A stretch of DNA of 63,442 bases from an uncultured Pelagibacteraceae bacterium (lineage in GTDB: Bacteria; Pseudomonadota; Alphaproteobacteria; Pelagibacterales; Pelagibacteraceae), in NCBI GenBank assembly GCA_902581775.1, contig CACHPJ010000006.1:1-63442 (forward strand), written 5' to 3'. Every line of letters starts with the position of its first letter. The first letter of the stretch is position 1. Position numbers and translations under genes: made by a program. Positions 1-63,442 of the stretch are shown in pieces. A model generated the notes under the pieces. The model was given only the letters and a program-made list of their open reading frames with translations. It did not search any database and was not told the DNA's origin.

Positions 1-1
1 A

Positions 2-790
2 GAAGCAGGCGTAAGAAATCTAGAAAGAGAAATTTCAAAAATAGCAAGAAAAACAGTTAAAAAAATTGATAGTAAAGAAAAAATTAATATTCCATTTAAA
101 ACAAGTGACCTAGTAAATTATTTAGGTGTTCAAAAATTTAATTATGGTGAAGTAGAAGAACAAAATAGAATTGGAGTTGCAACTGGATTGGCCTGGACCG
201 AAGTTGGAGGAGAAATTTTAAAGATAGAGTCAGCGATAATGCCTGGAAAAGGTAAAATGCAAATAACTGGAAAACTTGGAGATGTTATGCAGGAGTCAGT
301 TAAAGCTGCGAAATCTTATATTAGATCTAAAAGTTTAGACTATGGAATTATTCCGCCTCTTTTTGAAAAAAGGGATTTTCACATTCATGTCCCTGAAGGA
401 GCGACTCCAAAAGACGGACCATCCGCTGGTATTGCAATAGTAACATCAATTATTTCAGCCATAACAGAGGTCCCAATCAATAAAGATGTCGCGATGACAG
501 GAGAAATAACTTTAAGGGGTATTGTTCTACCGATCGGTGGTTTAAAAGAAAAATTATTAGCAGCTCATAGAGCTGGCATCAAAAAAGTTTTAATCCCATA
601 CGAAAATAAGAAAGACTTAAGTGAAATACCGGATGTTATCAAAAAAAACATAAAAATTTTACCTGTAAAAAATGTTGATGAAGTTTTAAAAGTAGCTCTT
701 ACAAAAAGTTTAAAAAGAGTAGAGTGGGTAGAGGTAGAACAAATTAATAAAGATAACAATCAAAAATCAAGATCACCTCGAAGACATTAG
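2..790 (+). CDS. lon: ATP-dependent protease Lon, C-terminal part (5' end outside window)
   Basis: Only the last 262 residues are present; the frame is open to the left edge. The visible part begins in the end of the AAA+ module (EAGVRNLER) and continues through the whole proteolytic domain. The catalytic Ser of PKDGPSAG is at visible residue 141 (codon at 422) and the catalytic Lys of GGLKEK at residue 182 (codon at 545), so the Ser-Lys dyad is intact. Lon degrades misfolded and regulatory proteins in the cytoplasm. A short basic tail (KSRSPRRH) ends the protein. Its stop overlaps the stop of the convergent next gene by 4 nt, leaving no room for an independent terminator. Confidence 0.97.
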   Translation, partial: EAGVRNLEREISKIARKTVKKIDSKEKINIPFKTSDLVNYLGVQKFNYGEVEEQNRIGVATGLAWTEVGGEILKIESAIMPGKGKMQITGKLGDVMQESVKAAKSYIRSKSLDYGIIPPLFEKRDFHIHVPEGATPKDGPSAGIAIVTSIISAITEVPINKDVAMTGEITLRGIVLPIGGLKEKLLAAHRAGIKKVLIPYENKKDLSEIPDVIKKNIKILPVKNVDEVLKVALTKSLKRVEWVEVEQINKDNNQKSRSPRRH

Positions 791-1677
791 TCCAACCAAT
801 TAAAAAACTTCTGATTGTTTTGATTTATATATAAAGGTAACTCACTAGATTGTATTTTTTTTAATTTTGATCCACCAGACCATTTGTAAGCTCTTTGATC
901 TAGCCGATGATCGTACATTACTTTTTTTTCATCAATAAACTTCTTAAGATCCTTCAAGCTTAGACCACTCTCTTCAAAATCATAGTGATGAGCAAAATTT
1001 CGAAGCTTTTTTTCAAGTTCTTCAGCTGATCTCATGCAAGTAAAATGCCAACCACCATTTTCAACAAAACTAATATCGCTATATTTTCTTTTTGAAAACA
1101 AGATGTCAAATCTTAATCTAGAATATTTTTTAGCTTTTATATCACGCAACCATTGTGGAGAAATAAAATGTTTTTTTTTGCACCCTTTGGTACCGTTCCA
1201 TTTAAAATTTTCATAAACTAAGTTTAATTTATAGTAAAACATTTTTTGAGTAAAAATAATAATCTTTTGTTCTAAATTATTTAAATTAACTTCAGATAAA
1301 TTTGGGATTTCATCCAAATCACTAATTAAAATTAAATCTTCATCATTAAGACCTTGCAAACCTTTATTTAAATTATCTCTTTGAAAATTATCTCGTGCAT
1401 AACCATTAATTATTAATTTCCTCCCTCTTTCTTCAGGACTATCGTTTTTATCTAATTCAATTATCGAAGGCGGTTGTTTATTTACTACAATATATTCAAT
1501 TTTATCTTTAAATTTTTTAAAATTACTAATATTAAAATTTAACTTTTTTGGAGATCCATTATGAGTATAAGTAGCCTCCGTAATTATAAATTTTTCTACA
1601 TAGTTATTTAAAATATTTAATCTTAAATCTAATAACATATCTTCGTCGAAGTACATGAAACAATCATAGATATTCAT
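787..1677 (-). CDS. Glycosyltransferase family 17-like protein
   Basis: A 296-residue protein resembling GT17 (beta-1,4-N-acetylglucosaminyltransferase-like) enzymes. It opens with the typical IYDCFMYFDE start, has the acidic SDLDEIP motif at residues 119-125 (likely metal and nucleotide-sugar binding), and the GGWHF motif at 207-211. No signal peptide or membrane segment is seen, so it probably acts in the cytoplasm on a surface glycan precursor. It is a single gene, convergent with lon and divergent (51 nt) from the sugar enzyme fusion, suggesting a shared glycan task. The family call is good; donor and acceptor cannot be told. Confidence 0.8.
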   Translation of the reverse strand: MNIYDCFMYFDEDMLLDLRLNILNNYVEKFIITEATYTHNGSPKKLNFNISNFKKFKDKIEYIVVNKQPPSIIELDKNDSPEERGRKLIINGYARDNFQRDNLNKGLQGLNDEDLILISDLDEIPNLSEVNLNNLEQKIIIFTQKMFYYKLNLVYENFKWNGTKGCKKKHFISPQWLRDIKAKKYSRLRFDILFSKRKYSDISFVENGGWHFTCMRSAEELEKKLRNFAHHYDFEESGLSLKDLKKFIDEKKVMYDHRLDQRAYKWSGGSKLKKIQSSELPLYINQNNQKFFNWLD

Positions 1678-1728
1678 ATTTATTGAGTTATAATAAAAAG
1701 TATTATAAGTAAATCAAAACATTATTTT

Positions 1729-4281
1729 ATGAAAAAAAATATAGTTATTACTGGTGGACTTGGTTACATAGGGACCGAGTTGTGTAAAATTTATTCCGGA
1801 GTAAGCTGGAACAATAATATTACAGTAATAGATAATAGATTTATTTCTGAAAGAATAAATCAATTAAGAGATTGGAATATGGAATTTGTTCATGGTGATA
1901 TTTTAGATAAAAATTTGATTTCAAAATATTGTAAAAATGCCGATATAGTCCATCATCTTGCCGGGATAACAAGCGTACCAAGAGTTAAAAGTGAAGGTAA
2001 TTCTTCATTAGATAATAAAATTAAAGAAGTCGCTGAAGAAGGAACACAAAATATACTTGATGTAATAAGCAACAATTGCAAAATTATTTTTCCGTCTACC
2101 CACGTAGTTTTTGAAGGCATAGAAAAAGTTAAAAACGATATTTTAGAAGATGAGAGATTGAAACCTCAGCTCGCATACTCTACCTCAAAAGCAATCAATG
2201 AAAAACAATTAATAGATTCAGGCAAGAATTATATTATACTGAGACTGGGTTCGGTTTATGGATATTCATCAGACACTGCAAGAATTGACATAATGCCCAA
2301 TCTTTTTTCAAAAATAACTTCACAAAACGGAACATTGAAACTTTTTTCAGGTGGAAGACAAGTTAAAAGCCTTGTTCCTTTGATTGATGTAGCAAGATGT
2401 TTTAAATTCATGGATGATCGTGAAGACATTTTAAACGAAACTTTCAATTTAACCAAAGATACTGTTACTGTAAAAGATGTTGCTGAAATTTGTAAAAAAT
2501 ATAACCCCAATATAACATTAAGAGAAACAAATGATGAAATTCCAAATTTGGGATTTTCACTTTCAAACCATAAAATTTTAAATACTGGTTTTAAATTTCT
2601 TTATGATTTAGATGAAAGCATTAAAGAAATGATAATAAAATGGTCTAAAAAAAATTTAATTAAAGATTTAGAACATGTAAGAGATGGTCACGATGAATTT
2701 ATTGATATTAGAGGAAAAATTAGTAATCATGAACTAACTGAGCCGGTAAACTTAATAGGTTTAATAAATTCTAAAAAAGGAACAATTAGAGCAAATCACT
2801 ATCACCCTCAACAAGAACAAAAATGTTTATTTACAAAAGGTCAAATAATTGAAGTTTACAAAGATTTACTAAACCCTAACTCTCCTAAAATCACTCAAGT
2901 TGTTAATGAAGGTCAATTGTCAGTAATAAAACCAAATGTTGCACACACAATGGTCTTTTCTAAAGATACAACTTTTTTAAATTTAGTTAGAGGTGAAAGA
3001 GAGCATGATAATTATGGAATCACGCACACCATTAGACATAATTTAGTGACTGAAAAAGAAAAGGACTTATTATTACAATCCTATAAATTTGAATGTAGAT
3101 CTTGTGGAAACTCAAAATTAAAAAGATTTCTATCATTAGGATATCAGCCTTTAGCTAATAATTTATTAAATAGGAAAGAGGAGGATTGTGATTTATATCC
3201 TTTAGAAGTTAACTTTTGCGAAAAATGTTTTAATTGTCAATTATCAGTAGCTGTGGATCCAAAAAAAATGTTTTCAAACTATCTATATACCTCATCAACC
3301 TCTTTGTCATTCAGAAACCATTTTTTAAATGCTGCAAAAAAATATATAAAAGATTTTAAATTAAAACCAAAAAAAACATATATTATTGATATTGGAAGTA
3401 ACGATGGAGTTGCACTTAAACCTTTCAAAGATCTTAAATTTAAAAACTTATTAGGTATTGAACCTGCTAAAAATTTAGCAAAACTAGCAAATAAGAATAA
3501 AATTAAAACGTTCAATGGGTTTTTAGAGAAAAAAAACATAAAAAAAATAAAAAAGAATGCCAATATTATTTTGGCTTCAAATGTCTTTGCACACTCTGAT
3601 AAATTAAAAGAAATGGCAGAATGTATGTTTAATTTGTTAAGCAAAAATGGAATAATTATTATCGAGGTGCAATATCTACTTAACACTCTTAAAGATTTAA
3701 CTTTTGATAATATTTATCATGAACATTATAATTACTGGTCACTAAATTCTCTGGTAAATTTTTTTAAACAATTTAAAGCAAATATATTTAAAGTTGAAAG
3801 AATTAACACTCATGGTGGATCTATAAGAGTTTTTATTAAAAAAGGTAAAAAAATTAAAATTGAAAAAAATGTCAAAGATCTTCTCAAAGAAGAAAAATTA
3901 TTTGGATTACAAAATTTCAAAACATATCAAGAATTTGGTCAAAAAGTTTATAAAATAAGAGAAAATGTAATTAAAAATTTAAAAAAATTAAAAGAAGAAA
4001 ACAAAAAAATTATAGGTTATGGATCACCCGCAAAAGCAACCACAGCTTTAAATTTTTTCTCGATAAAAAGTGAGATAGATTACATAATTGAAGATAATAA
4101 ATTAAAACATGGAAAATTTATTCCTGGAGTAAAAATTCCCATAAAGAAAAAAACTGTAATGCAAAATAAGAATACTGCAATTTTAGTACTAGCTTGGAAT
4201 TTTTTTAATGAGATAGTAAAAAACAATAAAGATCTTTCTAACAATTTTATTAATATTAAAGATCTAGAAAATCAAAAATAA
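1729..4281 (+). CDS. Three-domain fusion: NAD-dependent sugar epimerase/dehydratase, cupin-like domain, C-methyltransferase
   Basis: An 850-residue protein with three recognisable parts. Residues 1 to about 310 are an extended SDR sugar epimerase/dehydratase: GGLGYIG at 9-15, and the YxxxK catalytic pair at Y150 and K154. Residues about 320-440 look like a cupin-type sugar isomerase domain (HYHP at 357-360). Residues about 455-850 match the NovU/TylC3-type C-methyltransferases: zinc-ligand cysteines C456/C459 and C497/C500, the SAM loop DIGSNDG at 554-560, and the C-terminal GYGSPAKA motif. The family normally C-methylates nucleotide-linked deoxysugars. Together the domains suggest one polypeptide that makes a branched or deoxy sugar for surface glycan. 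The single long frame has no stop; the exact product is unknown. Confidence 0.85.
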   Translation: MKKNIVITGGLGYIGTELCKIYSGVSWNNNITVIDNRFISERINQLRDWNMEFVHGDILDKNLISKYCKNADIVHHLAGITSVPRVKSEGNSSLDNKIKEVAEEGTQNILDVISNNCKIIFPSTHVVFEGIEKVKNDILEDERLKPQLAYSTSKAINEKQLIDSGKNYIILRLGSVYGYSSDTARIDIMPNLFSKITSQNGTLKLFSGGRQVKSLVPLIDVARCFKFMDDREDILNETFNLTKDTVTVKDVAEICKKYNPNITLRETNDEIPNLGFSLSNHKILNTGFKFLYDLDESIKEMIIKWSKKNLIKDLEHVRDGHDEFIDIRGKISNHELTEPVNLIGLINSKKGTIRANHYHPQQEQKCLFTKGQIIEVYKDLLNPNSPKITQVVNEGQLSVIKPNVAHTMVFSKDTTFLNLVRGEREHDNYGITHTIRHNLVTEKEKDLLLQSYKFECRSCGNSKLKRFLSLGYQPLANNLLNRKEEDCDLYPLEVNFCEKCFNCQLSVAVDPKKMFSNYLYTSSTSLSFRNHFLNAAKKYIKDFKLKPKKTYIIDIGSNDGVALKPFKDLKFKNLLGIEPAKNLAKLANKNKIKTFNGFLEKKNIKKIKKNANIILASNVFAHSDKLKEMAECMFNLLSKNGIIIIEVQYLLNTLKDLTFDNIYHEHYNYWSLNSLVNFFKQFKANIFKVERINTHGGSIRVFIKKGKKIKIEKNVKDLLKEEKLFGLQNFKTYQEFGQKVYKIRENVIKNLKKLKEENKKIIGYGSPAKATTALNFFSIKSEIDYIIEDNKLKHGKFIPGVKIPIKKKTVMQNKNTAILVLAWNFFNEIVKNNKDLSNNFINIKDLENQK

Positions 4282-4792
4282 AAGTTTTGAAATTATTTAG
4301 TGTTTCAAATAAATATGTTAAGTAATTTTCAGTCATAGGAAAATTTGAAATAATTATTTGATCTGTTAAATTTATAATTCCTAGAAGTGACGTTGTAACT
4401 ATAATGAAAATTAATATATAGCTATAAAAACCTAAGCTCGTATTAATCTTTTCATTCTTTAATTTTTTATTATAAGTTTTCTTCTCTGAAAAACTTGATG
4501 GATCAATAATCTTTATCCCGTGCTTTTTTTGTAAATATTCATCAGAATAAACGTCTACATTTCTTGTTTTCTTTTTTGATTTTTTTCTACTGACAATCTT
4601 CTTTTCTGAAGTAACAGCTTTTTTTGGTTTTTCCTTGCTTTTAATTTTTTTCGGAGATTTATTTGTTAAATTTTTTGGGTATTGCGTCCATTGGTTACCA
4701 CAGGCGCTACATTGAACTAACCTTCCATTGGATGAAATGGCACTATCTGGAACTACGAAACTCTTCTGGCACTTATTGCACTGAATAATCAT
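4256..4792 (-). CDS. Zinc-ribbon (MJ0042-type) membrane protein
   Basis: A 178-residue protein. The N-terminus is a compact zinc ribbon with cysteines at 5, 8, 28 and 31, as in the MJ0042-type finger found at the start of many alphaproteobacterial proteins. A long lysine-rich linker (about 45-115) follows, then one hydrophobic span (about 121-141) and a short tail. It is probably a bitopic inner-membrane protein with a cytoplasmic finger. Its 3' end overlaps the convergent fusion gene by 26 nt. Function is unknown; in alphaproteobacteria such proteins are often near cell-division or tRNA loci, but nothing here assigns a role. Confidence 0.75.
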   Translation of the reverse strand: MIIQCNKCQKSFVVPDSAISSNGRLVQCSACGNQWTQYPKNLTNKSPKKIKSKEKPKKAVTSEKKIVSRKKSKKKTRNVDVYSDEYLQKKHGIKIIDPSSFSEKKTYNKKLKNEKINTSLGFYSYILIFIIVTTSLLGIINLTDQIIISNFPMTENYLTYLFETLNNFKTFIFDFLDL

Positions 4793-4842
4793 ATAATAGA
4801 TAATACAGATAATTATTAAAAACTTAAATTATTTTTTTACTT

Positions 4843-4871
4843 TTTACATTAATATAAAATTGATGTATATG
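4843..4871 (+). promoter_or_regulatory. Candidate promoter of tRNA-Val
   Basis: TTTACA (4843-4848, 5 of 6 to the -35 consensus) is followed after 17 nt by TATATG (4866-4871, 4 of 6 to TATAAT). A start near 4878 would lie about 10 nt before the mature tRNA end. In such AT-rich DNA chance matches are common, so this is only suggestive. Confidence 0.35.
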
Positions 4872-4887
4872 TCTGATTTATTAAAAA

Positions 4888-4963
4888 GGGCGGTTAGCTC
4901 AGTTGGTAGAGCATCTCGTTTACACCGAGAGGGTCATAGGTTCGAGTCCTTTACCGCCCACCA
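4888..4963 (+). tRNA. tRNA-Val(TAC)
   Basis: A complete 76-nt cloverleaf with encoded CCA. The acceptor stem GGGCGGT (4888-4894) pairs with ACCGCCC (4953-4959). The anticodon stem is TCTCG/CGAGA (4914-4918/4926-4930), with anticodon TAC at 4921-4923, reading valine codons. The T-arm contains GGTTCGAGTCC. In many alphaproteobacteria this tRNA lies between lon-hup and nuoA, together with tRNA-Asp. Confidence 0.97.
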
Positions 4964-4989
4964 TAAAACAAAACTTAGTTTTTTAGTGA

Positions 4990-5568
4990 TCATAAACTTT
5001 TAGCAAGAGACCTAACTTTATTCATATATGATTCAAATTTAGATTTAGGCATATCTGGTAGAACTTCATAAAATCTCAAATAAGTTGTTTTCATACCTCC
5101 AAGTTTGAGAACCCCAGCTTTTATTCTTCTAAAAGGAATATTTTGAAACCAAGTTTGAATTGAAAACCAATTACCTCCATATGACATTGACATTATTGCT
5201 AAACGATTTTTCATTGCACCAGGCACTGGATAGCCCCAATTGCCTACAAGTCTTTTAAAAGAAAAAAACCATTTCGGTGCAAGCACAAGATCAATCCAGT
5301 TTTCCAAAATTGCGGTAGCTCTTAAGTTATAGCATGGAGATATCATGAATAGAACGTCACTTTTTTCTAGTCTTTCTCTATATTGTAAAATTTGTTCACT
5401 AGGTTGTGAACCGTCAAAAAATGGTATTGGTTTCTCTTCATATAAATTTATTAAATCAATTCTGTGACCTAATTTTTTTGCCTCATCAATAAATACATCT
5501 CTTATTGAAGCATTAAAGGATGTTTTGGTGTTATGGTGCCCATAAACAACAAAAATTTTTTTTGACAT
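4990..5568 (-). CDS. Flavodoxin-fold NAD(P)H-dependent oxidoreductase
   Basis: A 192-residue protein of the NQO1/MdaB-like flavodoxin fold. An N-terminal beta strand plus phosphate-binding region (FVVYGHHNTKTSFN) is followed by the strand and loop SDVLFMISPCYNLRATAILENWIDLV, in which the LxNWID element is typical of FMN-binding quinone reductases. It would be cytoplasmic, using NAD(P)H to reduce quinones or related compounds by two electrons. It lies alone, pointing left, between two tRNA genes that are usually adjacent in alphaproteobacteria, so it is probably an insertion there. Substrate unknown. Confidence 0.8.
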   Translation of the reverse strand: MSKKIFVVYGHHNTKTSFNASIRDVFIDEAKKLGHRIDLINLYEEKPIPFFDGSQPSEQILQYRERLEKSDVLFMISPCYNLRATAILENWIDLVLAPKWFFSFKRLVGNWGYPVPGAMKNRLAIMSMSYGGNWFSIQTWFQNIPFRRIKAGVLKLGGMKTTYLRFYEVLPDMPKSKFESYMNKVRSLAKSL

Positions 5569-5688
5569 TTAACATTATAACACACATTTTTCTTTTTGAG
5601 GAAAACTGAAGTATTTTAGCTTTTTTATTTAATTATTAAAATAAAAGTTGTATTTAACTAATTTTAACAATATTAATTCATCCAGAGT

Positions 5689-5765
5689 GGGGGTGTAGCT
5701 CAGTTGGTTAGAGCGCCTGCCTGTCACGCAGGAGGCCGCGGGTTCGAGTCCCGTCACTCCCGCCA
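5689..5765 (+). tRNA. tRNA-Asp(GTC)
   Basis: A complete 77-nt cloverleaf with encoded CCA. The acceptor GGGGGTG (5689-5695) pairs with CACTCCC (5755-5761) with one G-U pair, discriminator G at 5762. The anticodon stem is CCTGC/GCAGG, with anticodon GTC in the loop, reading aspartate codons. The T-arm is CGGGTTCGAGTCCCG. It is G/C-rich against the surrounding AT-rich DNA, as usual for tRNA genes in such genomes. Confidence 0.97.
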
Positions 5766-5781
5766 CTACTTGATAATCATT

Positions 5782-5801
5782 TTCATCTAGAGAGAGATGA
5801 A
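5782..5801 (+). other. Small perfect hairpin after tRNA-Asp
   Basis: TTCATCT (5782-5788) and AGATGAA (5795-5801) form a perfect 7-bp stem with a 6-nt loop, 16 nt after the tRNA CCA end. No T-tract follows, so a Rho-independent terminator is doubtful; it may mark the tRNA 3' trailer or be a processing or protective stem. The rest of 5766-5929 has only a weaker inverted repeat (CCTTAA 5890-5895 / TTAAGG 5905-5910) just before nuoA. I see no small gene and no convincing promoter there. Confidence 0.3.
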
Positions 5802-5929
5802 TCAACATTATTCAATCAACAAAATGCTTCTTTCTGTCCTGTACACTTTAATGCAAAATGTTATAAAGAAGAGATATTAATATAAGAATCCTTAAGCTAC
5901 GGTATTAAGGTAGGTATTAATAAAAAAAC

Positions 5930-6298
5930 ATGATTTATAACTTTTTATCAGAATATTTATCCATAATTATTTTTTTATTCATAGCTTTGATATTGAGCGT
6001 AGGATTTATAATTGCCAATTATCTTGCATCGCCCTCCAATCCAGACCCGGATAAATTATCAGCTTACGAATGTGGCTTTGAAGCTTTTGACGATTCAAGG
6101 ATGGAGTTTGATGTAAGATTTTATTTAGTAGCAATATTATTTATAATTTTTGACTTGGAAATAGCTTTTTTATTTCCATGGGCAATTTCTTTAGGAAATA
6201 TAGGTTTATTGGGTTTTTGGTCAATGATGTTATTTTTAGCTATTCTCACGGTAGGTTTTATTTATGAGTGGAAAAAAGGAGCATTAGATTGGGAGTAA
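5930..6298 (+). CDS. nuoA: NADH-quinone oxidoreductase subunit A
   Basis: A 122-residue membrane subunit of respiratory complex I (NADH:ubiquinone oxidoreductase). It has three hydrophobic spans (about 10-30, 63-85, 90-112), the conserved loop [12 protein letters not shown] after the first span, and the acidic-flanked [11 protein letters not shown] signature. The length matches the family. It is the first gene of the 14-gene nuo operon; nuoB follows after 1 nt. The start ATG has only a weak upstream purine stretch (AAGGTAGG, over 10 nt away). Confidence 0.97.
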
Positions 6299-6299
6299 A

Positions 6300-6824
6300 A
6301 TGATGTTTCAAGAAGAAAAATTAAAAAAAGTACCTGATGAGTTTAAAAAAATTGCAAAAGATTTTGCAGAAAAAGGTTTTATAACAACCTCAACTGATAA
6401 TCTAATAAACTGGGCAAGAACAGGTTCATTGCATTGGATGACTTTTGGTCTCGCGTGTTGTGCTGTAGAAATGATGCAAACTTCTATGCCAAGATACGAT
6501 TTAGAAAGATTTGGTGCAGCCCCTAGAGCTTCACCAAGACAATCAGATGTAATGATTGTTGCAGGTACGCTTACTAATAAGATGGCCCCCGCTTTAAGAA
6601 AAGTTTATGACCAAATGCCTGAACCTAGATACGTTATATCGATGGGTAGCTGTGCAAATGGTGGAGGGTATTACCACTACTCTTACTCAGTAGTCCGAGG
6701 TTGTGATAAGATTGTTCCAGTAGATATATACGTGCCTGGGTGTCCACCGTCTGCTGAGGCGTTGCTTTACGGTATTCTTCAACTTCAAAAAAAAATTAGA
6801 AGAGAAGGGTCTTTAACAAGATAA
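6300..6824 (+). CDS. nuoB: NADH-quinone oxidoreductase subunit B
   Basis: A 174-residue peripheral subunit that holds the terminal [4Fe-4S] cluster N2, which donates electrons to ubiquinone. The ligands are visible: adjacent cysteines 53-54 (LACCAVEMM), C118 (GSCAN) and C148 (PGCPP). Tandem ATG codons at 6300 and 6303 are both possible starts. It sits 1 nt after nuoA and 4 nt before nuoC, so translation is probably coupled. Confidence 0.97.
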
Positions 6825-6828
6825 ACCT

Positions 6829-7446
6829 ATGACTGATAAAGCAATAAATAAACTTGAACAGATTGTTAATTCTGAGCTTACAAGTAAAGTTGTTGACTCT
6901 TCAATAAGTTTTAATGAACTTCTTATTACTACAAATAGTGAAGAATTATTAAATGTTTTAAAGTTTTTAAAATTCAACGAAAATTGCAAATTTAGACAAT
7001 TAATAGATATAGCAGGAGTTGACTACCCAGGAAATAAAGAGAGATTTAATTTGGTGTATTTACTTCTATCTCATAACTATAATTTAAGAATTAAAGTTTT
7101 AATCAAATTTGATATAAATAAACAAATACCTTCCATCACAAAACTTTTTCCTTCAGCTAACTGGATGGAGAGAGAAGTTTTTGACATGTATGGCATCAAA
7201 TTTAAAAATCATCCAGACTTAAGGAGAATATTGACCGATTATGGTTTCAAAGGTCATCCGCTAAGAAAGGATTTTCCTTTAACAGGATTTAATGAAGTTA
7301 GATACAGTGAAAAGGAAAAAAAAGTAGTTTACGAGCCAGTAAATCTAGAACAAAAGTATAGAGATTTTGATTTTAAAAGCCCTTGGGAGGGAACAAAATA
7401 TATGAATGAGATTAAAAAAAAGGATTTAGATGGAGAAAAAAAATAA
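6829..7446 (+). CDS. nuoC: NADH-quinone oxidoreductase subunit C
   Basis: A 205-residue subunit of the hydrophilic arm of complex I (30-kDa type). The conserved C-terminal signature (about 115-170: [14 protein letters not shown], then [19 protein letters not shown]) is intact. It is a separate gene rather than a nuoCD fusion as in enterobacteria. Its last 17 nt overlap the start of nuoD. Confidence 0.97.
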
Positions 7447-8605
7447 AACTCTAAGCTTAAATTTTGGACCTCAACATCCTGCTGCACATGGTGTCCTTAG
7501 ATTAATTTTACAGTTAGATGGAGAAGTTGTTGAAAAAGCCGATCCTCACATAGGACTATTACACAGAGGTACAGAAAAACTTATAGAACATAAAACTTAT
7601 ACTCAAGCACTACCCTATTTTGATAGATTAGACTATGTCGCTCCAATGAACCAGGAACATGCATTTGCTTTAGCAACTGAAAAATTATTAAACATAGAAA
7701 TACCAATAAGAGCTAAATATATAAGGGTAATATTTTGTGAAATAGGAAGAATACTTAGTCATATTTTAAATATTACCACCCAGGCACTTGATGTTGGAGC
7801 TTTAACTCCATCTCTATGGGGTTTTGAAGAAAGAGAAACATTAATGACTTTTTATGAAAGAGCATCCGGTTCTAGGTTACATGCTAATTATTTTAGAACT
7901 GGAGGAGTTCATCAAGATATTCCTACAAAATTAATTGAGGATATTTCAAAATTTTGCGACAATTTTCCAAAAATCATAGATGATTTAGAAGATCTTTTGA
8001 CTGACAATAGAATTTTCAAACAAAGAAACGTTCAAATTGGAATTGTTTCTAAACAAGATGCACTAGATTACAGTTTTTCTGGAGTTATGTTAAGAGGATC
8101 TGGTGTTGAATGGGATCTTAGAAAATCCCAACCATACGAGTGTTATAAAGATTTAGATTTTAATATACCTGTCGGAAAAAATGGAGATTGTTATGATCGT
8201 TACCTGTGTAGAGTAGAAGAAATGAGAGAGAGCGTTAAAATTATAAAACAATGTATTAAAAAACTTCCTAAAGGCCCGGTCAAATCAGTAGATAATAAAA
8301 TTTCTCCTCCTAAAAGAGATGATTTAAAACAATCAATGGAAGCATTAATACATCATTTCAAATTATTTACTGAGGGTTTTAGGGTTACCGAAGGTAATGT
8401 GTACACTTCTGTTGAGGCCCCCAAGGGTGAATTTGGAGTCTATCTAATATCAGATGGTAGCAACAAACCTTATAGATGTAAGATTAGAGCTCCAGGATTT
8501 TCACACTTGCAAGCCATGGATTATTTAATAAAAGGACATATGCTTGCGGATGTTCCTGCAGTTCTTGGTTCTCTAGATATTGTTTTTGGTGAGGTAGATA
8601 GATGA
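7430..8605 (+). CDS. nuoD: NADH-quinone oxidoreductase subunit D
   Basis: A 391-residue subunit (49-kDa type) that with NuoB forms the ubiquinone pocket. It opens with the conserved [13 protein letters not shown] and has [14 protein letters not shown], and ends in [10 protein letters not shown], the universal C-terminus of the family. Length is standard. It overlaps nuoC by 17 nt and nuoE by 4 nt (ATGA type), consistent with coupled translation. Confidence 0.97.
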
Positions 8606-9210
8606 GTATAAAAAAAATTCATACTGAGCAACCAAATGATTTTATATTTTCAAATGAAAATTTAAAAATAGCTGAAAAAATTTTACAAAAATATCCAAAA
8701 AAAAATAAAAAGAGTGCGCTTATGCCTTTTCTTTATCTAGCTCAAAAACAAAATCAAAACTGGATACCTTTAGCAGCCATGAAGTATATAGCAAAATATT
8801 TATCCATTCCTTATATAAGTGTTTATGAGGTAGCAACATTTTATTCTATGTATAATTTAGCACCAGTCGGGAAGTATTTTATTCAAGTTTGCACTACAAG
8901 TCCTTGTTTATTAAGAGGCGCAGACAAAATTTTAAAAATTTGCAAGGAGAAAATTTCTCAAAATGAAAATCAACTTTCTGAAAAATCACAATGTTCTTGG
9001 ACAGAAGTAGAATGTTTAGGCGCATGTGTTAACGCACCAATGATGCAAATAAATAATGATTATTATGAGGACCTCAATGAAGCAAATGCAGTTAAAATTA
9101 TAGAATCACTTATACAAGATAAACCATTAAAACCTGGTTCATATAGAGGAAGAAAAAATACTTCTCCTGAAAAAAACAATCAATTTAGCCAAGGAGAGAA
9201 AAATGCTTAA
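8602..9210 (+). CDS. nuoE: NADH-quinone oxidoreductase subunit E
   Basis: A 202-residue thioredoxin-like subunit (24-kDa type) that binds the [2Fe-2S] cluster N1a through C97, C102, C138 and C142 (CTTSPC and CLGAC). It belongs to the NADH-oxidising tip of complex I. A lysine/asparagine-rich C-terminal tail of about 30 residues follows the fold, and the ORF overlaps nuoF by 8 nt. Confidence 0.96.
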
Positions 9211-10534
9211 AGAATCAGATAAAATTTTTAAAAATCTATACAATCAATTTGGATGGGATATAGACAATTCGTTAAAGATGGACGATTGGAAAAACACTAA
9301 AGAAATAATTTCTAAAGGGAAAGAATATTTGATAAATGAAATAAAAAAATCAGAACTTCGAGGAAGAGGTGGAGCTGGTTTCTCTACTGGCTTAAAATGG
9401 TCTTTTGCTCCAAAGGAGTTAGGAAGCAGACCACACTATCTAGTAATAAATGCAGATGAGTCTGAACCTGGAACCTGCAAGGATAGAGACATTCTAAGGT
9501 ATGAACCTCAGAAACTTATCGAAGGATCGCTAATAGCCGGTTATGCAGTAGGCGCCCATGTTTGTTACATTTATATTAGAGGTGAATATTTCAATGAAGG
9601 CGAAAGACTCCAAGAAGCAATAAATCAAGCTTATGAAAAAAATTTTATTGGTAAAAATGCTTGTGGAACAGGTTGGGATTTTGATATCCATATTCATTAC
9701 GGAGCCGGAGCTTATATTTGTGGTGAAGAAACAGCTTTGCTTGAGAGCATAGAGGGAAACAAAGGTCAACCAAGATTAAAACCCCCTTTTCCTGCTCTTG
9801 TAGGATTATATGGTTGTCCTACTATTGTAAACAACGTTGAGACTATTGCTGTGGTTCCTACAATTTTAAGAAGAGGTGCTAAATGGTTCGCTTCACTTGG
9901 AAAACCTAAGAATACCGGAACTAAAATCTTTTGTATTTCAGGAAATGTTAATTCTCCATGTAATGTTGAAGAAGAGATGGGGATACCTTTAAAGGAATTA
10001 ATCGAAAAACATGCTGGAGGAGTAATTGGAGGATGGGAAAATTTAAAAGCTGTTATCCCTGGTGGTTCTTCAATGCCATTATTGCCAAAAAAAGTTTGCG
10101 ATACAATAACTATGGACTTCGATTCCTTAATAGAGAACAAAAGCGGTTTGGGCACTGCTGGAGTTATAGTTATTAATAAAGATCAAGACATAGTCGCATG
10201 CATGGCAAGAATAGCTAGATTTTATAAGCATGAAAGCTGCGGGCAATGCACTCCTTGTAGAGAAGGTTCAGGATGGATGTGGAGAATTTTAGACAGGACC
10301 GTTAAAGGGGATGCAACAGTTAGTGACATTGAACTTTTAGAAGATGTAACAAAGCAAATAGAAGGTCATACGATTTGTGCTTTTGGAGAAGGATCTGCTT
10401 GGCCTGTTCAAGGTTTGTTAAGACATTTCAGGGAAGAAGTTGATAAAAAATGTTCTGGTGACCCAATAGTAAAGAAAAAAAGAGACTTACCTTACTTAGT
10501 AGATCAACATTTATTAGAGAAGAAAAATGCCTAA
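9203..10534 (+). CDS. nuoF: NADH-quinone oxidoreductase subunit F (NADH- and FMN-binding)
   Basis: A 443-residue flavoprotein (51-kDa type) that takes hydride from NADH to FMN. The nucleotide-binding glycine loop [11 protein letters not shown] is at about 53-63, the FMN region follows ([15 protein letters not shown]), and the N3 [4Fe-4S] ligands are in ESCGQCTPC at about 345 plus a later Cys in HTICAFGEG. All key motifs are intact. It overlaps nuoE and nuoG by 8 nt each. Confidence 0.98.
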
Positions 10535-12581
10535 AATAATTATTAATGGAAAAGAAATAGAGTTTCAAAAAGGTATGACAGTACTTCAAGCTTGCGAACT
10601 AGCTGATGTTGAAATTCCAAGGTTTTGTTATCATGAAAAATTATCAATCGCTGGAAATTGCAGAATGTGTTTAGTAGAAATGGAAAAGTCTGCAAAACCA
10701 ATAGCATCTTGTGCTATGCCAGCAACAGAAGGCATGAATATAAAAACCAATACTGAGTTAGTAGAAAAAGCTAGAAAAGGAGTTATGGAATTCCTGTTAG
10801 CCAATCATCCTTTAGATTGTCCTGTGTGTGATCAAGGAGGAGAATGTGATTTACAAGATCAATCTTTATATTACGGTGTAGATAAATCTAGATTTTCAGA
10901 AAACAAAAGAGATGTAAAAGATAAATACATGGGTCCTCTTATAAAAACACAAATGACAAGGTGTATTCATTGTACAAGATGTGTAAGATTTGCGACAGAA
11001 ATAGCGGGTGTTCCAGAAATAGGAGCTATTGGTAGAGGTGAGAACATGGAGATCACGACCTACTTAGAAAACTCTATGCAATCAGAACTTTCTGCTAATG
11101 TGATAGATTTATGTCCTGTCGGCGCATTGACATCCAAACCCTATGCTTTTGAAGCAAGACCATGGGAACTTAAAAAAACTGAAAGTGTAGATGTGATGGA
11201 TGCTGTCGGTTCAAACATTAGAGTCGATACATATGGCTGGGAAGTTAAAAGAGTTTTACCAAGAATAAACGAGAATATTAACGAAGAGTGGATATCAGAT
11301 AAAACAAGATATTCGTGTGACGGTTTGCTTAAGCAAAGATTAGATGTACCTTATATTAAAAAAGGAGATAATCTTATTAAGTCAAATTGGGATGAAGCAT
11401 TAAATCTCATATCTGCAAAAATTAAGAATATAGATTCAAATGAAATAGCGGGTCATATTGGTGATATGAGTAGCATAGAAACAATCTATTCTTTTAAAAA
11501 ACTTTTCGAATATCTTAATTCACCAAATTTAGAAATAAGAGAAAAAGATTTTTTCATAAATACTTCAGATAAGATGAATTATTTATTTAATTCATCAATC
11601 ACTGGAATTGAAAAATCTGATTTGATTTTATTAGTAGGGTGCAACCCAAGACATGAAGCCACTATGGTAAACGCTAGAATAAGAAAAGCTTTTGTAAAAA
11701 GTAAACTACCAATATTTTCCATTGGGAATCCTGGTGATTTGACATATGATTATAAAATTGTTGGAGAAAACACTGAAGATTTAAAAAAAATTTTGGAAGG
11801 CAAGAGTGAAATCAGCAACATTATTAAAAAAGCAAAAAAACCGATAGTTATTATTGGTGAGTCCGCTTTAGAATTAAAGAGCGGAGGGTATATTTTTGAG
11901 GAAATAAAAAACTTTTTAGCTATTAACGGGTTTATTAACGAAAATTGGAATGCACTAAATATTTTAATACAAAATGCTTCTACTGTAGGTGGTTTAGATT
12001 TAAAAATTTTAAAAAGCAATTTTCAAAATGATTCCTTATTTTTTGAAAAATTAAAAAATAATAAATTTAAACTTTTATATTTACTAGGTTCAGATAACAT
12101 TAATTTTAAAAAAGAAAATGAATTTATTATTTATCAAGGAAGTCACGGAGACAGAGGTGCAGAAATAGCAGATGTTATTCTACCAAGTCCAGCTTATACT
12201 GAGCAAAATGGTTTATTTTCCAATTTAGAGGGTAGGGTTCAAGAATGTAGAAAGGCCTCATATCCAACTGGAGAAGCAAAAGAAGATTGGAAAATTTTTA
12301 ATTTAATTTCTGAAAAAATATTTGCTAAAAAATTATTTCATGATTTCCAATCGATTCGAAATGAGGCTATCAAAGAAATCCCAAATTATTCTCAGATAAA
12401 TTCATTACCTAATTTTAATAAAAAAGATAATAAAAAAATAACTTTTAATTTTATACCAGAAAAAATCGTTATAAACAAAATCGATTATTATTATTCTAAT
12501 TCTATTAGCAGGTCTTCAAAAACTATGAGTGAATGCAGACTAAAAAATAAAATATTTTTAAAAGATGGAACAAACAATTAA
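10527..12581 (+). CDS. nuoG: NADH-quinone oxidoreductase subunit G (iron-sulfur)
   Basis: A 684-residue subunit (75-kDa type) carrying most peripheral clusters. An N-terminal [2Fe-2S] ferredoxin domain has C34, C45, C48 and C62. The His/Cys cluster region has C98, C101 and C107 ([10 protein letters not shown]), and a [4Fe-4S] site has C146, C149, C152 and a Cys near 196. The rest is a degenerate molybdopterin-oxidoreductase-like domain without an obvious catalytic role, as is usual in NuoG. The C-terminal third is more Asn/Lys-rich than the first part, as expected for its weaker constraint. Confidence 0.97.
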
Positions 12582-12584
12582 GTT

Positions 12585-13589
12585 ATGGAATATTTAAATA
12601 TTTTTTTTCAAGAGATATATAAAATTATTTTTTTAGTTATACCTGTATTGGTTTCAGTAGCAATGATTGTTTGGTTAGACAGAAGAGTTTGGGGTTTAGT
12701 TCAAAAAAGAAAAGGACCAAACGTCGTTGGCCCATTTGGTGTGCTACAATCTCTAGCAGATGCCCTTAAATTTATTTTCAAAGAAATAATTATTCCTGCA
12801 AGTGCAAACAAAGTAATTTTTATTTTAGCTCCAATAGTTACCATGACTCTTGCTTTAGTAGCATGGGCAGTGATTCCAATGAGTGAAATACATGTCTTAG
12901 CGGATATTAATGTTGGTATATTATATTTGTTTGCTATTTCCTCTTTGAGTGTTTATGGAATAATTATGGGTGGATGGGCATCAAATTCAAAATACCCTTT
13001 CTTAGGCGCTATCAGGTCAGCTGCTCAAATGGTTTCATATGAGGTGTCTATAGGAATTATCATTATTAATGTTTTGTTATGTGTCGGTTCTTTAAATTTA
13101 ACAGATATTGTATTAGCACAAAAAAATATTTGGTTTGTTATACCTCTATTTCCTATGTTTATAATTTTTTTTATTTCAGCATTAGCAGAAACTAATCGAC
13201 CACCATTTGATTTACCTGAAGCTGAAGCCGAACTTGTTGCTGGATATCAAACTGAATATTCCGGAATGATGTATGCAATGTTTTGGTTAGGAGAGTATGC
13301 AAATATTCTTTTAATGTGTGCTTTAGGCACAATACTTTTTTTAGGCGGCTGGCTTCCCCCTATCGATATTTACCCGTTGAATATTTTACCAGCACCTCTA
13401 TGGATGATTTTGAAAATTTTGTTTTTATTTTTTTTATTCGCGATTACAAAAGCTATTGTTCCAAGATATAGATACGATCAATTAATGAGATTGGGATGGA
13501 AAGTTTTTCTTCCGGTTTCATTATCTTATGTTGTTTTAACAGCAAGTTTCTTAGTTTATTTTGAATTATTACCAACCAAAGGTTCTTAA
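12585..13589 (+). CDS. nuoH: NADH-quinone oxidoreductase subunit H
   Basis: A 334-residue integral membrane subunit (ND1 type) with about eight hydrophobic spans. It forms the membrane side of the quinone chamber. Signatures include [21 protein letters not shown] (about 30-50) and [26 protein letters not shown] (about 205-230). Stop and next start abut (TAA ATG at 13587-13592), so nuoI translation is likely coupled. Confidence 0.97.
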
Positions 13590-14075
13590 ATGAATATTAA
13601 CCGTTTATTTAAAACTATCTTTCTTGTTGAATTCATATCAGCATTTATTAAGGCTATTAAAGAGATTTTTAAGCCAAAAAAAACAATAAATTATCCTTTT
13701 GAAAAAGGGCATATTAGTCCAAGATTTAGAGGTGAACACGCACTTAGACGTTATCCTAACGGTGAAGAAAGATGTATAGCCTGTAAATTATGTGAAGCAG
13801 TTTGTCCTGCTCAGGCAATAACGATTGAGTCAGAGGAGAGATCTGATGGCAGCAGGAAAACAAAAAGATATGACATTGATATGTTAAAATGCATTTATTG
13901 CGGTTTATGCCAAGAGTCATGTCCAGTAGATGCAATAGTTCAAGGCCCAAATTTTGAATTTGCTACCGAAACTAGAGAAGAGCTTTATTATAATAAAGAA
14001 AAATTATTAGATAACGGCGATAGATGGGAGTCTGTTTTAGCAAAAAATCTAAAGCTAGATAAACCTTATAAATAA
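13590..14075 (+). CDS. nuoI: NADH-quinone oxidoreductase subunit I (2x[4Fe-4S])
   Basis: A 161-residue ferredoxin-type subunit (TYKY type) that relays electrons to NuoB. Two CxxCxxCxxxCP motifs are present: C62, C65, C68, C72 and C101, C104, C107, C111, ligating clusters N6a and N6b. An amphipathic N-terminal segment (about 1-25) fits attachment to the membrane arm. It abuts nuoH and nuoJ with no spacer. Confidence 0.97.
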
Positions 14076-14705
14076 ATGATTGCACATACAATATTTTTTT
14101 ATTTCTTTTCATTTATAGCAATTTTTTCTGCCTTGATGGTAATTACTTCCAGAAGCACAATTAATTCTGTTTTTTTTTTAATATTAGATTTTATATCTAT
14201 TGGATGCTTGTTTATTATGGTTGGAGCCGAGTTCCTTGGAATGATACTTTTAATTGTCTACGTAGGCGCAGTAGCTGTTTTATTTTTATTTGTTGTGATG
14301 ATGTTGAATGTTGCTCAACAGAAACAGTCATGGTTTATAGGAAAAAAATCAACCCATATACCCTCTGGTTTAATAGTAGGTGTTTTAATTTTTTTAGAAT
14401 TATTGGTAGTAATAGGAGGCTGGAAATATAAAGAGGGAATAGCAAGCAGTTCTTCAATAATTATAAATAAAGATATTTCAAATACTCATCAACTGGGGAA
14501 TGTAATGTATACTGATTATATACTCTACTTCCAATTATCTGGAATTATTTTACTTCTTTCCATGATTGGAGCCATTGTTTTAACTTATAGAAAGAGAGAA
14601 AATTTAAAAAGACAAAATTATTTTACTCAAATTTCAAGGGAAAAATCTAGTTCGATTGAAATTAAAAAAGTTGAGTTTGATAAGGGAGTTAAAATTGATG
14701 ATTGA
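14076..14705 (+). CDS. nuoJ: NADH-quinone oxidoreductase subunit J
   Basis: A 209-residue membrane subunit (ND6 type) with five hydrophobic spans. The conserved [19 protein letters not shown] segment contains the pi-bulge helix that links quinone reduction to proton pumping. The C-terminal 40 residues are hydrophilic. It overlaps nuoK by 8 nt. Confidence 0.95.
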
Positions 14706-15009
14706 AATCGGACTTGGTCATTATTTAACTTTAGGAGCTATTATTTTTTTTCTAGGCGTAATTGGAATTTTTCTTAATAGAAAAAATGTAATCGTAATAC
14801 TTATGTCAGTCGAATTAATTTTACTATCAGTAAATATAAATTTAATTTCTTTTTCAATTTTTTCAGGTGATATAGTTGGTCAAATTTTTACCATGTTAAT
14901 TTTAACTGTAGCTGCAGCCGAAGCCGCAATTGGATTAGCTATAATAGTAATTTTTTACAGAAATAGAGGATCTATAAGAGTTGAAGATATTCACGGTATG
15001 AGAGGTTAA
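14698..15009 (+). CDS. nuoK: NADH-quinone oxidoreductase subunit K
   Basis: A 103-residue membrane subunit (ND4L type) with three spans. The conserved glutamates sit in helices 2 and 3 ([11 protein letters not shown] and [11 protein letters not shown]), which carry protons. The open frame extends up to 14656, but the start ATG at 14698 (MIEIGLGHY) gives the usual family length and N-terminus, and removes a charged extension that has no counterpart in NuoK proteins. Confidence 0.95.
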
Positions 15010-16917
15010 ATGGAATATGCAGTAGTTTTTTTACCTTTAGTTGGTGCAATCCTATCTTACTTTGGAAAGTTTTTTGGTAATTTATTTTCACAAATATTCT
15101 CATGTTTACTTGTTTCAATATCAGCAATCCTATCAATAATAATTTTTTACAATGGTTATACAAATAATATTTATGGAAATTATCAAATATTTGAATGGAT
15201 AAGTTCGGGTGAATTTAATGCAAATTGGTCAATTTTAATTGACCCATTAAGTACTGTAATGCTCGTAACAGTTACAACCGTATCTTCATTAGTTCATATA
15301 TATTCAATAGGGTATATGAGCCACGATCCTCATAAGCCAAGATTTATGTCTTACCTTTCTTTATTTACATTCTCAATGATTACTCTTGTTGTATCTGATA
15401 ATTTTTTACAATTATTTTTTGGTTGGGAAGGTGTTGGACTTTGCTCATATCTCTTAATTGGTTTTTGGTATAAAAGGAACTCTGCAAATAATGCAGCTAT
15501 CAAAGCATTTATTGTAAATAGAGTAGGAGATCTTGGTTTAGCAATAGCAATATTTTTAATGTTCTTTTATTTTGGATCAGTAAATTTTTCTGAAATATTC
15601 TCTTTAATTCCTGAATTTGCAGATGAAAAAATATCCTTTTTTGGTTCGGATTATAATTTAATAACACTAATTTGTTTATTTCTTTTTGTTGGTGCAATGG
15701 GAAAATCTGCCCAGTTTTTGTTGCATACTTGGTTGCCGGATGCTATGGAGGGTCCCACACCAGTTTCCGCATTAATACATGCTGCAACAATGGTTACTGC
15801 AGGTGTTTTTTTAGTTGTGAGATGTTCCCCAATTTATGAATTTTCTCAGGCAGCATTAACTTTCATAGCAATTATTGGAATGGTGACAGCAATATTCGCC
15901 GCTTCAGTTGCAATCGTGCAAAACGATATAAAAAAGATTATTGCTTATTCAACTTGTAGCCAGCTAGGCTACATGTTTTTTGCAACCGGGGTTGGAGCTT
16001 ACCACGTAGCAATTTTTCATCTTTTTACTCATGCATTTTTTAAGGCTTTATTATTTCTGGGGGCGGGCTCAGTAATTCATGCATTTAAAGATGAGCAAGA
16101 CATTAGAAAAATGGGTGGTGTATGGAAGAAAATTCCTATTACTTTTATTTTGATGATAGTAGGAACACTGGCATTGACTGGTTTTCCTTTTTTATCAGGA
16201 TTTTATTCAAAAGATGCAATTATAGAATTTTCATATTTAAGAAATTCCTCAATAGGCAATTATGCTACTGTAGTAGGAATATTTACTGCATTTTTAACAT
16301 CAATTTATTCTTGGAGGCTAATATTTAAAACTTTTTATGGAAAATATAATAATAAGGTAATTCCAATTAACAAAACTCATGAGTCTCCACTAATAATGTT
16401 GATACCATTATTTTTTCTTGGAATTGGTGCAATATTTTCAGGTTATTTTTTTAAAGAAATGTTTATTGGTAACTTAAACAATATTTTTTGGAAAGAATCT
16501 ATATTCTTCTTAAAAGAAATTAAACATGACTATATTCCTTTATGGTTATTACTTTCTACCCCGGTGCTGGTAATTGTTGCTATACCAATTTCTTATTATT
16601 ATTTTATTTATAATCAAAATATATTGGAAAATTTTAAAAAAACAAATATGCCTTTATATAATTTTTTATTAAATAAGTGGTACATAGACGAACTCTATGA
16701 TTATCTATTTGTAAATCCCTTGAAAAAAATAGGTAAGTTTTTTTGGAAAAAAGGTGATGAAGACACAATTGATAGATTTGGCCCTGATGGTATTTCAAAA
16801 GTTATAAAGTTTTTTTCAAATAAGGCTGTTCAATTTCAAAGCGGTTATATTTACGATTATGCTTTTGTAATGCTTATCGGATTATCAGCTCTAATCACAT
16901 ACTTGATACTTAACTAA
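15010..16917 (+). CDS. nuoL: NADH-quinone oxidoreductase subunit L
   Basis: A 635-residue antiporter-like proton-pumping subunit (ND5 type) with about 16 spans, including the long lateral helix towards the C-terminus. Signatures are FFGWEGVGLCSYLLIGFW (about 139-156, with the conserved Glu), HTWLPDAMEGPTPVSALIHAATMV with the essential Lys upstream (MGKSAQFLLHTW), and the discontinuous helices around HLFTHAFFKALLFLGAG. Length is standard. It overlaps nuoM by 1 nt (TAATG). Confidence 0.98.
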   Translation: MEYAVVFLPLVGAILSYFGKFFGNLFSQIFSCLLVSISAILSIIIFYNGYTNNIYGNYQIFEWISSGEFNANWSILIDPLSTVMLVTVTTVSSLVHIYSIGYMSHDPHKPRFMSYLSLFTFSMITLVVSDNFLQLFFGWEGVGLCSYLLIGFWYKRNSANNAAIKAFIVNRVGDLGLAIAIFLMFFYFGSVNFSEIFSLIPEFADEKISFFGSDYNLITLICLFLFVGAMGKSAQFLLHTWLPDAMEGPTPVSALIHAATMVTAGVFLVVRCSPIYEFSQAALTFIAIIGMVTAIFAASVAIVQNDIKKIIAYSTCSQLGYMFFATGVGAYHVAIFHLFTHAFFKALLFLGAGSVIHAFKDEQDIRKMGGVWKKIPITFILMIVGTLALTGFPFLSGFYSKDAIIEFSYLRNSSIGNYATVVGIFTAFLTSIYSWRLIFKTFYGKYNNKVIPINKTHESPLIMLIPLFFLGIGAIFSGYFFKEMFIGNLNNIFWKESIFFLKEIKHDYIPLWLLLSTPVLVIVAIPISYYYFIYNQNILENFKKTNMPLYNFLLNKWYIDELYDYLFVNPLKKIGKFFWKKGDEDTIDRFGPDGISKVIKFFSNKAVQFQSGYIYDYAFVMLIGLSALITYLILN

Positions 16918-18413
16918 TGAATTTTCCTATTTTATCGACATTGATTTTTTTACCATTATTAGGCTCAGTATTTATTTTTTTGTCGAATAAACAAGAATCA
17001 AATAAAGGAGCAAAATATGTTGCTCTTTTTACAAGTTGTGCAAATTTTTTGCTATCAATATTTCTTTGGTACTCTTTTGATCCAACAATTGCAAATTTTC
17101 AATTTGTTGAGGAAAAAAATTGGATAAGTGGTTTTATCAAATTTAAATTAGGTATTGATGGAATTTCAATATTATTTATTGTTCTTACCACTTTTATTAT
17201 CCCTATTTGTATAATTTCATGCATTAACAGTATCAAAAAAAGAATGAATGAATTTCTTATTTCTATCTTAATTTTGGAAACATTTATGATAGGAGTGTTT
17301 TGCTCTCTCGATCTTGTTATATTTTATTTATTTTTCGAAGCTGGTCTAATTCCTATGTTTTTAATTATTGGAATATGGGGAGGTCCCAAAAGAGTTTACT
17401 CTGCTTTCAAATTCTTTTTATACACTTTACTTGGTTCGGTTCTAATGTTGGTTGCCATTATAACTATTTATTGGAGCACTGGCACCACCGATATTGTTGA
17501 AATTATAAATGAAATTAAAATTCCTTCAGAATTACAATATGTTTTATGGCTAGCTTTTTTTAGTTCTTTTGCTGTTAAAATGCCTATGTGGCCCGTTCAT
17601 ACGTGGTTACCAGATGCTCATGTTGAAGCTCCAACAGCTGGATCGGTTATCTTAGCTGCAATTTTACTGAAAATGGCAGGGTATGGGTTTTTAAGATTTT
17701 CTATACCAATGTTTCCAATAGCTTCTGAATATTTTACACCTTTAGTTTTTGTACTTAGTATTGTTGCAATAATTTACACTTCTTTGGTTGCGTTGATGCA
17801 GGATGATATGAAAAAACTTATAGCATATTCATCAGTTGCACATATGGGTTATGTTACTCTAGGCATTTTTACATTTACAAAATATGGTGTTGAAGGTGGA
17901 ATGTTTCAAATGATAAGTCACGGTCTTATATCCGCCGCTTTGTTTTTATGTGTTGGTGTACTCTATGACAGAACTCATTCTAGAATGATAAGCGATTATG
18001 GCGGAGTAGTAGACTATATTCCAAAGTTTTCTTTTATTTTTATTATATTCACATTAGGAGCATTGGGATTACCAGGAACCAGCGGATTTATTGGAGAATT
18101 CTTAGTTTTGGTCGGAACTTTTCAAAAAAATTATTTAGCTGCTATTTTAGCTGGGCTAGGAGTAATTCTGTGTGCTGCTTACATGTTATGGCTAGCAAAA
18201 AGAGTAATTTTTGGAAAAATTATTAATTCAAAAATTGAAACTTTAAAAGATTTAAATTTTTCAGAAATGTTAATATTAGTATTATTGGGGTTAACAGTTT
18301 TAGTTTTCGGTTTTTATCCTGGCCCTCTTTTTGAAACTATGGGAGTGTCAGTTGATAACTTAATAAATAATTATCAATTATCTTTAAAAGAAAATATTGT
18401 TACAAATAATTAA
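16917..18413 (+). CDS. nuoM: NADH-quinone oxidoreductase subunit M
   Basis: A 498-residue antiporter-like subunit (ND4 type) with 14 predicted spans. The conserved Glu is in FYLFFEAGLIPMFLIIGIWGG, the Lys in FAVKMPMWPVHTWLPDAHVEAPT, and a second Lys lies after LMQDDMKKLIAYSSVAHMG. It forms the middle proton channel of complex I. It abuts nuoN directly. Confidence 0.98.
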   Translation: MNFPILSTLIFLPLLGSVFIFLSNKQESNKGAKYVALFTSCANFLLSIFLWYSFDPTIANFQFVEEKNWISGFIKFKLGIDGISILFIVLTTFIIPICIISCINSIKKRMNEFLISILILETFMIGVFCSLDLVIFYLFFEAGLIPMFLIIGIWGGPKRVYSAFKFFLYTLLGSVLMLVAIITIYWSTGTTDIVEIINEIKIPSELQYVLWLAFFSSFAVKMPMWPVHTWLPDAHVEAPTAGSVILAAILLKMAGYGFLRFSIPMFPIASEYFTPLVFVLSIVAIIYTSLVALMQDDMKKLIAYSSVAHMGYVTLGIFTFTKYGVEGGMFQMISHGLISAALFLCVGVLYDRTHSRMISDYGGVVDYIPKFSFIFIIFTLGALGLPGTSGFIGEFLVLVGTFQKNYLAAILAGLGVILCAAYMLWLAKRVIFGKIINSKIETLKDLNFSEMLILVLLGLTVLVFGFYPGPLFETMGVSVDNLINNYQLSLKENIVTNN

Positions 18414-19820
18414 ATGGAAAATATTAATATAATTTTACCAGAAATTTTTTTATTCTTAGGCACATGCACAGCGCTTATGGTGGGTGTTTTCTTTAAAAAT
18501 AGTTATAATATTGTAATAAAGTTTACTTACTTAATTCTATTATTTTCAATAATTTCAATATTTTTATCGTCAGTAGAAACATCAGAATTTTTCCTTATGA
18601 GTTTTGTTAGAGATCCCTTCGCAGATTTTTTTAAATCATTAATCTTAATTTCATGTTTTTTTGTTTTACTTACGTCTCAGCAATTTATTAAAGATCAAAA
18701 AATATTAAAATTTGAGTATCCAATAATTATTTTGCTATCAATTTTAGGTATGTTTTTCATGGTTAGTTCAAATGATTTAATATTGTTTTATTTAGGATTA
18801 GAATTGCAATCTTTATCATTGTACGTTCTCGCCGCAATAGATAGAAACAATTTAAGATCCTCTGAGGCAGGCATAAAGTATTTCGTTCTAAGCGCATTAT
18901 CATCAGGATTACTTCTTTATGGATGTTCATTACTTTATGGATTTACTGGTTCAACTAACTTTGACTTAATTCAAAATGAATTAATCACAAAAAATACCGG
19001 AGCCGTTTTTGCAATGGTTTTTATTCTGGTAGGTCTTGCTTTCAAAGTTTCTGCAGTTCCTTTTCATATGTGGACTCCAGACGTATACGAGGGATCACCG
19101 ACATCAATTACAAATTTTTTTGCAGTCGTACCTAAGATAGCTGGAATAGCTGTTATAATAAGATTTATGGGGAAACCTTTTGATAATATATTGATTGAAT
19201 GGCAGTCAATAATGATTTTTTTATCAATAGCTTCTATGATCCTTGGTGCTGTAGCAGCAATAGGTCAAAATAATATAAAAAGATTAATGGCATATAGTTC
19301 AATTGGCCATATTGGATATGCCTTAGCAGGAATTTCAACTGGAACTGTTTCGGGTTATTCAAGTACCGTTATTTATATAACAATTTATATTGTTATGAAT
19401 TTAGGTGCCTTCGGATGTATTTATTTAATGAGAAAAGACGGTTTATATAAAGAGCAAATAAGCGATTTATCAGGTCTGTCAAAAAAACAGCCTTTGCTTG
19501 CGGTTTCTTTTTTAATAATTTTTTTCTCCTTGGCAGGAATTCCACCTTTAGGGGGCTTTTTTGCAAAATTTTATGTTTTTATGTCTGTTATAGAATCTGA
19601 AATGTATGCTTTAGCAATAATAGGTTTATTAACAACTGTAATTTCAGCCTTTTACTACATTAGGGTAATTAAAATAATATATTTTGATGATGCTAAAAAT
19701 AATTTTGACGAGAACAAAAATTTTAATATAAATTTAACAGTTTTTTTAAGCTGCGTAATTCTTTTAGGATTTTTAATTTATCCTTCAATTTTAAACAACA
19801 CAGTTCAAAGCCTCTTTTAA
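18414..19820 (+). CDS. nuoN: NADH-quinone oxidoreductase subunit N
   Basis: A 468-residue antiporter-like subunit (ND2 type) with about 14 spans. It has YLGLELQSLSLYVLAA with the conserved Glu, VGLAFKVSAVPFHMWTPDVYEGSPT with the channel Lys, and QNNIKRLMAYSSIGHIGYALAG. It is the last complex I subunit, but the transcript probably continues, because the aldolase-like gene overlaps its stop by 1 nt. Confidence 0.97.
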   Translation: MENINIILPEIFLFLGTCTALMVGVFFKNSYNIVIKFTYLILLFSIISIFLSSVETSEFFLMSFVRDPFADFFKSLILISCFFVLLTSQQFIKDQKILKFEYPIIILLSILGMFFMVSSNDLILFYLGLELQSLSLYVLAAIDRNNLRSSEAGIKYFVLSALSSGLLLYGCSLLYGFTGSTNFDLIQNELITKNTGAVFAMVFILVGLAFKVSAVPFHMWTPDVYEGSPTSITNFFAVVPKIAGIAVIIRFMGKPFDNILIEWQSIMIFLSIASMILGAVAAIGQNNIKRLMAYSSIGHIGYALAGISTGTVSGYSSTVIYITIYIVMNLGAFGCIYLMRKDGLYKEQISDLSGLSKKQPLLAVSFLIIFFSLAGIPPLGGFFAKFYVFMSVIESEMYALAIIGLLTTVISAFYYIRVIKIIYFDDAKNNFDENKNFNINLTVFLSCVILLGFLIYPSILNNTVQSLF

Positions 19821-20464
19821 TGAAAAGATTAAGACAACAAATAATCAAATTTTCAAAAAAACTAAATAGTACAAATTTATCAACCCTTAGATCTGGTAAC
19901 ATATCTATAAGAGCAAAAGAGGGAGGTGTTGAGGGATTTTATATTACTCCATCAGGAAGAAAGTATTCATCTCTCAAAACTAAAGATATAGTTTTTGTCT
20001 CTTTAAAAGGTATTTATGATAAAAAAAAAAGAAAACCTTCTTCTGAATGGAAATTTCATCAAGATATCTATGTGCATAAAGATGATGCTAAAGCAATAGT
20101 ACATTCCCACTCTACTTGTGCTACTGCCGTTTCGACACATCAAAAACATATTCCAGCTTTTCACTATATGGTTGCAGTAGCCGGGGGAGAGGATATTAAA
20201 TGTAGTAAATACGCTACTTTCGGAACAAAAAATCTTTCTAGAAATATAATTAAAGCGTTAAAAAATAGAAACGCATGTTTAATTTCCAATCACGGACAGG
20301 TTGCTTTTGGTGAAAATATAGAGACTGCTTTTGAACTTGCTCAGGAGATCGAAAATATTTGCCATCAATATATAAATGCCCTAAGAATCGGAATACCTAA
20401 GATTCTTTCAAAAAAAGAAATGAAAATAGTCTTGGGAAAATTTAAAAATTATAAAAAAGGATAA
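19820..20464 (+). CDS. Class II aldolase/adducin family protein
   Basis: A 214-residue class II aldolase-fold protein. The expected zinc ligands are seen as H95 and H97 (VHSHSTC) and H158 (SNHGQ), and a catalytic-type glutamate at E76 (SSEWKFH). Relatives include L-fuculose-phosphate aldolase and methylthioribulose-1-phosphate dehydratase, cytoplasmic enzymes acting on phosphorylated sugars. It overlaps nuoN by 1 nt and lies 6 nt before speDE. The polyamine pathway releases methylthioadenosine, so a methylthio-sugar role is tempting, but no other salvage gene is here and the substrate stays open. Confidence 0.85.
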   Translation: MKRLRQQIIKFSKKLNSTNLSTLRSGNISIRAKEGGVEGFYITPSGRKYSSLKTKDIVFVSLKGIYDKKKRKPSSEWKFHQDIYVHKDDAKAIVHSHSTCATAVSTHQKHIPAFHYMVAVAGGEDIKCSKYATFGTKNLSRNIIKALKNRNACLISNHGQVAFGENIETAFELAQEIENICHQYINALRIGIPKILSKKEMKIVLGKFKNYKKG

Positions 20465-20470
20465 TTTTAA

Positions 20471-21511
20471 ATGATTAAAGTTGGTGAGCACATTACCATT
20501 GATTTTCTCGGTGTTAAAAAAGATTATCAACCTGAATTTTATAAGAAAGTAATTTACACAATAGCAAAAGCTGCAAAAGTTGAAATTTTAAACGTAGCTA
20601 CACACAAGTTTGAACCCCAAGGTTTTACATTAGTTGCTTTATTATCTGAGAGTCATTTTAGTTTTCATACATTTCCAGAACGTGGTGTAGTAAGTTTTGA
20701 TTTCTTTACTTGTGGAAAAGTGAATCCTAAAGTTGCATTGAAAATTTTGAGACGAGAAATAGAGCACAATAGAGTAGTTACAAATGCTTTTGACCGTAGC
20801 AGCATTAGTCTTTACGATGATATTTACAGCACGTCGGGTCAAAAAAAATTTTATGTAGTAAAAGATGTTTTAGAAAAATTTACCTCAAAAGTTGGTCAAT
20901 TTGTAGAAATAATGGATCTCGAAGAATTCGGACATGCATTGTTTATAGATCATGAAATACAAGTAGCCGAGAAGGATGAAAAAATTTATAGTTCTAATTT
21001 TTTTAAATCTAGCTACGATTTAAGCAAAAAGAATAACAATGTAGCGATTATTGGAGGGGGAGATGGTGGAGTAGCCCGTGCGTGTTTGGAAAATAATTCA
21101 AACTTTATAGATTGGTTTGAACTTGATCCTGAAATAGTTGAAGCCTGTTATCGCCATTTACCAAAAGTTTGCTCAAAAGTAAAAAAGAGTAATAAAATAA
21201 AAACTTATTGGGGAGATGCATTTAAAAGTATAAAAGAAATAGATGACTCAAAGTATGATAAAATTTTTGTTGATTTGAACGATGATCAATATTGTATTGA
21301 TCTAGCAAAAAAAAATATGAAAGGTCTTAAAAGAATTCTTAAAAAAGGCGGTGTTATTACTGCTCAGGTTGGCAGTAAAGATAAAAAACCTAAACAAGTT
21401 GAAAGTTGGTGTAAAGTCTTAGAAAAAAGCTTTGGTAATGTTAAAATTTCAAGTGCCTACGTACCAAGTTTTGACTGTAATTGGAATTTTGCTTCATCTA
21501 TAATGAAGTAA
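20471..21511 (+). CDS. S-adenosylmethionine decarboxylase / spermidine synthase fusion
   Basis: A 346-residue fusion. Residues 1 to about 115 are a class 1B AdoMet decarboxylase proenzyme: self-cleavage is expected at E60-S61 to make the pyruvoyl group, with H66 and C81 as the other processing/catalytic residues. Residues about 120-346 are an aminopropyltransferase with the SAM-like loop GGGDGG at 195-200, ELDP at 217-220, and an acidic active-site VDLND motif. Fusions of this kind have been reported in Candidatus Pelagibacter and other bacteria. The usual YHE/YQE motif of the substrate site reads YSS here (about 173-175), so the amine acceptor may differ from putrescine. It overlaps the next gene by 1 nt. 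Confidence 0.93.
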   Translation: MIKVGEHITIDFLGVKKDYQPEFYKKVIYTIAKAAKVEILNVATHKFEPQGFTLVALLSESHFSFHTFPERGVVSFDFFTCGKVNPKVALKILRREIEHNRVVTNAFDRSSISLYDDIYSTSGQKKFYVVKDVLEKFTSKVGQFVEIMDLEEFGHALFIDHEIQVAEKDEKIYSSNFFKSSYDLSKKNNNVAIIGGGDGGVARACLENNSNFIDWFELDPEIVEACYRHLPKVCSKVKKSNKIKTYWGDAFKSIKEIDDSKYDKIFVDLNDDQYCIDLAKKNMKGLKRILKKGGVITAQVGSKDKKPKQVESWCKVLEKSFGNVKISSAYVPSFDCNWNFASSIMK

Positions 21512-22305
21512 TGTTTCGAGTATCATGTATCCAATTGTGTTCAAGCAATGATGTAGCTTATAATTTAAAGCGCACAAAAATACTTTTAATTAAAGCCGTC
21601 AAACAGAAAGCGGATTTTATACTAACTCCAGAAGTCTCATCTAAAATAACTTTAAATAAAAGAAAACTTTTAAAAACAGCCACCTCAATGGAAAAAGATA
21701 TCTATGTTAACGAAATGAAAAATTTTGCCAAAAAATATAAAAAGTGGCTATTGATAGGTTCAGTCATACTAAAAATTAAAAAAAAATTAGTTAATAGATC
21801 TGTTTTAATATCATCGAAAGGAAAAATAAAATGTTACTATGATAAAATACATATGTATGATGCAAAACTTAGTAAAAGTGAAAAATATTTTGAGTCTAAA
21901 TTGTTCACATCAGGAAAAAAGTTAAAAATATCAAATCTTCCTTGGGGAAAATTGGGTCTTTCTATATGTTACGATTTACGTTTTCCTAGTATGTACAAAA
22001 AAATGTCAAAGCTTGGAGCGTTTTTTATAAGTGTCCCTTCGGCGTTTACAGAAACAACTGGCAAGAAACATTGGCACACATTGCTAAAAGCAAGAGCTAT
22101 AGAGAATTTCTCTTATGTTTTTGCGCCTGGTCAAGCAGGCAAACATTGCAATGGAAGAAAGACCTATGGGCATTCACTTATTGTCTCTCCTGATGGTGAA
22201 ATTTTAAAAGAACTCGGAAAAAAAGAAGGAGTAATCACTTCAACAATTTATCCAGATTTTGTCAAAAAACTTCGAAAAACGATACCAAGTGTAAATTTTG
22301 ATTAA
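21511..22305 (+). CDS. Carbon-nitrogen hydrolase (nitrilase superfamily amidase)
   Basis: A 264-residue nitrilase-superfamily protein with the complete triad E41 (LTPEV), K112 (YDKIHMYD) and C153 (SICYDLRFP). The pattern is closest to the Nit1/Nit2 group (deaminated-glutathione amidase / omega-amidase). An alternative is a polyamine-route amidase such as N-carbamoylputrescine amidase, given speD-speE next door; the KIHMYD and RFP signatures favour the Nit group. I chose the ATG at 21511, which overlaps the speDE stop as TAATG; an upstream in-frame ATG at 21481 adds ten residues with no family support. Confidence 0.88.
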   Translation: MFRVSCIQLCSSNDVAYNLKRTKILLIKAVKQKADFILTPEVSSKITLNKRKLLKTATSMEKDIYVNEMKNFAKKYKKWLLIGSVILKIKKKLVNRSVLISSKGKIKCYYDKIHMYDAKLSKSEKYFESKLFTSGKKLKISNLPWGKLGLSICYDLRFPSMYKKMSKLGAFFISVPSAFTETTGKKHWHTLLKARAIENFSYVFAPGQAGKHCNGRKTYGHSLIVSPDGEILKELGKKEGVITSTIYPDFVKKLRKTIPSVNFD

Positions 22306-22697
22306 ATATAGGATTTAACTTCTTTAATATTTGAACCTAACAAGTTATTTATTTTTAATTTTATTTTGGCTCTTTCATCATTATATTTATAAACATCTCT
22401 AGCTAGCTGAATGAAGGATTTATCAAAATTGTTTTCTTTTTCAGCATTTCTTTTTTTATCTTCAATATCCCATAATCTTAAATTAATTTTTTTCAAAGAA
22501 TCTTTTAGTTCAGAAATTTGTGAAAGATCAGTTATATTATTTTTTAAAGCCGAATTTAAGGAAGAGAGTTCCTTTTCGATTTCGACCAATTTACTTTTAT
22601 CAGTAATTTTAGCTTTTTTAATTTCTAATATAGTAATTTTATCTATTAATTCGCCAGCGGATATTTCTGCAAGAATTTTACCTAATTTTACTACCAT
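22302..22697 (-). CDS. DUF6165-like small alpha-helical protein
   Basis: A 131-residue, almost wholly helical, charged protein starting with ISAGELIDKITILEIKKAKI and containing LWDIEDKKR. This pattern is that of a small uncharacterised family (DUF6165) often found beside glycosyltransferase genes. It is divergent (48 nt) from a GT9 gene, which supports that link. No signal peptide, membrane span or catalytic motif is seen. It overlaps the convergent amidase gene by 4 nt. Confidence 0.75.
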   Translation of the reverse strand: MVVKLGKILAEISAGELIDKITILEIKKAKITDKSKLVEIEKELSSLNSALKNNITDLSQISELKDSLKKINLRLWDIEDKKRNAEKENNFDKSFIQLARDVYKYNDERAKIKLKINNLLGSNIKEVKSYI

Positions 22698-22745
22698 AAT
22701 TTTTTTTTAGATTTATAATACCATTTAATATATGCAGTTAAAATA

Positions 22746-23681
22746 ATGTCAAATGTATTGATAATAAAACATGGTTCTTTAGGTGATTTAGTTCAGGCTT
22801 TAGGTGCAATCAAAGACATTAAAAGTTCATTTAAAGATGACAAAGTTCTTTTGTTGACCTCGAAACCTTTTACTGAATTAATGTCTCAATGTCCTTTTAT
22901 TGATGGAATATTAACAGATAAAAGGCTTCCAAGATGGAATGTGTTCTATTTATTAAAACTAAAAAAACTTTTAAAAAGATATAATTTTTCTCATATTTTC
23001 GATTTACAAAACTCTAGTAGAACCAAGTTTTATAAAAAATTTATTTTAGAAAAAAACATTAAGTGGTCATCTTCTGAAACTGCACTTGAAATTGGGGAAA
23101 AAAAAAGTGATTTTGATAAATCTCCAGTCTTAGAGAGAATGCAAGTACAACTAAAAAAATCAGGTATCAATACTGCAAATACAATGAACGTTGATTTATC
23201 TTGGTCTTTGATTGATGTTTCAAGATTAATCAAACAATATACTAATAGTGAATATTTATTACTTTTTCCTTTTTGTTCAAAAAAACATATTAAAAAAATA
23301 TGGCCTTACTACAAAGAATTGATAAATAAAATTAAAGAATTTTATAAGGATAAATACTCCATACTTGTAGCACCAGGACCTGGAGAAGTTGAAATGGCAA
23401 AAAAATTAGGAGCCAAACTAGTTTTGGATGATAATAAACCAGTAAATTTAAATACTCTAATTAGTCTTATCGATAAAGCTAAGTTTATAATTTCTAATGA
23501 CACTGGGCCAGCACATATTAGCCATCATATGAATAAAAAGGGTTTAGTTCTATTTGGAAGTCATACGTCACCTAAAAAAGTGAGTATAGGCAATTTAGAG
23601 TTAAAATCTATTCAAGTTGAAGATTTAAAAGAGCTTAAACCAGAAGCGGTTATGGAATCAATATCAAAAAGTTTAAATTAA
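22746..23681 (+). CDS. Glycosyltransferase family 9 (heptosyltransferase-like)
   Basis: A 311-residue GT-B-fold protein resembling ADP-heptose:LPS heptosyltransferases. The N-terminal acceptor-domain motif is IIKHGSLGDLVQALGAI (about 5-21), and the C-terminal donor site has ISNDTGPAHISHH followed by VLFGSHTSPKK. It would act at the cytoplasmic face of the inner membrane on LPS core or another glycolipid. It is convergent with, and overlaps by 9 nt, a GT4 gene, and has a DUF6165 partner upstream: a small glycan cluster. Confidence 0.88.
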   Translation: MSNVLIIKHGSLGDLVQALGAIKDIKSSFKDDKVLLLTSKPFTELMSQCPFIDGILTDKRLPRWNVFYLLKLKKLLKRYNFSHIFDLQNSSRTKFYKKFILEKNIKWSSSETALEIGEKKSDFDKSPVLERMQVQLKKSGINTANTMNVDLSWSLIDVSRLIKQYTNSEYLLLFPFCSKKHIKKIWPYYKELINKIKEFYKDKYSILVAPGPGEVEMAKKLGAKLVLDDNKPVNLNTLISLIDKAKFIISNDTGPAHISHHMNKKGLVLFGSHTSPKKVSIGNLELKSIQVEDLKELKPEAVMESISKSLN

Positions 23682-24764
23682 TTCTAAATATTTTTTTATA
23701 GTGTCTTTCCATTTGAATTTCTTTGAAAATTCAAATGAGTTTTTACCTAATTTAATATTATTATTATTATCAAAAAATTTAATTATTGTCTCATATATAG
23801 AGCTTAAATCATTACCATCACAAAGATAACCCGTTTGTCCATCTAAAATTGCATCAGCCTCTCCACCGGCTTTTCCTCCTATAGATCCAACTCCGTAACA
23901 AGCAGACTCTATAAAAGAGATACCAAAGCCCTCAACTGATTTATTGAATATTATTGATGGCATTAGAAATAGATCTGAAATACTTAGCAATGCTGTTTTG
24001 AGCTGTTCATCTGAGTGGTCAATCAAAACAACTTCTTTTTCAACATTTAATTCTTTTCTTAATCTTAATAGATTGGATTTTTCATCACCATTCCCTATAG
24101 AAATATATTTTATTTTTGGAAACTTAGGTTTTAAATTTTTTATAGTCATTAATATATTTTGATGACTTTTCCTCTTATCTAATCTTGCTACTGTGATTAT
24201 TTTTGGAAATGATTCTTGGAATAATTTTTCTGCCTCTATAAGCTTTTCCTTATTAATTTTTATCGGATAATTACAACCAGGATTGATAACCTTGATTTTG
24301 GAATCGTCAACTCCATTTTTGATAGCTAATTCTTTTGTAAATTTAGAATTAGCAATTACAAAAGTTGCTTTGCTAAAAGCTTTTAACATTCGTTTATTCA
24401 ATGATGATCCTGAAGGATGATTAATTTCTTTAGAGTGTATTAAACAAAAACAAGGGGTTTTGTTTAAACTCTGTTGGTCAATTTTTTCTAAGCTCTTCCA
24501 ATGATCAAAGAATACAGCTCTTACATTATTTTCCTTTAAAAATTCATTAGTTAAATTTGCTTTTCTATATTTTCTTAAAAATTTAAAACCTGACACTCTC
24601 TCAATATTTAAATTGCTTTTTTGGTCGTACATATCTGCATTATCAAAATCATCTGCAAAAACTTTTACTGGCCCATGATTTATAAGAGCGTTAGATAAGC
24701 CCTCCATTAAATTTTGAATACCACCTACATCCGGTGGGAAGTTCCTTGTAACTACTAAAAACAT
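23673..24764 (-). CDS. Glycosyltransferase family 4 protein
   Basis: A 363-residue GT-B enzyme. The N-terminal loop RNFPPDVGGIQNLMEGLSNAL (about 7-27) and the C-terminal EGFGISFIESACYG and GGEADAILDGQTGYLCD motifs (about 270-310) are typical of retaining GT4 enzymes such as mannosyl- or glucosyltransferases. It is cytoplasmic or peripheral at the membrane. It overlaps the upstream thioredoxin-like gene by 1 nt, so the two are probably co-transcribed. The sugar cannot be inferred. Confidence 0.88.
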   Translation of the reverse strand: MFLVVTRNFPPDVGGIQNLMEGLSNALINHGPVKVFADDFDNADMYDQKSNLNIERVSGFKFLRKYRKANLTNEFLKENNVRAVFFDHWKSLEKIDQQSLNKTPCFCLIHSKEINHPSGSSLNKRMLKAFSKATFVIANSKFTKELAIKNGVDDSKIKVINPGCNYPIKINKEKLIEAEKLFQESFPKIITVARLDKRKSHQNILMTIKNLKPKFPKIKYISIGNGDEKSNLLRLRKELNVEKEVVLIDHSDEQLKTALLSISDLFLMPSIIFNKSVEGFGISFIESACYGVGSIGGKAGGEADAILDGQTGYLCDGNDLSSIYETIIKFFDNNNNIKLGKNSFEFSKKFKWKDTIKKYLELI

Positions 24765-25321
24765 TATTTAATCCACTTAATGTTACAGCCCATACTTGGT
24801 GTTTGTTTTAAAGGACCTTTTTGTGTTTTTGCAATAAGTTTCATTGCTAATTTGAGATCACTGTCTCCATCTCTCAAGGGTTTCAAATCTTTCAGTTCTC
24901 TAATTCTTCCCCGATATTGTAATTCTAAATTTTTGTTATATCCAAAAAAATCTGGAGTGCAAACTGCTCCATATCTTTTTGCAATTTCTTGTGTTTCATC
25001 AAAAACATATTCTATATTTCCAAATTTATGCTTTTGAGAAAACTTAGCCATATTTTCGAAAGAGTCTTCAGGATAATTTTTTGTATCATTAGACATTATT
25101 GCAATAGAATTTATCCCTTCATTTCTAAGATTATTACAATCATCAACCAAGTCTTGAATAATAGCTTTTACATAAGGGCAATGATTGCATATAAACATCA
25201 CCAATGTTCCATTTGAACCTCTTATCGTGTCTAGTGTGATCATTTTGTTGTTAATTGATTTTAGTTGAAAATTTTCAGCTTTTTTACCGAAATCACAGAT
25301 TGGTGTTTTAGTTAAAACCAT
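24764..25321 (-). CDS. Thioredoxin-like/AhpC-TSA family protein
   Basis: A 185-residue peroxiredoxin/thioredoxin-fold protein. The redox site is C45-N-H-C48 within VMFICNHCPYVKAI, a variant found in a group of AhpC/TSA-like proteins often annotated as thioredoxin family. No signal peptide is seen, so it should be cytoplasmic. It is divergent (41 nt of pure AT-rich DNA) from the gamma carbonic anhydrase gene. A role in thiol or peroxide handling is likely; the partner is unknown. Confidence 0.85.
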   Translation of the reverse strand: MVLTKTPICDFGKKAENFQLKSINNKMITLDTIRGSNGTLVMFICNHCPYVKAIIQDLVDDCNNLRNEGINSIAIMSNDTKNYPEDSFENMAKFSQKHKFGNIEYVFDETQEIAKRYGAVCTPDFFGYNKNLELQYRGRIRELKDLKPLRDGDSDLKLAMKLIAKTQKGPLKQTPSMGCNIKWIK

Positions 25322-25362
25322 AATATATTATAAAATAATTAATTATATTTTAAAGCAATTTT

Positions 25363-25866
25363 ATGATTTACGAATTTAAAGGTCATACACCAAAAATAGA
25401 TCCTAATAGCTGGTCTGCTCCTAATGCTGTAATTATAGGAAAAGTTGAGTTGAAAAAGGATTCAAATATTTGGTTTAACGTAACTCTTAGAGGTGATGTT
25501 GAACCAATAACAGTGGGCGAGGGTTCAAACGTACAGGATGGTAGTGTCATTCACACTGATCCAGGCTGTCCAGCAATAATAGGAAAGAATGTTACCGTTG
25601 GACATTTAGTGATGCTTCATGGATGTGTTATTGAGGATGATTGTTTAATCGGAATTGGAAGCACTATTTTAAATAAAGCTAAGATCGGAAAGAATTCAAT
25701 AATTGGAGCAAATGCCCTTGTTACAGAGAACAAAGTAATTCCTGAAAGATCTCTAGTCATTGGTAGTCCAGGTAAAATTATAAGACAAGTTACGGATGAA
25801 GAAATAAAAAGCATCATAGAAAATGCTAAACATTATGTTTCAAACTATAAAAAATATAAAAAATAG
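25363..25866 (+). CDS. Gamma carbonic anhydrase family protein
   Basis: A 167-residue left-handed beta-helix protein of the gamma-CA/PaaY/YrdA group. Hexapeptide repeats fill residues about 15-145, and the metal-site histidines lie in VIHTD and VGHLVMLHGC (about 64-87). The family hydrates CO2 as a trimer with metal at the interfaces, but many members have other or unknown activity. The C-terminus is helical. The next gene starts inside its 3' end (44-nt overlap). Confidence 0.9.
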   Translation: MIYEFKGHTPKIDPNSWSAPNAVIIGKVELKKDSNIWFNVTLRGDVEPITVGEGSNVQDGSVIHTDPGCPAIIGKNVTVGHLVMLHGCVIEDDCLIGIGSTILNKAKIGKNSIIGANALVTENKVIPERSLVIGSPGKIIRQVTDEEIKSIIENAKHYVSNYKKYKK

Positions 25867-26851
25867 TTACTTTATTATTTTTCTCTTAACTTTTTTATTG
25901 TCTAATTTCAAAACTACTAATGCAGAAATTATTTATAATGGAACATTAATCGACGCTCATAGTCAGGTCGGCATATTAATAAGCAATGAAGAAGTATCCA
26001 AAGAGATAAATAACAATGATGTTTTTCTAACTTTTTTATCAATGAGAGGAAAACATGAAAATGCCACCAAAAGATACAAATCAATTCAAAAACAAACACA
26101 AGGTAAGGTAAGGTATTTAATTTCAACAAAATTGAAAGGTTTTGCCAGAAAGAAAAGAGACCCAAATGAAGCTATAAGAGGAATCAAAGATTTAAAAAGA
26201 CAAGCAATTAACAATAAAATCAAATATATCGGTTTTGGAGAAATCATAGTGCAGCATGCTCCTCATGATCACGAAAAACTTAAATATGAAGGAATAAATC
26301 TTGATTTAAAGTCCTATAGAATAAAGAAGGCAATCGATATTGTTTTTAAAGACGATGTACCTGTAATTTTGCATGTTGAGATGAATGATTATGAGGAAGA
26401 TTCAAAAAAAATATTAGACCAATTAATAGAAATCGGCAACGAGTACCCAAATAAAATTTTTCTATTAATGCATATGGCACAAATTGAGTTTGAAGAAGCA
26501 AAGTTTATTTTTGAGAATACTAAAAATGTTCATTTTATTACCTCACATTCAGATCCTTATAGAGCAAAAAATGAAAAAAGAAAAAGATTAGGTAAAGCAC
26601 AAACAGGATGGATAAATTTGTTCAACAAAAAAAATAATTTAAAAAAAAAATGGAAAAATTTAATGAATGAAAATCCTAATCGTTTTGTATTTGCTATTGA
26701 TAACGTCTTTGATCATCATTGGAAAAAAAATTATAAGGAGAGAGTATATTTTTGGCGTAAAGCTTTAGCCTCTTTAAATAAAAATACTGCATCATTAATA
26801 GCATGTGGTAATGCTAATACATATTTTAAACTAAAAATTCAATGTAAGTAA
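25823..26851 (+). CDS. Exported amidohydrolase-like (TIM-barrel) protein
   Basis: A 342-residue protein with a clear signal peptide: basic start, hydrophobic core SYFIIFLLTFLLSNF, and likely cleavage after TTNA. The mature part resembles the amidohydrolase-2/TatD barrels: IDAHSQVG after the first strand, VILHVEMND, LLMHMAQIEF, FITSHSDPY and FAIDNVFDHHW at the ends of later strands. The first metal motif is HxQ rather than HxH, so metal binding may be altered. It is probably periplasmic, or a lipid-free secreted hydrolase of unknown substrate. An internal ATG at 25835 is an equally good start. Confidence 0.65.
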   Translation: MLNIMFQTIKNIKNSYFIIFLLTFLLSNFKTTNAEIIYNGTLIDAHSQVGILISNEEVSKEINNNDVFLTFLSMRGKHENATKRYKSIQKQTQGKVRYLISTKLKGFARKKRDPNEAIRGIKDLKRQAINNKIKYIGFGEIIVQHAPHDHEKLKYEGINLDLKSYRIKKAIDIVFKDDVPVILHVEMNDYEEDSKKILDQLIEIGNEYPNKIFLLMHMAQIEFEEAKFIFENTKNVHFITSHSDPYRAKNEKRKRLGKAQTGWINLFNKKNNLKKKWKNLMNENPNRFVFAIDNVFDHHWKKNYKERVYFWRKALASLNKNTASLIACGNANTYFKLKIQCK

Positions 26852-26867
26852 TTAATGTGATATAGTT

Positions 26868-27467
26868 TTAGGGAACTAACCAACTATTCTTTTTATTTTC
26901 AAAATTAAAAATAGCTCTTCGATGACCTTTAGCAGCTAAATATAGCCATTCAATAGATTTAATATTACATTTGATAACTGTAAAATTTTCATAACCTTTT
27001 TCACTTTGCTCCATGGTGTAATCAAAATCCTCTAATTTTGAAATCATACCTGATGTTGGCTTGCTTGAAATAGAACCAGGTGCATTATCTGTAAGATAAC
27101 ATCGTCTGCTGATGTGTTGAGTTTTTTTCCAAGATTCATCGGCTATTGAATTTTTATTATTAATTTCGCAGGTGACTTTTACTCTTAATTGAATTTTTTC
27201 CTCTTTGTCGTAAAAAACTAAAGACGCATTATTATTTTTCTTAAGGATATCTACCTTTGGAGATCTAAGATCAGTATGAAATTGCAATACATTGTTCTCA
27301 CTATCTGATTTTCTTAAAACCACTATTCTTCCATCGACTTCATTTTGATCAGCACAAATGAAAACTGGTATTCTAAAAGATGAGCTTCTATTGACTACTG
27401 CATCGTCCAACATAGACCATAACTTTTTTTGAATTTCGTCTAAGTTTTCGTAGTACGCTGGTTGCAT
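26868..27467 (-). CDS. Pyridoxamine 5'-phosphate oxidase family FMN-binding protein
   Basis: A 199-residue split-barrel flavoprotein. The central region VDGRIVVLRKSDSENNVLQFHTDLRSPKVDIL (about 46-75) is the FMN-binding pattern of PNPOx-like proteins, and the C-terminus ends in a KGHRRAIFNF motif. It is too divergent to be called PdxH with confidence; members of this group reduce or oxidise varied substrates with FMN or bind heme or F420. It is 3 nt downstream of the dehydrogenase gene and probably in one operon with it. Confidence 0.8.
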   Translation of the reverse strand: MQPAYYENLDEIQKKLWSMLDDAVVNRSSSFRIPVFICADQNEVDGRIVVLRKSDSENNVLQFHTDLRSPKVDILKKNNNASLVFYDKEEKIQLRVKVTCEINNKNSIADESWKKTQHISRRCYLTDNAPGSISSKPTSGMISKLEDFDYTMEQSEKGYENFTVIKCNIKSIEWLYLAAKGHRRAIFNFENKKNSWLVP

Positions 27468-27470
27468 ACT

Positions 27471-28340
27471 TTATTTCCTAAATCTTTTAATTAAACTTGA
27501 AGTATCCCATCTTTGTCCACCCATCTTTTGTACTTCGGCGTAATATTCATCTATTAATTTTGTAATTGGAAGAGGAGAATTATTTTTCTTTGCCTCATCC
27601 ATAGCTATCTTTAAATCTTTTCTCATCCAATCAACTGCAAAACCATAATCAAATTTATCTTCGATCATAGTCTTATGTCTATTATCCATTTGCCAAGATT
27701 GAGCAGCTCCCTTTGAAATGACTTCTATTACATCATGCATGTTTAAACCTGCATTCATTCCAAAATTAATTGCCTCAGATAATCCCTGCACCAAACCCGC
27801 TATACAAATTTGATTAACCATTTTAGTCAGTTGTCCACTACCTGAAGGACCTAACAATTTAATTTTTTTGCTGTAACAATCAATTACTGGCTCAGCTTTT
27901 TTGAATGGAGCTTCATCTCCACCAACCATAACTGTTAAAGTTCCGCCCTCAGCTCCTGCCTGTCCTCCAGATATTGGTGCATCTAAGAAATCAAAACTTT
28001 TCTCTTTCGCTGATTTATAAAGTTCACGCGCAATATTTGCTGAGGCAGTAGTGTTATCAATATAAATAGAACCTTTCTTTGCATTTTTGAACAGGCCCTT
28101 TTCACCTAAAGTGACTTCTCTAAGATCGTCATCATTACCAACGCAAGTGAATATAAAATCACAATCCTTTACCGCTTCCATTGGAGTTTCTGCTAAATTT
28201 CCTTTAAATTCTTTTATCCATTTTTCTGCTTTACTTTTAGTACGATTAAAAACAGTTACTTTGTGCCCAGCTTTTGATATATAACCAGCCATGGGATACC
28301 CCATTACACCTAAACCGATAAAAGCAACTTTACAAGACAT
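27471..28340 (-). CDS. Beta-hydroxyacid dehydrogenase (3-hydroxyisobutyrate dehydrogenase / tartronate semialdehyde reductase type)
   Basis: A 289-residue NAD(P)-dependent dehydrogenase. The Rossmann loop is GLGVMGYPMAG (about 8-18), the substrate motif DAPISGGQAGAEGGTLTVMVGGD is at about 120-142, and the catalytic-Lys motif GSGQLTKMVNQ is at about 165-175. The family oxidises 3-hydroxyisobutyrate (valine breakdown) or reduces tartronate semialdehyde (glyoxylate/glycerate route); the motifs do not decide. Its start codon lies 2 nt from that of the divergent MFS gene, hinting that the carrier may import its substrate. Confidence 0.9.
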   Translation of the reverse strand: MSCKVAFIGLGVMGYPMAGYISKAGHKVTVFNRTKSKAEKWIKEFKGNLAETPMEAVKDCDFIFTCVGNDDDLREVTLGEKGLFKNAKKGSIYIDNTTASANIARELYKSAKEKSFDFLDAPISGGQAGAEGGTLTVMVGGDEAPFKKAEPVIDCYSKKIKLLGPSGSGQLTKMVNQICIAGLVQGLSEAINFGMNAGLNMHDVIEVISKGAAQSWQMDNRHKTMIEDKFDYGFAVDWMRKDLKIAMDEAKKNNSPLPITKLIDEYYAEVQKMGGQRWDTSSLIKRFRK

Positions 28341-28342
28341 AC

Positions 28343-29557
28343 ATGATTAACGTTAGTTTAAATAAAAAAATTATATTTTTTGGATTTATATTTACATTTT
28401 TTTGTAGTTTTGGACAGAGCTTTTTTTTAGGATTATTTAATACCGATATTAGAAATGAGTTAAATATTAGCCATGGACAATTTGGCACAATTTATGCTGC
28501 TGCAACTATCTGCTCAAGTATTGTTTTAATATGGTATGGCAAAAAAATTGATGAATTTAAATTATTCAACTATGCATTGATTGCCATAATTTTTCTATCA
28601 ATTTCGAGTTTTTTATTTTCAAAAATATCAAATATTTATTTTTTAATTTTTGCTATTTTTTTAATGAGGTTCTCGGGTCAGGGTTTAATGTCCCATACCG
28701 CTACTACTGCTACGTCAAGATTTTTTGACAAGAGAAGAGGTAAAGCTTTAAGTGCTATTTGGTTTGGGCTTTCTTCGGCAGAATTTATTTTACCCATTTT
28801 AATAGTTTTTTTAATGTCAATTTACTCTTGGAAAACTGTTTGGCAATTTATTTCTCTTATTACAGTTTTAGTATTGCCGATAGTTGCCTACTTCACTATT
28901 AAAGAAATTACGTTTGACTCTAGAGAAAGTTTTTTATCAGGAAGTAAAAAAAATTTAAAAAAAATTAAACAATGGAAAAGAGTTGAGGTTTTAAAAGATT
29001 ATAGATTTTATATAATTTCTTTAAATATGCTTGCTATGCCATGGATTATAACCGGTGTGTTTGTTTACCAATCTTTTATTTCTGAATCAAAATTATGGGA
29101 TATTTATACGATACCAAAATCTTTTATGATTTATTCAATATCATCTTTTATTACTTTATTTTCATCAGGTTTTCTTGTTGATAAATTTACTAGTAGAAAA
29201 TTAATTCCACTTATGAATGTTCCTTTATTATTAGCTTTAATTATCTTGTATTTATTTGATAGCCCATTAATCGCCTTTATTTTCTTTGGCCTTGTTGGTA
29301 TTTCAAATGGATTAGCCAATGTCTTAGGATCTTCGACTTGGGCTGAAATTTATGGCGTAAGGTTTATTGGTGGTATTAAGGCATTAACTACATCACTAAT
29401 GGTCTTTTCGACAGCATTTGGAACTGCGATTTTCGGTTTTTTAATAGATAGAGGTAATTCAATTGAAACGATATCACTTATTTCATCAATTTATATAACT
29501 GTTTCATTGATATTTTTATTATTTATTAGAACTAAAATTGACCCAATTAAGATTTGA
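28343..29557 (+). CDS. Major facilitator superfamily transporter
   Basis: A 404-residue protein with 12 hydrophobic spans and a charged central loop (about 195-215). The first span starts by residue 10. An MFS-type loop, WYGKKIDEFK, follows span 2, and the matching second-half loop is FLVDKFTSRK. It is likely a carboxylate or similar anion porter (monocarboxylate/oxalate-formate antiporter-like), but the substrate is a guess. It is divergent from the dehydrogenase gene with a 2-nt gap, so its promoter must lie within that gene. Confidence 0.85.
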   Translation: MINVSLNKKIIFFGFIFTFFCSFGQSFFLGLFNTDIRNELNISHGQFGTIYAAATICSSIVLIWYGKKIDEFKLFNYALIAIIFLSISSFLFSKISNIYFLIFAIFLMRFSGQGLMSHTATTATSRFFDKRRGKALSAIWFGLSSAEFILPILIVFLMSIYSWKTVWQFISLITVLVLPIVAYFTIKEITFDSRESFLSGSKKNLKKIKQWKRVEVLKDYRFYIISLNMLAMPWIITGVFVYQSFISESKLWDIYTIPKSFMIYSISSFITLFSSGFLVDKFTSRKLIPLMNVPLLLALIILYLFDSPLIAFIFFGLVGISNGLANVLGSSTWAEIYGVRFIGGIKALTTSLMVFSTAFGTAIFGFLIDRGNSIETISLISSIYITVSLIFLLFIRTKIDPIKI

Positions 29558-29565
29558 AAAAAAGC

Positions 29566-29595
29566 TTGATTTACTGACACTAATTGAACTATAAG
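29566..29595 (+). promoter_or_regulatory. Candidate promoter of rpoZ
   Basis: TTGATT (29566-29571, 4 of 6) and TATAAG (29590-29595, 5 of 6) are 18 nt apart, in the only spacer before rpoZ. The start would fall about 29602, leaving a leader of only a few bases before the ATG at 29606, so this would be a nearly leaderless transcript. Low certainty in AT-rich DNA. Confidence 0.3.
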
Positions 29596-29605
29596 AGATT
29601 TCATT

Positions 29606-30091
29606 ATGGCGAGAATTACAGTAGAAGATTGTTTAGAGACTGTTGAAAATCAGTATGATTTAGTTCTATTAGCGAAAGAAAGAACCACACAACTAAACTC
29701 AGGTTCAGCACCTTTAGTTAGCGAAGATAATGACAAGAGAACAATTATTTCACTTAGAGAAATAGGGGACAAAAAAATTAAGACTGATGAATTAGAAAAA
29801 AGTGCAATTTTAAGACTTAGAAAAGAACCAGATGAGAGTTTTGAACAAGAAGAAGTCGAGGAAGAAGAAAATGACGAGTTTGAAAATCTTTATAAAGGTC
29901 AAATCTCAAAAAGTGGAGTAGCTATTCTGCCTTCAAAAAGAAATAGAAAAGTTCCTGAACAAAAAAAAGAAAGTACATTAGCCAATGAAGCTCTATCAGA
30001 ACTAAAAAACGAGCAACCTGTTGTTAAGGAAGAGGCTTTAGAAAAAGAGCAAGATCCTTTAGAATTAAAAGAAGAAGCAAAATCAGAATAA
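29606..30091 (+). CDS. rpoZ: RNA polymerase omega subunit with long acidic tail
   Basis: Residues 1 to about 65 are the omega fold (MARITVEDCLETVENQYDLV, LAKERTTQL, DNDKRTIISLREI), which helps assemble and stabilise RNA polymerase around beta-prime. The protein is 161 residues, against about 90 in E. coli and 110-130 in most alphaproteobacteria. The extra C-terminal half is low-complexity and strongly acidic (EQEEVEEEENDEFE, then Glu/Lys-rich), probably disordered. dusA follows after 4 nt. Confidence 0.9.
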   Translation: MARITVEDCLETVENQYDLVLLAKERTTQLNSGSAPLVSEDNDKRTIISLREIGDKKIKTDELEKSAILRLRKEPDESFEQEEVEEEENDEFENLYKGQISKSGVAILPSKRNRKVPEQKKESTLANEALSELKNEQPVVKEEALEKEQDPLELKEEAKSE

Positions 30092-30095
30092 AGTT

Positions 30096-31079
30096 ATGGA
30101 AAAGACTATATCAGTTGCACCTATGATGGACTGTACTGATAAGCACGAAATATATTTTTTAAGTCTTATTAGCAAAAATGTCCATTTATACTCTGAAATG
30201 ATTGTTGCAAATGCTATCATTCGAGGAGATAGAGATAAATTATTGTCTTTTAAAAAGATTTCGAACCCGGTGACTTTACAAATTGGTGGTTCTAATCCAA
30301 AGGAGTTAGCTGAAGCTTGTAAAATTTCTGAAGATTATGGTTATAAAGAAATAAATTTAAATTTAGGTTGCCCAAGCAAAAAAGTTCAAAAAAATAAATT
30401 TGGTGCTTGTTTAATGCAAGAACCTAATCTTGTTGCAAGTTGCATTGAAGCTATGGCAAAATCCACTAAGCTTCCAATTACTATTAAAACTAGAATTGGA
30501 TATAATGAAGTTGAAAATTTTAATTTCTTAAAATCTTTTATACAAACTACAAAAGATGCAGGCTCACAAAAATTTATCATTCATGCCAGAAAAGCTTTAC
30601 TTAAGAAACTAAGTCCAAAAGAAAATTTAAATATTCCTCCTTTAAAATATGAGTTTGTTTATAAGTTAAAAGAATATTTTAAAAATGATGAAATTATCAT
30701 TAATGGAGGTATTAAAACAATTGAAGATATTAAAGACCATTTATCTAATGTTGATGGAGTAATGATTGGAAGAGCCATATATTATTCTCCTTACTTTTTG
30801 GCAGATATTGAAAAAGATATTTTTCATAATAAAAACGTTGCAACTAGATCTGAAGTTATGGAAAAGTTAATTCCATATATACAAGAAGAAACAGCTAAGG
30901 GAGTTCAACTTAATCATATTATGAGACATACTGTTGGATTATTTCATGGACAAAACGGATCTCGTATTTGGAAACAGTATCTTTCTAAGAATATGTGCAT
31001 TAGAAATGCTGACCTTCAAAAAGTGAATCATATTATGGATCATGTTAAAAAAACGAGTCCAGTTTCTTTAGAAAGATAA
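30096..31079 (+). CDS. dusA: tRNA-dihydrouridine synthase A
   Basis: A 327-residue FMN-dependent enzyme that reduces uridines in the tRNA D-loop. The start VAPMMDCTDKHEIYF and the motif YSEMIVANAI mark the DusA subfamily. NLGCPSKKVQ is at about 88-98, and the catalytic cysteine is at about 105 (FGACLM). The barrel closes with ADGV/GRAIYY-type phosphate-binding motifs (VMIGRAIYYSPY). It is in a close run with rpoZ (4 nt) and the TauE/SafE gene (2 nt). Confidence 0.94.
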   Translation: MEKTISVAPMMDCTDKHEIYFLSLISKNVHLYSEMIVANAIIRGDRDKLLSFKKISNPVTLQIGGSNPKELAEACKISEDYGYKEINLNLGCPSKKVQKNKFGACLMQEPNLVASCIEAMAKSTKLPITIKTRIGYNEVENFNFLKSFIQTTKDAGSQKFIIHARKALLKKLSPKENLNIPPLKYEFVYKLKEYFKNDEIIINGGIKTIEDIKDHLSNVDGVMIGRAIYYSPYFLADIEKDIFHNKNVATRSEVMEKLIPYIQEETAKGVQLNHIMRHTVGLFHGQNGSRIWKQYLSKNMCIRNADLQKVNHIMDHVKKTSPVSLER

Positions 31080-31081
31080 AT

Positions 31082-31912
31082 TTGGATTTTCTTTCTCAAT
31101 CTGAAACAATATATTTAATCTTAATAATGGTTGCTACAGCCATACCAGCTGGTTTTGCTGCAGGTTTGTTCGGTATAGGCGGCGGTTTAATCACTGTGCC
31201 AATTTTATTTTACATATTTGGATCAGCGGGAATAGAACCCATGTATTTAATGCACCTTGCCGTAGGAACTTCGTTTGGAATAATTATTCCAACATCGATC
31301 GTTTCAGTACTAACTCATCATCAACATAAAGCTGTCGATTTTAATGTTGTAAAAGGTTATGGATTCTTTGTTATTGTTGGCGTTATTTTAGGAACAATTT
31401 TAGCTGCAGGTTTAAAAACTAAGCCTTTGATACTATTTTTTACAATTGTTGTTTACATTCTAGCTTTTTATCTACTGTTTTTAAAAGAGAAGGAGTCCGA
31501 TCTTTCAATTAAAATGGGTTTACCTGCAAAAATAATATCTGGGGTCATCACAGGGTTTATTTCAGCACCTATGGGTATAGGAGGGGCAGTGATGAATGTA
31601 CCAATTTTAAAGTTTTTCGGTTATCCAATTAATAAAGCTATTGGTAGTGCAGCCGCAATAGGCTTTGTTATTGCTTTATTTGGCACAATAGGATTTCTTA
31701 TTTCAGGAAATTATCTTAACGCAAATTTACCCTTGAGTATTGGTTTTTTAAATATACCTGCATTTTTAATTTTTTTCCCAATTACTGCTTTCATGGCTAG
31801 AGTGGGCGCTAAAGCTAGCCATAGAATAAATAAAAAGAAAATGACTAAATATTTTGGTTTATTTTTAATTATTATTGGAACAAAGTTTTTATACGAATAT
31901 TTTAATCTCTAG
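31082..31912 (+). CDS. TauE/SafE family membrane exporter
   Basis: A 276-residue protein with about eight hydrophobic spans and the two-fold repeat typical of the family: GLFGIGGGLITVPIL in the first half and APMGIGGAVMNVPIL in the second. Members export sulfite, sulfoacetate or other small anions. The start is TTG at 31082, 2 nt after the dusA stop; the next in-frame ATG would remove the first half of span 1. It ends in convergent overlap (4 nt) with the phosphohexomutase gene. Confidence 0.9.
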   Translation: MDFLSQSETIYLILIMVATAIPAGFAAGLFGIGGGLITVPILFYIFGSAGIEPMYLMHLAVGTSFGIIIPTSIVSVLTHHQHKAVDFNVVKGYGFFVIVGVILGTILAAGLKTKPLILFFTIVVYILAFYLLFLKEKESDLSIKMGLPAKIISGVITGFISAPMGIGGAVMNVPILKFFGYPINKAIGSAAAIGFVIALFGTIGFLISGNYLNANLPLSIGFLNIPAFLIFFPITAFMARVGAKASHRINKKKMTKYFGLFLIIIGTKFLYEYFNL

Positions 31913-33351
31913 ATTTTTTGATCATATTCTCCAATTTTGCCAGTTTTTTGAAGTAGATCATTTATAAATTCAAAAATAATTTTTTTTCTTGCGTCAGATA
32001 CAGGGCTTTCAGTAACAACTACCAAAGATGGTTTATTAGATGAAGCTCTAATTAAGCCCCATGAGCCATCTTCTAAAGAGAATCTAACACCATTTACAGT
32101 TAATACTTCTGTTATAGATTGATTGTCAATTTTAAAGTTTCCTTTTTTTAATTGTTTAACCTTATCAATCATATCGTCAACTACTTCATATTTTACATCG
32201 TCTTTACAAAAAGGGGCCATTGTAGGTGATTGATAAGTTTTTGGTAAATCATTTACAATTTCACTTAGCATTTTATTTTGATCGTCCAAAAGATGGCAAA
32301 TTTGAATTGCTGAATTTATTCCATCATCATATCCATAGCCCAAAGGTTTATTAAAAAAAAAGTGACCACTTTTTTCAAAACCAGCTAAAGCTTTTTCTAA
32401 ATTTACTTTTCTTTTAATATGTGAGTGTCCTGTTTTCCAATAAATAGTTTTACAGTTGTTATCTAAAAGAATTTTATCTTTTAAATAAAGACCGGTTGAT
32501 TTTACATCCACTATAAATTTAGAATTTTTATATTTTTTTGCAAGGTTTCTTGCAATCAATAACCCAATTTTGTCAGAATAAATTTCATTACCATTATTGT
32601 CAACAACACCACATCTATCTCCATCACCATCAAAACCAAAACCAATATCTGCTTTATTTTCTTTCACAGTGTTTGCAATGGCATGTAGCATTTTAAGGTC
32701 CTCAGGATTTGGATTATATTTTGGAAAAGACCAATCTAGTTCACAATCTAATTCAATTACATCACATCCTATAGCTCTTAGAATTTGAGGTGCAAAAACT
32801 CCTGCTGTTCCATTTCCACAAGCCACTACTGCTTTAATTTTTTTTTTAATTTTATTGTTCTTTATTAAATTATCAGAGTAAATTTTTTTAAAATTAGCTA
32901 TATTTTTACTTGATCCTTTGCCTTTAATAAAATTTTTATTAAGAGTTATATCTTTTAATTCTTTCATCTCTTCGGGAGCATGGGTTAAGCCTTTCTTGAT
33001 TCCCATTTTAACTCCAGTCCATCCGTTTTCATTATGACTGGCAGTGACCATAGCTAATGCATCTGTCTCTAAACTAAATTGAGCGAAATAAACCATCGGC
33101 GATAACGATAAACCTATATCTTCAACCTTACATCCAGTTGATATCAAACCTTGTATTAATGCTTTTTTAATATTTTCACTATAAGAACGATAATCATGAC
33201 CCACTATTATTCTAGGGTTATCTTTATTTGTGTTTTTTATTATCTGGCTTCCTAAACCTTTTCCTAAACTATTGATTCCCTCCAAATCCACATCTTTTTC
33301 AAACAACCATCTTGCATCATACTCTCTAAAACCATTTGGATTGATTATCAT
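31909..33351 (-). CDS. Phosphomannomutase/phosphoglucomutase
   Basis: A 480-residue alpha-D-phosphohexomutase that interconverts sugar 1- and 6-phosphates for nucleotide-sugar synthesis. The phosphoserine is S105 in TASHNENGWTG, the metal loop DGDGDR is near residue 240, the sugar-binding loop GFEKSGHFF is near 325, and the phosphate-binding RASSNKP is near 445. The N-terminus FREYDARW is that of AlgC/ManB-type enzymes. Length is normal. Its supply of mannose- or glucose-1-phosphate fits the many glycosyltransferases in the window. Confidence 0.92.
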   Translation of the reverse strand: MIINPNGFREYDARWLFEKDVDLEGINSLGKGLGSQIIKNTNKDNPRIIVGHDYRSYSENIKKALIQGLISTGCKVEDIGLSLSPMVYFAQFSLETDALAMVTASHNENGWTGVKMGIKKGLTHAPEEMKELKDITLNKNFIKGKGSSKNIANFKKIYSDNLIKNNKIKKKIKAVVACGNGTAGVFAPQILRAIGCDVIELDCELDWSFPKYNPNPEDLKMLHAIANTVKENKADIGFGFDGDGDRCGVVDNNGNEIYSDKIGLLIARNLAKKYKNSKFIVDVKSTGLYLKDKILLDNNCKTIYWKTGHSHIKRKVNLEKALAGFEKSGHFFFNKPLGYGYDDGINSAIQICHLLDDQNKMLSEIVNDLPKTYQSPTMAPFCKDDVKYEVVDDMIDKVKQLKKGNFKIDNQSITEVLTVNGVRFSLEDGSWGLIRASSNKPSLVVVTESPVSDARKKIIFEFINDLLQKTGKIGEYDQKI

Positions 33352-33414
33352 TATTTATAAATACTAAAGAATTTGGCTATTTGTTATTAAATGTTTACTA
33401 ACAAAATTTTCCAC

Positions 33415-33443
33415 TTGCAAAATTATTTGAATGTTCTTATAAT
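33415..33443 (+). promoter_or_regulatory. Promoter of nrdAB
   Basis: TTGCAA (33415-33420, 4 of 6) and a perfect TATAAT (33438-33443) are exactly 17 nt apart. This is the best sigma-70-type match I saw in the window. Transcription would begin near 33450, leaving a leader of about 88 nt before nrdA. The rest of 33352-33537 holds the SOS-type box and two inverted repeats listed separately; I see no gene in it. Confidence 0.6.
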
Positions 33444-33447
33444 GTTC
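33433..33447 (+). promoter_or_regulatory. Putative LexA (SOS) box, GTTC-N7-GTTC, over the nrdA -10 element
   Basis: GTTC at 33433-33436 and GTTC at 33444-33447 are separated by exactly 7 nt (TTATAAT). This direct repeat is the established alphaproteobacterial LexA operator. The TATAAT of the promoter lies wholly between the two half-sites, so a bound repressor would block RNA polymerase. The match is exact; LexA binding is inferred from it. Confidence 0.5.
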
Positions 33448-33458
33448 TATTGATTTTA

Positions 33459-33480
33459 ATGTTATATAGTATATTAACAT
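33459..33480. repeat. Inverted repeat in the nrdA leader (distal)
   Basis: ATGTTA (33459-33464) and TAACAT (33475-33480) form perfect 6-bp arms around a 10-nt AT-rich centre. It lies just downstream of the predicted transcription start. Together with the second repeat at 33490-33504, it may be an NrdR-type or other repressor site, or an mRNA stem. Both the spacing and sequence only loosely resemble known NrdR boxes. Confidence 0.3.
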
Positions 33481-33489
33481 ATTTGTAAC

Positions 33490-33504
33490 ACAACATATAG
33501 TTGT
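33490..33504. repeat. Inverted repeat in the nrdA leader (proximal), NrdR-box-like
   Basis: ACAAC (33490-33494) and GTTGT (33500-33504) are perfect 5-bp arms around ATATA. The AT-rich palindrome with AC/GT ends is reminiscent of NrdR boxes found before ribonucleotide reductase genes. It is centred 28 nt (about 2.7 helical turns) from the centre of the distal repeat, against about 3 turns in known NrdR box pairs. Confidence 0.35.
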
Positions 33505-33537
33505 TTTATTAATAAATCGACGTAAAATATATAAATT

Positions 33538-35487
33538 ATGAATAAAAACGTATCATTGGCAATAAAAAAAGCTGTGGGCAGCATAAGCCAAAAGCACCAA
33601 AATGAACCAAAAAATACCGGACCAAAGAAACCTGATTTATTCTCTTTATCTGGTGAAACTGAATTATTCCAGAATGAGAAGGGGATCACAATAAAGATTG
33701 ATCGGTCTAAGGACGAAAATCTAACGGATTTTGGTAAAGAAACACTTACTGACCGTTACTTAGGACAAAACGAGAGCTTTCAGGATTTATTTGCAAGAGT
33801 AGCAAGTACATACGCAGACGACAATTTACATGCACAAAGAATTTACAACTATATTAGTAATTTATGGTTTATGCCAGCCACTCCTGTTTTATCTAATGGT
33901 GGAACTGAAAGAGGATTGCCTATTTCTTGTTTTTTAAATGAAGCTAACGACAGCCTTGAAGGCATTACTAATTTATGGGAAGAAAATGTTTGGTTAGCTG
34001 CAAGAGGCGGTGGTATCGGAAGTTACTGGGGAAATTTAAGATCAATAGGCGAGAAAATAGGCAAAGTTGGTAAAACTTCTGGAATAATTCCCTTTATAAA
34101 AGTCATGGACTCTTTAACTTTAGCAATAAGTCAAGGCTCACTTAGAAGGGGATCTGCAGCTTGTTATTTACAGATTGATCACCCAGAAATAGAAGAGTTT
34201 ATTGAAATGAGAAGGCCAACAGGTGGAGACGTTAATAGAAGATCTTTAAATTTACATCATGGTGTCCTAGTAACAGATGATTTTATGAGAGCGGTTGAAA
34301 CTGATGGCCAGTGGGCACTGCGTAGTCCTTATGATGGCACTGTTCAATCCACTATACCTGCTAGAAACTTATGGATAAGATTACTAACTGCTAGAATAGA
34401 GACAGGTGAGCCGTATATAGTTTTTATTGATACAGTTAATAGACAAATTCCTCAACACCATAAACTAGCTGGGCTAAAGGTTAAAACATCGAACTTGTGT
34501 AGCGAGATAACTTTACCTACAGGGATAGACAATGAAGGAAAAGAAAGAACCGCTGTTTGTTGCCTATCTTCTTTAAATCTAGATACATATGATCAATGGA
34601 AAGATAATGATCAATTTGTAGAAGATGTGATGAGGTTTTTAGATAACGTTATGAGCGATTTTATTGATAGAGCTCCAGATGAATTCGCAAATGCAAAATA
34701 CTCAGCTATGAGAGAAAGAAGTGTTGGGCTTGGAGTTATGGGTTTGCACTCTTATTTTCAACAAAAAAATATTCCTTTTGGCTCTGTCATGAGCAAAGTT
34801 TGGAATAAAAAAATTTTTAAAAATATTCAAGAAAAAGTTGATGCTGCTTCTGTTACACTAGGAGAAGAAAGAGGCGCATGCCCGGATGCTGCAGAGTACG
34901 GGATGAAAGATAGGTTTTCTAACAAAACAGCTATAGCTCCAACAGCTTCAATTTCAATTATTTGTGGTGGATCGTCTCCAGGAATTGAACCAATTGCAGC
35001 TAATAGCTTTACTCACAAAACTCTTTCTGGATCGTTTAATGTAAGAAATAAATATCTTAAAAAAGTTCTTCAAAAATATGAAAAAGACACAGACGAAGTT
35101 TGGACTAGCATAACTACCAATCAAGGTTCAGTCTCTCATTTAGATTTTTTAACGGCAGAGGAAAAAGATACTTTTAAAACAGCTTTTGAAATCGATCAAA
35201 GATGGATTGTAGAACTAGGAGCAGATAGAACACCTCATATATCTCAAGCACAATCAATAAATGTTTTTGTGCCCGCAGATATACACAAAAAAGAACTTCA
35301 CGATATTCATTTTCAAGCTTGGAAAAAAGGTTTAAAAAGCCTTTATTATTGTAGATCTAAATCTATTCAAAGAGCTGAAAATGTTACAGCAGGCTCATCA
35401 ACAGATGTGACGAAAAATGTTTATTCTAAAGAGAGCGAATCTAATAATAAAGATAATAACTATGAGGAGTGTTTATCATGTCAGTAG
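33538..35487 (+). CDS. nrdA: Ribonucleoside-diphosphate reductase, alpha subunit (class I)
   Basis: A 649-residue catalytic subunit converting ribonucleotides to deoxyribonucleotides. The active-site block NLCSEI (about 321-326) carries the Asn, Cys and Glu, the paired thiols include SCFLNE and AVCCLSSLN, and the C-terminus ends ECLSCQ, the CxxC that passes electrons from thioredoxin or glutaredoxin. It is shorter than E. coli NrdA (761) and shows no N-terminal ATP-cone, so the classic dATP activity switch seems absent. Its control region carries a strong promoter and an SOS-type box. It overlaps nrdB by 10 nt. Confidence 0.95.
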   Translation: MNKNVSLAIKKAVGSISQKHQNEPKNTGPKKPDLFSLSGETELFQNEKGITIKIDRSKDENLTDFGKETLTDRYLGQNESFQDLFARVASTYADDNLHAQRIYNYISNLWFMPATPVLSNGGTERGLPISCFLNEANDSLEGITNLWEENVWLAARGGGIGSYWGNLRSIGEKIGKVGKTSGIIPFIKVMDSLTLAISQGSLRRGSAACYLQIDHPEIEEFIEMRRPTGGDVNRRSLNLHHGVLVTDDFMRAVETDGQWALRSPYDGTVQSTIPARNLWIRLLTARIETGEPYIVFIDTVNRQIPQHHKLAGLKVKTSNLCSEITLPTGIDNEGKERTAVCCLSSLNLDTYDQWKDNDQFVEDVMRFLDNVMSDFIDRAPDEFANAKYSAMRERSVGLGVMGLHSYFQQKNIPFGSVMSKVWNKKIFKNIQEKVDAASVTLGEERGACPDAAEYGMKDRFSNKTAIAPTASISIICGGSSPGIEPIAANSFTHKTLSGSFNVRNKYLKKVLQKYEKDTDEVWTSITTNQGSVSHLDFLTAEEKDTFKTAFEIDQRWIVELGADRTPHISQAQSINVFVPADIHKKELHDIHFQAWKKGLKSLYYCRSKSIQRAENVTAGSSTDVTKNVYSKESESNNKDNNYEECLSCQ

Positions 35488-36485
35488 CAGAAAAAACTAA
35501 ATCAAAAATTATTCAGCCAAAAAAAATGGGTTTATTAGTAGAAAACCCAGTTTATAAACCCTTTAGATATCCATGGTGTTACGATGCATGGTTAACCCAG
35601 CAAAGAATTCATTGGTTACCCGAGGAAGTTCCTCTTGGTGACGATGTAAAAGATTGGCAAAAAAATATAACAGTTGCCGAAAAAAATCTTTTGACACATA
35701 TTTTTAGGTTTTTCACTCAAGCCGACGTAGAGGTAAATAATTGTTATCTAAGACATTACACAACAGTCTTTAAACCTACAGAAGTTTTAATGATGATGAC
35801 TGCCTTTGCAGCGATGGAGACAGTTCATATTGCTGCTTATTCTCATCTATTAGACACGATCGGGATGCCAGAAACTGAGTATTCAGCTTTTATGAAATAT
35901 AAAGAGATGAAAGATAAATATGATTACATGCAAGGATTTGATGTTAAGTCAAAACACAATATAGCTATGACAATGGCTGTCTTTTCTGCTTTTACAGAAG
36001 GATTACAATTATTTGCTAGTTTTGCAATTTTATTAAATTTTCCAAGATACAATAAGATGAAAGGAATGGGGCAGATAGTTACTTGGTCAGTAAGAGATGA
36101 AACTTTACACTGCAACTCTATGATAAGATTGTTTAAAGATTTTATTAAAGAAGAGCCACAAATTTGGAATGATAAACTTAAAAAAGAAATAGTTGATGCA
36201 TGCAAAACAATAGTTAAACATGAAGATGCATTTATTGATTTAGCTTTTCAAATGGGTCCTTTAGAAGGTTTAAGTGCTGATGAAGTAAAACAATATATTA
36301 GATTTATCGGAAACAGAAGATTGGAGCAATTAGGTCTTGATCCAATTTATGATGTTAAAAAGAATCCTTTAACTTGGTTAGATAATATGTTGAATGGTGT
36401 GGAACATATGAATTTCTTTGAAGGAAGAGCTACAGAATACTCTAAAGCTTCTACTAAAGGAACCTGGGGCGAAGTTTTTGCTTAA
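35478..36485 (+). CDS. nrdB: Ribonucleoside-diphosphate reductase, beta subunit (class I)
   Basis: A 335-residue diiron radical subunit. Metal ligands and the radical site align with E. coli: an Asp near 83, E114 and H117 (METVH) and radical Tyr Y121, with further ligands in FTEGLQ and RDETLHCN. The start at ATG 35478 is preferred over the in-frame GTG at 35469, because GAGGAG (35464-35469) is an 8-nt-spaced ribosome site for the ATG. It forms the active class I enzyme with NrdA; the Tyr suggests a class Ia-type radical. Confidence 0.95.
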   Translation: MSVAEKTKSKIIQPKKMGLLVENPVYKPFRYPWCYDAWLTQQRIHWLPEEVPLGDDVKDWQKNITVAEKNLLTHIFRFFTQADVEVNNCYLRHYTTVFKPTEVLMMMTAFAAMETVHIAAYSHLLDTIGMPETEYSAFMKYKEMKDKYDYMQGFDVKSKHNIAMTMAVFSAFTEGLQLFASFAILLNFPRYNKMKGMGQIVTWSVRDETLHCNSMIRLFKDFIKEEPQIWNDKLKKEIVDACKTIVKHEDAFIDLAFQMGPLEGLSADEVKQYIRFIGNRRLEQLGLDPIYDVKKNPLTWLDNMLNGVEHMNFFEGRATEYSKASTKGTWGEVFA

Positions 36486-36488
36486 TTT

Positions 36489-37136
36489 TTGAAAAAAAAA
36501 TATAGAACTTACTGGAGAAAAACTGGGCTAAAAGGAAAATGGGGAGATATTTTTTTATCCTCAATTTTAAAATACCGTCCTAAAAATTTTTTAGAAATAG
36601 GAGTTTTTTGTGGAGTAACAGCAAAAAATGTATGTAGTACACTGCACAAGATCCACGGAAATAATTTCAGCTACACCGGCGTTGACTTATTTGGAGGCAC
36701 CAAAATTACTAAAGAAGATGAAATTGAACCTAATTTTCTAAAAACACAAAAGTTTTCCAATCCATTAAAGAATATTTATTACAATTATTTATTAAGAGAA
36801 AATTTAAATTCTCTTGAAAGTGTAACAAAATTTCTAAAAAGATATGAAAATAACACAAATTTAATAAAAGGCGACACTAATGACGTTTTAAAAAAAATAG
36901 ATTTAGAGCGACTAGACTATGTATTCATTGATGGAGGGCATAGTTATAATACAGTTTTAAATGATTTAAACTTATTATATGAAAAACTTAAGGGAAAAAG
37001 CAAGATATTGTTTTGTGATGATTACGGGAAAGACAGTCAAATAGATGAAGTTAAAAAAGCGATTGATGATTTTGTAAAATCTAATAAGGTTAAGATGAAC
37101 ATTGTAGAAAATAGATTTGCAGAAATTATTACTTAA
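36489..37136 (+). CDS. Class I SAM-dependent methyltransferase
   Basis: A 215-residue protein with a methyltransferase core: FLEIGVFCGVTAKNV (about 35-49) as the SAM-binding loop, and YVFIDGGHSYNTVLNDL (about 143-160), a signature of Methyltransf_24-type enzymes that often methylate sugars or small metabolites. It starts with TTG 3 nt after nrdB and is followed after 2 nt by the beta-propeller gene, so it is probably read from the nrd transcript. Nothing links it to nucleotide reduction; I regard it as an inserted glycan or metabolite methylase. Confidence 0.8.
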   Translation: MKKKYRTYWRKTGLKGKWGDIFLSSILKYRPKNFLEIGVFCGVTAKNVCSTLHKIHGNNFSYTGVDLFGGTKITKEDEIEPNFLKTQKFSNPLKNIYYNYLLRENLNSLESVTKFLKRYENNTNLIKGDTNDVLKKIDLERLDYVFIDGGHSYNTVLNDLNLLYEKLKGKSKILFCDDYGKDSQIDEVKKAIDDFVKSNKVKMNIVENRFAEIIT

Positions 37137-37138
37137 AA

Positions 37139-38392
37139 ATGAAAAAATTTTTTTTTATTGTTTTATTGTGGATTATATCAATTATTATAGCAATCATATG
37201 GACTTTCGAAAATCCTGAAAAGATAGAAAAAATTAAAAGCATTTTTAAAAAAAATAAAGTAGTTGAAATTGAAACTGAAGTTAAAGGTTCAAAATCTATA
37301 AATTCAAACTCTTTTTCTGTATTTATTACCAGGGAGATGGGATTAAAAGATAAAACTGCATTTGTCACTCATCCATTTAAAGAAGAATTTGATATCAAAA
37401 AACTTAATATATATACTCAGAATGGTTTTAAGATTACTAATTTGAAGTCAGAAAAACTTAACCTTTCAAATAATTTTACTTTAGAGAGAAACGGAGGAAT
37501 AAAAACAATAATCTCTATAAATAATAAGAAATTAGCATTAATTTCATCTGTAAATAAAAATTGTTATTATGCTTCTTTAGTAGAGGTGCTTACTGGAAGA
37601 GAAATTCTAAAATCAAAATGTCTACCTGAAGAACCAAAAAATAATGATTTCAACGGTCTTGGAAGCAGCAATATCCATAATGGAGATGAAATTTTAATTT
37701 CTCTTGGCACTCCAGAAAAGCACGCTAGCAAAAACAGTATTTTAGCTCAGAACGATGAGTCAAAATTTGGAAAAATACTATCAATACAAAAATCAGAATT
37801 ATCAAATAAATTACTTAATGATAATCATGAGTTAAAAGTAGATATTTTTTCTAAAGGTCATAGAGTGCCACAAGGTTTAACTAAATTAAAAGGTAAAATA
37901 TTTAGTGTCGAGCATGGTCCTAAGGGAGGAGACGAGCTTAATTTAGTTGAAAGAGGAGGTAATTACGGTTGGCCAAAAGTCTCTTACGGGACAAATTATA
38001 TGGTGGATAATGGCGGAGATGGAACGTCCTATTCAGTAAATCATGAGGCAAAAGGTTTTAAGGAACCACTCTTCGCATTTGTTCCCTCGATTGGAATTTC
38101 AAGTTTGAACAACTGTCCAAAGGTATTGATGAAATATTATAATAAACCCTGCTTACTAGCATTATCTCTTTATGGAAATAATTTGAGAAAAGGTCACTCA
38201 ATTATAGTTTTTCTTTTAAATGAAAATCTAAACAAAGTGATATCAGTTGAAAAAATTTCATTAGAAAATCTAGTTTTAAGACATTTTGTAACAAATGAAC
38301 AAAACGAATTGTACGAAGATCTAAATGGAGATATATTTATATCTGCAGATAAAAACGGAATTTTTAGAGTAAAATTTACAAATTTTAGATAA
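37139..38392 (+). CDS. Membrane-anchored glucose/sorbosone dehydrogenase-like beta-propeller
   Basis: A 417-residue protein with one N-terminal hydrophobic helix (about 3-22), so it is anchored with its bulk in the periplasm. The rest is a beta-propeller. Residues about 240-285 give the GSDH signature GHRVPQGL, EHGPKGGDELNL, GGNYGWPKVSYG. Family members use PQQ to oxidise aldoses, or are PQQ-free. Here the N-terminal blades are divergent, so loss of the cofactor is possible. Confidence 0.8.
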   Translation: MKKFFFIVLLWIISIIIAIIWTFENPEKIEKIKSIFKKNKVVEIETEVKGSKSINSNSFSVFITREMGLKDKTAFVTHPFKEEFDIKKLNIYTQNGFKITNLKSEKLNLSNNFTLERNGGIKTIISINNKKLALISSVNKNCYYASLVEVLTGREILKSKCLPEEPKNNDFNGLGSSNIHNGDEILISLGTPEKHASKNSILAQNDESKFGKILSIQKSELSNKLLNDNHELKVDIFSKGHRVPQGLTKLKGKIFSVEHGPKGGDELNLVERGGNYGWPKVSYGTNYMVDNGGDGTSYSVNHEAKGFKEPLFAFVPSIGISSLNNCPKVLMKYYNKPCLLALSLYGNNLRKGHSIIVFLLNENLNKVISVEKISLENLVLRHFVTNEQNELYEDLNGDIFISADKNGIFRVKFTNFR

Positions 38393-38393
38393 T

Positions 38394-39518
38394 CTATCTT
38401 TGGTTTAAAAGCATTACCTCACGGACTTCTTCACCTTTATATTTTGATAAAGGTCTTATCAATTTGTTTGAATTATGCTGTTCCATAATATGAGCTGACC
38501 ATCCAGTAATTCTAGACATTACAAAAATAGGAGTATAAAAGTCAATATCTATTCCCATCATGTAGTAAGTTGGTCCACAAGGGAAATCTACATTTGGATA
38601 AATATTTTTTCTTTCTAACATTACTTTTTCTAAAGTTTCATACATTTTAGTATATTTTTCTTTTTTTAATAATTTAGCTACTTTAAACATGTAGTGTTTC
38701 ATAGTCGGAACTCTAGAATCTCCCGTTCTATAAACTCTATGGCCAAATCCCATAACAACCTTTTTTTTTGCTAAAGCATTTTCAATCCACGATTTAGCTT
38801 TTTCTGGTTTTCCTATCTGTTTCATCATGTGCATCACAGCTTCATTTGCACCTCCGTGTAGCGGACCTTTCAAAGAAGCTATTGCCCCAGTTATTGCGCC
38901 GTGTAAATCTGAAAGACTGCTGGTAATTGTTCTCGCAGTGAAAGTAGATACATTAAAACTATGTTCAGCGTATAATATTAAAGAAATATCAAAAGCTCTG
39001 ACTATTTCTTTATCTGGAACTTTATTAAACATCATTTTAAAAAAATTTTCTGAGAATGATAATTTTTTACTGGGTGAAATAATTTTTTTTCCTTTTCTAG
39101 TTCTAAAATATGCAGCAACTGCAGTTGGTGTTTTAGCAAAAATTCGCATTGCTTTTCTCATATTTGCTTTTGGAGAGTTATCTTTTGTGTCTTTATCTTC
39201 CAATGCCATTAAGCTAACACATGTTCTTATTACATCCATTGGATGAGCACTTTTAGGCATTCTTTGAATATCTTTAATTATTTGCTTAGATAAATTTCTT
39301 TCTGATCTTTCCTCTTTTATAAATTTTTTAAGTTGTTTTTTACTTGGAAGCTCTCCATGTAAAACTAAATATGCAACTTCTTCAAATTCACATTTATCAC
39401 ATAAATCTTGAACTTTATATCCACGATATGTTAAAGCACTTAATTCCGGCACTACGTGTGAAATCGTGGTTTCATCAACCACTATTCCTAGCAAACCTTT
39501 TTTTATTTCCTCACTCAT
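38394..39518 (-). CDS. prpC: Citrate/2-methylcitrate synthase
   Basis: A 374-residue citrate-synthase-fold enzyme. Active-site motifs include the His of GPLHGGANEA (about 217-226), the His of MGFGHRVYRTGDSR (about 258-271) and the Asp of NVDFPCGP (about 313-320). Because the next gene upstream is a methylisocitrate lyase (1-nt overlap), it is best called 2-methylcitrate synthase, condensing propionyl-CoA with oxaloacetate. Plain citrate synthase activity is possible too. Confidence 0.85.
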   Translation of the reverse strand: MSEEIKKGLLGIVVDETTISHVVPELSALTYRGYKVQDLCDKCEFEEVAYLVLHGELPSKKQLKKFIKEERSERNLSKQIIKDIQRMPKSAHPMDVIRTCVSLMALEDKDTKDNSPKANMRKAMRIFAKTPTAVAAYFRTRKGKKIISPSKKLSFSENFFKMMFNKVPDKEIVRAFDISLILYAEHSFNVSTFTARTITSSLSDLHGAITGAIASLKGPLHGGANEAVMHMMKQIGKPEKAKSWIENALAKKKVVMGFGHRVYRTGDSRVPTMKHYMFKVAKLLKKEKYTKMYETLEKVMLERKNIYPNVDFPCGPTYYMMGIDIDFYTPIFVMSRITGWSAHIMEQHNSNKLIRPLSKYKGEEVREVMLLNQR

Positions 39519-40414
39519 TATTCATGTCCCTCTGTAGAAAAATCTGTAATTTTTTTATCTGCTGTATTATATTTTTCATATTCTACAAGCTCGTACAACC
39601 TTTTTCTAGTCTGCATTTTGTCAATTATATTATTTTGATGACCATCTTTGTATATAGACTTTAATCCATCCTCAACATTTTTCATCGCTAACCTTTGAGT
39701 AGTAACTGGGTAAATAACCATATTATAACCTAAACTCTCTAGCTGTTTTTTATCTAATAATTTAGATTTTCCAAATTCAGTCATATTAGCCAATAAATAT
39801 CTTTTTGCATTTTTTCTAACTTTTTCAAACTCATTTATATCCTTCATAGCTTCAGGAAAAATCATGTCCGCACCCGCATCTTCATAAGCTTTTATTCTAT
39901 CAATTGTTTTGTCTATGCCTTCAACAGTATTTGCATCAGTTCTAACAATAATTAGAAAATTTTTATCTTTTTTTGCATTAGCAGCATCTTTTATTTTTTG
40001 TACCATTTTTTCCTTAGAAATAAGCTCTTTATTATCTAGGTGACCGCATCTCTTTTCTTCAATTTGATCTTCGATATGACAACCAGAAAGACCACTCTCC
40101 TCTAACTTTATTATTGTTTCTTTACAGCTTTTAAAGCCTGTGTCAGCATCTACTATGGTAGGAAGATCTGTTACTTTAGCTATCAAAGAAGCTCTGTTAC
40201 TAACATGTTTTAAAGTTGTTAAACCTATATCTGGCATTCCTAAGTCATTAGACATTACTCCTCCAGAAACATAAACTCCATCAAATCCAATTTCTGAAAT
40301 CAATTTTGCACAAAGTGGATTATATGCGCCAGGGAACCTTAATAATTTATTTGATTTTAAAAGGTTTGTTAAACCAGATCTTTTTTCTGCTGCATTTTTT
40401 TTTGTAAAGTGCAT
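39518..40414 (-). CDS. prpB: Methylisocitrate lyase
   Basis: A 298-residue ICL/PEP-mutase barrel. It has VYVSGGVMSNDLGMPDIG (about 48-65), DADTGF with the metal Asp (about 93-98), and the EKRCGHLDNKEL catalytic loop (about 125-137; the Cys is the lyase acid). This enzyme splits 2-methylisocitrate to pyruvate and succinate. It is the first gene of the prpB-prpC pair. No 2-methylcitrate dehydratase (PrpD or AcnD) is in the window, so the cycle must be completed elsewhere. Confidence 0.88.
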   Translation of the reverse strand: MHFTKKNAAEKRSGLTNLLKSNKLLRFPGAYNPLCAKLISEIGFDGVYVSGGVMSNDLGMPDIGLTTLKHVSNRASLIAKVTDLPTIVDADTGFKSCKETIIKLEESGLSGCHIEDQIEEKRCGHLDNKELISKEKMVQKIKDAANAKKDKNFLIIVRTDANTVEGIDKTIDRIKAYEDAGADMIFPEAMKDINEFEKVRKNAKRYLLANMTEFGKSKLLDKKQLESLGYNMVIYPVTTQRLAMKNVEDGLKSIYKDGHQNNIIDKMQTRKRLYELVEYEKYNTADKKITDFSTEGHE

Positions 40415-40455
40415 TTTAGCTGTTTTATATTAGAGAGAATCTTAAAAATCAAAGA

Positions 40456-41055
40456 TTATTTAATCAAAATGAATATCCCAGTCATTATTAATAAAATTGC
40501 TAAGATATATTCAATTTTTTTTTTGATTTTTTGATCTTTGATAAATATTCTTAAACTATTACCAAAAATAGCCCAAACACATATAGATGGAAAGCAAACT
40601 AAAGCAGCGGTTATAGTTAAAAAAGCAGTCGCTAATAAAAAATTTTCTTCTGTAGGAAAAAAACCAGATACTACAGTAATAGCTATAGTCCATGCTTTTG
40701 GATTTATGAACTGAAAGGCCGCAGCCTCATATAGCTTTAAAGGTCTACCACTTTCTTTTTTAATATCACTAAAAGATCCAATAATTGTCCAGCTAAGATA
40801 AAGAAGATATAGAAAACATAAAATTTTCATATAAAATTGAAGCTGAGGAAATTTTAAAAATAGATTTCCTAGACCAAAACTTACTAAAGCTATTTGCAAG
40901 ATGTGTCCTGATGGAATACCTATCAAATGAGGTAAAGTTTTTGTGAAGCCAAATTTCATACCAGATGCAGTTAACATTGCATTGTTAGGACCTGGAGTTA
41001 TAAACATAATAAAATAATAAGTGGTTAAAGCAGACAGTAAAGACAAACTTATCAT
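40456..41055 (-). CDS. LysE/RhtB family amino-acid exporter
   Basis: A 199-residue protein with six hydrophobic spans and the family signature FITPGPNNAMLTASGMKFGF (about 18-37), then PHLIGIPSGH. It would export amino acids or related solutes across the inner membrane; the substrate is unknown. It overlaps the upstream gph gene by 4 nt, which suggests co-transcription. Confidence 0.9.
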   Translation of the reverse strand: MISLSLLSALTTYYFIMFITPGPNNAMLTASGMKFGFTKTLPHLIGIPSGHILQIALVSFGLGNLFLKFPQLQFYMKILCFLYLLYLSWTIIGSFSDIKKESGRPLKLYEAAAFQFINPKAWTIAITVVSGFFPTEENFLLATAFLTITAALVCFPSICVWAIFGNSLRIFIKDQKIKKKIEYILAILLIMTGIFILIK

Positions 41056-41714
41056 AGATATTTTTCTATAATTTTTTCAAAATCAATAAAATCTTTTATT
41101 AAATGATCATGCTTTATTTCCTCTGGTTTTTTTCCTGTATAACCATTTTCAACTAATATAAAAGGTAAATTAGCATTTTTAGCTGAGTCACCATCTACCT
41201 CACTGTCTCCCACCATTATTGTTTTATTTAATTTACCACCAATAATTTCAACAACACTTGTAAGATGTCTTGGGTCAGGTTTATTGTATTCAAAAGTATC
41301 GCAACCAGCAACATACTCAAAATATTGAAATAGATTTATTTTTTTTAATAAATCTATTGCTAATTTTTCTTGTTTATTTGTACATACTGCAGAAGAAATA
41401 TTTTTTGATTGAGCCCATTCCAAAAAATCAACCACCCCTTTTAATGGTTTACTTTCTTTATCAATATTTTTGCTATAAAAATCAAGAAACTCTTTTTTCA
41501 TCCTTTGTTTTAAATTTTCGTCATTAATTTGTTTTTTTAATGATCTCTGCATCATAACCCAAGCTCCTTTACCAGCTAGAGATTTTATGTCTTCCATTTT
41601 TTTCTCTTCAAACCCGAAGGTTCTCATGACATGATTATGTGCAGCCATTAAGTCTGGTGCCGTATTCACAATAGTGCCATCTAAATCAAATAAAATTGTG
41701 TAATTTTGACTCAT
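41052..41714 (-). CDS. gph: Phosphoglycolate phosphatase-type HAD hydrolase
   Basis: A 220-residue HAD-superfamily phosphatase. Motif 1 is FDLDGTIVNTAPDL (residues 8-21) with the nucleophile Asp, motif 2 the Thr of SSAVCTNK (about 107), and motif 3 the MVGDSEVDGDSA acidic pair (about 167-178). The helical cap of the Gph group is present. It removes phosphate from 2-phosphoglycolate, formed in DNA repair and by oxygenation; other small phosphates are possible. Confidence 0.88.
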   Translation of the reverse strand: MSQNYTILFDLDGTIVNTAPDLMAAHNHVMRTFGFEEKKMEDIKSLAGKGAWVMMQRSLKKQINDENLKQRMKKEFLDFYSKNIDKESKPLKGVVDFLEWAQSKNISSAVCTNKQEKLAIDLLKKINLFQYFEYVAGCDTFEYNKPDPRHLTSVVEIIGGKLNKTIMVGDSEVDGDSAKNANLPFILVENGYTGKKPEEIKHDHLIKDFIDFEKIIEKYL

Positions 41715-41786
41715 ATAGAATTAGTATTAAAAAGAAATAATTTGTGACTTATTTCACGATAATAACTAATGTAAAGAGAATTTTTT

Positions 41787-42431
41787 ATGAAAACAAATAT
41801 AAAATTTAAAAAAGCTAAAAATTTCAAGATTAACCAGCAAAAATTTAGAGACAAAGCTTTGAAAAATGGGGTTGAATTAATTGCTCCAGAGACAATTTTT
41901 TTATCAAAAGATACAAAATTTGGAAAAAATGTCGTTGTTGAACCCTATGTTGTAATAGGACCAAAAGTTAAAATAGGTAACAATGTAATTATAAAATCCT
42001 TTTCTCACTTAGAAGGAACTATAATTAAAAATAATATAGAAATAGGACCATATGCAAGATTAAGACCTGGCACATCAATTTTTTCGGGAGCAAAAATTGG
42101 AAACTTTGTAGAAACAAAAAAAACTTCTATTCAATCTAATTCAAAAGTAAATCATCTTTCTTATATAGGCGATACTTTAATCGGTAAAAATTCAAATATA
42201 GGAGCTGGAACCATTACTTGTAATTATGATGGTTCTAAAAAGTATAAAACCAAAATTAAAGACAATGTTTTCGTTGGTTCTAATACGTCACTGGTAGCGC
42301 CTTTAACACTTCAAAAAAATTCAGTTATTGGTGCTGGCTCAGTGATAACTAAGAATGTCAAAAAAAACTCTTTATCACTAACAAGATCTAATCAAATTGA
42401 AATTAAAAATTATAAAAGGAAAAAAAAGTAA
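41787..42431 (+). CDS. GlmU-like glucosamine-1-phosphate acetyltransferase, lacking the uridyltransferase domain
   Basis: A 214-residue left-handed beta-helix protein that matches only the C-terminal half of GlmU (about 455 residues when complete). Its first 25 residues match the end of the linker (FRDKALKNGVELIAPETIF), then the hexapeptide helix. Acetyltransferase residues are kept: RLRPG, GNFVETK, the catalytic His in VNHLSYIGD, and GAGTITCNYDG with the following Lys. It should convert GlcN-1-P to GlcNAc-1-P; uridylyl transfer must come from another protein. It lies 3 nt before glmS, so the two steps are co-expressed. Confidence 0.85.
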   Translation: MKTNIKFKKAKNFKINQQKFRDKALKNGVELIAPETIFLSKDTKFGKNVVVEPYVVIGPKVKIGNNVIIKSFSHLEGTIIKNNIEIGPYARLRPGTSIFSGAKIGNFVETKKTSIQSNSKVNHLSYIGDTLIGKNSNIGAGTITCNYDGSKKYKTKIKDNVFVGSNTSLVAPLTLQKNSVIGAGSVITKNVKKNSLSLTRSNQIEIKNYKRKKK

Positions 42432-42434
42432 TCT

Positions 42435-44252
42435 ATGTGTGGAATAATTGGAATTGTTAGCAACAAACCTGTATCGATAAATATTATTAGTTCTCTAAAA
42501 CGTTTAGAGTATAGAGGCTATGATTCTGCAGGATTAGCAACTTTATCAAAAAATGAAATTAACGAAAAAAAATGTTCAGGTAGAGTAGAGGAGTTAGAAA
42601 AAATTTTATTTAAGTCCCCGTCAGATGGCAATATTGGCATAGGTCATGTTAGGTGGGCAACTCATGGTATACCAAATGTAACTAATGCCCATCCTCATTC
42701 CTCTGAAATTGTTTCAGTAGTCCATAATGGTATAATTGAAAATTCTGATGAGATAAAAAAAGATTTAGAAAAAAAAGGTAAAAAATTCAAATCTCAAACA
42801 GATACTGAGGTTATAACATTACTTATTACTGAAGCTTTAGCAAATCACAACCCATTAGACTCTGTTTTTAAAACTTTGAAGAAGTTAAAAGGAAGTTTTG
42901 CTGTAGGAATTCTTTTCAAAAATCATAAGGATATTATTATTGGAGCAAGAAGGGGTAGCCCTTTAGCAGTAGGATACTCTAACAAAGAGAATTATCTTGG
43001 CTCAGACTCATATGCTCTTAAATCAATGACAAATAAAATATCTTATCTTGATGACGGTGATGTTTGTATTTTAACAAAAGATAATGTTGAATTTTATGAC
43101 TCGAATAAAAAAAAAATAAACAAAAAGGTACATTTATTATCGGACGACAAAGGTATTAGTGACAAAGGAGATTATAAAAATTTTATGTCAAAAGAAATCT
43201 TTGAACAACATGTTACAGCGAAAAATTGTATTAAAGAATATGTAGATAATTTAAAGGAAGACATTAATATTTTTAATTTTCCTATCAAACCCTCAAATAT
43301 TAATAAGATAACCTTGATTGGATGTGGAACTGCTTATCATTCGTGTCTGACAGCAAAATATTGGTTCGAGGAGTTAACTAAAGTAGACGTTGAAACAGAT
43401 ATAGCTTCAGAATTTAGATATAGAAATTTAAAATTTAACGAAAACAATCTTTATATTTTTGTCTCACAGTCTGGTGAAACAGCAGATACTGCGGCGGCTC
43501 TTGATATTTGTAAAAAAAATAAAGTTAAGACTTGTTCTATTGTAAATGTTGTTGAAAGCACAATTGCTAGAAACTCAGACTGGGTTTTACCAATACATGC
43601 CGGACCTGAGATAGGTGTTGCCTCTACTAAAGCTTTTTTAGGGCAAATGATTGTTTTATTCATCTTAGCTTTAAAAATTTCAAAGTCTCGTAGTGAAATT
43701 GCCAATGATCTCTACATTAAAAAAATCAAAAATTTAAAAGATTTACCAGCTAAAATTAAGGAAACATTGAAAGTTGAACATAACGTACAATTAATGGCAA
43801 AAGAATTCTTAAATGCCAAAGGCTCAATGTTTCTTGGTAGAGGTTCATCTTATCCAATAGCATTGGAAGGTGCCCTAAAATTAAAAGAGCTATCTTACTT
43901 GCACGCCGAGGGGTATCCCGCTGGAGAAATGAAACACGGACCTTTGGCTTTAATAGAAGAAGGTTTACCTGTGATCGTTATCGCTCCAAAAGACAAATAT
44001 TTTGAAAAAACCCTATCAAACATGCAAGAGGTTATAGCTAGAGGAGGAAAAATTTTATTCATTACAAACAATCTCAAAGAATTAATAAATGAAAATATAA
44101 GATTTGGTTTAAGAGTTCCAGTTCTTGACGACTCCCTTTCCCCAATACTTTTAACTATACCACTTCAATTACTTGCTTATCATGTCGCATTATTAAAAAA
44201 TTGCGATATTGACAAACCTAGAAATTTAGCAAAATCTGTTACTGTTGAGTAA
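42435..44252 (+). CDS. glmS: Glutamine-fructose-6-phosphate aminotransferase (isomerizing)
   Basis: A 605-residue enzyme that makes glucosamine-6-phosphate, the first step to UDP-GlcNAc for peptidoglycan and LPS. Residues 1 to about 240 are the glutaminase domain with nucleophile C2 (MCGIIGIV). Two SIS isomerase domains follow (GCGTAYHS and SQSGETADT near 295-345; GRGSSYPIALEGALKLKE near 465), and the C-terminus NLAKSVTVE is canonical. It forms an operon with the GlmU half-gene. No glmS ribozyme is possible in the 3-nt spacer. Confidence 0.97.
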   Translation: MCGIIGIVSNKPVSINIISSLKRLEYRGYDSAGLATLSKNEINEKKCSGRVEELEKILFKSPSDGNIGIGHVRWATHGIPNVTNAHPHSSEIVSVVHNGIIENSDEIKKDLEKKGKKFKSQTDTEVITLLITEALANHNPLDSVFKTLKKLKGSFAVGILFKNHKDIIIGARRGSPLAVGYSNKENYLGSDSYALKSMTNKISYLDDGDVCILTKDNVEFYDSNKKKINKKVHLLSDDKGISDKGDYKNFMSKEIFEQHVTAKNCIKEYVDNLKEDINIFNFPIKPSNINKITLIGCGTAYHSCLTAKYWFEELTKVDVETDIASEFRYRNLKFNENNLYIFVSQSGETADTAAALDICKKNKVKTCSIVNVVESTIARNSDWVLPIHAGPEIGVASTKAFLGQMIVLFILALKISKSRSEIANDLYIKKIKNLKDLPAKIKETLKVEHNVQLMAKEFLNAKGSMFLGRGSSYPIALEGALKLKELSYLHAEGYPAGEMKHGPLALIEEGLPVIVIAPKDKYFEKTLSNMQEVIARGGKILFITNNLKELINENIRFGLRVPVLDDSLSPILLTIPLQLLAYHVALLKNCDIDKPRNLAKSVTVE

Positions 44253-44273
44253 CATTCAACAAGAAATTTATTT

Positions 44274-45017
44274 ATGATACAAAAAAAAATAGTTTTTCTA
44301 TTTTATCTGATACTTTTTTTTAGTTTAAAAAATACATTACTATATTCTTCTGAGCGAAAATGTATAACATCAAATGGAGTACCAAATCATGAGATAGGAC
44401 AATTTCCAACAAAAGGAAATCCCAATGAATTTAAAAAACAAAAGCTAAAATTTTGTTTTGCAAAAAAACCAAAAAAAACTAATACAAATAAATATATTGT
44501 TGCCACTGTCGGAGTAACTTTAACAGGTATTCCTATCAGACCAGGCACTGCAGCTTGGTATGATAAAAATTCACCCAAAAAACATAGTCAAAATCAATCT
44601 TCAGGTTTAAATTTAGAAGCAATTAGACCATTTGAAAAAATTTTAGGAATTGACAAATTTAATGGTCATTTGGACTTCAGAGGTCTCTATCATTATCATA
44701 AAGCTAATGATTTTCTCTTAATAGACTCCGAGCCACTTATTGGATATGCAGCAGATGGGTTTAGAATATTTTATATTCCTGGAAAATTTAAGTCATCTTG
44801 GCAGCTTAAAAATGGATCAAGAGAAATAGAGCCGTTTGGAAAATACAACGGTTCTTTCAAAGAGGACTACGAATTTATAAAAGGTAGCGGTGATTTGGAT
44901 GAATGCAATGGAAAAGTTTTTAATGGAAATTATGTATATTTTGCAACAGAGAAATTTCCTTATTTTCCAAGATGTCATTGGGGAGAGGTATCAAAAGATT
45001 TTCGTAAAAAAAACTAA
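44274..45017 (+). CDS. Exported YHYH domain-containing protein
   Basis: A 247-residue protein with an N-terminal signal sequence (basic start, then IVFLFYLILFFSL). The mature part has the YHYH motif (GLYHYH at about 141-146), followed by PLIGYAADGFRIFY, as in the YHYH family of secreted proteins of unknown function in marine bacteria. Cysteines near 29, 62, 220 and 236 could form disulfides in the periplasm. It stands 21 nt after glmS and overlaps the convergent pgl gene by 4 nt. Confidence 0.78.
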   Translation: MIQKKIVFLFYLILFFSLKNTLLYSSERKCITSNGVPNHEIGQFPTKGNPNEFKKQKLKFCFAKKPKKTNTNKYIVATVGVTLTGIPIRPGTAAWYDKNSPKKHSQNQSSGLNLEAIRPFEKILGIDKFNGHLDFRGLYHYHKANDFLLIDSEPLIGYAADGFRIFYIPGKFKSSWQLKNGSREIEPFGKYNGSFKEDYEFIKGSGDLDECNGKVFNGNYVYFATEKFPYFPRCHWGEVSKDFRKKN

Positions 45018-45694
45018 TACAACATAGAAAAAACAAAGATTTTTCTTTTATTTATATAACTAACCGGTTTTTTTTTATTATTGAAACTATCATAAAAAAT
45101 TCTAGAGATTTTTTTGGTAGGCAACCATAAAAAAATCTTTTTCGCATTATTGATTGTTTTAAGTGTTAATGAAATTCTTTCAAAATCATCTCTTATAACT
45201 GATTTTGTTACATTGATATTATTTTTATCGATTTCGCCAGGAAAAATAGAAGCAATATGTCCATCTTCACCTAGGCCTAGTAAAATTATATCAAATTTTA
45301 ATTTTTTTCTAAAAAAATATTTTTTTATTTTTTTTTCGTAATCCTTAGAAGAACTAATTAAATTAGGTTTTACCGTATTAACTGAAAATAATTGTTTTTT
45401 ATTTATTTTTAAATTATTCAAAATATTTTTTTTCGCTAATTTATAATTTGAATGTTGAGAATTTTTAGAAACATATCTTTCATCTCCCCAAAAAAAATCT
45501 ACATTTTCCCAATTTGTTTTTGATTTTGAAAGTGATCTATAGAGTTTAATTGGACTTTTTCCACCTGTTAAGACAAAACTTAATCTCTCTCCTTTCTTTT
45601 CTTTAATCCTATTAATTTTGTGAAACTCTCTTATAAAATTATCAATTAGTTGTTTTTGACTATTTTTTTTAATAATTTTGTAATTTTTAGCCAT
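45014..45694 (-). CDS. pgl: 6-phosphogluconolactonase
   Basis: A 226-residue protein of the DevB/SOL type. SFVLTGGKSPIKLYRSLS, FFWGDERYV and ILLGLGEDGHIASIFPG are the family signatures. It hydrolyses 6-phosphogluconolactone in the oxidative pentose-phosphate or Entner-Doudoroff route. The open frame runs to 45781, but the start at 45694 (MAKNYKIIKK) gives the usual length and leaves 71 nt for divergent promoters. No zwf or edd lies in the window. The sequence is Lys/Asn-rich and fairly divergent. Confidence 0.88.
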   Translation of the reverse strand: MAKNYKIIKKNSQKQLIDNFIREFHKINRIKEKKGERLSFVLTGGKSPIKLYRSLSKSKTNWENVDFFWGDERYVSKNSQHSNYKLAKKNILNNLKINKKQLFSVNTVKPNLISSSKDYEKKIKKYFFRKKLKFDIILLGLGEDGHIASIFPGEIDKNNINVTKSVIRDDFERISLTLKTINNAKKIFLWLPTKKISRIFYDSFNNKKKPVSYINKRKIFVFSMLY

Positions 45695-45765
45695 ATTATT
45701 AATATAATTATTAATTCTATCTTGGAAATTTTGAAAGACCAATATATATATATCGTAGGTTGAAT

Positions 45766-47142
45766 ATGAAAAAATGGACATTAAATAGTTGGACTAAATA
45801 TCCCGCAAAACATCTCCCTAATTATGTTGATAAAAAGGAGTTGGATTTAGTATTAAGTAAAATTCAAAAATATCCTCCGCTAGTATTTGCTGGTGAGACA
45901 AGGTCTCTGAAAAAAGCTCTTTCAGAAGTAGTAGAAGGAAAAGCTTTTTTGCTTCAAGGTGGAGACTGCGCAGAAAGTTTTGCTGAATTTCATCCTGATA
46001 ATATTAGAGATACTTTTAAAGTAATTTTACAAATGTCTTTAGTTTTAACTGCTTCTGCATCAGTGCCAGTAGTTAAGGTGGGAAGAATTGCTGGACAATT
46101 TTCCAAACCAAGAAGTGCTCCAACTGAAAAAAAGGACGGAAAAGAATTACCAAGTTATCTAGGTGACAATATTAATGGCATGGATTTTACTGAAAAAGCC
46201 AGAATTCCAGATGCAAAAAGGTTGTTTAGAGCATATTCACAATCAGCATCAACACTAAATTTATTAAGAGCTTTCTCTCAAGGTGGATTTGCAGATTTAA
46301 GACAAGTTCATTTATGGAACCTTGGTTTTATAAAAGATAAAACGAAAGGTAAATACAAAGAGATAGAAGATAAAATTAGCGATGCATTAGCTTTCATGGA
46401 AGCCTGTGGAATAAATTCAGACAATAATAGAAGACTAAGAGCAGTAAACTTTTATACTTCTCACGAAGCTCTACTTTTACCTTTTGAAGAAGCTATGACA
46501 AGAGTAGATTCTACCACTGGAGAGTATCATGATACTTCAGCACATTTTGTATGGATAGGTGATAGAACAAGACAATTAGATGGAGCCCATGTTGAATTTT
46601 GTAGAGGAATTAAAAATCCTCTCGGTTTAAAATGTGGACCAACATTAAAACCTGAGGAATTAGTCAAACTTTGCAATGTTTTAAATCCTGATAATGAACC
46701 TGGAAGGATGACATTAATTTCAAGATTTGGTGCAGAAAAAGTAGATCAATATTTGCCGAAATTAATTAAAACTATCAAAAAAGAGGGATTAAATGTTATT
46801 TGGTCTTGTGATCCAATGCATGGAAATACTATTAAAGCAGCAACAGGATTTAAAACTAGGCCTTTTGACAACGTTCTAAAAGAGGTAAAAAGTTTTTTCG
46901 GTGTACATCAATCTGAAGGCACTTATGCCGGAGGTTTGCATGTAGAAATGACAGGTCAAGATGTGACTGAATGTACAGGTGGTGCTCAAAAAATATCTGA
47001 AAATGATCTATCCAATAGGTATAGAACCCATTGCGACCCAAGATTGAATGCTGATCAAGCACTAGAATTAGCCTTTCTTATTTCTGAAGAAATTAAGAAA
47101 AACTCAAAATATTCAAAAAAAATTATTCAAGCCGCGTCTTAA
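45766..47142 (+). CDS. aroG: Class II 3-deoxy-7-phosphoheptulonate synthase
   Basis: A 458-residue enzyme of the plant/type II DAHP synthase family, condensing PEP with erythrose-4-phosphate as the first step to aromatic amino acids. Metal ligand C68 is in [15 protein letters not shown]4P contacts lie in [13 protein letters not shown], and later metal residues in [22 protein letters not shown] and CDPRLN. I chose ATG 45766 over an in-frame TTG at 45760. The spacer upstream contains an (AT)n run (about 45741-45752). Confidence 0.95.
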
Positions 47143-47185
47143 TAATTATTGTAATTATTAAGACATCACCTTAAAAGAGGAGGTG
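47141..47185 (+). promoter_or_regulatory. Double hairpin between aroG and nadE, covering the nadE ribosome site
   Basis: AATAATTA (47141-47148) pairs perfectly with TAATTATT (47152-47159) and starts inside the aroG stop codon; no T-tract follows. Next, CACCT (47167-47171) pairs with AGGTG (47181-47185), and this stem takes in part of the strong Shine-Dalgarno AGGAGG (47178-47183), 10 nt before the nadE ATG. It could damp translation of nadE, or be chance in this composition. Confidence 0.3.
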
Positions 47186-47193
47186 TATTAATT

Positions 47194-47931
47194 ATGGAAG
47201 TGAAAAATAGAGCAAAAATTATCACAGACTGGATAAATAACTATTGTGAGACTGCATCGTTTAGTCCCAAAGCTTTAGTTGTTGGCATCTCAGGTGGTAT
47301 AGACTCCTCAGTAGTTAGTACGCTATGTGCAAACACAGGAAGAAAAACAATTGTGTTAACAATGCCAATTAAACAAATAAAATCACAACACGACTTAAGC
47401 TTGAATCATGCAAGATGGTTGAAAGAAAAGTTTAAAAATGTTGAACATCACTTAATCGAGATGGATAAAATATTTGGATCCTTTTCTAAGGTTTTAAATA
47501 ACTTTGATAATGAGCATGGATTTGCAAATTCAAGAGCAAGATTAAGAATGGCAACACTTTACCAGGTAGCTGCAGCTAATTCAGGTATTGTAGTTGGAAC
47601 AGGTAATAAAGTGGAAGATTTTGGCGTTGGCTTTTATACTAAATATGGTGATGGGGGTGTAGATATATCTCCAATAGCTGATTGTACAAAAACTCAAGTT
47701 TGGGAATTGGGAAAATATCTTGAAGTTTCAGAAGAGATTATAAATTCTCAACCAACTGATGGTTTATGGGATGACGGTAGGAACGATGTCCAACAATTAG
47801 GAATGAGTTACGAAGATCTTGAAAAAGCTATGGAAAATAAAAATGATCCAAATTACCAAAAATATTTAAAGATAAGAGAAAAAAATTTACACAAAATGAA
47901 TCCTATACCAGTTTGCAAATTTAATGAATAA
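47194..47931 (+). CDS. nadE: NAD synthetase (NadE family)
   Basis: A 245-residue adenine-nucleotide alpha-hydrolase-fold enzyme. The PP-loop SGGIDSS is at residues 33-39, the motifs GTGNKVEDFGVGFYTKYGDGGVDISPI and KTQVWELG follow, and the C-terminal QPTDGLWDDGRNDVQQLGMSYEDLEKAM is characteristic. It amidates nicotinate-adenine dinucleotide to NAD. It lacks a glutaminase domain, so it uses ammonia or a separate amidotransferase. It has an unusually strong AGGAGG ribosome site for this window. It overlaps cysS by 8 nt. Confidence 0.93.
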   Translation: MEVKNRAKIITDWINNYCETASFSPKALVVGISGGIDSSVVSTLCANTGRKTIVLTMPIKQIKSQHDLSLNHARWLKEKFKNVEHHLIEMDKIFGSFSKVLNNFDNEHGFANSRARLRMATLYQVAAANSGIVVGTGNKVEDFGVGFYTKYGDGGVDISPIADCTKTQVWELGKYLEVSEEIINSQPTDGLWDDGRNDVQQLGMSYEDLEKAMENKNDPNYQKYLKIREKNLHKMNPIPVCKFNE

Positions 47932-49276
47932 TTTACATTTAACTAATTCACTTACAAATAAAAAAGAAATCTTTAATCCCATAAGCAAAGAAAAAGTTTC
48001 TTTATATGCATGCGGACCAACTGTTTATGACAGTCCTCATGTCGGGAACGCTCGTGCTTTAGTAGTATTCGATCTTCTCTTTAGAATTTTAATTGAACTT
48101 TACGGAAAACAAAAAGTTAAATATATAAGAAATATAACTGATATTGATGACAAGATTATTGAAGCATCAAAGAATAAAAAAATTGCTATTTCAGATCTAA
48201 CAATTCTAATTACGAAAAAATTTCACAAAGATTGTGAAGATTTGTTTTGTCTTAAACCTACTAAAGAGCCCAAAGCGACCGATCATGTTAATGGTATGAT
48301 AAAAATGACAGAAAAACTTATCAATAAAAAAGTTGCATATGAAACTAAGGGACATGTTTATTTTTCTGTAGCCTCATTTAAGAATTATGGAAAGCTTTCA
48401 AACAAAAACCCTAATGATCTAAAAGCAGGAGCCAGGGTAGAAGTTTCAAAATTAAAAAAAGATCCTTTAGATTTTGTTTTATGGAAACCTTCAGATAAAA
48501 ATGATCCAGGTTGGGACTCTCCTTGGGGAAGAGGTAGACCCGGATGGCATTTAGAATGTTCAGTTATGAGTGAAAAATATCTAGGCAGCAATTTTGACAT
48601 ACATGGAGGCGGATTAGATTTAATTTTTCCTCATCATGAAAATGAAATTGCCCAATCATGCGTTTATAATGGGACAGAAAAATTTGCAAATTATTGGGTA
48701 CATAATGGTTTTGTTACGATGAATAAGGAAAAAATGTCAAAGTCAGTAGGGAATATAACAACTATAGAAGATGCAACTAAAAAATATTCAGGCCAAGTTG
48801 TTCGACTATCACTTATGAGCGCCCAGTATAAACAACCATTGGATTGGAATAACGAACTACTTGTAGAACAATCTAAAACTCTTGATAAATGGTATTCAAT
48901 GTATTCTTCTGAAGTAAGTGAAAAAACTCCTGAATGCTTTAAAGATCTACTTGATGATATGAATACACCACTTTATATTTCTAAATTACATGAGCTTTTT
49001 CAACAATCTCAAAATGGTATCAAGGATAAAAAAAAAGAATTTAATAAAGCATGCAGATTAATTGGTTTATTCAATGAAAGTATTGAAGATAGAGCTAAAT
49101 TTAAAAAGAGTAGAATTGAAATTTCAGAGAAATATATTTTAAGCAAAATTGAAGATCGCAATCGAGCAAAAAAAGATGGGAATTATAAACTTGCTGATCA
49201 AATTAGAGAAGAGTTAAACAAAGAAGGTATTGATATAAAGGACGAAAAAGGTAAAACAAGTTGGAATTATAAATGA
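47924..49276 (+). CDS. cysS: Cysteinyl-tRNA synthetase
   Basis: A 450-residue class I aminoacyl-tRNA synthetase. The HIGH-type motif is PHVGN at 38-42, preceded by the zinc ligand C30 (YACGPTVYD). Further zinc ligands are in HLECSVM and FPHHENE, and KMSKS is at about 271. The C-terminal half is a helical anticodon-binding domain. It sits in a tight nadE-cysS-cimA-trmJ run, with overlaps of 8, 4 and 11 nt. Confidence 0.97.
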   Translation: MNNLHLTNSLTNKKEIFNPISKEKVSLYACGPTVYDSPHVGNARALVVFDLLFRILIELYGKQKVKYIRNITDIDDKIIEASKNKKIAISDLTILITKKFHKDCEDLFCLKPTKEPKATDHVNGMIKMTEKLINKKVAYETKGHVYFSVASFKNYGKLSNKNPNDLKAGARVEVSKLKKDPLDFVLWKPSDKNDPGWDSPWGRGRPGWHLECSVMSEKYLGSNFDIHGGGLDLIFPHHENEIAQSCVYNGTEKFANYWVHNGFVTMNKEKMSKSVGNITTIEDATKKYSGQVVRLSLMSAQYKQPLDWNNELLVEQSKTLDKWYSMYSSEVSEKTPECFKDLLDDMNTPLYISKLHELFQQSQNGIKDKKKEFNKACRLIGLFNESIEDRAKFKKSRIEISEKYILSKIEDRNRAKKDGNYKLADQIREELNKEGIDIKDEKGKTSWNYK

Positions 49277-50877
49277 GCAAAGAGAAATTATATATATTTG
49301 ATACTACTTTAAGAGATGGCGCTCAAACTGAAGGAGTAGATTTTTCAGTTGAAGATAAAAATAAAATTGCCAAAATTTTATCTAATATAGGAGTAGATTA
49401 TATAGAGGGTGGTTGGCCGGGAGCCAATCCTATAGACAATGAATTTTTCGATAAATCTCCTAATCTAGGCAATTCAAAATTTACCGCATTTGGTATGACT
49501 AAAAAAAATGGTGTTAGTGCTGATAACGATCCAAATTTATCACCTTTAATGAATGCAGATTGTAAAACAGTTTGTGTCGTAGGAAAAACTTGGGATTTCC
49601 ATGTCAAAACAGCATTAGGAATAAATAATGAGGATAATTTAAAAAACATTAAAGAAACAGCAAAACACTTCATTAAAAATAAAAAAGAATTCCTTTTTGA
49701 TGCAGAACATTTTTTTGATGGATATAAGAATAATCCAAATTATGCTCTAGATTGTTTGAAGCAGGCTTATGATGAGGGCGCTAGATGGGTAGTTTTATGT
49801 GATACTAATGGAGGAACTTTACCTAATGAGATTGGAGAAATAATTAACAAAGTTACAAAAGTAATTCCAGGAAATAATCTTGGTATACATGCTCATAATG
49901 ATACCGAAAACGCAGTAAGCAATTCATTAACCGCAGTACTTGCTGGAGTAAGACAAATACAAGGTACAATAAATGGTTTAGGTGAGAGATGCGGTAACGC
50001 TAATTTAATGTCAATTATACCAACACTCTTTTTAAAAAAAACTTTTAGCGACAAATTTGACTTAAATATTAAAAAAGAAAAATTAACTTCGTTGACTGAA
50101 TGCTCTAGATTTCTCGATGAAGTTCTTAATAAAAAGCCAAACAAAAATATGGCTTATGTGGGAGGTTCTGCTTTTTCTCACAAAGGAGGATTACATGTTT
50201 CTGCAGTTAAAAAAAACCCAAAAACTTATGAGCATATAGACCCGAAAGAAGTTGGCAATCACAGGAACATCATTGTTTCAAATCAAGCTGGAAGATCAAA
50301 TATCATATCTAGACTTGAAAATTATGGAATTAAAATTGATTCAAAAGACTCTAATGTCCAAAAAATCTTAAATGAGGTTAAAGAAAGAGAATTTACCGGG
50401 TATTCATATGATGGAGCAGATGCGTCTTTTGAACTTCTGGCCAATAAACTATTAGGCAAACTTCCTGAGTATTTAAAAGTTAAAAATTATAATGTTAATG
50501 TAAAAAAAGATGATCAACTAAAAACAACAGCGGAGGTAACGTTTATAATTGATGGAAAAGAAATTCATTGTGAGGGAGAAGGGAACGGACCAGTTAACGC
50601 TTTAGATAATGCTATTAGGTCAAATTTTAAGAAAGTTGAAAAGTATTATAAATATTTTTCTGATTTAAAACTTTTAGACTATAAAGTAAGAATTTTAAAT
50701 ACCGGTACAGGTGCTACGACTAGAGTTTCAATTGAAAGTACAGATAAAACTGGGAAAAGTTGGTTCACCATAGGAGTCTCACAAAATATCATTGAAGCTT
50801 CATTTAAAGCTTTGATAGATAGTTTAGAATATAAACTATTTAAAGAAAAAGCCCCTGCGAATATTCATGAAAAATAA
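49273..50877 (+). CDS. cimA: (R)-citramalate synthase
   Basis: A 534-residue LeuA-family acyltransferase. The N-terminal barrel has DTTLRDGAQTEGVDFS (10-25), the metal motif GIHAHNDTENA (about 205), and GLGERCGNANL. The C-terminal third is the LeuA-type regulatory domain, here probably sensing isoleucine. The start IFDTTLRDGAQTEG and length are those of CimA, which joins pyruvate and acetyl-CoA to citramalate to make 2-ketobutyrate for isoleucine without threonine. Isopropylmalate synthase is less likely. Confidence 0.88.
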   Translation: MSKEKLYIFDTTLRDGAQTEGVDFSVEDKNKIAKILSNIGVDYIEGGWPGANPIDNEFFDKSPNLGNSKFTAFGMTKKNGVSADNDPNLSPLMNADCKTVCVVGKTWDFHVKTALGINNEDNLKNIKETAKHFIKNKKEFLFDAEHFFDGYKNNPNYALDCLKQAYDEGARWVVLCDTNGGTLPNEIGEIINKVTKVIPGNNLGIHAHNDTENAVSNSLTAVLAGVRQIQGTINGLGERCGNANLMSIIPTLFLKKTFSDKFDLNIKKEKLTSLTECSRFLDEVLNKKPNKNMAYVGGSAFSHKGGLHVSAVKKNPKTYEHIDPKEVGNHRNIIVSNQAGRSNIISRLENYGIKIDSKDSNVQKILNEVKEREFTGYSYDGADASFELLANKLLGKLPEYLKVKNYNVNVKKDDQLKTTAEVTFIIDGKEIHCEGEGNGPVNALDNAIRSNFKKVEKYYKYFSDLKLLDYKVRILNTGTGATTRVSIESTDKTGKSWFTIGVSQNIIEASFKALIDSLEYKLFKEKAPANIHEK

Positions 50878-51595
50878 ATACGGCTTTATTTTAATTAAAC
50901 CGCAACTTGGTGAAAACATAGGTGCATCAGCTAGATCATTAAAAAATTTTGGATTTAAAAATTTAATAATAACAAGCCCAAAATATGGTTGGCCAAACAT
51001 TAAAGCTAAAGCAACTTCTGTAGGTGCTTTTGATATCTTAAAAAAAACTAAAGTTTTTAGTAGTACTAGCTCTGCTATCAAAAATTTTGATATAATATTT
51101 TCTTTTAGCTCAAGAAAAAGAGATATTAATAAAAAGCATATTGGTATTAATAATTTTCTTAATATCATTAAAAGATTTAAAAAAAAGAAAATCGGTTTAA
51201 TGTTTGGTCCGGAAGCATCTGGGCTAACAAATTTAGACTTATCGTATTCAAATTATGTAGTTCAAATTCCATCTTCCTCCAATTTTAAATCAATGAATCT
51301 CTCACACTCTGTATCTTTAGTATGTTACGAAATTTTTAAAATAAATGACTTTAATAAAATGAAGCAATTATCTTTTGTTAAAGAAATAGGAAAAAAAGGT
51401 AAGCTTACTGAATTACTTAATTTACTTATATCTAAACTTGAGTACAAAAATTTTTTTAGACCAGCCGAAAAGAAAAACTCAATGATTTCAAATATCAATA
51501 ACTTGCTTTATAGGATGGAGCCGAATGATAAAGAAATAAGGATTTTAGCCAGTTTAATCAGTTCTCTTAGTAAAAATAGAAAAAAGCATAATTGA
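50867..51595 (+). CDS. TrmJ-like tRNA (cytidine/uridine-2'-O-)methyltransferase
   Basis: A 242-residue SpoU/SPOUT-class RNA methylase. Motif 1 is the early LGENIGASARSLKNFGF (about 12-28), motif 2 LMFGPEASGLTN (about 109-120), and motif 3 IPSSSNFKSMNLSHSVSLVCYE (about 134-155). The pattern fits TrmJ/LasT, which 2'-O-methylates position 32 of tRNAs. It starts 11 nt inside cimA. Confidence 0.88.
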   Translation: MKNKYGFILIKPQLGENIGASARSLKNFGFKNLIITSPKYGWPNIKAKATSVGAFDILKKTKVFSSTSSAIKNFDIIFSFSSRKRDINKKHIGINNFLNIIKRFKKKKIGLMFGPEASGLTNLDLSYSNYVVQIPSSSNFKSMNLSHSVSLVCYEIFKINDFNKMKQLSFVKEIGKKGKLTELLNLLISKLEYKNFFRPAEKKNSMISNINNLLYRMEPNDKEIRILASLISSLSKNRKKHN

Positions 51596-51619
51596 CAATT
51601 GCCCCCCAAACCTTGTAAA
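51592..51619 (+). promoter_or_regulatory. Candidate promoter of rpsD with C-rich leader
   Basis: A perfect -35 hexamer TTGACA (51592-51597) overlaps the stop of the TrmJ-like gene; 16 nt later is TGTAAA (51614-51619, 4 of 6). The start would be about 51626, only 8 nt before the rpsD ATG. The spacer contains a run of six C (51602-51607) and several AAACC/AAACCC steps, which stand out in this AT-rich DNA. Confidence 0.4.
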
Positions 51620-51633
51620 CCCATCCAGACATA

Positions 51634-52251
51634 ATGACGAAAAGATTAAAATCTAAACATAAAGTTGACCGAAGACTAAAAGTTAACCTGTGGGGCAGAC
51701 CAAAAAGCCCGTTTAATAGTCGTGCTTACCCGCCTGGCCAACATGGACAGTCTAAAAAAGGTAAACCTACGGATTATGGTATTCAGCTCCAAGCAAAACA
51801 AAAATTAAAATCCTATTATGGAAATATAAATGAAAGACAATTTAGAAATATATATAGGAAAGCACTTTCTAAAAGAGGCGATACTACAGAAAATCTTATA
51901 GGAATTTTAGAGAGAAGATTAGATACATTAATTTATAGATGTAAATTTGCACCAACAGTATTCGCTGCTAGACAGATGATCAATCATGGACATATAAAAG
52001 TAAATAAAAAAAAGGTAAACGTATCAAGTTACTTAGTCAAAGAGACTGACACAATTGAAGTCAGAGAAAAATCTAAAAAACTGAATGTAATTGATGGCTC
52101 AATGCAAAGTAAAGAGAGAGATGTCCCTGGATATATTCAACTTGATGAAAAAAATAAATCAGTGAAATTAGTTAGAGTACCTAAATTTTCAGAAGTTCCT
52201 TATCCTGTAATAATGGAACCTAGTTTAGTAATTGAATATTACTCAAGATAA
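51634..52251 (+). CDS. rpsD: 30S ribosomal protein S4
   Basis: A 205-residue primary binding protein of 16S rRNA. It has the N-terminal [25 protein letters not shown] segment of the alphaproteobacterial form (no N-terminal zinc-ligand cysteines), then the S4 RNA-binding domain ([38 protein letters not shown], about 90-125), and the conserved end [11 protein letters not shown]. It is a stand-alone gene, outside the alpha operon, as in other alphaproteobacteria. Confidence 0.98.
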
Positions 52252-52253
52252 TA

Positions 52254-52997
52254 TTGAACTTTTTAAGTCTATACAAAAGATATATTAAATTCATCTTAAA
52301 GAAAAAAATCAATATAGATATCCAGCCAGATTTTAAAGATAAAAAACTTGAAGATCTATTTATCTACTACGGAACAGATAAGGCCCAAACTTGGAAAAAT
52401 AAAGAAAATATCGGTCATGGGTACGCTCAATTCTATGAAAAGCATTTTGAACAAATAAGATCAAAAAAACTTAATATCTTAGAAATAGGCAGTTATGCAG
52501 GAGCATCTGCGGCTTCATTTAAAAAATATTTTTATAACTCTAATATTTACTGCTTAGATGTAAATATTTCAAATTTTAAATTCTCATCCAAAAATATTCA
52601 AGTTTTTGGGATAGATGTTTCTAATCAAAAAAAAATTATGAAATTTTTTAAAAAAATTGGAGCTGATAAAACAAGTTTTTTTGATATAATTATAGACGAT
52701 GGCTCTCATAAATTGAGTGATATTCTACTAAGTCTAAATACTTTCATCTACAAATTAAATAAAAACGGGTATTATGTTATAGAAGATTTTAAACTTCCTA
52801 ATTTTAACGAACACTTAAATGATGTAGATGAAGATAAAATAGATAAGTTGTTTGAAAAAATTAAATTAAAAAAAAGTTTTTCATCAAAAATTCTAAATCA
52901 AGAAACGTTATCTTTGTTAAAAAATAACTTTACAATTGATGATTATAAAGGAAATTTAAAAGAGTCTGATATTATATTTTTAAAGAAGTTAAATTAA
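52254..52997 (+). CDS. Class I SAM-dependent methyltransferase (macrocin O-methyltransferase/CmcI-like)
   Basis: A 247-residue protein. YYGTDKAQTW (about 38-47) and HGYAQFYEKHFEQIR precede the SAM loop ILEIGSYAGASAASF (about 76-90), and DIIIDDGSHKLSDILLSLNTF (about 140-160) carries the metal-binding DDG motif. Such enzymes O-methylate sugars of antibiotics and surface glycans. It starts with TTG 2 nt after rpsD, so it depends on that transcript. It overlaps the convergent grxD gene by 9 nt. The substrate is unknown. Confidence 0.8.
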   Translation: MNFLSLYKRYIKFILKKKINIDIQPDFKDKKLEDLFIYYGTDKAQTWKNKENIGHGYAQFYEKHFEQIRSKKLNILEIGSYAGASAASFKKYFYNSNIYCLDVNISNFKFSSKNIQVFGIDVSNQKKIMKFFKKIGADKTSFFDIIIDDGSHKLSDILLSLNTFIYKLNKNGYYVIEDFKLPNFNEHLNDVDEDKIDKLFEKIKLKKSFSSKILNQETLSLLKNNFTIDDYKGNLKESDIIFLKKLN

Positions 52998-53306
52998 GGA
53001 TTTCTCTTGTAATAATTTCTTAAGTTCACCTTTATCAAACATTTCTTTAATAATGTCACAACCTCCAATAAAATCACCTTTAATGTAAAGTTGAGGAATA
53101 GTTGGCCAATCACTAAAATCTTTAATTCCTTGCCTCAATTCATTACTAGTTAAAACATCCACTCCCTTAAAATTTGTACCTAAGTGTTTTAAAATATTTG
53201 AGACTGTCATTGAAAAACCACACTGCGGAGCTTCAGGAGTTCCTTTCATAAATAAACAAATATCATTCTCATCTATTAACTTTTTTATATCTTCTTCAAT
53301 ATTCAT
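52989..53306 (-). CDS. grxD: Monothiol glutaredoxin, Grx4/Grx5 type
   Basis: A 105-residue CGFS-type glutaredoxin. The active site is in PEAPQCGFSMTV (about 25-36), and the GSH-binding WPTIPQLYIKGDFIGGCDI follows (about 69-87). It holds a bridging [2Fe-2S] cluster and works in iron-sulfur delivery with BolA proteins. The bolA gene abuts it (1-nt overlap) upstream in the same operon, matching the known protein pair. Confidence 0.96.
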   Translation of the reverse strand: MNIEEDIKKLIDENDICLFMKGTPEAPQCGFSMTVSNILKHLGTNFKGVDVLTSNELRQGIKDFSDWPTIPQLYIKGDFIGGCDIIKEMFDKGELKKLLQEKSLI

Positions 53307-53536
53307 TATTTTTCCTCTGTTGTTATAGAAAAAGCATGCAACTCATTTCCCATTTTACCCCTGAGTGATTTATAGACCATTTTATGTTGTTCAATTTTAG
53401 ATTTTCCTTTGAATACCTTAGATTTAATAATTGCTGAATAGTGATTATTGTCACCCATAAGATCCTTTATTTCAATGTAAGCATCTGGTATTGAGCTTAT
53501 TATTAATTTTTTTATCTCATCTATTGGTAAAGCCAT
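53306..53536 (-). CDS. BolA family protein
   Basis: A 76-residue BolA fold. It has the segment NNHYSAIIKSKVFKGKSKIEQHKMVYKSL (about 31-58), with the conserved His that co-ligates the [2Fe-2S] cluster with a CGFS glutaredoxin, and ends GNELHAFSITT. It is most like the BolA3/YrbA size class. It lies between purL (1-nt overlap) and grxD. Confidence 0.92.
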   Translation of the reverse strand: MALPIDEIKKLIISSIPDAYIEIKDLMGDNNHYSAIIKSKVFKGKSKIEQHKMVYKSLRGKMGNELHAFSITTEEK

Positions 53537-55716
53537 TAGTAGTTATAATACCATTCATTATTAATTTTATACAAATCATTAATACTAATTTTTAATTCTT
53601 TTTCTAGCTCAAAATTGTCTCTCTGTACAACTCCAATTATTTCATGAAATATGTTATTTTCTTGCAAAATTTTCTTAACATTATCATATTTCTCTTTGTC
53701 AATTTCTATACAATATCTTCCTTGATCCTCACTAAAGAAAAACTCAAATAAATTCGATAAACTTTTAGGTTTTTTTATTTTAACACCTAGAGATGAATTA
53801 ATACTCATCTCTGCTAGTGTAACAATTAATCCACCTGATGAAATATCGTGTATTGAATTTATGAAATTATTTTCTATTAACTTAAGTATATTTTCACCAT
53901 TATTTCTTTCATTTAATAAATTTGCTTCTGGTGGAGGACCGTCATCGTAATTAAAAACCTCTAAAAATAGTGCACTCTGTGTTAGATGACCAAAATTTTT
54001 TCCGATAGAAAGTATTAAACTTCCTTCTTTTTGAAAATTATTTTTTACTGGATCTTTTAATTCATTGATCAATCCTACTCCGCCAATTACGGGAGTAGGG
54101 TAGATATTTTTATTATTTGTTCCATTGTAAAAAGAAACATTTCCTGAAACTACAGGGTAATTTAAAAATTCACATGCTGATTTAATACCTTTAATACACT
54201 CTGCAAACTCACCCATAATTTTAGGATCTTCTGGATTACCAAAATTTAAACAGTTTGTTATAGCAATTGGCATTGCTCCAACTGAGATTAAATTCCTCCA
54301 GTTTTCACATACTATTTGTTTCCCCCCAGAAAAAGGATGAGATTTACAATAAATGGCCGAGGAATCAACCGCAACTGCGATAGCTTTCTTTTTACCATGA
54401 ATTCTTATAATTGAAGAGTCTGCTCCAGATTTTTGAACAGTATCACACATTACCATCTGGTCATATTGTTCAGTTATCCATTTTTTATTTGAAAAGTTTG
54501 GAGAAGAAATAACCTTAAAAAAAGCGCTATCAAATTTTATTTTTTTAAAATCTTTTATTTTTATATTTTTGATAGGTAGCTTTTTTTCTTTCCATTTTCT
54601 CTCATATTGGGGAGCATTAGATGAAAGAGCAGCAATAGGTAAGTTAGCAACTACTTCATTATGAAATTTTAATATAAGATTTTTTGTATCAGTTGTTTTA
54701 CCAATAACAACAAAATCTAAGTCCCATTTATCAAATATTTTTTTTGCTTTATCTTCTTTTCCATCTTCTAATATTATTAGCATTCGTTCTTGACTTTCAG
54801 ATAACATCATTTCATAAGGTGTCATATTTTCTTCTCTACATGGAACTTTGTCTAAATTTAACTCTAAACCCAAATCACCTTTAAAAGCCATTTCAACACT
54901 AGATGAAGTAAGTCCCGCAGCACCCATATCTTGAATAGATATAATTGAATTATCTTTCATCAATTCTAAACAAGCTTCCATTAATAACTTTTCTGTAAAA
55001 GGATCTCCAACTTGCACAGTAGGTTTTTTTTCCTCTGAATTTTCATCAAACTCTGCTGAGGCCATTGAGGCTCCATGAATTCCATCTCTACCTGTTTTTG
55101 AACCAACATATACAACAGATTTATTAATACCTTTTGCTTTTGAATAAAAAATTTTATCTTTTTTAGCATGCCCTACTGCCATAGCATTTACTAAAATATT
55201 TTCGTTGTATGTTTTATGAAACTTTGTTTCTCCCGCAACAGTTGGTATACCTACACAATTTCCATATCCTCCAATTCCAGAAACAACTCCATTTAATAAA
55301 GTTTTTGTTTTTTTATTTTTTACATCTCCGAAGTGTATAGAGTTTAACAATGCTATTGGTCTGGCACCCATTGTAAAAACATCTCTTAAAATACCTCCAA
55401 CACCAGTCGCTGCTCCTTGATATGGTTCTATAAAAGAAGGATGGTTATGACTTTCAATTTTAAAAATTATTGCATCATTGCCCCCAATATCTATCACTCC
55501 TGCATTTTCACCAGGCCCTTGAATGACATTTTTGTTTTTAACAGGTAAAGTTTTTAAATGAATTTTCGATGATTTATAAGAACAGTGCTCATTCCACATT
55601 GCTGAAAAAATTCCTAATTCTAAAAAGTTCGGCTCTCTGTTTAAAAGCTCTTTGATCTTTTTAAATTCATCATTTTTAAGACCATGCTTATTTATAATTT
55701 CCTTTGTAATTTTCAT
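53536..55716 (-). CDS. purL: Phosphoribosylformylglycinamidine synthase, large subunit (small-PurL type)
   Basis: A 726-residue ATP-grasp-like PurM-fold enzyme converting FGAR to FGAM in purine synthesis. It has [11 protein letters not shown] (about 41-51), the ATP-site [12 protein letters not shown], and repeated AIR-synthase modules (DMGAAGLT near 272; SGGGL-type region [15 protein letters not shown] near 631). It is of the short PurL type that needs separate PurQ and PurS; both genes directly precede it in the operon. Confidence 0.97.
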
Positions 55717-56393
55717 TAATTAAACAAACTATTAAAAAGTTTCATACCATCTTGATTTGTAAGGATATCTTCAATCATTCTTTCAGGATGAGGCATCATT
55801 CCTAAAATATTTTTTTCCTCATTAAAAATTCCTGCAATATTATTCAATGATCCGTTTGGGTTAGAATCGTTTAATATATCTCCTTTTTTGTCACAATATT
55901 TAAAAGCAATTAAGTTTTTTTCTTCTAAACTTTCTAAATGTTTTTGATCAGTAAAATAATTTCCCTCATTATGAGCAATATTTAGTTTGATTAATTCATT
56001 GGATTTGTACTTATTACAGAATTTATTTTCATTGTTTAAAACTTTTAAATAAACATCTTTAGAGAGGAATCTTAAGTTTTGATTTCTTAAAAGTGCTCCT
56101 TTTAGTAATCCTGTTTCAATTAAAATTTGGAAACCATTACAAACCCCTAAAATTAAACAACCTTTTTTGGAAGCTTTAACAACTTCTTTGAGAATATTAG
56201 ATTTAGCAGCTATAGCACCTGATCTAAGGTAATCACCGTAAGAAAAACCTCCAGGTATAACAATTAAGTCTGATTTAGGAAGTTCATTTTCTTTATGCCA
56301 AACCATTTTATTTTTGAATTTTGATTTTTCTAAAGCTACAGCGATGTCCCTATCGCAATTTGAACCAGGAAAAACTATTACTGATGAATTCAT
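55716..56393 (-). CDS. purQ: Phosphoribosylformylglycinamidine synthase, glutaminase subunit
   Basis: A 225-residue class I glutamine amidotransferase that supplies ammonia to PurL. The nucleophile is C85 (LGVCNGFQ), with His and Glu in MMPHPERM (about 205-212). The N-terminus [12 protein letters not shown] is that of PurQ. It overlaps purL by 1 nt and directly abuts purS (no spacer), as expected for a complex made in fixed ratio. Confidence 0.97.
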
Positions 56394-56633
56394 CTATATT
56401 CTTTTTATACTAAAATTCTCTATGATAGTATTTACAAGAAGTTTATTACACATTTCGTTAATTTGTTTTTCCGCTTTAGTTTCATCTTTCTCATTTATCT
56501 CAACTTCAAAATATTTTCCTTGTCTAATTCCGATTAAAGAGTTGGTTCCCATATTTTTTAAAGTTTGTTCAACTACTTTTCCTTGTGGATCAAGTACGTC
56601 CTTTTTTAAAGTAACTGTAACTGAAAATTTCAA
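56394..56633 (-). CDS. purS: Phosphoribosylformylglycinamidine synthase subunit PurS
   Basis: A 79-residue protein with the PurS pattern: VTVTLKKDVLDPQGKVVEQTLKNMG, then IRQGKYFEVEI and ending MCNKLLVNTIIENFSI. PurS joins PurL and PurQ into the active complex. Its presence agrees with the short PurL. It lies 1 nt from purC. Confidence 0.95.
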   Translation of the reverse strand: MKFSVTVTLKKDVLDPQGKVVEQTLKNMGTNSLIGIRQGKYFEVEINEKDETKAEKQINEMCNKLLVNTIIENFSIKRI

Positions 56634-56634
56634 T

Positions 56635-57429
56635 TTATTTTTTTTTCTTGAATTTCAAAGATGTTGCTTTGCCAAAATTTACTTCACTGATATTGGTTTC
56701 TTCCGGCATTATACCGAGCCTTCTCGCAACTTCTTGATAAGCTTGGACTATATTACCAAGATCTTTTCTAAAACGGTCTTTGTCTAATTTTTTTTCACTT
56801 TTTACATCCCATAAACGACAAGTATCAGGGCTTATCTCATCAGCTAATACTATTTCACTTTTATTTTTTTCTTTATTCCAAACTCTTCCGTACTCAAGTT
56901 TAAAATCAACTAACTTAATACCAACACCTCTAAATATACCTTGAAGAAGATCATTTATTCTAAAAGTCATTTTATCAATTTCATTTATTTCTTCTTCTTT
57001 TGCCCAATCGAAAGCAAAAATATGTTCTTTTGCTATTAGAGGGTCACCAAGTTCATCTTTTTTGTAACAATATTCAAAAAGTGGTTTTTCAAGTATAGTT
57101 CCGTCCGCAATTCCTAATCTTTTAGACAAAGATCCGGTAGCAATATTTCTAACTATAAATTCTATTGGGATAATTTCTGCATGCTTAATTAGTTGTTCTC
57201 TCATATTAAGACGTTTTATTAAGTGCGTTTTAATTCCACATTGAGATAAACTTGTTAGTATATGTTCTGAAATTCTATTGTTAAGCACCCCTTTTCCCTC
57301 AACACTTGCTTTTTTTAAATTATTAAAAGCAGTAGCATCATCTTTAAAGTGCTGGATAACCAAATCTTTCTCATTTGTCTCGTAAATGATTTTGGCCTTT
57401 CCTTCGTATAGTTTTTTACCTTTATTCAT
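56635..57429 (-). CDS. purC: Phosphoribosylaminoimidazole-succinocarboxamide synthase
   Basis: A 264-residue SAICAR synthetase. It has the N-terminal [12 protein letters not shown] (about 7-18), the substrate loop [11 protein letters not shown] (about 92-102), [10 protein letters not shown] (about 178-187), and [15 protein letters not shown] with the conserved Asp-Glu (about 200-214). It joins CAIR and aspartate. It is the gene after purB in the leftward purine operon. Confidence 0.97.
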
Positions 57430-57435
57430 AAAGAA

Positions 57436-58731
57436 TTATTTTCTTAAACTTCTTTTGAAAATTATATTAATTCGCTTGGTATGATAACTAAAATTAAATA
57501 ATTCTTTCAATTTATTAACAGGTATTTTTTTATTAATTTTTGGGTCATTTAGAACAATTTCATAAAATGAGGACTTGCTATTCCATGATTGCATTGCTCT
57601 TTTTTGAACTATTGAATAGGCTTTTTCTCTAGAAAAACCTCTAGCAGTTAATTCCAATAAAACCCTTTGTGAGAAAAATAAGCCTTTTGTAATCTCAATG
57701 TTCTTAATCATATTTTTTGGATAGATATTGAGATTTTTAACTACATCATTTAACCTTACTAAAGCGAAATCCAAAGCTGTAGTCGCATCTGGGCCAATAT
57801 TTCTCTCAACAGACGAATGAGAAATATCACGCTCGTGCCATAAACTTATATTTTCCATAGCGGGTATAACGGCGGACCTTACTAATCTTGCTAAACCAGT
57901 TAAATTTTCACTTAAAATTGGATTTTTTTTGTGAGGCATCGCGGACGAGCCTTTCTGATTTTTTCCAAAAAATTCTTCGACTTCTAATATTTCGGTTCTT
58001 TGAAGATGCCTTATTTCAGTAGCAAATCTCTCTACTGAGCTTGCAATAATACCAAGTGTAGAAAAGAAAGCTGCATGTCTATCTCTTGGTATTACTTGTG
58101 TTGAAATTGGTTCTATCTTTAAATTTAGTTTTTTTGCAACATAGCTCTCAATTTTTGGATCAATATTAGCAAAGGTGCCCACCGCTCCAGAGATTGCGCA
58201 AGTCGAAATTTCACTGACAGCAATTTTTAACCTCTCTCTATTTCTAAGAAATTCTTGATAAAAAGTTAGAAGCTTCAACCCAAAAGTTATAGGCTCAGCA
58301 TGGATTCCATGACTTCTTCCCATACAGAGTGTGAATTTATGTTTTATAGATTGTTTTTTAATTGATTTTAATAAACCATCGATATCATTAATAAGAATTT
58401 CTCCAGCTAATTTAAGTTGTAAATTAAAGCAGGTATCTAGAACATCAGAAGAGGTCATTCCTTGATGCAGGTATCTTCCATCTTTTCCTACTTTTTCATT
58501 TATAGATGTTAGAAATGCGATGACATCATGTTTAACTTTCTTTTCTATCTGTAAAATTCTTTTTACATTTATTTTTGCTTTTGATCTAATCTTTTTAGAA
58601 ATGCCCTTAGGAATTATATTTATTTTTTCCATGGCCTCAGCTGCAGCTAACTCAATTTTTAGCCAAATTTTATATTTATTTTCTTCGCTCCAAATTTCTT
58701 TTAATTCACTCCTAGAATATCTATCTATCAT
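57436..58731 (-). CDS. purB: Adenylosuccinate lyase
   Basis: A 431-residue fumarase/aspartase-superfamily lyase acting on SAICAR and adenylosuccinate. The flexible signature loop GSSAMPHKKNP (about 263-273) carries the catalytic Ser. Other active-site parts are TSSDVLDT (about 93-100) and GRSHGIHAEPITFG (about 141-154). It overlaps map by 4 nt. Confidence 0.97.
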   Translation of the reverse strand: MIDRYSRSELKEIWSEENKYKIWLKIELAAAEAMEKINIIPKGISKKIRSKAKINVKRILQIEKKVKHDVIAFLTSINEKVGKDGRYLHQGMTSSDVLDTCFNLQLKLAGEILINDIDGLLKSIKKQSIKHKFTLCMGRSHGIHAEPITFGLKLLTFYQEFLRNRERLKIAVSEISTCAISGAVGTFANIDPKIESYVAKKLNLKIEPISTQVIPRDRHAAFFSTLGIIASSVERFATEIRHLQRTEILEVEEFFGKNQKGSSAMPHKKNPILSENLTGLARLVRSAVIPAMENISLWHERDISHSSVERNIGPDATTALDFALVRLNDVVKNLNIYPKNMIKNIEITKGLFFSQRVLLELTARGFSREKAYSIVQKRAMQSWNSKSSFYEIVLNDPKINKKIPVNKLKELFNFSYHTKRINIIFKRSLRK

Positions 58732-59504
58732 ATTTTGTATGGAGGAAAATTTAAACCTTTTTTTGATTGAGTAAAAATTTCGTATCCGTCCTTAGTTATA
58801 CCAACAGTGTGTTCAAATTGTGCAGAAAGTTTTTTATCTTTTGTAACAGCTGTCCAGCCATCATTTAAAACTTTTGTTTCAAAACCCCCTTCATTTATCA
58901 TTGGCTCTACTGTAAAAATCATTCCAGCCTGCAATTTTTTGCCGGCTCCTTTCTCTCCATAATGTAGAACATTTGGTTCACTATGAAACTTAATACCAAT
59001 ACCGTGACCGCAAAAATCCCTAACTACTGAATATCCCTCTTTCTCAACAAAACTTTGTATTTCGAAGCCAAGATCTCCTAAAGTAACATTAGGATTTAAA
59101 ATCTTTATTCCATTAATCATAGCTTTATAAGTTACATCAATTAGTTTTTTCGCTTTTATCGAAATTTCTCCAATGGCAAACATCCTGCTTGTATCTCCAT
59201 GCCACCCATCTTTAATAGCTGTTACATCGACATTTAAAATATCACCTTCATTTAAAACTTTATTTTGTGGTATTCCATGACAAACAATATGATTAGTTGA
59301 CGTACAACAAGATTTTGGAAATCCCCTGTAAAATAATGGTGCTGAAAAGGCTTTATGATCATTAATATATTCATAACATAATTCATCTATTTTTTTGGTA
59401 ATAACTCCAGGTTTTATAATCTTAGCAACTTCATCTAAAGCACCCGCTGCTATAGATCCGGCTATTCTAGTTTTTTCAAATGATTCTTGAAATTTATTAT
59501 CCAT
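58728..59504 (-). CDS. map: Methionine aminopeptidase, type I
   Basis: A 258-residue metallopeptidase that removes the initiator Met. Dimetal ligands are seen in order: Asp in LNVDVTA (about 94), Asp in WHGDTSRMF (about 105), His in GHGIG (about 168), Glu in FTVEPMIN (about 201) and Glu in AQFEHTVGIT (about 232). It overlaps sfsA by 8 nt and purB by 4 nt, so it is in the same transcript as the purine genes. Confidence 0.97.
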   Translation of the reverse strand: MDNKFQESFEKTRIAGSIAAGALDEVAKIIKPGVITKKIDELCYEYINDHKAFSAPLFYRGFPKSCCTSTNHIVCHGIPQNKVLNEGDILNVDVTAIKDGWHGDTSRMFAIGEISIKAKKLIDVTYKAMINGIKILNPNVTLGDLGFEIQSFVEKEGYSVVRDFCGHGIGIKFHSEPNVLHYGEKGAGKKLQAGMIFTVEPMINEGGFETKVLNDGWTAVTKDKKLSAQFEHTVGITKDGYEIFTQSKKGLNFPPYKI

Positions 59505-60198
59505 TTAAATTAATATTAATTTTTTTTCCTAATTTTATTCCTTTTGTAGAAAATTTACAATCGTAGCAAAGTACTTTTACTTTATTTTTTGAGGCAAGTG
59601 TTAATAATTTTGAGTATTCATTATCTATATCTTTAGCTATACTAAAGTTTTTACAGTCATCTCTTTGTATTACAAATAATATGAAAGCCTTATAACCTTT
59701 TTCAGCTGCATCCATTAATTCTCTAATGTGCTTAACACCTCTTAATGTTATTGCGTCCGGAAATTCAGCTAAACCTTTTTTTCTTGATAAAGTTACATTT
59801 TTTACTTCAATAAAAAATTTAGACTTATTTTTTTTAATCAAAAAATCAAATCGGGTATTTTGGTTATATTTTACTTCTTTTTGAACTGTTTTATCGAAGG
59901 CAAATTCTTTAATGTGATTTTTGATTAATGCTTCATTAACTATCTTATTTGTTAAATGAGTATTTACACCAACCCTAGCTTTATTTGCCTTAATTATTTG
60001 TAGAGTATATTTTAATTTTCTGTTTTTATTATCAGATTTAGTGACCCAAACTTTATTTCCAGGATTTAATAGACCCATCATAGAACCAGTATTTGGACAA
60101 TGTGCAGTAATTTTTTTATCTTTAAGTTTTATATCAACAAAAAATCTTTTATATCTTTTAATCAAAACTCCTGGTATTAATTGATTTTCAAAGTTCAT
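59497..60198 (-). CDS. sfsA: SfsA family protein (sugar fermentation stimulation protein homolog)
   Basis: A 233-residue protein with the SfsA signatures: LIPGVLIKRYKRFFVDI, AHCPNTGSMMGLLNPG (about 35-50), TRFDFLI, FIEVKNVTL, and EFPDAITLRGVKHIREL. SfsA carries a restriction-nuclease-like ExK core and binds DNA; its cell role is unsettled. I chose the ATG at 60198 (MNFENQLIPG), not 60213, as the extra five residues have no family match. It is the first gene of the leftward map-pur run, 18 nt from the divergent cinA-like gene. Confidence 0.93.
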   Translation of the reverse strand: MNFENQLIPGVLIKRYKRFFVDIKLKDKKITAHCPNTGSMMGLLNPGNKVWVTKSDNKNRKLKYTLQIIKANKARVGVNTHLTNKIVNEALIKNHIKEFAFDKTVQKEVKYNQNTRFDFLIKKNKSKFFIEVKNVTLSRKKGLAEFPDAITLRGVKHIRELMDAAEKGYKAFILFVIQRDDCKNFSIAKDIDNEYSKLLTLASKNKVKVLCYDCKFSTKGIKLGKKININLNG

Positions 60199-60216
60199 AA
60201 TTAATAGTATCAAAAT

Positions 60217-60969
60217 ATGGCTAAAGGTAAAAAAATAAATTCTGCAATTCTCATTATTGGTGATGAAATTCTATCTGGAAGAACACAAGACTTAAATGTA
60301 TCATTTTTAGCTAATTGGCTTAATAAAAATTGTGGAATTACAGTGGGAGAAGTTAGGGTGATACCAGATAAAGAAAAAATAATTGTTGAGAATATCTTAC
60401 AATTATCAAAAAGTTTTAGTTATGTCTTTACTACTGGAGGTATTGGTCCAACTCATGATGATATAACCGCAAAATCTATCTCAAAAGCTTTTAAAGTTAA
60501 ATATAGATTTCATGAAGAAGCTTATGAAATTTTAAAAAACTATTATGGAAAAAAAAATTTTAATGATGGAAGAAAAAAAATGGCTAAAATGCCAAGTGGC
60601 TCTAAATTGATTTACAATCCCTCTAGTGCCGCCCCAGGATTCATGATTAAAAATGTAATCTCATTACCTGGAGTTCCATCAATTTTAAAAGGGATGATAG
60701 AAAACTCAAAAAAATTTTTAGTTAAAGGAAAAATAACTCAAAGTAAGTCAATAAATTTATTAACTGTAGAAAGTAATATTTCTGTTGAATTAGCAAATAT
60801 ACAAAAAAAATTTAAGAAACAAGTTAGCATAGGTAGTTATCCATTTTTTAGATTAGGAAAAATTGGAGTTTCGATAGTTTTGCGCTCTGTAAAACTCAAA
60901 AGTATTGACCTTTGTTTAAAAGAAATTTTTAAAATTGTTAAAAAGAAAAACATAAATATTTTTAATTAA
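60217..60969 (+). CDS. CinA-like molybdopterin-binding domain protein
   Basis: A 250-residue protein made of the MoaB/Mog-type domain found at the N-terminus of CinA: IIGDEILSGRTQDLNVSFLA (about 12-31), TTGGIGPTHDDITAKSISKAF (about 71-91) and the SLPGVPSILKGMI motif (about 148-160). The second, pyrophosphatase/deamidase domain of full CinA (about 410 residues) is absent, so it is the short form common in alphaproteobacteria. CinA-type domains can cleave ADP-ribose; the role here is not defined. It overlaps the convergent GT9 gene by 4 nt. Confidence 0.88.
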   Translation: MAKGKKINSAILIIGDEILSGRTQDLNVSFLANWLNKNCGITVGEVRVIPDKEKIIVENILQLSKSFSYVFTTGGIGPTHDDITAKSISKAFKVKYRFHEEAYEILKNYYGKKNFNDGRKKMAKMPSGSKLIYNPSSAAPGFMIKNVISLPGVPSILKGMIENSKKFLVKGKITQSKSINLLTVESNISVELANIQKKFKKQVSIGSYPFFRLGKIGVSIVLRSVKLKSIDLCLKEIFKIVKKKNINIFN

Positions 60970-61937
60970 ATGTGTTTAAAAACCTCGCCAACTCCAATTT
61001 TTGAAATATCTGATGATTTATAAATCTCTTTAGTATCTATAATTGTAACGTCATCAATTTTTGGTGCAAATTTTTCTGCATTCGTTGGTCCAAACAAAAG
61101 AATCATTGGAATATTTGCCAATCCCATCATATGCATAATACCATTGTCTATTGAAATTGCTTTATCCAATCTTGCAGATAAAGCAGTTACCAAAGCAGGG
61201 CAGGAAAGTTTTGAATTATGTTCAGGGAAAAGAGCGTTATCTACTTGATTTTTAATTTTATCTATTAAATCAAACTCATCTTCTTTAATAAAAAAAACTG
61301 GAACTTTATTTTTATTTTTAATTTTTTTTGCCAACTCAATAAATTTATCTATTGACCAACTTTTTTTTCTGTAAACATTTCCCTGGGTTATCGAGAAACC
61401 AACGTAACCATTATTTGGTAAAAGTCTTTTAGCTTCTTTCTTATATTTATCATCAATATTTTCTAAACTATAGTGTATCCTTTTAATGCTTGTTTCTAGA
61501 AAGATATTGAGATTTTTTATGGTCATATAATCAAGATCATTAGAATAAAAATAATCTCTTCTTTTAGAGCAAAAATAAAAATTAAGTGTTCTTGAATAAA
61601 AACTAGAACTTGGTATTTGATTTAGTATAACGGTATTTCGAAGTTTTGACTGAAGATCTATAATCAAATCAAAACTTTCAATTCCATTCTCAAAAACTCT
61701 TTTCTTTGCCACCAAGTAATGCCACCATCTAAATCCAAAATATTTCAAGTTTAGATTTAAATTTTTCATGTTAATGTTGTATTCTTTTAATTCATTCTCA
61801 AAATGGTTTTCATGAGCACTTAAATAATAAACTTCTGAATTTTTAAAATGATTTTGTAGGCTTAAGATGAAAGAAAATAACTGTACAGAGTCTCCTAATC
61901 CACCACCAGAGTTGTATATTAAGATTTTTTTTTGCAT
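60966..61937 (-). CDS. Glycosyltransferase family 9-like protein
   Basis: A 323-residue GT-B protein like heptosyltransferases, second of this kind in the window. The N-terminal IYNSGGGLGDSVQLFSFIL (about 6-24) and the C-terminal SIDNGIMHMMGLANIPMILLFGPTNAEKF (about 257-285) are the diagnostic blocks. In the first block the usual His/Arg before the G-rich loop is replaced, so it is a divergent member. Its start is only 22 nt from the tRNA-Leu half at 61960, next to an apparent island border. Confidence 0.85.
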   Translation of the reverse strand: MQKKILIYNSGGGLGDSVQLFSFILSLQNHFKNSEVYYLSAHENHFENELKEYNINMKNLNLNLKYFGFRWWHYLVAKKRVFENGIESFDLIIDLQSKLRNTVILNQIPSSSFYSRTLNFYFCSKRRDYFYSNDLDYMTIKNLNIFLETSIKRIHYSLENIDDKYKKEAKRLLPNNGYVGFSITQGNVYRKKSWSIDKFIELAKKIKNKNKVPVFFIKEDEFDLIDKIKNQVDNALFPEHNSKLSCPALVTALSARLDKAISIDNGIMHMMGLANIPMILLFGPTNAEKFAPKIDDVTIIDTKEIYKSSDISKIGVGEVFKHI

Positions 61938-61959
61938 TTGCAGACAGTTTGTTTATAAA

Positions 61960-61998
61960 GCCCTCGTGGTGAAATTGATAGACACAAAATGTTTAAAA
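61960..61998 (+). pseudogene. 5' half of tRNA-Leu(TAA), broken at the anticodon loop
   Basis: The 39 nt match a tRNA-Leu 5' half: acceptor strand GCCCTCG (61960-61966), TG at positions 8-9, D-stem GTG/CAC with an AAATTGATAGA loop, anticodon stem AAATG (61987-61991), and loop TTTAAAA with anticodon TAA (61994-61996). The following bases (TAGCT) do not pair with AAATG, and no variable arm, T-arm or 3' acceptor strand follows. The D-loop GG pair reads GA, a further sign of decay. The break is only 3 nt from the stop codon of the GH13 gene. Confidence 0.7.
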
Positions 61999-62001
61999 TA
62001 G

Positions 62002-63442
62002 CTATCTATTGCTTAACCAAATCGTTTCAAAGGGTTTTAATATTAAAAGCTTATTTTTTATTTCAATTTTAGATCCAATTAAATTATTCCAATTATGATA
62101 AACTTTATTCAGGTGTGCTCTTTGAGTTTTTGACGACAAATTTGTAATACAAATTATAGTTTGCTCTTTGTTAATACTTATTCTTTTGAAAGAAAAAATT
62201 TTTGAGCCAAGGTTTATATTTAGTCTTGATGCATTTGGATGAAATGCCTTTTGTTTTCTCCTAACGTCAAGCAAATTTGAAATTTTCTGGAAAAATATAC
62301 TTTGTTTAGAATTTTTATTCTCAATTTTTTTTGAAATACTTTTAAATTTCCATTTGTATCTATTAACGTCTCTATTATTTCCAGTTATTATATATTTAGC
62401 TTCATCATTAGATTTTCCAAACAAAGAATTAAAATATATTGCGGGAATTCCTTCAAAAGAAATAATAATTGAATGTGCAGAAAGATATCGTTCTAAAAGG
62501 AATTTTCCTTTTAAATCATTATCCGATTTTTTAAGTGCATCGAACACTGTTATATTTGCCTCATAGACTTTTTTTGATTTATTCTTAACTTTTCTATATG
62601 AAAATTTTGATCCATTTTTTTTTAGTCTAATAAGAAAGTTTTTTAGTATTTTCTTATTAAATATTCCTTCTGTAGGTCTAATACCAATTCCATCATGAGA
62701 TGATATAAAATTTAAATAACTATTCCCTTTCTTTGCAATTGGTAGTTTTTTACTCCATCGATTTAAATATGAACTATTCTCAAATAAAAAAGCATGAATT
62801 AACAGTGGCGGAAGAGAAAAATTATAAATCCAATTGGCTTCATCATTTTTACCAAAATAACTTAGATTTTCTTTTTCGGGTAAATTTGTTTCTGTAACGA
62901 TTATGGTTTCCACATTAAGAGAATTACAAATTGTTCTTAAAAGTTTAATTATCTCATGCGTTTGTTTTAAATTAATGCATTTTGTACCGCTCTCTTTCCA
63001 AAGATAAGCAATTGCGTCCAATCTAAAAATAGTCACACCATGATTAATAAGATTAATCATAATTTTTATAAATCTTAATAATACGGATGGATTTTTAAAA
63101 TTTAAATCTAATTGATCTGCACTAAAAGTTCTCCAAAGGTATTCATTTTTATTAAAAATATTAATTTTTTTTAATAATCTATGATCTCTTGGTCGTATTA
63201 CTTTTGAAGTATCAAATTTGGAATCAATCTTTAAAAAATAATCTTTACCTGGTTGTTTATTTTTCAAAAAGTTTCTAAACCACAAACCTCTTGATGAAGA
63301 ATGATTAATTACCATATCAGCCATTATGTCATTTGATTTTGAAATTTTTTTTATATCAGACCAATTACCAAGTTTATTTTCAATTCTATAATGATCTTTT
63401 ACAGAAAAACCACTATCACTACTTGAGGGATAAAAAGGTAAA
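62002..63442 (-). CDS. GH13 (subfamily 18-like) glycoside phosphorylase, sucrose/glucosylglycerate phosphorylase type (5' end outside window)
   Basis: About 480 C-terminal residues are visible; the frame is open to the right edge and begins with LPFYPSSSDSGFSV, a hallmark of sucrose/glucosylglycerate phosphorylases. The barrel residues are intact: nucleophile Asp in FRLDAIAYLWKE, acid/base Glu in VTETNLPEKENLSYFG, and the transition-state Asp in ISSHDGIGIRP. Such enzymes split a glucoside with phosphate, giving glucose-1-phosphate and saving ATP. Sucrose, glucosylglycerate or glucosylglycerol could be the substrate. The sequence is Lys/Asn-rich, and it lies against a broken tRNA-Leu, suggesting acquired DNA. 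Confidence 0.88.
   Translation of the reverse strand, partial: LPFYPSSSDSGFSVKDHYRIENKLGNWSDIKKISKSNDIMADMVINHSSSRGLWFRNFLKNKQPGKDYFLKIDSKFDTSKVIRPRDHRLLKKINIFNKNEYLWRTFSADQLDLNFKNPSVLLRFIKIMINLINHGVTIFRLDAIAYLWKESGTKCINLKQTHEIIKLLRTICNSLNVETIIVTETNLPEKENLSYFGKNDEANWIYNFSLPPLLIHAFLFENSSYLNRWSKKLPIAKKGNSYLNFISSHDGIGIRPTEGIFNKKILKNFLIRLKKNGSKFSYRKVKNKSKKVYEANITVFDALKKSDNDLKGKFLLERYLSAHSIIISFEGIPAIYFNSLFGKSNDEAKYIITGNNRDVNRYKWKFKSISKKIENKNSKQSIFFQKISNLLDVRRKQKAFHPNASRLNINLGSKIFSFKRISINKEQTIICITNLSSKTQRAHLNKVYHNWNNLIGSKIEIKNKLLILKPFETIWLSNR

Follow-up and report, generated by a model that had tools for sequence, protein, structure and literature searches.

A 39-nt fragment of a tRNA-Leu(UAA) gene in a SAR11 contig is probably the worn left junction of a genomic island in this gene, where relatives carry arrays of cassettes that may be served by an integrase acting in trans. 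The fragment is in itself an ordinary old island scar, with a GH13 gene as the first gene inside. SAR11 bacteria are among the most abundant marine bacteria, and how genes are transferred in this group becomes testable with a defined site, a defined anatomy of the cassettes, a candidate enzyme and the finding of near-identical cassettes in genomes that have diverged.

The tRNA fragment and its neighbours

The window, that is, the whole stretch of DNA analysed, is the complete contig G000:C6 of 63,442 bases. Its source genome is 77% complete in 32 contigs, and the window shows only the left edge of the island, since the contig stops inside the GH13 reading frame. The features at this edge are:

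60217..60969 (+), MoCF_biosynth-domain gene, left flank (PF00994, E = 1.9e-29)
60966..61937 (−), GT9 glycosyltransferase gene (PF01075, E = 1.6e-11), adjoining the empty tRNA-Leu site in relatives
61938..61959 (no strand), 22-bp spacer between GT9 and the half, aligned with the sites of relatives (five empty, two occupied)
61960..61998 (+), decayed 5′ half (nt 1–39) of tRNA-Leu(UAA), attL-like (34/39 identity)
62002..63441 (−), GH13 sucrose-phosphorylase-like gene, 5′ part off the contig (PF00128, E = 2e-22)

The first of these genes is CinA-like; such a gene stands left of GT9 in many related loci, among the matches listed. In the alignment of the spacer the window is short of roughly 40 bp that relatives have upstream of the tRNA. 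The GH13 homologue in one relative (L276) matches TIGR03852 at 173.8 bits, below the cut-off of 334.4.

The fragment is identical to the first 39 nt of the SAR11 tRNA-Leu(UAA) gene at 34 positions, with mismatches at half positions 19 and 30–33, so that four of the five fall in the anticodon stem and loop part. The next-best sites in the window score 22 on the plus strand and 22 on the minus strand, and the top score among 200 first-order Markov random sequences was 27. Similarity ends with the anticodon loop, which reads TTTAAAA here and CTTAAAA in relatives, three bases before the GH13 stop codon at 62002–62004 (−). A preliminary description of this DNA, made from the sequence alone, had reported a tRNA half with just this boundary, three bases from the GH13 stop, and in this it was right; it had also called the half intact, which five mismatches in 39 nt belie. 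At the fragment neither ARAGORN nor Rfam (gathering cut-off) reports a tRNA, as is to be expected of a half, and neither AGTCTC arm repeats (described below) nor an integrase gene are found beside it. The check that the preliminary description had suggested, for another complete tRNA-Leu(TAA) in the genome, gave none: the 22 tRNA hits in the 77%-complete assembly include leucine anticodons TAG, CAA and GAG only.

We also considered a group I intron, since one in tRNA-Leu(UAA) would likewise split the gene in the anticodon loop, and rejected it: Rfam at its gathering cut-off reports two tRNAs only in the window, coding sequence directly adjoins the half, and relatives carry cassettes.

The same site in related genomes

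A 38-mer of the tRNA-Leu half occurs with at most 3 mismatches in 122 of 169 genus genomes, and in two or more copies in 39. Sixty regions were fetched and 55 loci (from 53 genomes) were used, chosen for several halves or for completeness and not at random; left out were L180 (a 100-base placeholder), L254, L265 and L266 (integrase regions) and L278 (a duplicate region). Five of the 55 loci (G112, G141, G150, G153 and G166) have an empty site, with GT9 followed by an intact tRNA-Leu(UAA) gene and tRNA-Thr further right. At 19 others the GT9 start has a half no more than ∼130 bp away, followed on the right by other DNA, and at the occupied GT9 sites this foreign DNA begins directly after the 39-nt half. 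Where a locus has an intact tRNA-Leu gene (48 loci), this is always the rightmost copy, and in 31 of these loci halves accompany it.

These comparisons uphold the earlier suggestion of an island junction at tRNA-Leu(UAA), since relatives show empty sites, halves beside GT9 and a boundary at the anticodon loop. They assign GT9 to the old chromosome and not to the island, as left neighbour of the empty site. Nor do relatives lose the tRNA gene: in them the inserted DNA supplies a new 5′ half, and a complete tRNA stands at the right.

A second variable interval lies between tRNA-Leu(UAA) and tRNA-Thr, which are from ∼0.8 kb to ∼5 kb apart depending on the genome (L164 and L274 against L165 and L269).

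The association with GH13 is not conserved in all relatives. GH13 was found in 7 of the 55 loci, but several of the 55 are cut by contig ends that could hide it. From the other side, 80 GH13-bearing relatives (Pelagibacteraceae, Pelagibacter or Pelagibacterales) were collected and 79 scored for halves, one being too short; a clear half (at least 28/39) stands beside the GH13 stop in only eight (L055, L061, L065, L071, L074, L075, L076 and L079), while three score 23–26 and 68 score 15–22, which is background level. Many low-scoring loci have GH13 near a CinA-like gene without GT9, among the matches listed. Judged by these scores, only a minority of loci retain a half next to GH13, the others having lost it or never had it. 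The scarcity of clear halves (8/79) lowered our confidence in the junction explanation, and with many of the low-scoring loci lacking GT9 any history of GH13 at the site is tentative. In L055, L074 and L076 similarity to tRNA-Leu continues for about ten bases past the anticodon loop, and there the original junction may have lain further on. Two fetched loci, L276 and L253, carry GH13 with sugar-type ABC transporter genes between a half and the intact tRNA-Leu. In one genome a pyruvate kinase gene follows the GT9-side half (L253:3780–5192).

Anatomy of the cassette arrays

The 55 loci contain 95 copies of the tRNA-start sequence, 89 of them exact over 39 nt. Between successive copies lie 40 units of 1,002 to 10,499 bp, of which 17 do not exceed 1.5 kb and 36 do not exceed 7 kb. 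Counts over 38 units, given below, omit the GH13 units of L253 and L276. Open reading frames of at least 100 aa in these 38 number 97 on the tRNA strand against 1 on the other, with one per unit in 13 units, two in 13 and more in 12.

At its left end a unit has the exact 39-nt half, ∼23 nt, three AGTCTC-type repeats spaced 10 bp apart, and then a leader. The three repeats, which resemble a P′ arm, were found by pattern in 36 of the 40 units; of the other four, two have changed repeats and the two GH13 units have none. Because this arm is missing both from the window's island and from the two fetched GH13-holding units, the window's island may be an element of another type. Among 30 matches to the arm pattern, 27 begin 24 bp past the end of a half, among the matches listed; one (G074:C1) is preceded by a strongly decayed half, one (G013:C14) has no half among the matches listed, and one (G177) lies beyond the range of that list. 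The first gene starts at unit positions 157–441, in 19 of the 38 units at 203–239 and in 8 at exactly 215.

The signal peptides at the start of first cargo genes are often alike (e.g. MKKLLxIVVLGLLW), position 215 recurring in those 8 of 38 units, as if shared leader and signal sequence formed a common expression module.

The right end of a unit comprises two ACTAG-type repeats, an A+T-rich stretch and a promoter-like motif (TTTACT, 17 bp, then TATTAA or TATAAA). The paired ACTAG repeats, resembling a P arm, were again found by pattern in 36 of the 40 units, and at 39 of 40 inner sites the end of the motif is exactly 32 bp from the tRNA start, compared with 0.6% of shuffles. The same cassette-type upstream motif is present at 24 of the 54 leftmost copies tested, as would be left by older cassettes that had decayed on that side. 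Across 26 non-redundant units of the AGTCTC type, pairwise identity averages 0.99 in the core, drops to 0.83 in the right end (∼110 bp compared) and 0.74 in the leader, and is 0.41 at positions 211–500; low identity there and high identity at the ends mean that different cargo lies between similar ends.

The promoter-like motif occurs in none of the 38 cargo leaders. A generic promoter score gave 8.63 for right ends, 8.55 for leaders and 8.54 for shuffled leaders, and right ends did not stand out from background when scored against a promoter consensus. Given these similar scores and the common descent of the right ends, the constant place of the motif supports a promoter only weakly.

Cargo genes

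Pfam was run on 24 cargo proteins and PADLOC on 51 representatives of cargo clusters. The latter matched 159 families, and the best 25 of these 159 are nearly all restriction-modification. Matches include a Type ISP restriction-modification enzyme, N6/N4 methylases with ResIII helicases, an MFS/ATG22-like transporter with a GDPD phosphodiesterase, a trypsin-like protease, cytochrome c, pilin-like N termini and a 3-dehydroquinate synthase-like protein; a C5 methylase and the pyruvate kinase come from the GH13 unit L253. Other proteins matched no family. Resistance to phages and the uptake of nutrients may both be affected by this cargo, with its restriction-modification systems, transporters and secreted proteins.

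One unit (L175:5296–10635) carries several pilin-like reading frames in a row with a common N-terminal motif (N_methyl match in the one scanned). Units in G107, G108, G127, G162, G164 and G167 have in common a right part of ∼3.6 kb (secreted protein, MFS/ATG22-like, GDPD) that follows different first genes, so that mosaics exist within units.

Near-identical cassettes in diverged genomes

One 5,026-bp unit is present in three genomes, identical at 5025 positions between G006 and G169, 5024 between G006 and G023 and 5023 between G169 and G023. Its flanks are far less alike: 79.5% identity over 1,212 bp on the right for G006/G169 and 78.5% over 1,191 bp on the left for G006/G023, the remaining flanks being alignable over just 42–92 bp, so that the unit has different neighbours there. 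In the tRNA Thr-Gly region these pairs are 84.6–85.3% identical (median of 370 pairs, 83.2%). The cross-species identity is recent, and cassettes appear, from such comparisons, to move between SAR11 species. Every unit that has a partner of at least 97% identity adjoins an intact tRNA gene, which fits entry at the tRNA; but so do 31 of all 40 units, and for that reason adjacency is a weak sign of the entry point.

Search for an integrase

Profile searches with filters off found no integrase among the 123 reading frames of the units, the best E value being 0.055 with the satellite integrase profile and 0.28 with one built from 33 integrases. In held-out controls a phage profile recovered 3/3 satellite integrases and 25/27 host ones, and a satellite profile recovered 3/3 phage integrases and no host ones. 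A host-type profile finds no satellite integrases and alone would miss them. PF00589 gave 29 matches in 27 of 33 chosen genomes, none within the fetched array stretches; 27 are reading frames of 309–327 aa, one per genome, presumably Xer-like by motif, and the other two are in G070 and G088.

The 38-mer also occurs in 23 viral contigs. Three IMG/VR contigs (L213, L228 and L234) have the cassette layout on both sides of the 39-mer, with the AGTCTC triple at the same distance as in cassettes and, left of the core, two CTAGG repeats, then GATAAAT and a T run; in L232 this layout is found as a variant. In contigs of the L213 type, an integrase of 545–549 aa directly follows the arm (phrog_1 match of 4.3e-20 in L213) and a primase/helicase-type protein is encoded downstream, the L213 primase matching AEP-TOTE and DUF5906 and a small protein matching a RusA-like family. 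Ten proteins were scanned (8 of L213, 2 of L232) and none matched a structural protein. The first and last 99 bases of L213 are identical, as expected of a 7,700-bp circle; the element is known here from IMG/VR contigs.

The satellite integrase is absent from 168 of the 169 genus genomes. Its lone relative there (L254, in G147:C13) is 33% identical and is not at the tRNA-Leu site: the contig has no tRNA-Leu half, and the long reading frame matches Phage_integrase at 5.8e-5, below the cut-off. No relatives were found in 50,697 phage records at E 1e-5, where the satellite primase has 282 distant relatives, all below 60% identity. The 7.7-kb element is most likely, we infer, a visiting satellite-like helper whose integrase would move the cassettes in trans.

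In L234, which belongs to the same contig as L240, a 966-aa reading frame left of the att core looks by eye like a helicase and is perhaps cargo on the satellite itself. Viral contig L235 carries copies of the tRNA half in opposite orientations (39/39 and 38/39).

Proposed mechanism and alternatives

We propose that an element enters by site-specific recombination within the 5′ part of the tRNA gene, no further than the anticodon loop. Next to GT9 the former 5′ half would stay behind, and the right end of the element would bring a new 39-nt 5′ half with its upstream region, rebuilding a complete tRNA gene at the right; repeated insertion would yield a cassette array with the intact tRNA last. 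Because the cassettes have attP-like arms and no detected integrase, the enzyme would act in trans, its most likely source being the 7.7-kb satellite-like element with the same att layout. The junction in the window would be an old one, with its upstream region partly gone, its half drifted and GH13 as first gene inside.

The cell needs tRNA-Leu(UAA). After an insertion the tRNA no longer stands behind its old promoter and should receive another from the right end of the element, which is the more to be expected because one intact tRNA copy is seen at a locus. We predict that the old tRNA promoter would drive the cassette cargo, which has the same orientation and no such motif in its leaders, and the new cassette end the tRNA.

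Taken together these steps would make an integron-like SAR11 system, in which a cassette takes the promoter of tRNA-Leu(UAA) and gives a fresh promoter and half in return, arrays grow stepwise at the tRNA, and the integrase of an infecting satellite spreads cassettes, those with restriction systems and transport genes included, between SAR11 species; for this wider reading we see the chances as evenly divided.

Homologous recombination alone might instead account for the arrays, RecA exchanging, adding and losing cassettes through the 39-nt halves and the conserved ends, with no integrase active now. The undetected integrase in units and the rarity of the satellite type (missing from 168/169 genomes) would suit this, as would the similar right ends (0.83) and leaders (0.74) and the several mosaics around a common ∼3.6 kb right part. 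We nevertheless consider it unlikely: arm-type repeats of fixed geometry flank the core and are held in common with integrase-encoding elements, and at occupied GT9 sites foreign DNA begins directly after the 39-nt half.

That pelagiphages such as HTVC105P move the cassettes is more doubtful still. The 39-nt core is matched exactly (39/39), between integrase and RNA polymerase genes, in HTVC105P and in the uncultured phage S35-C6, but the AGTCTC and ACTAG repeats are absent around the phage core, whereas the satellite-like contigs match on both sides. Having the core alone and not the arms in common, the pelagiphage integrase was demoted as candidate mover.

An unrelated tRNA pseudogene copy or a chance match, suggested for the window fragment by its degeneracy (34/39) and by the lack of adjoining arm repeats or integrase, is scarcely credible for a sequence that adjoins GT9 exactly where relatives have an intact tRNA or a half, and when random sequences reach at most 27/39.

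Relation to known systems

The tycheposon work of Hackl et al. in 2023 reportedly includes similar elements in microbes living with Prochlorococcus, so that part of the cassette finding may already be in print. Tycheposons are outlined second-hand, in the available parts of PMC10872708 and PMC11389934, as elements that integrate at tRNA genes, carry cargo and encode a tyrosine recombinase, some being proposed satellites. By description only, the SAR11 units are like them in integration at a tRNA gene, in cargo and in islands built by insertion; they differ in having no detected tyrosine recombinase and often just one or two genes.

No report of SAR11 tRNA-Leu arrays was found among the titles and abstract beginnings listed from the open-licence literature. 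A 2020 study stated, in the portion available, that the specific gene-transfer mechanisms of SAR11 were unknown, and described a SAR11 prophage in tRNA-Val (PMC7542561). SAR11 hypervariable regions were described, in the part of the paper at hand, as without attC sites, with HVR4 flanked by tRNA genes (PMC2217521). The phnCDEubiE operon of Pelagibacterales is a recently transferred one beside tyrosine recombinases and tRNA genes; unlike the present units, it comes in the accessible text with no mention of a cassette array or tRNA-Leu half (PMC12416821).

A close likeness in the excerpts available is to additive flexible genomic islands of streamlined aquatic bacteria, which also have cassettes at a tRNA gene with tRNA-fragment direct repeats. 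Cassettes at tRNA genes in Ca. Actinomarinales are marked by partial tRNA repeats (PMC7771536), and those of the Methylophilaceae fGI-2 by the last 20 nt of tRNA-Lys (PMC10872708), in contrast to the first 39 nt of tRNA-Leu in SAR11. Those same excerpts contain no mention of att arms, a replacement promoter or a helper element for such islands.

CALINs, integron cassette arrays without integrase (PMC11389934, in the part available), offer an analogy in their tandem cassettes, in the mobilisation in trans that we propose and in growth at one fixed end; the SAR11 site differs in being a tRNA half with phage-type arm repeats. The same source, as far as available, names the phage satellites PICI, PICMI and VEIME (PMC11389934), which the 7.7-kb element may resemble, with its integrase, primase/helicase and RusA-like matches and no structural match among the proteins scanned. 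Among phages, pelagiphage HTVC105P has the same 39 nt beside its integrase gene and HTVC109P matches 37 nt of the half at 94.6%; both are full phages with different arm sequences.
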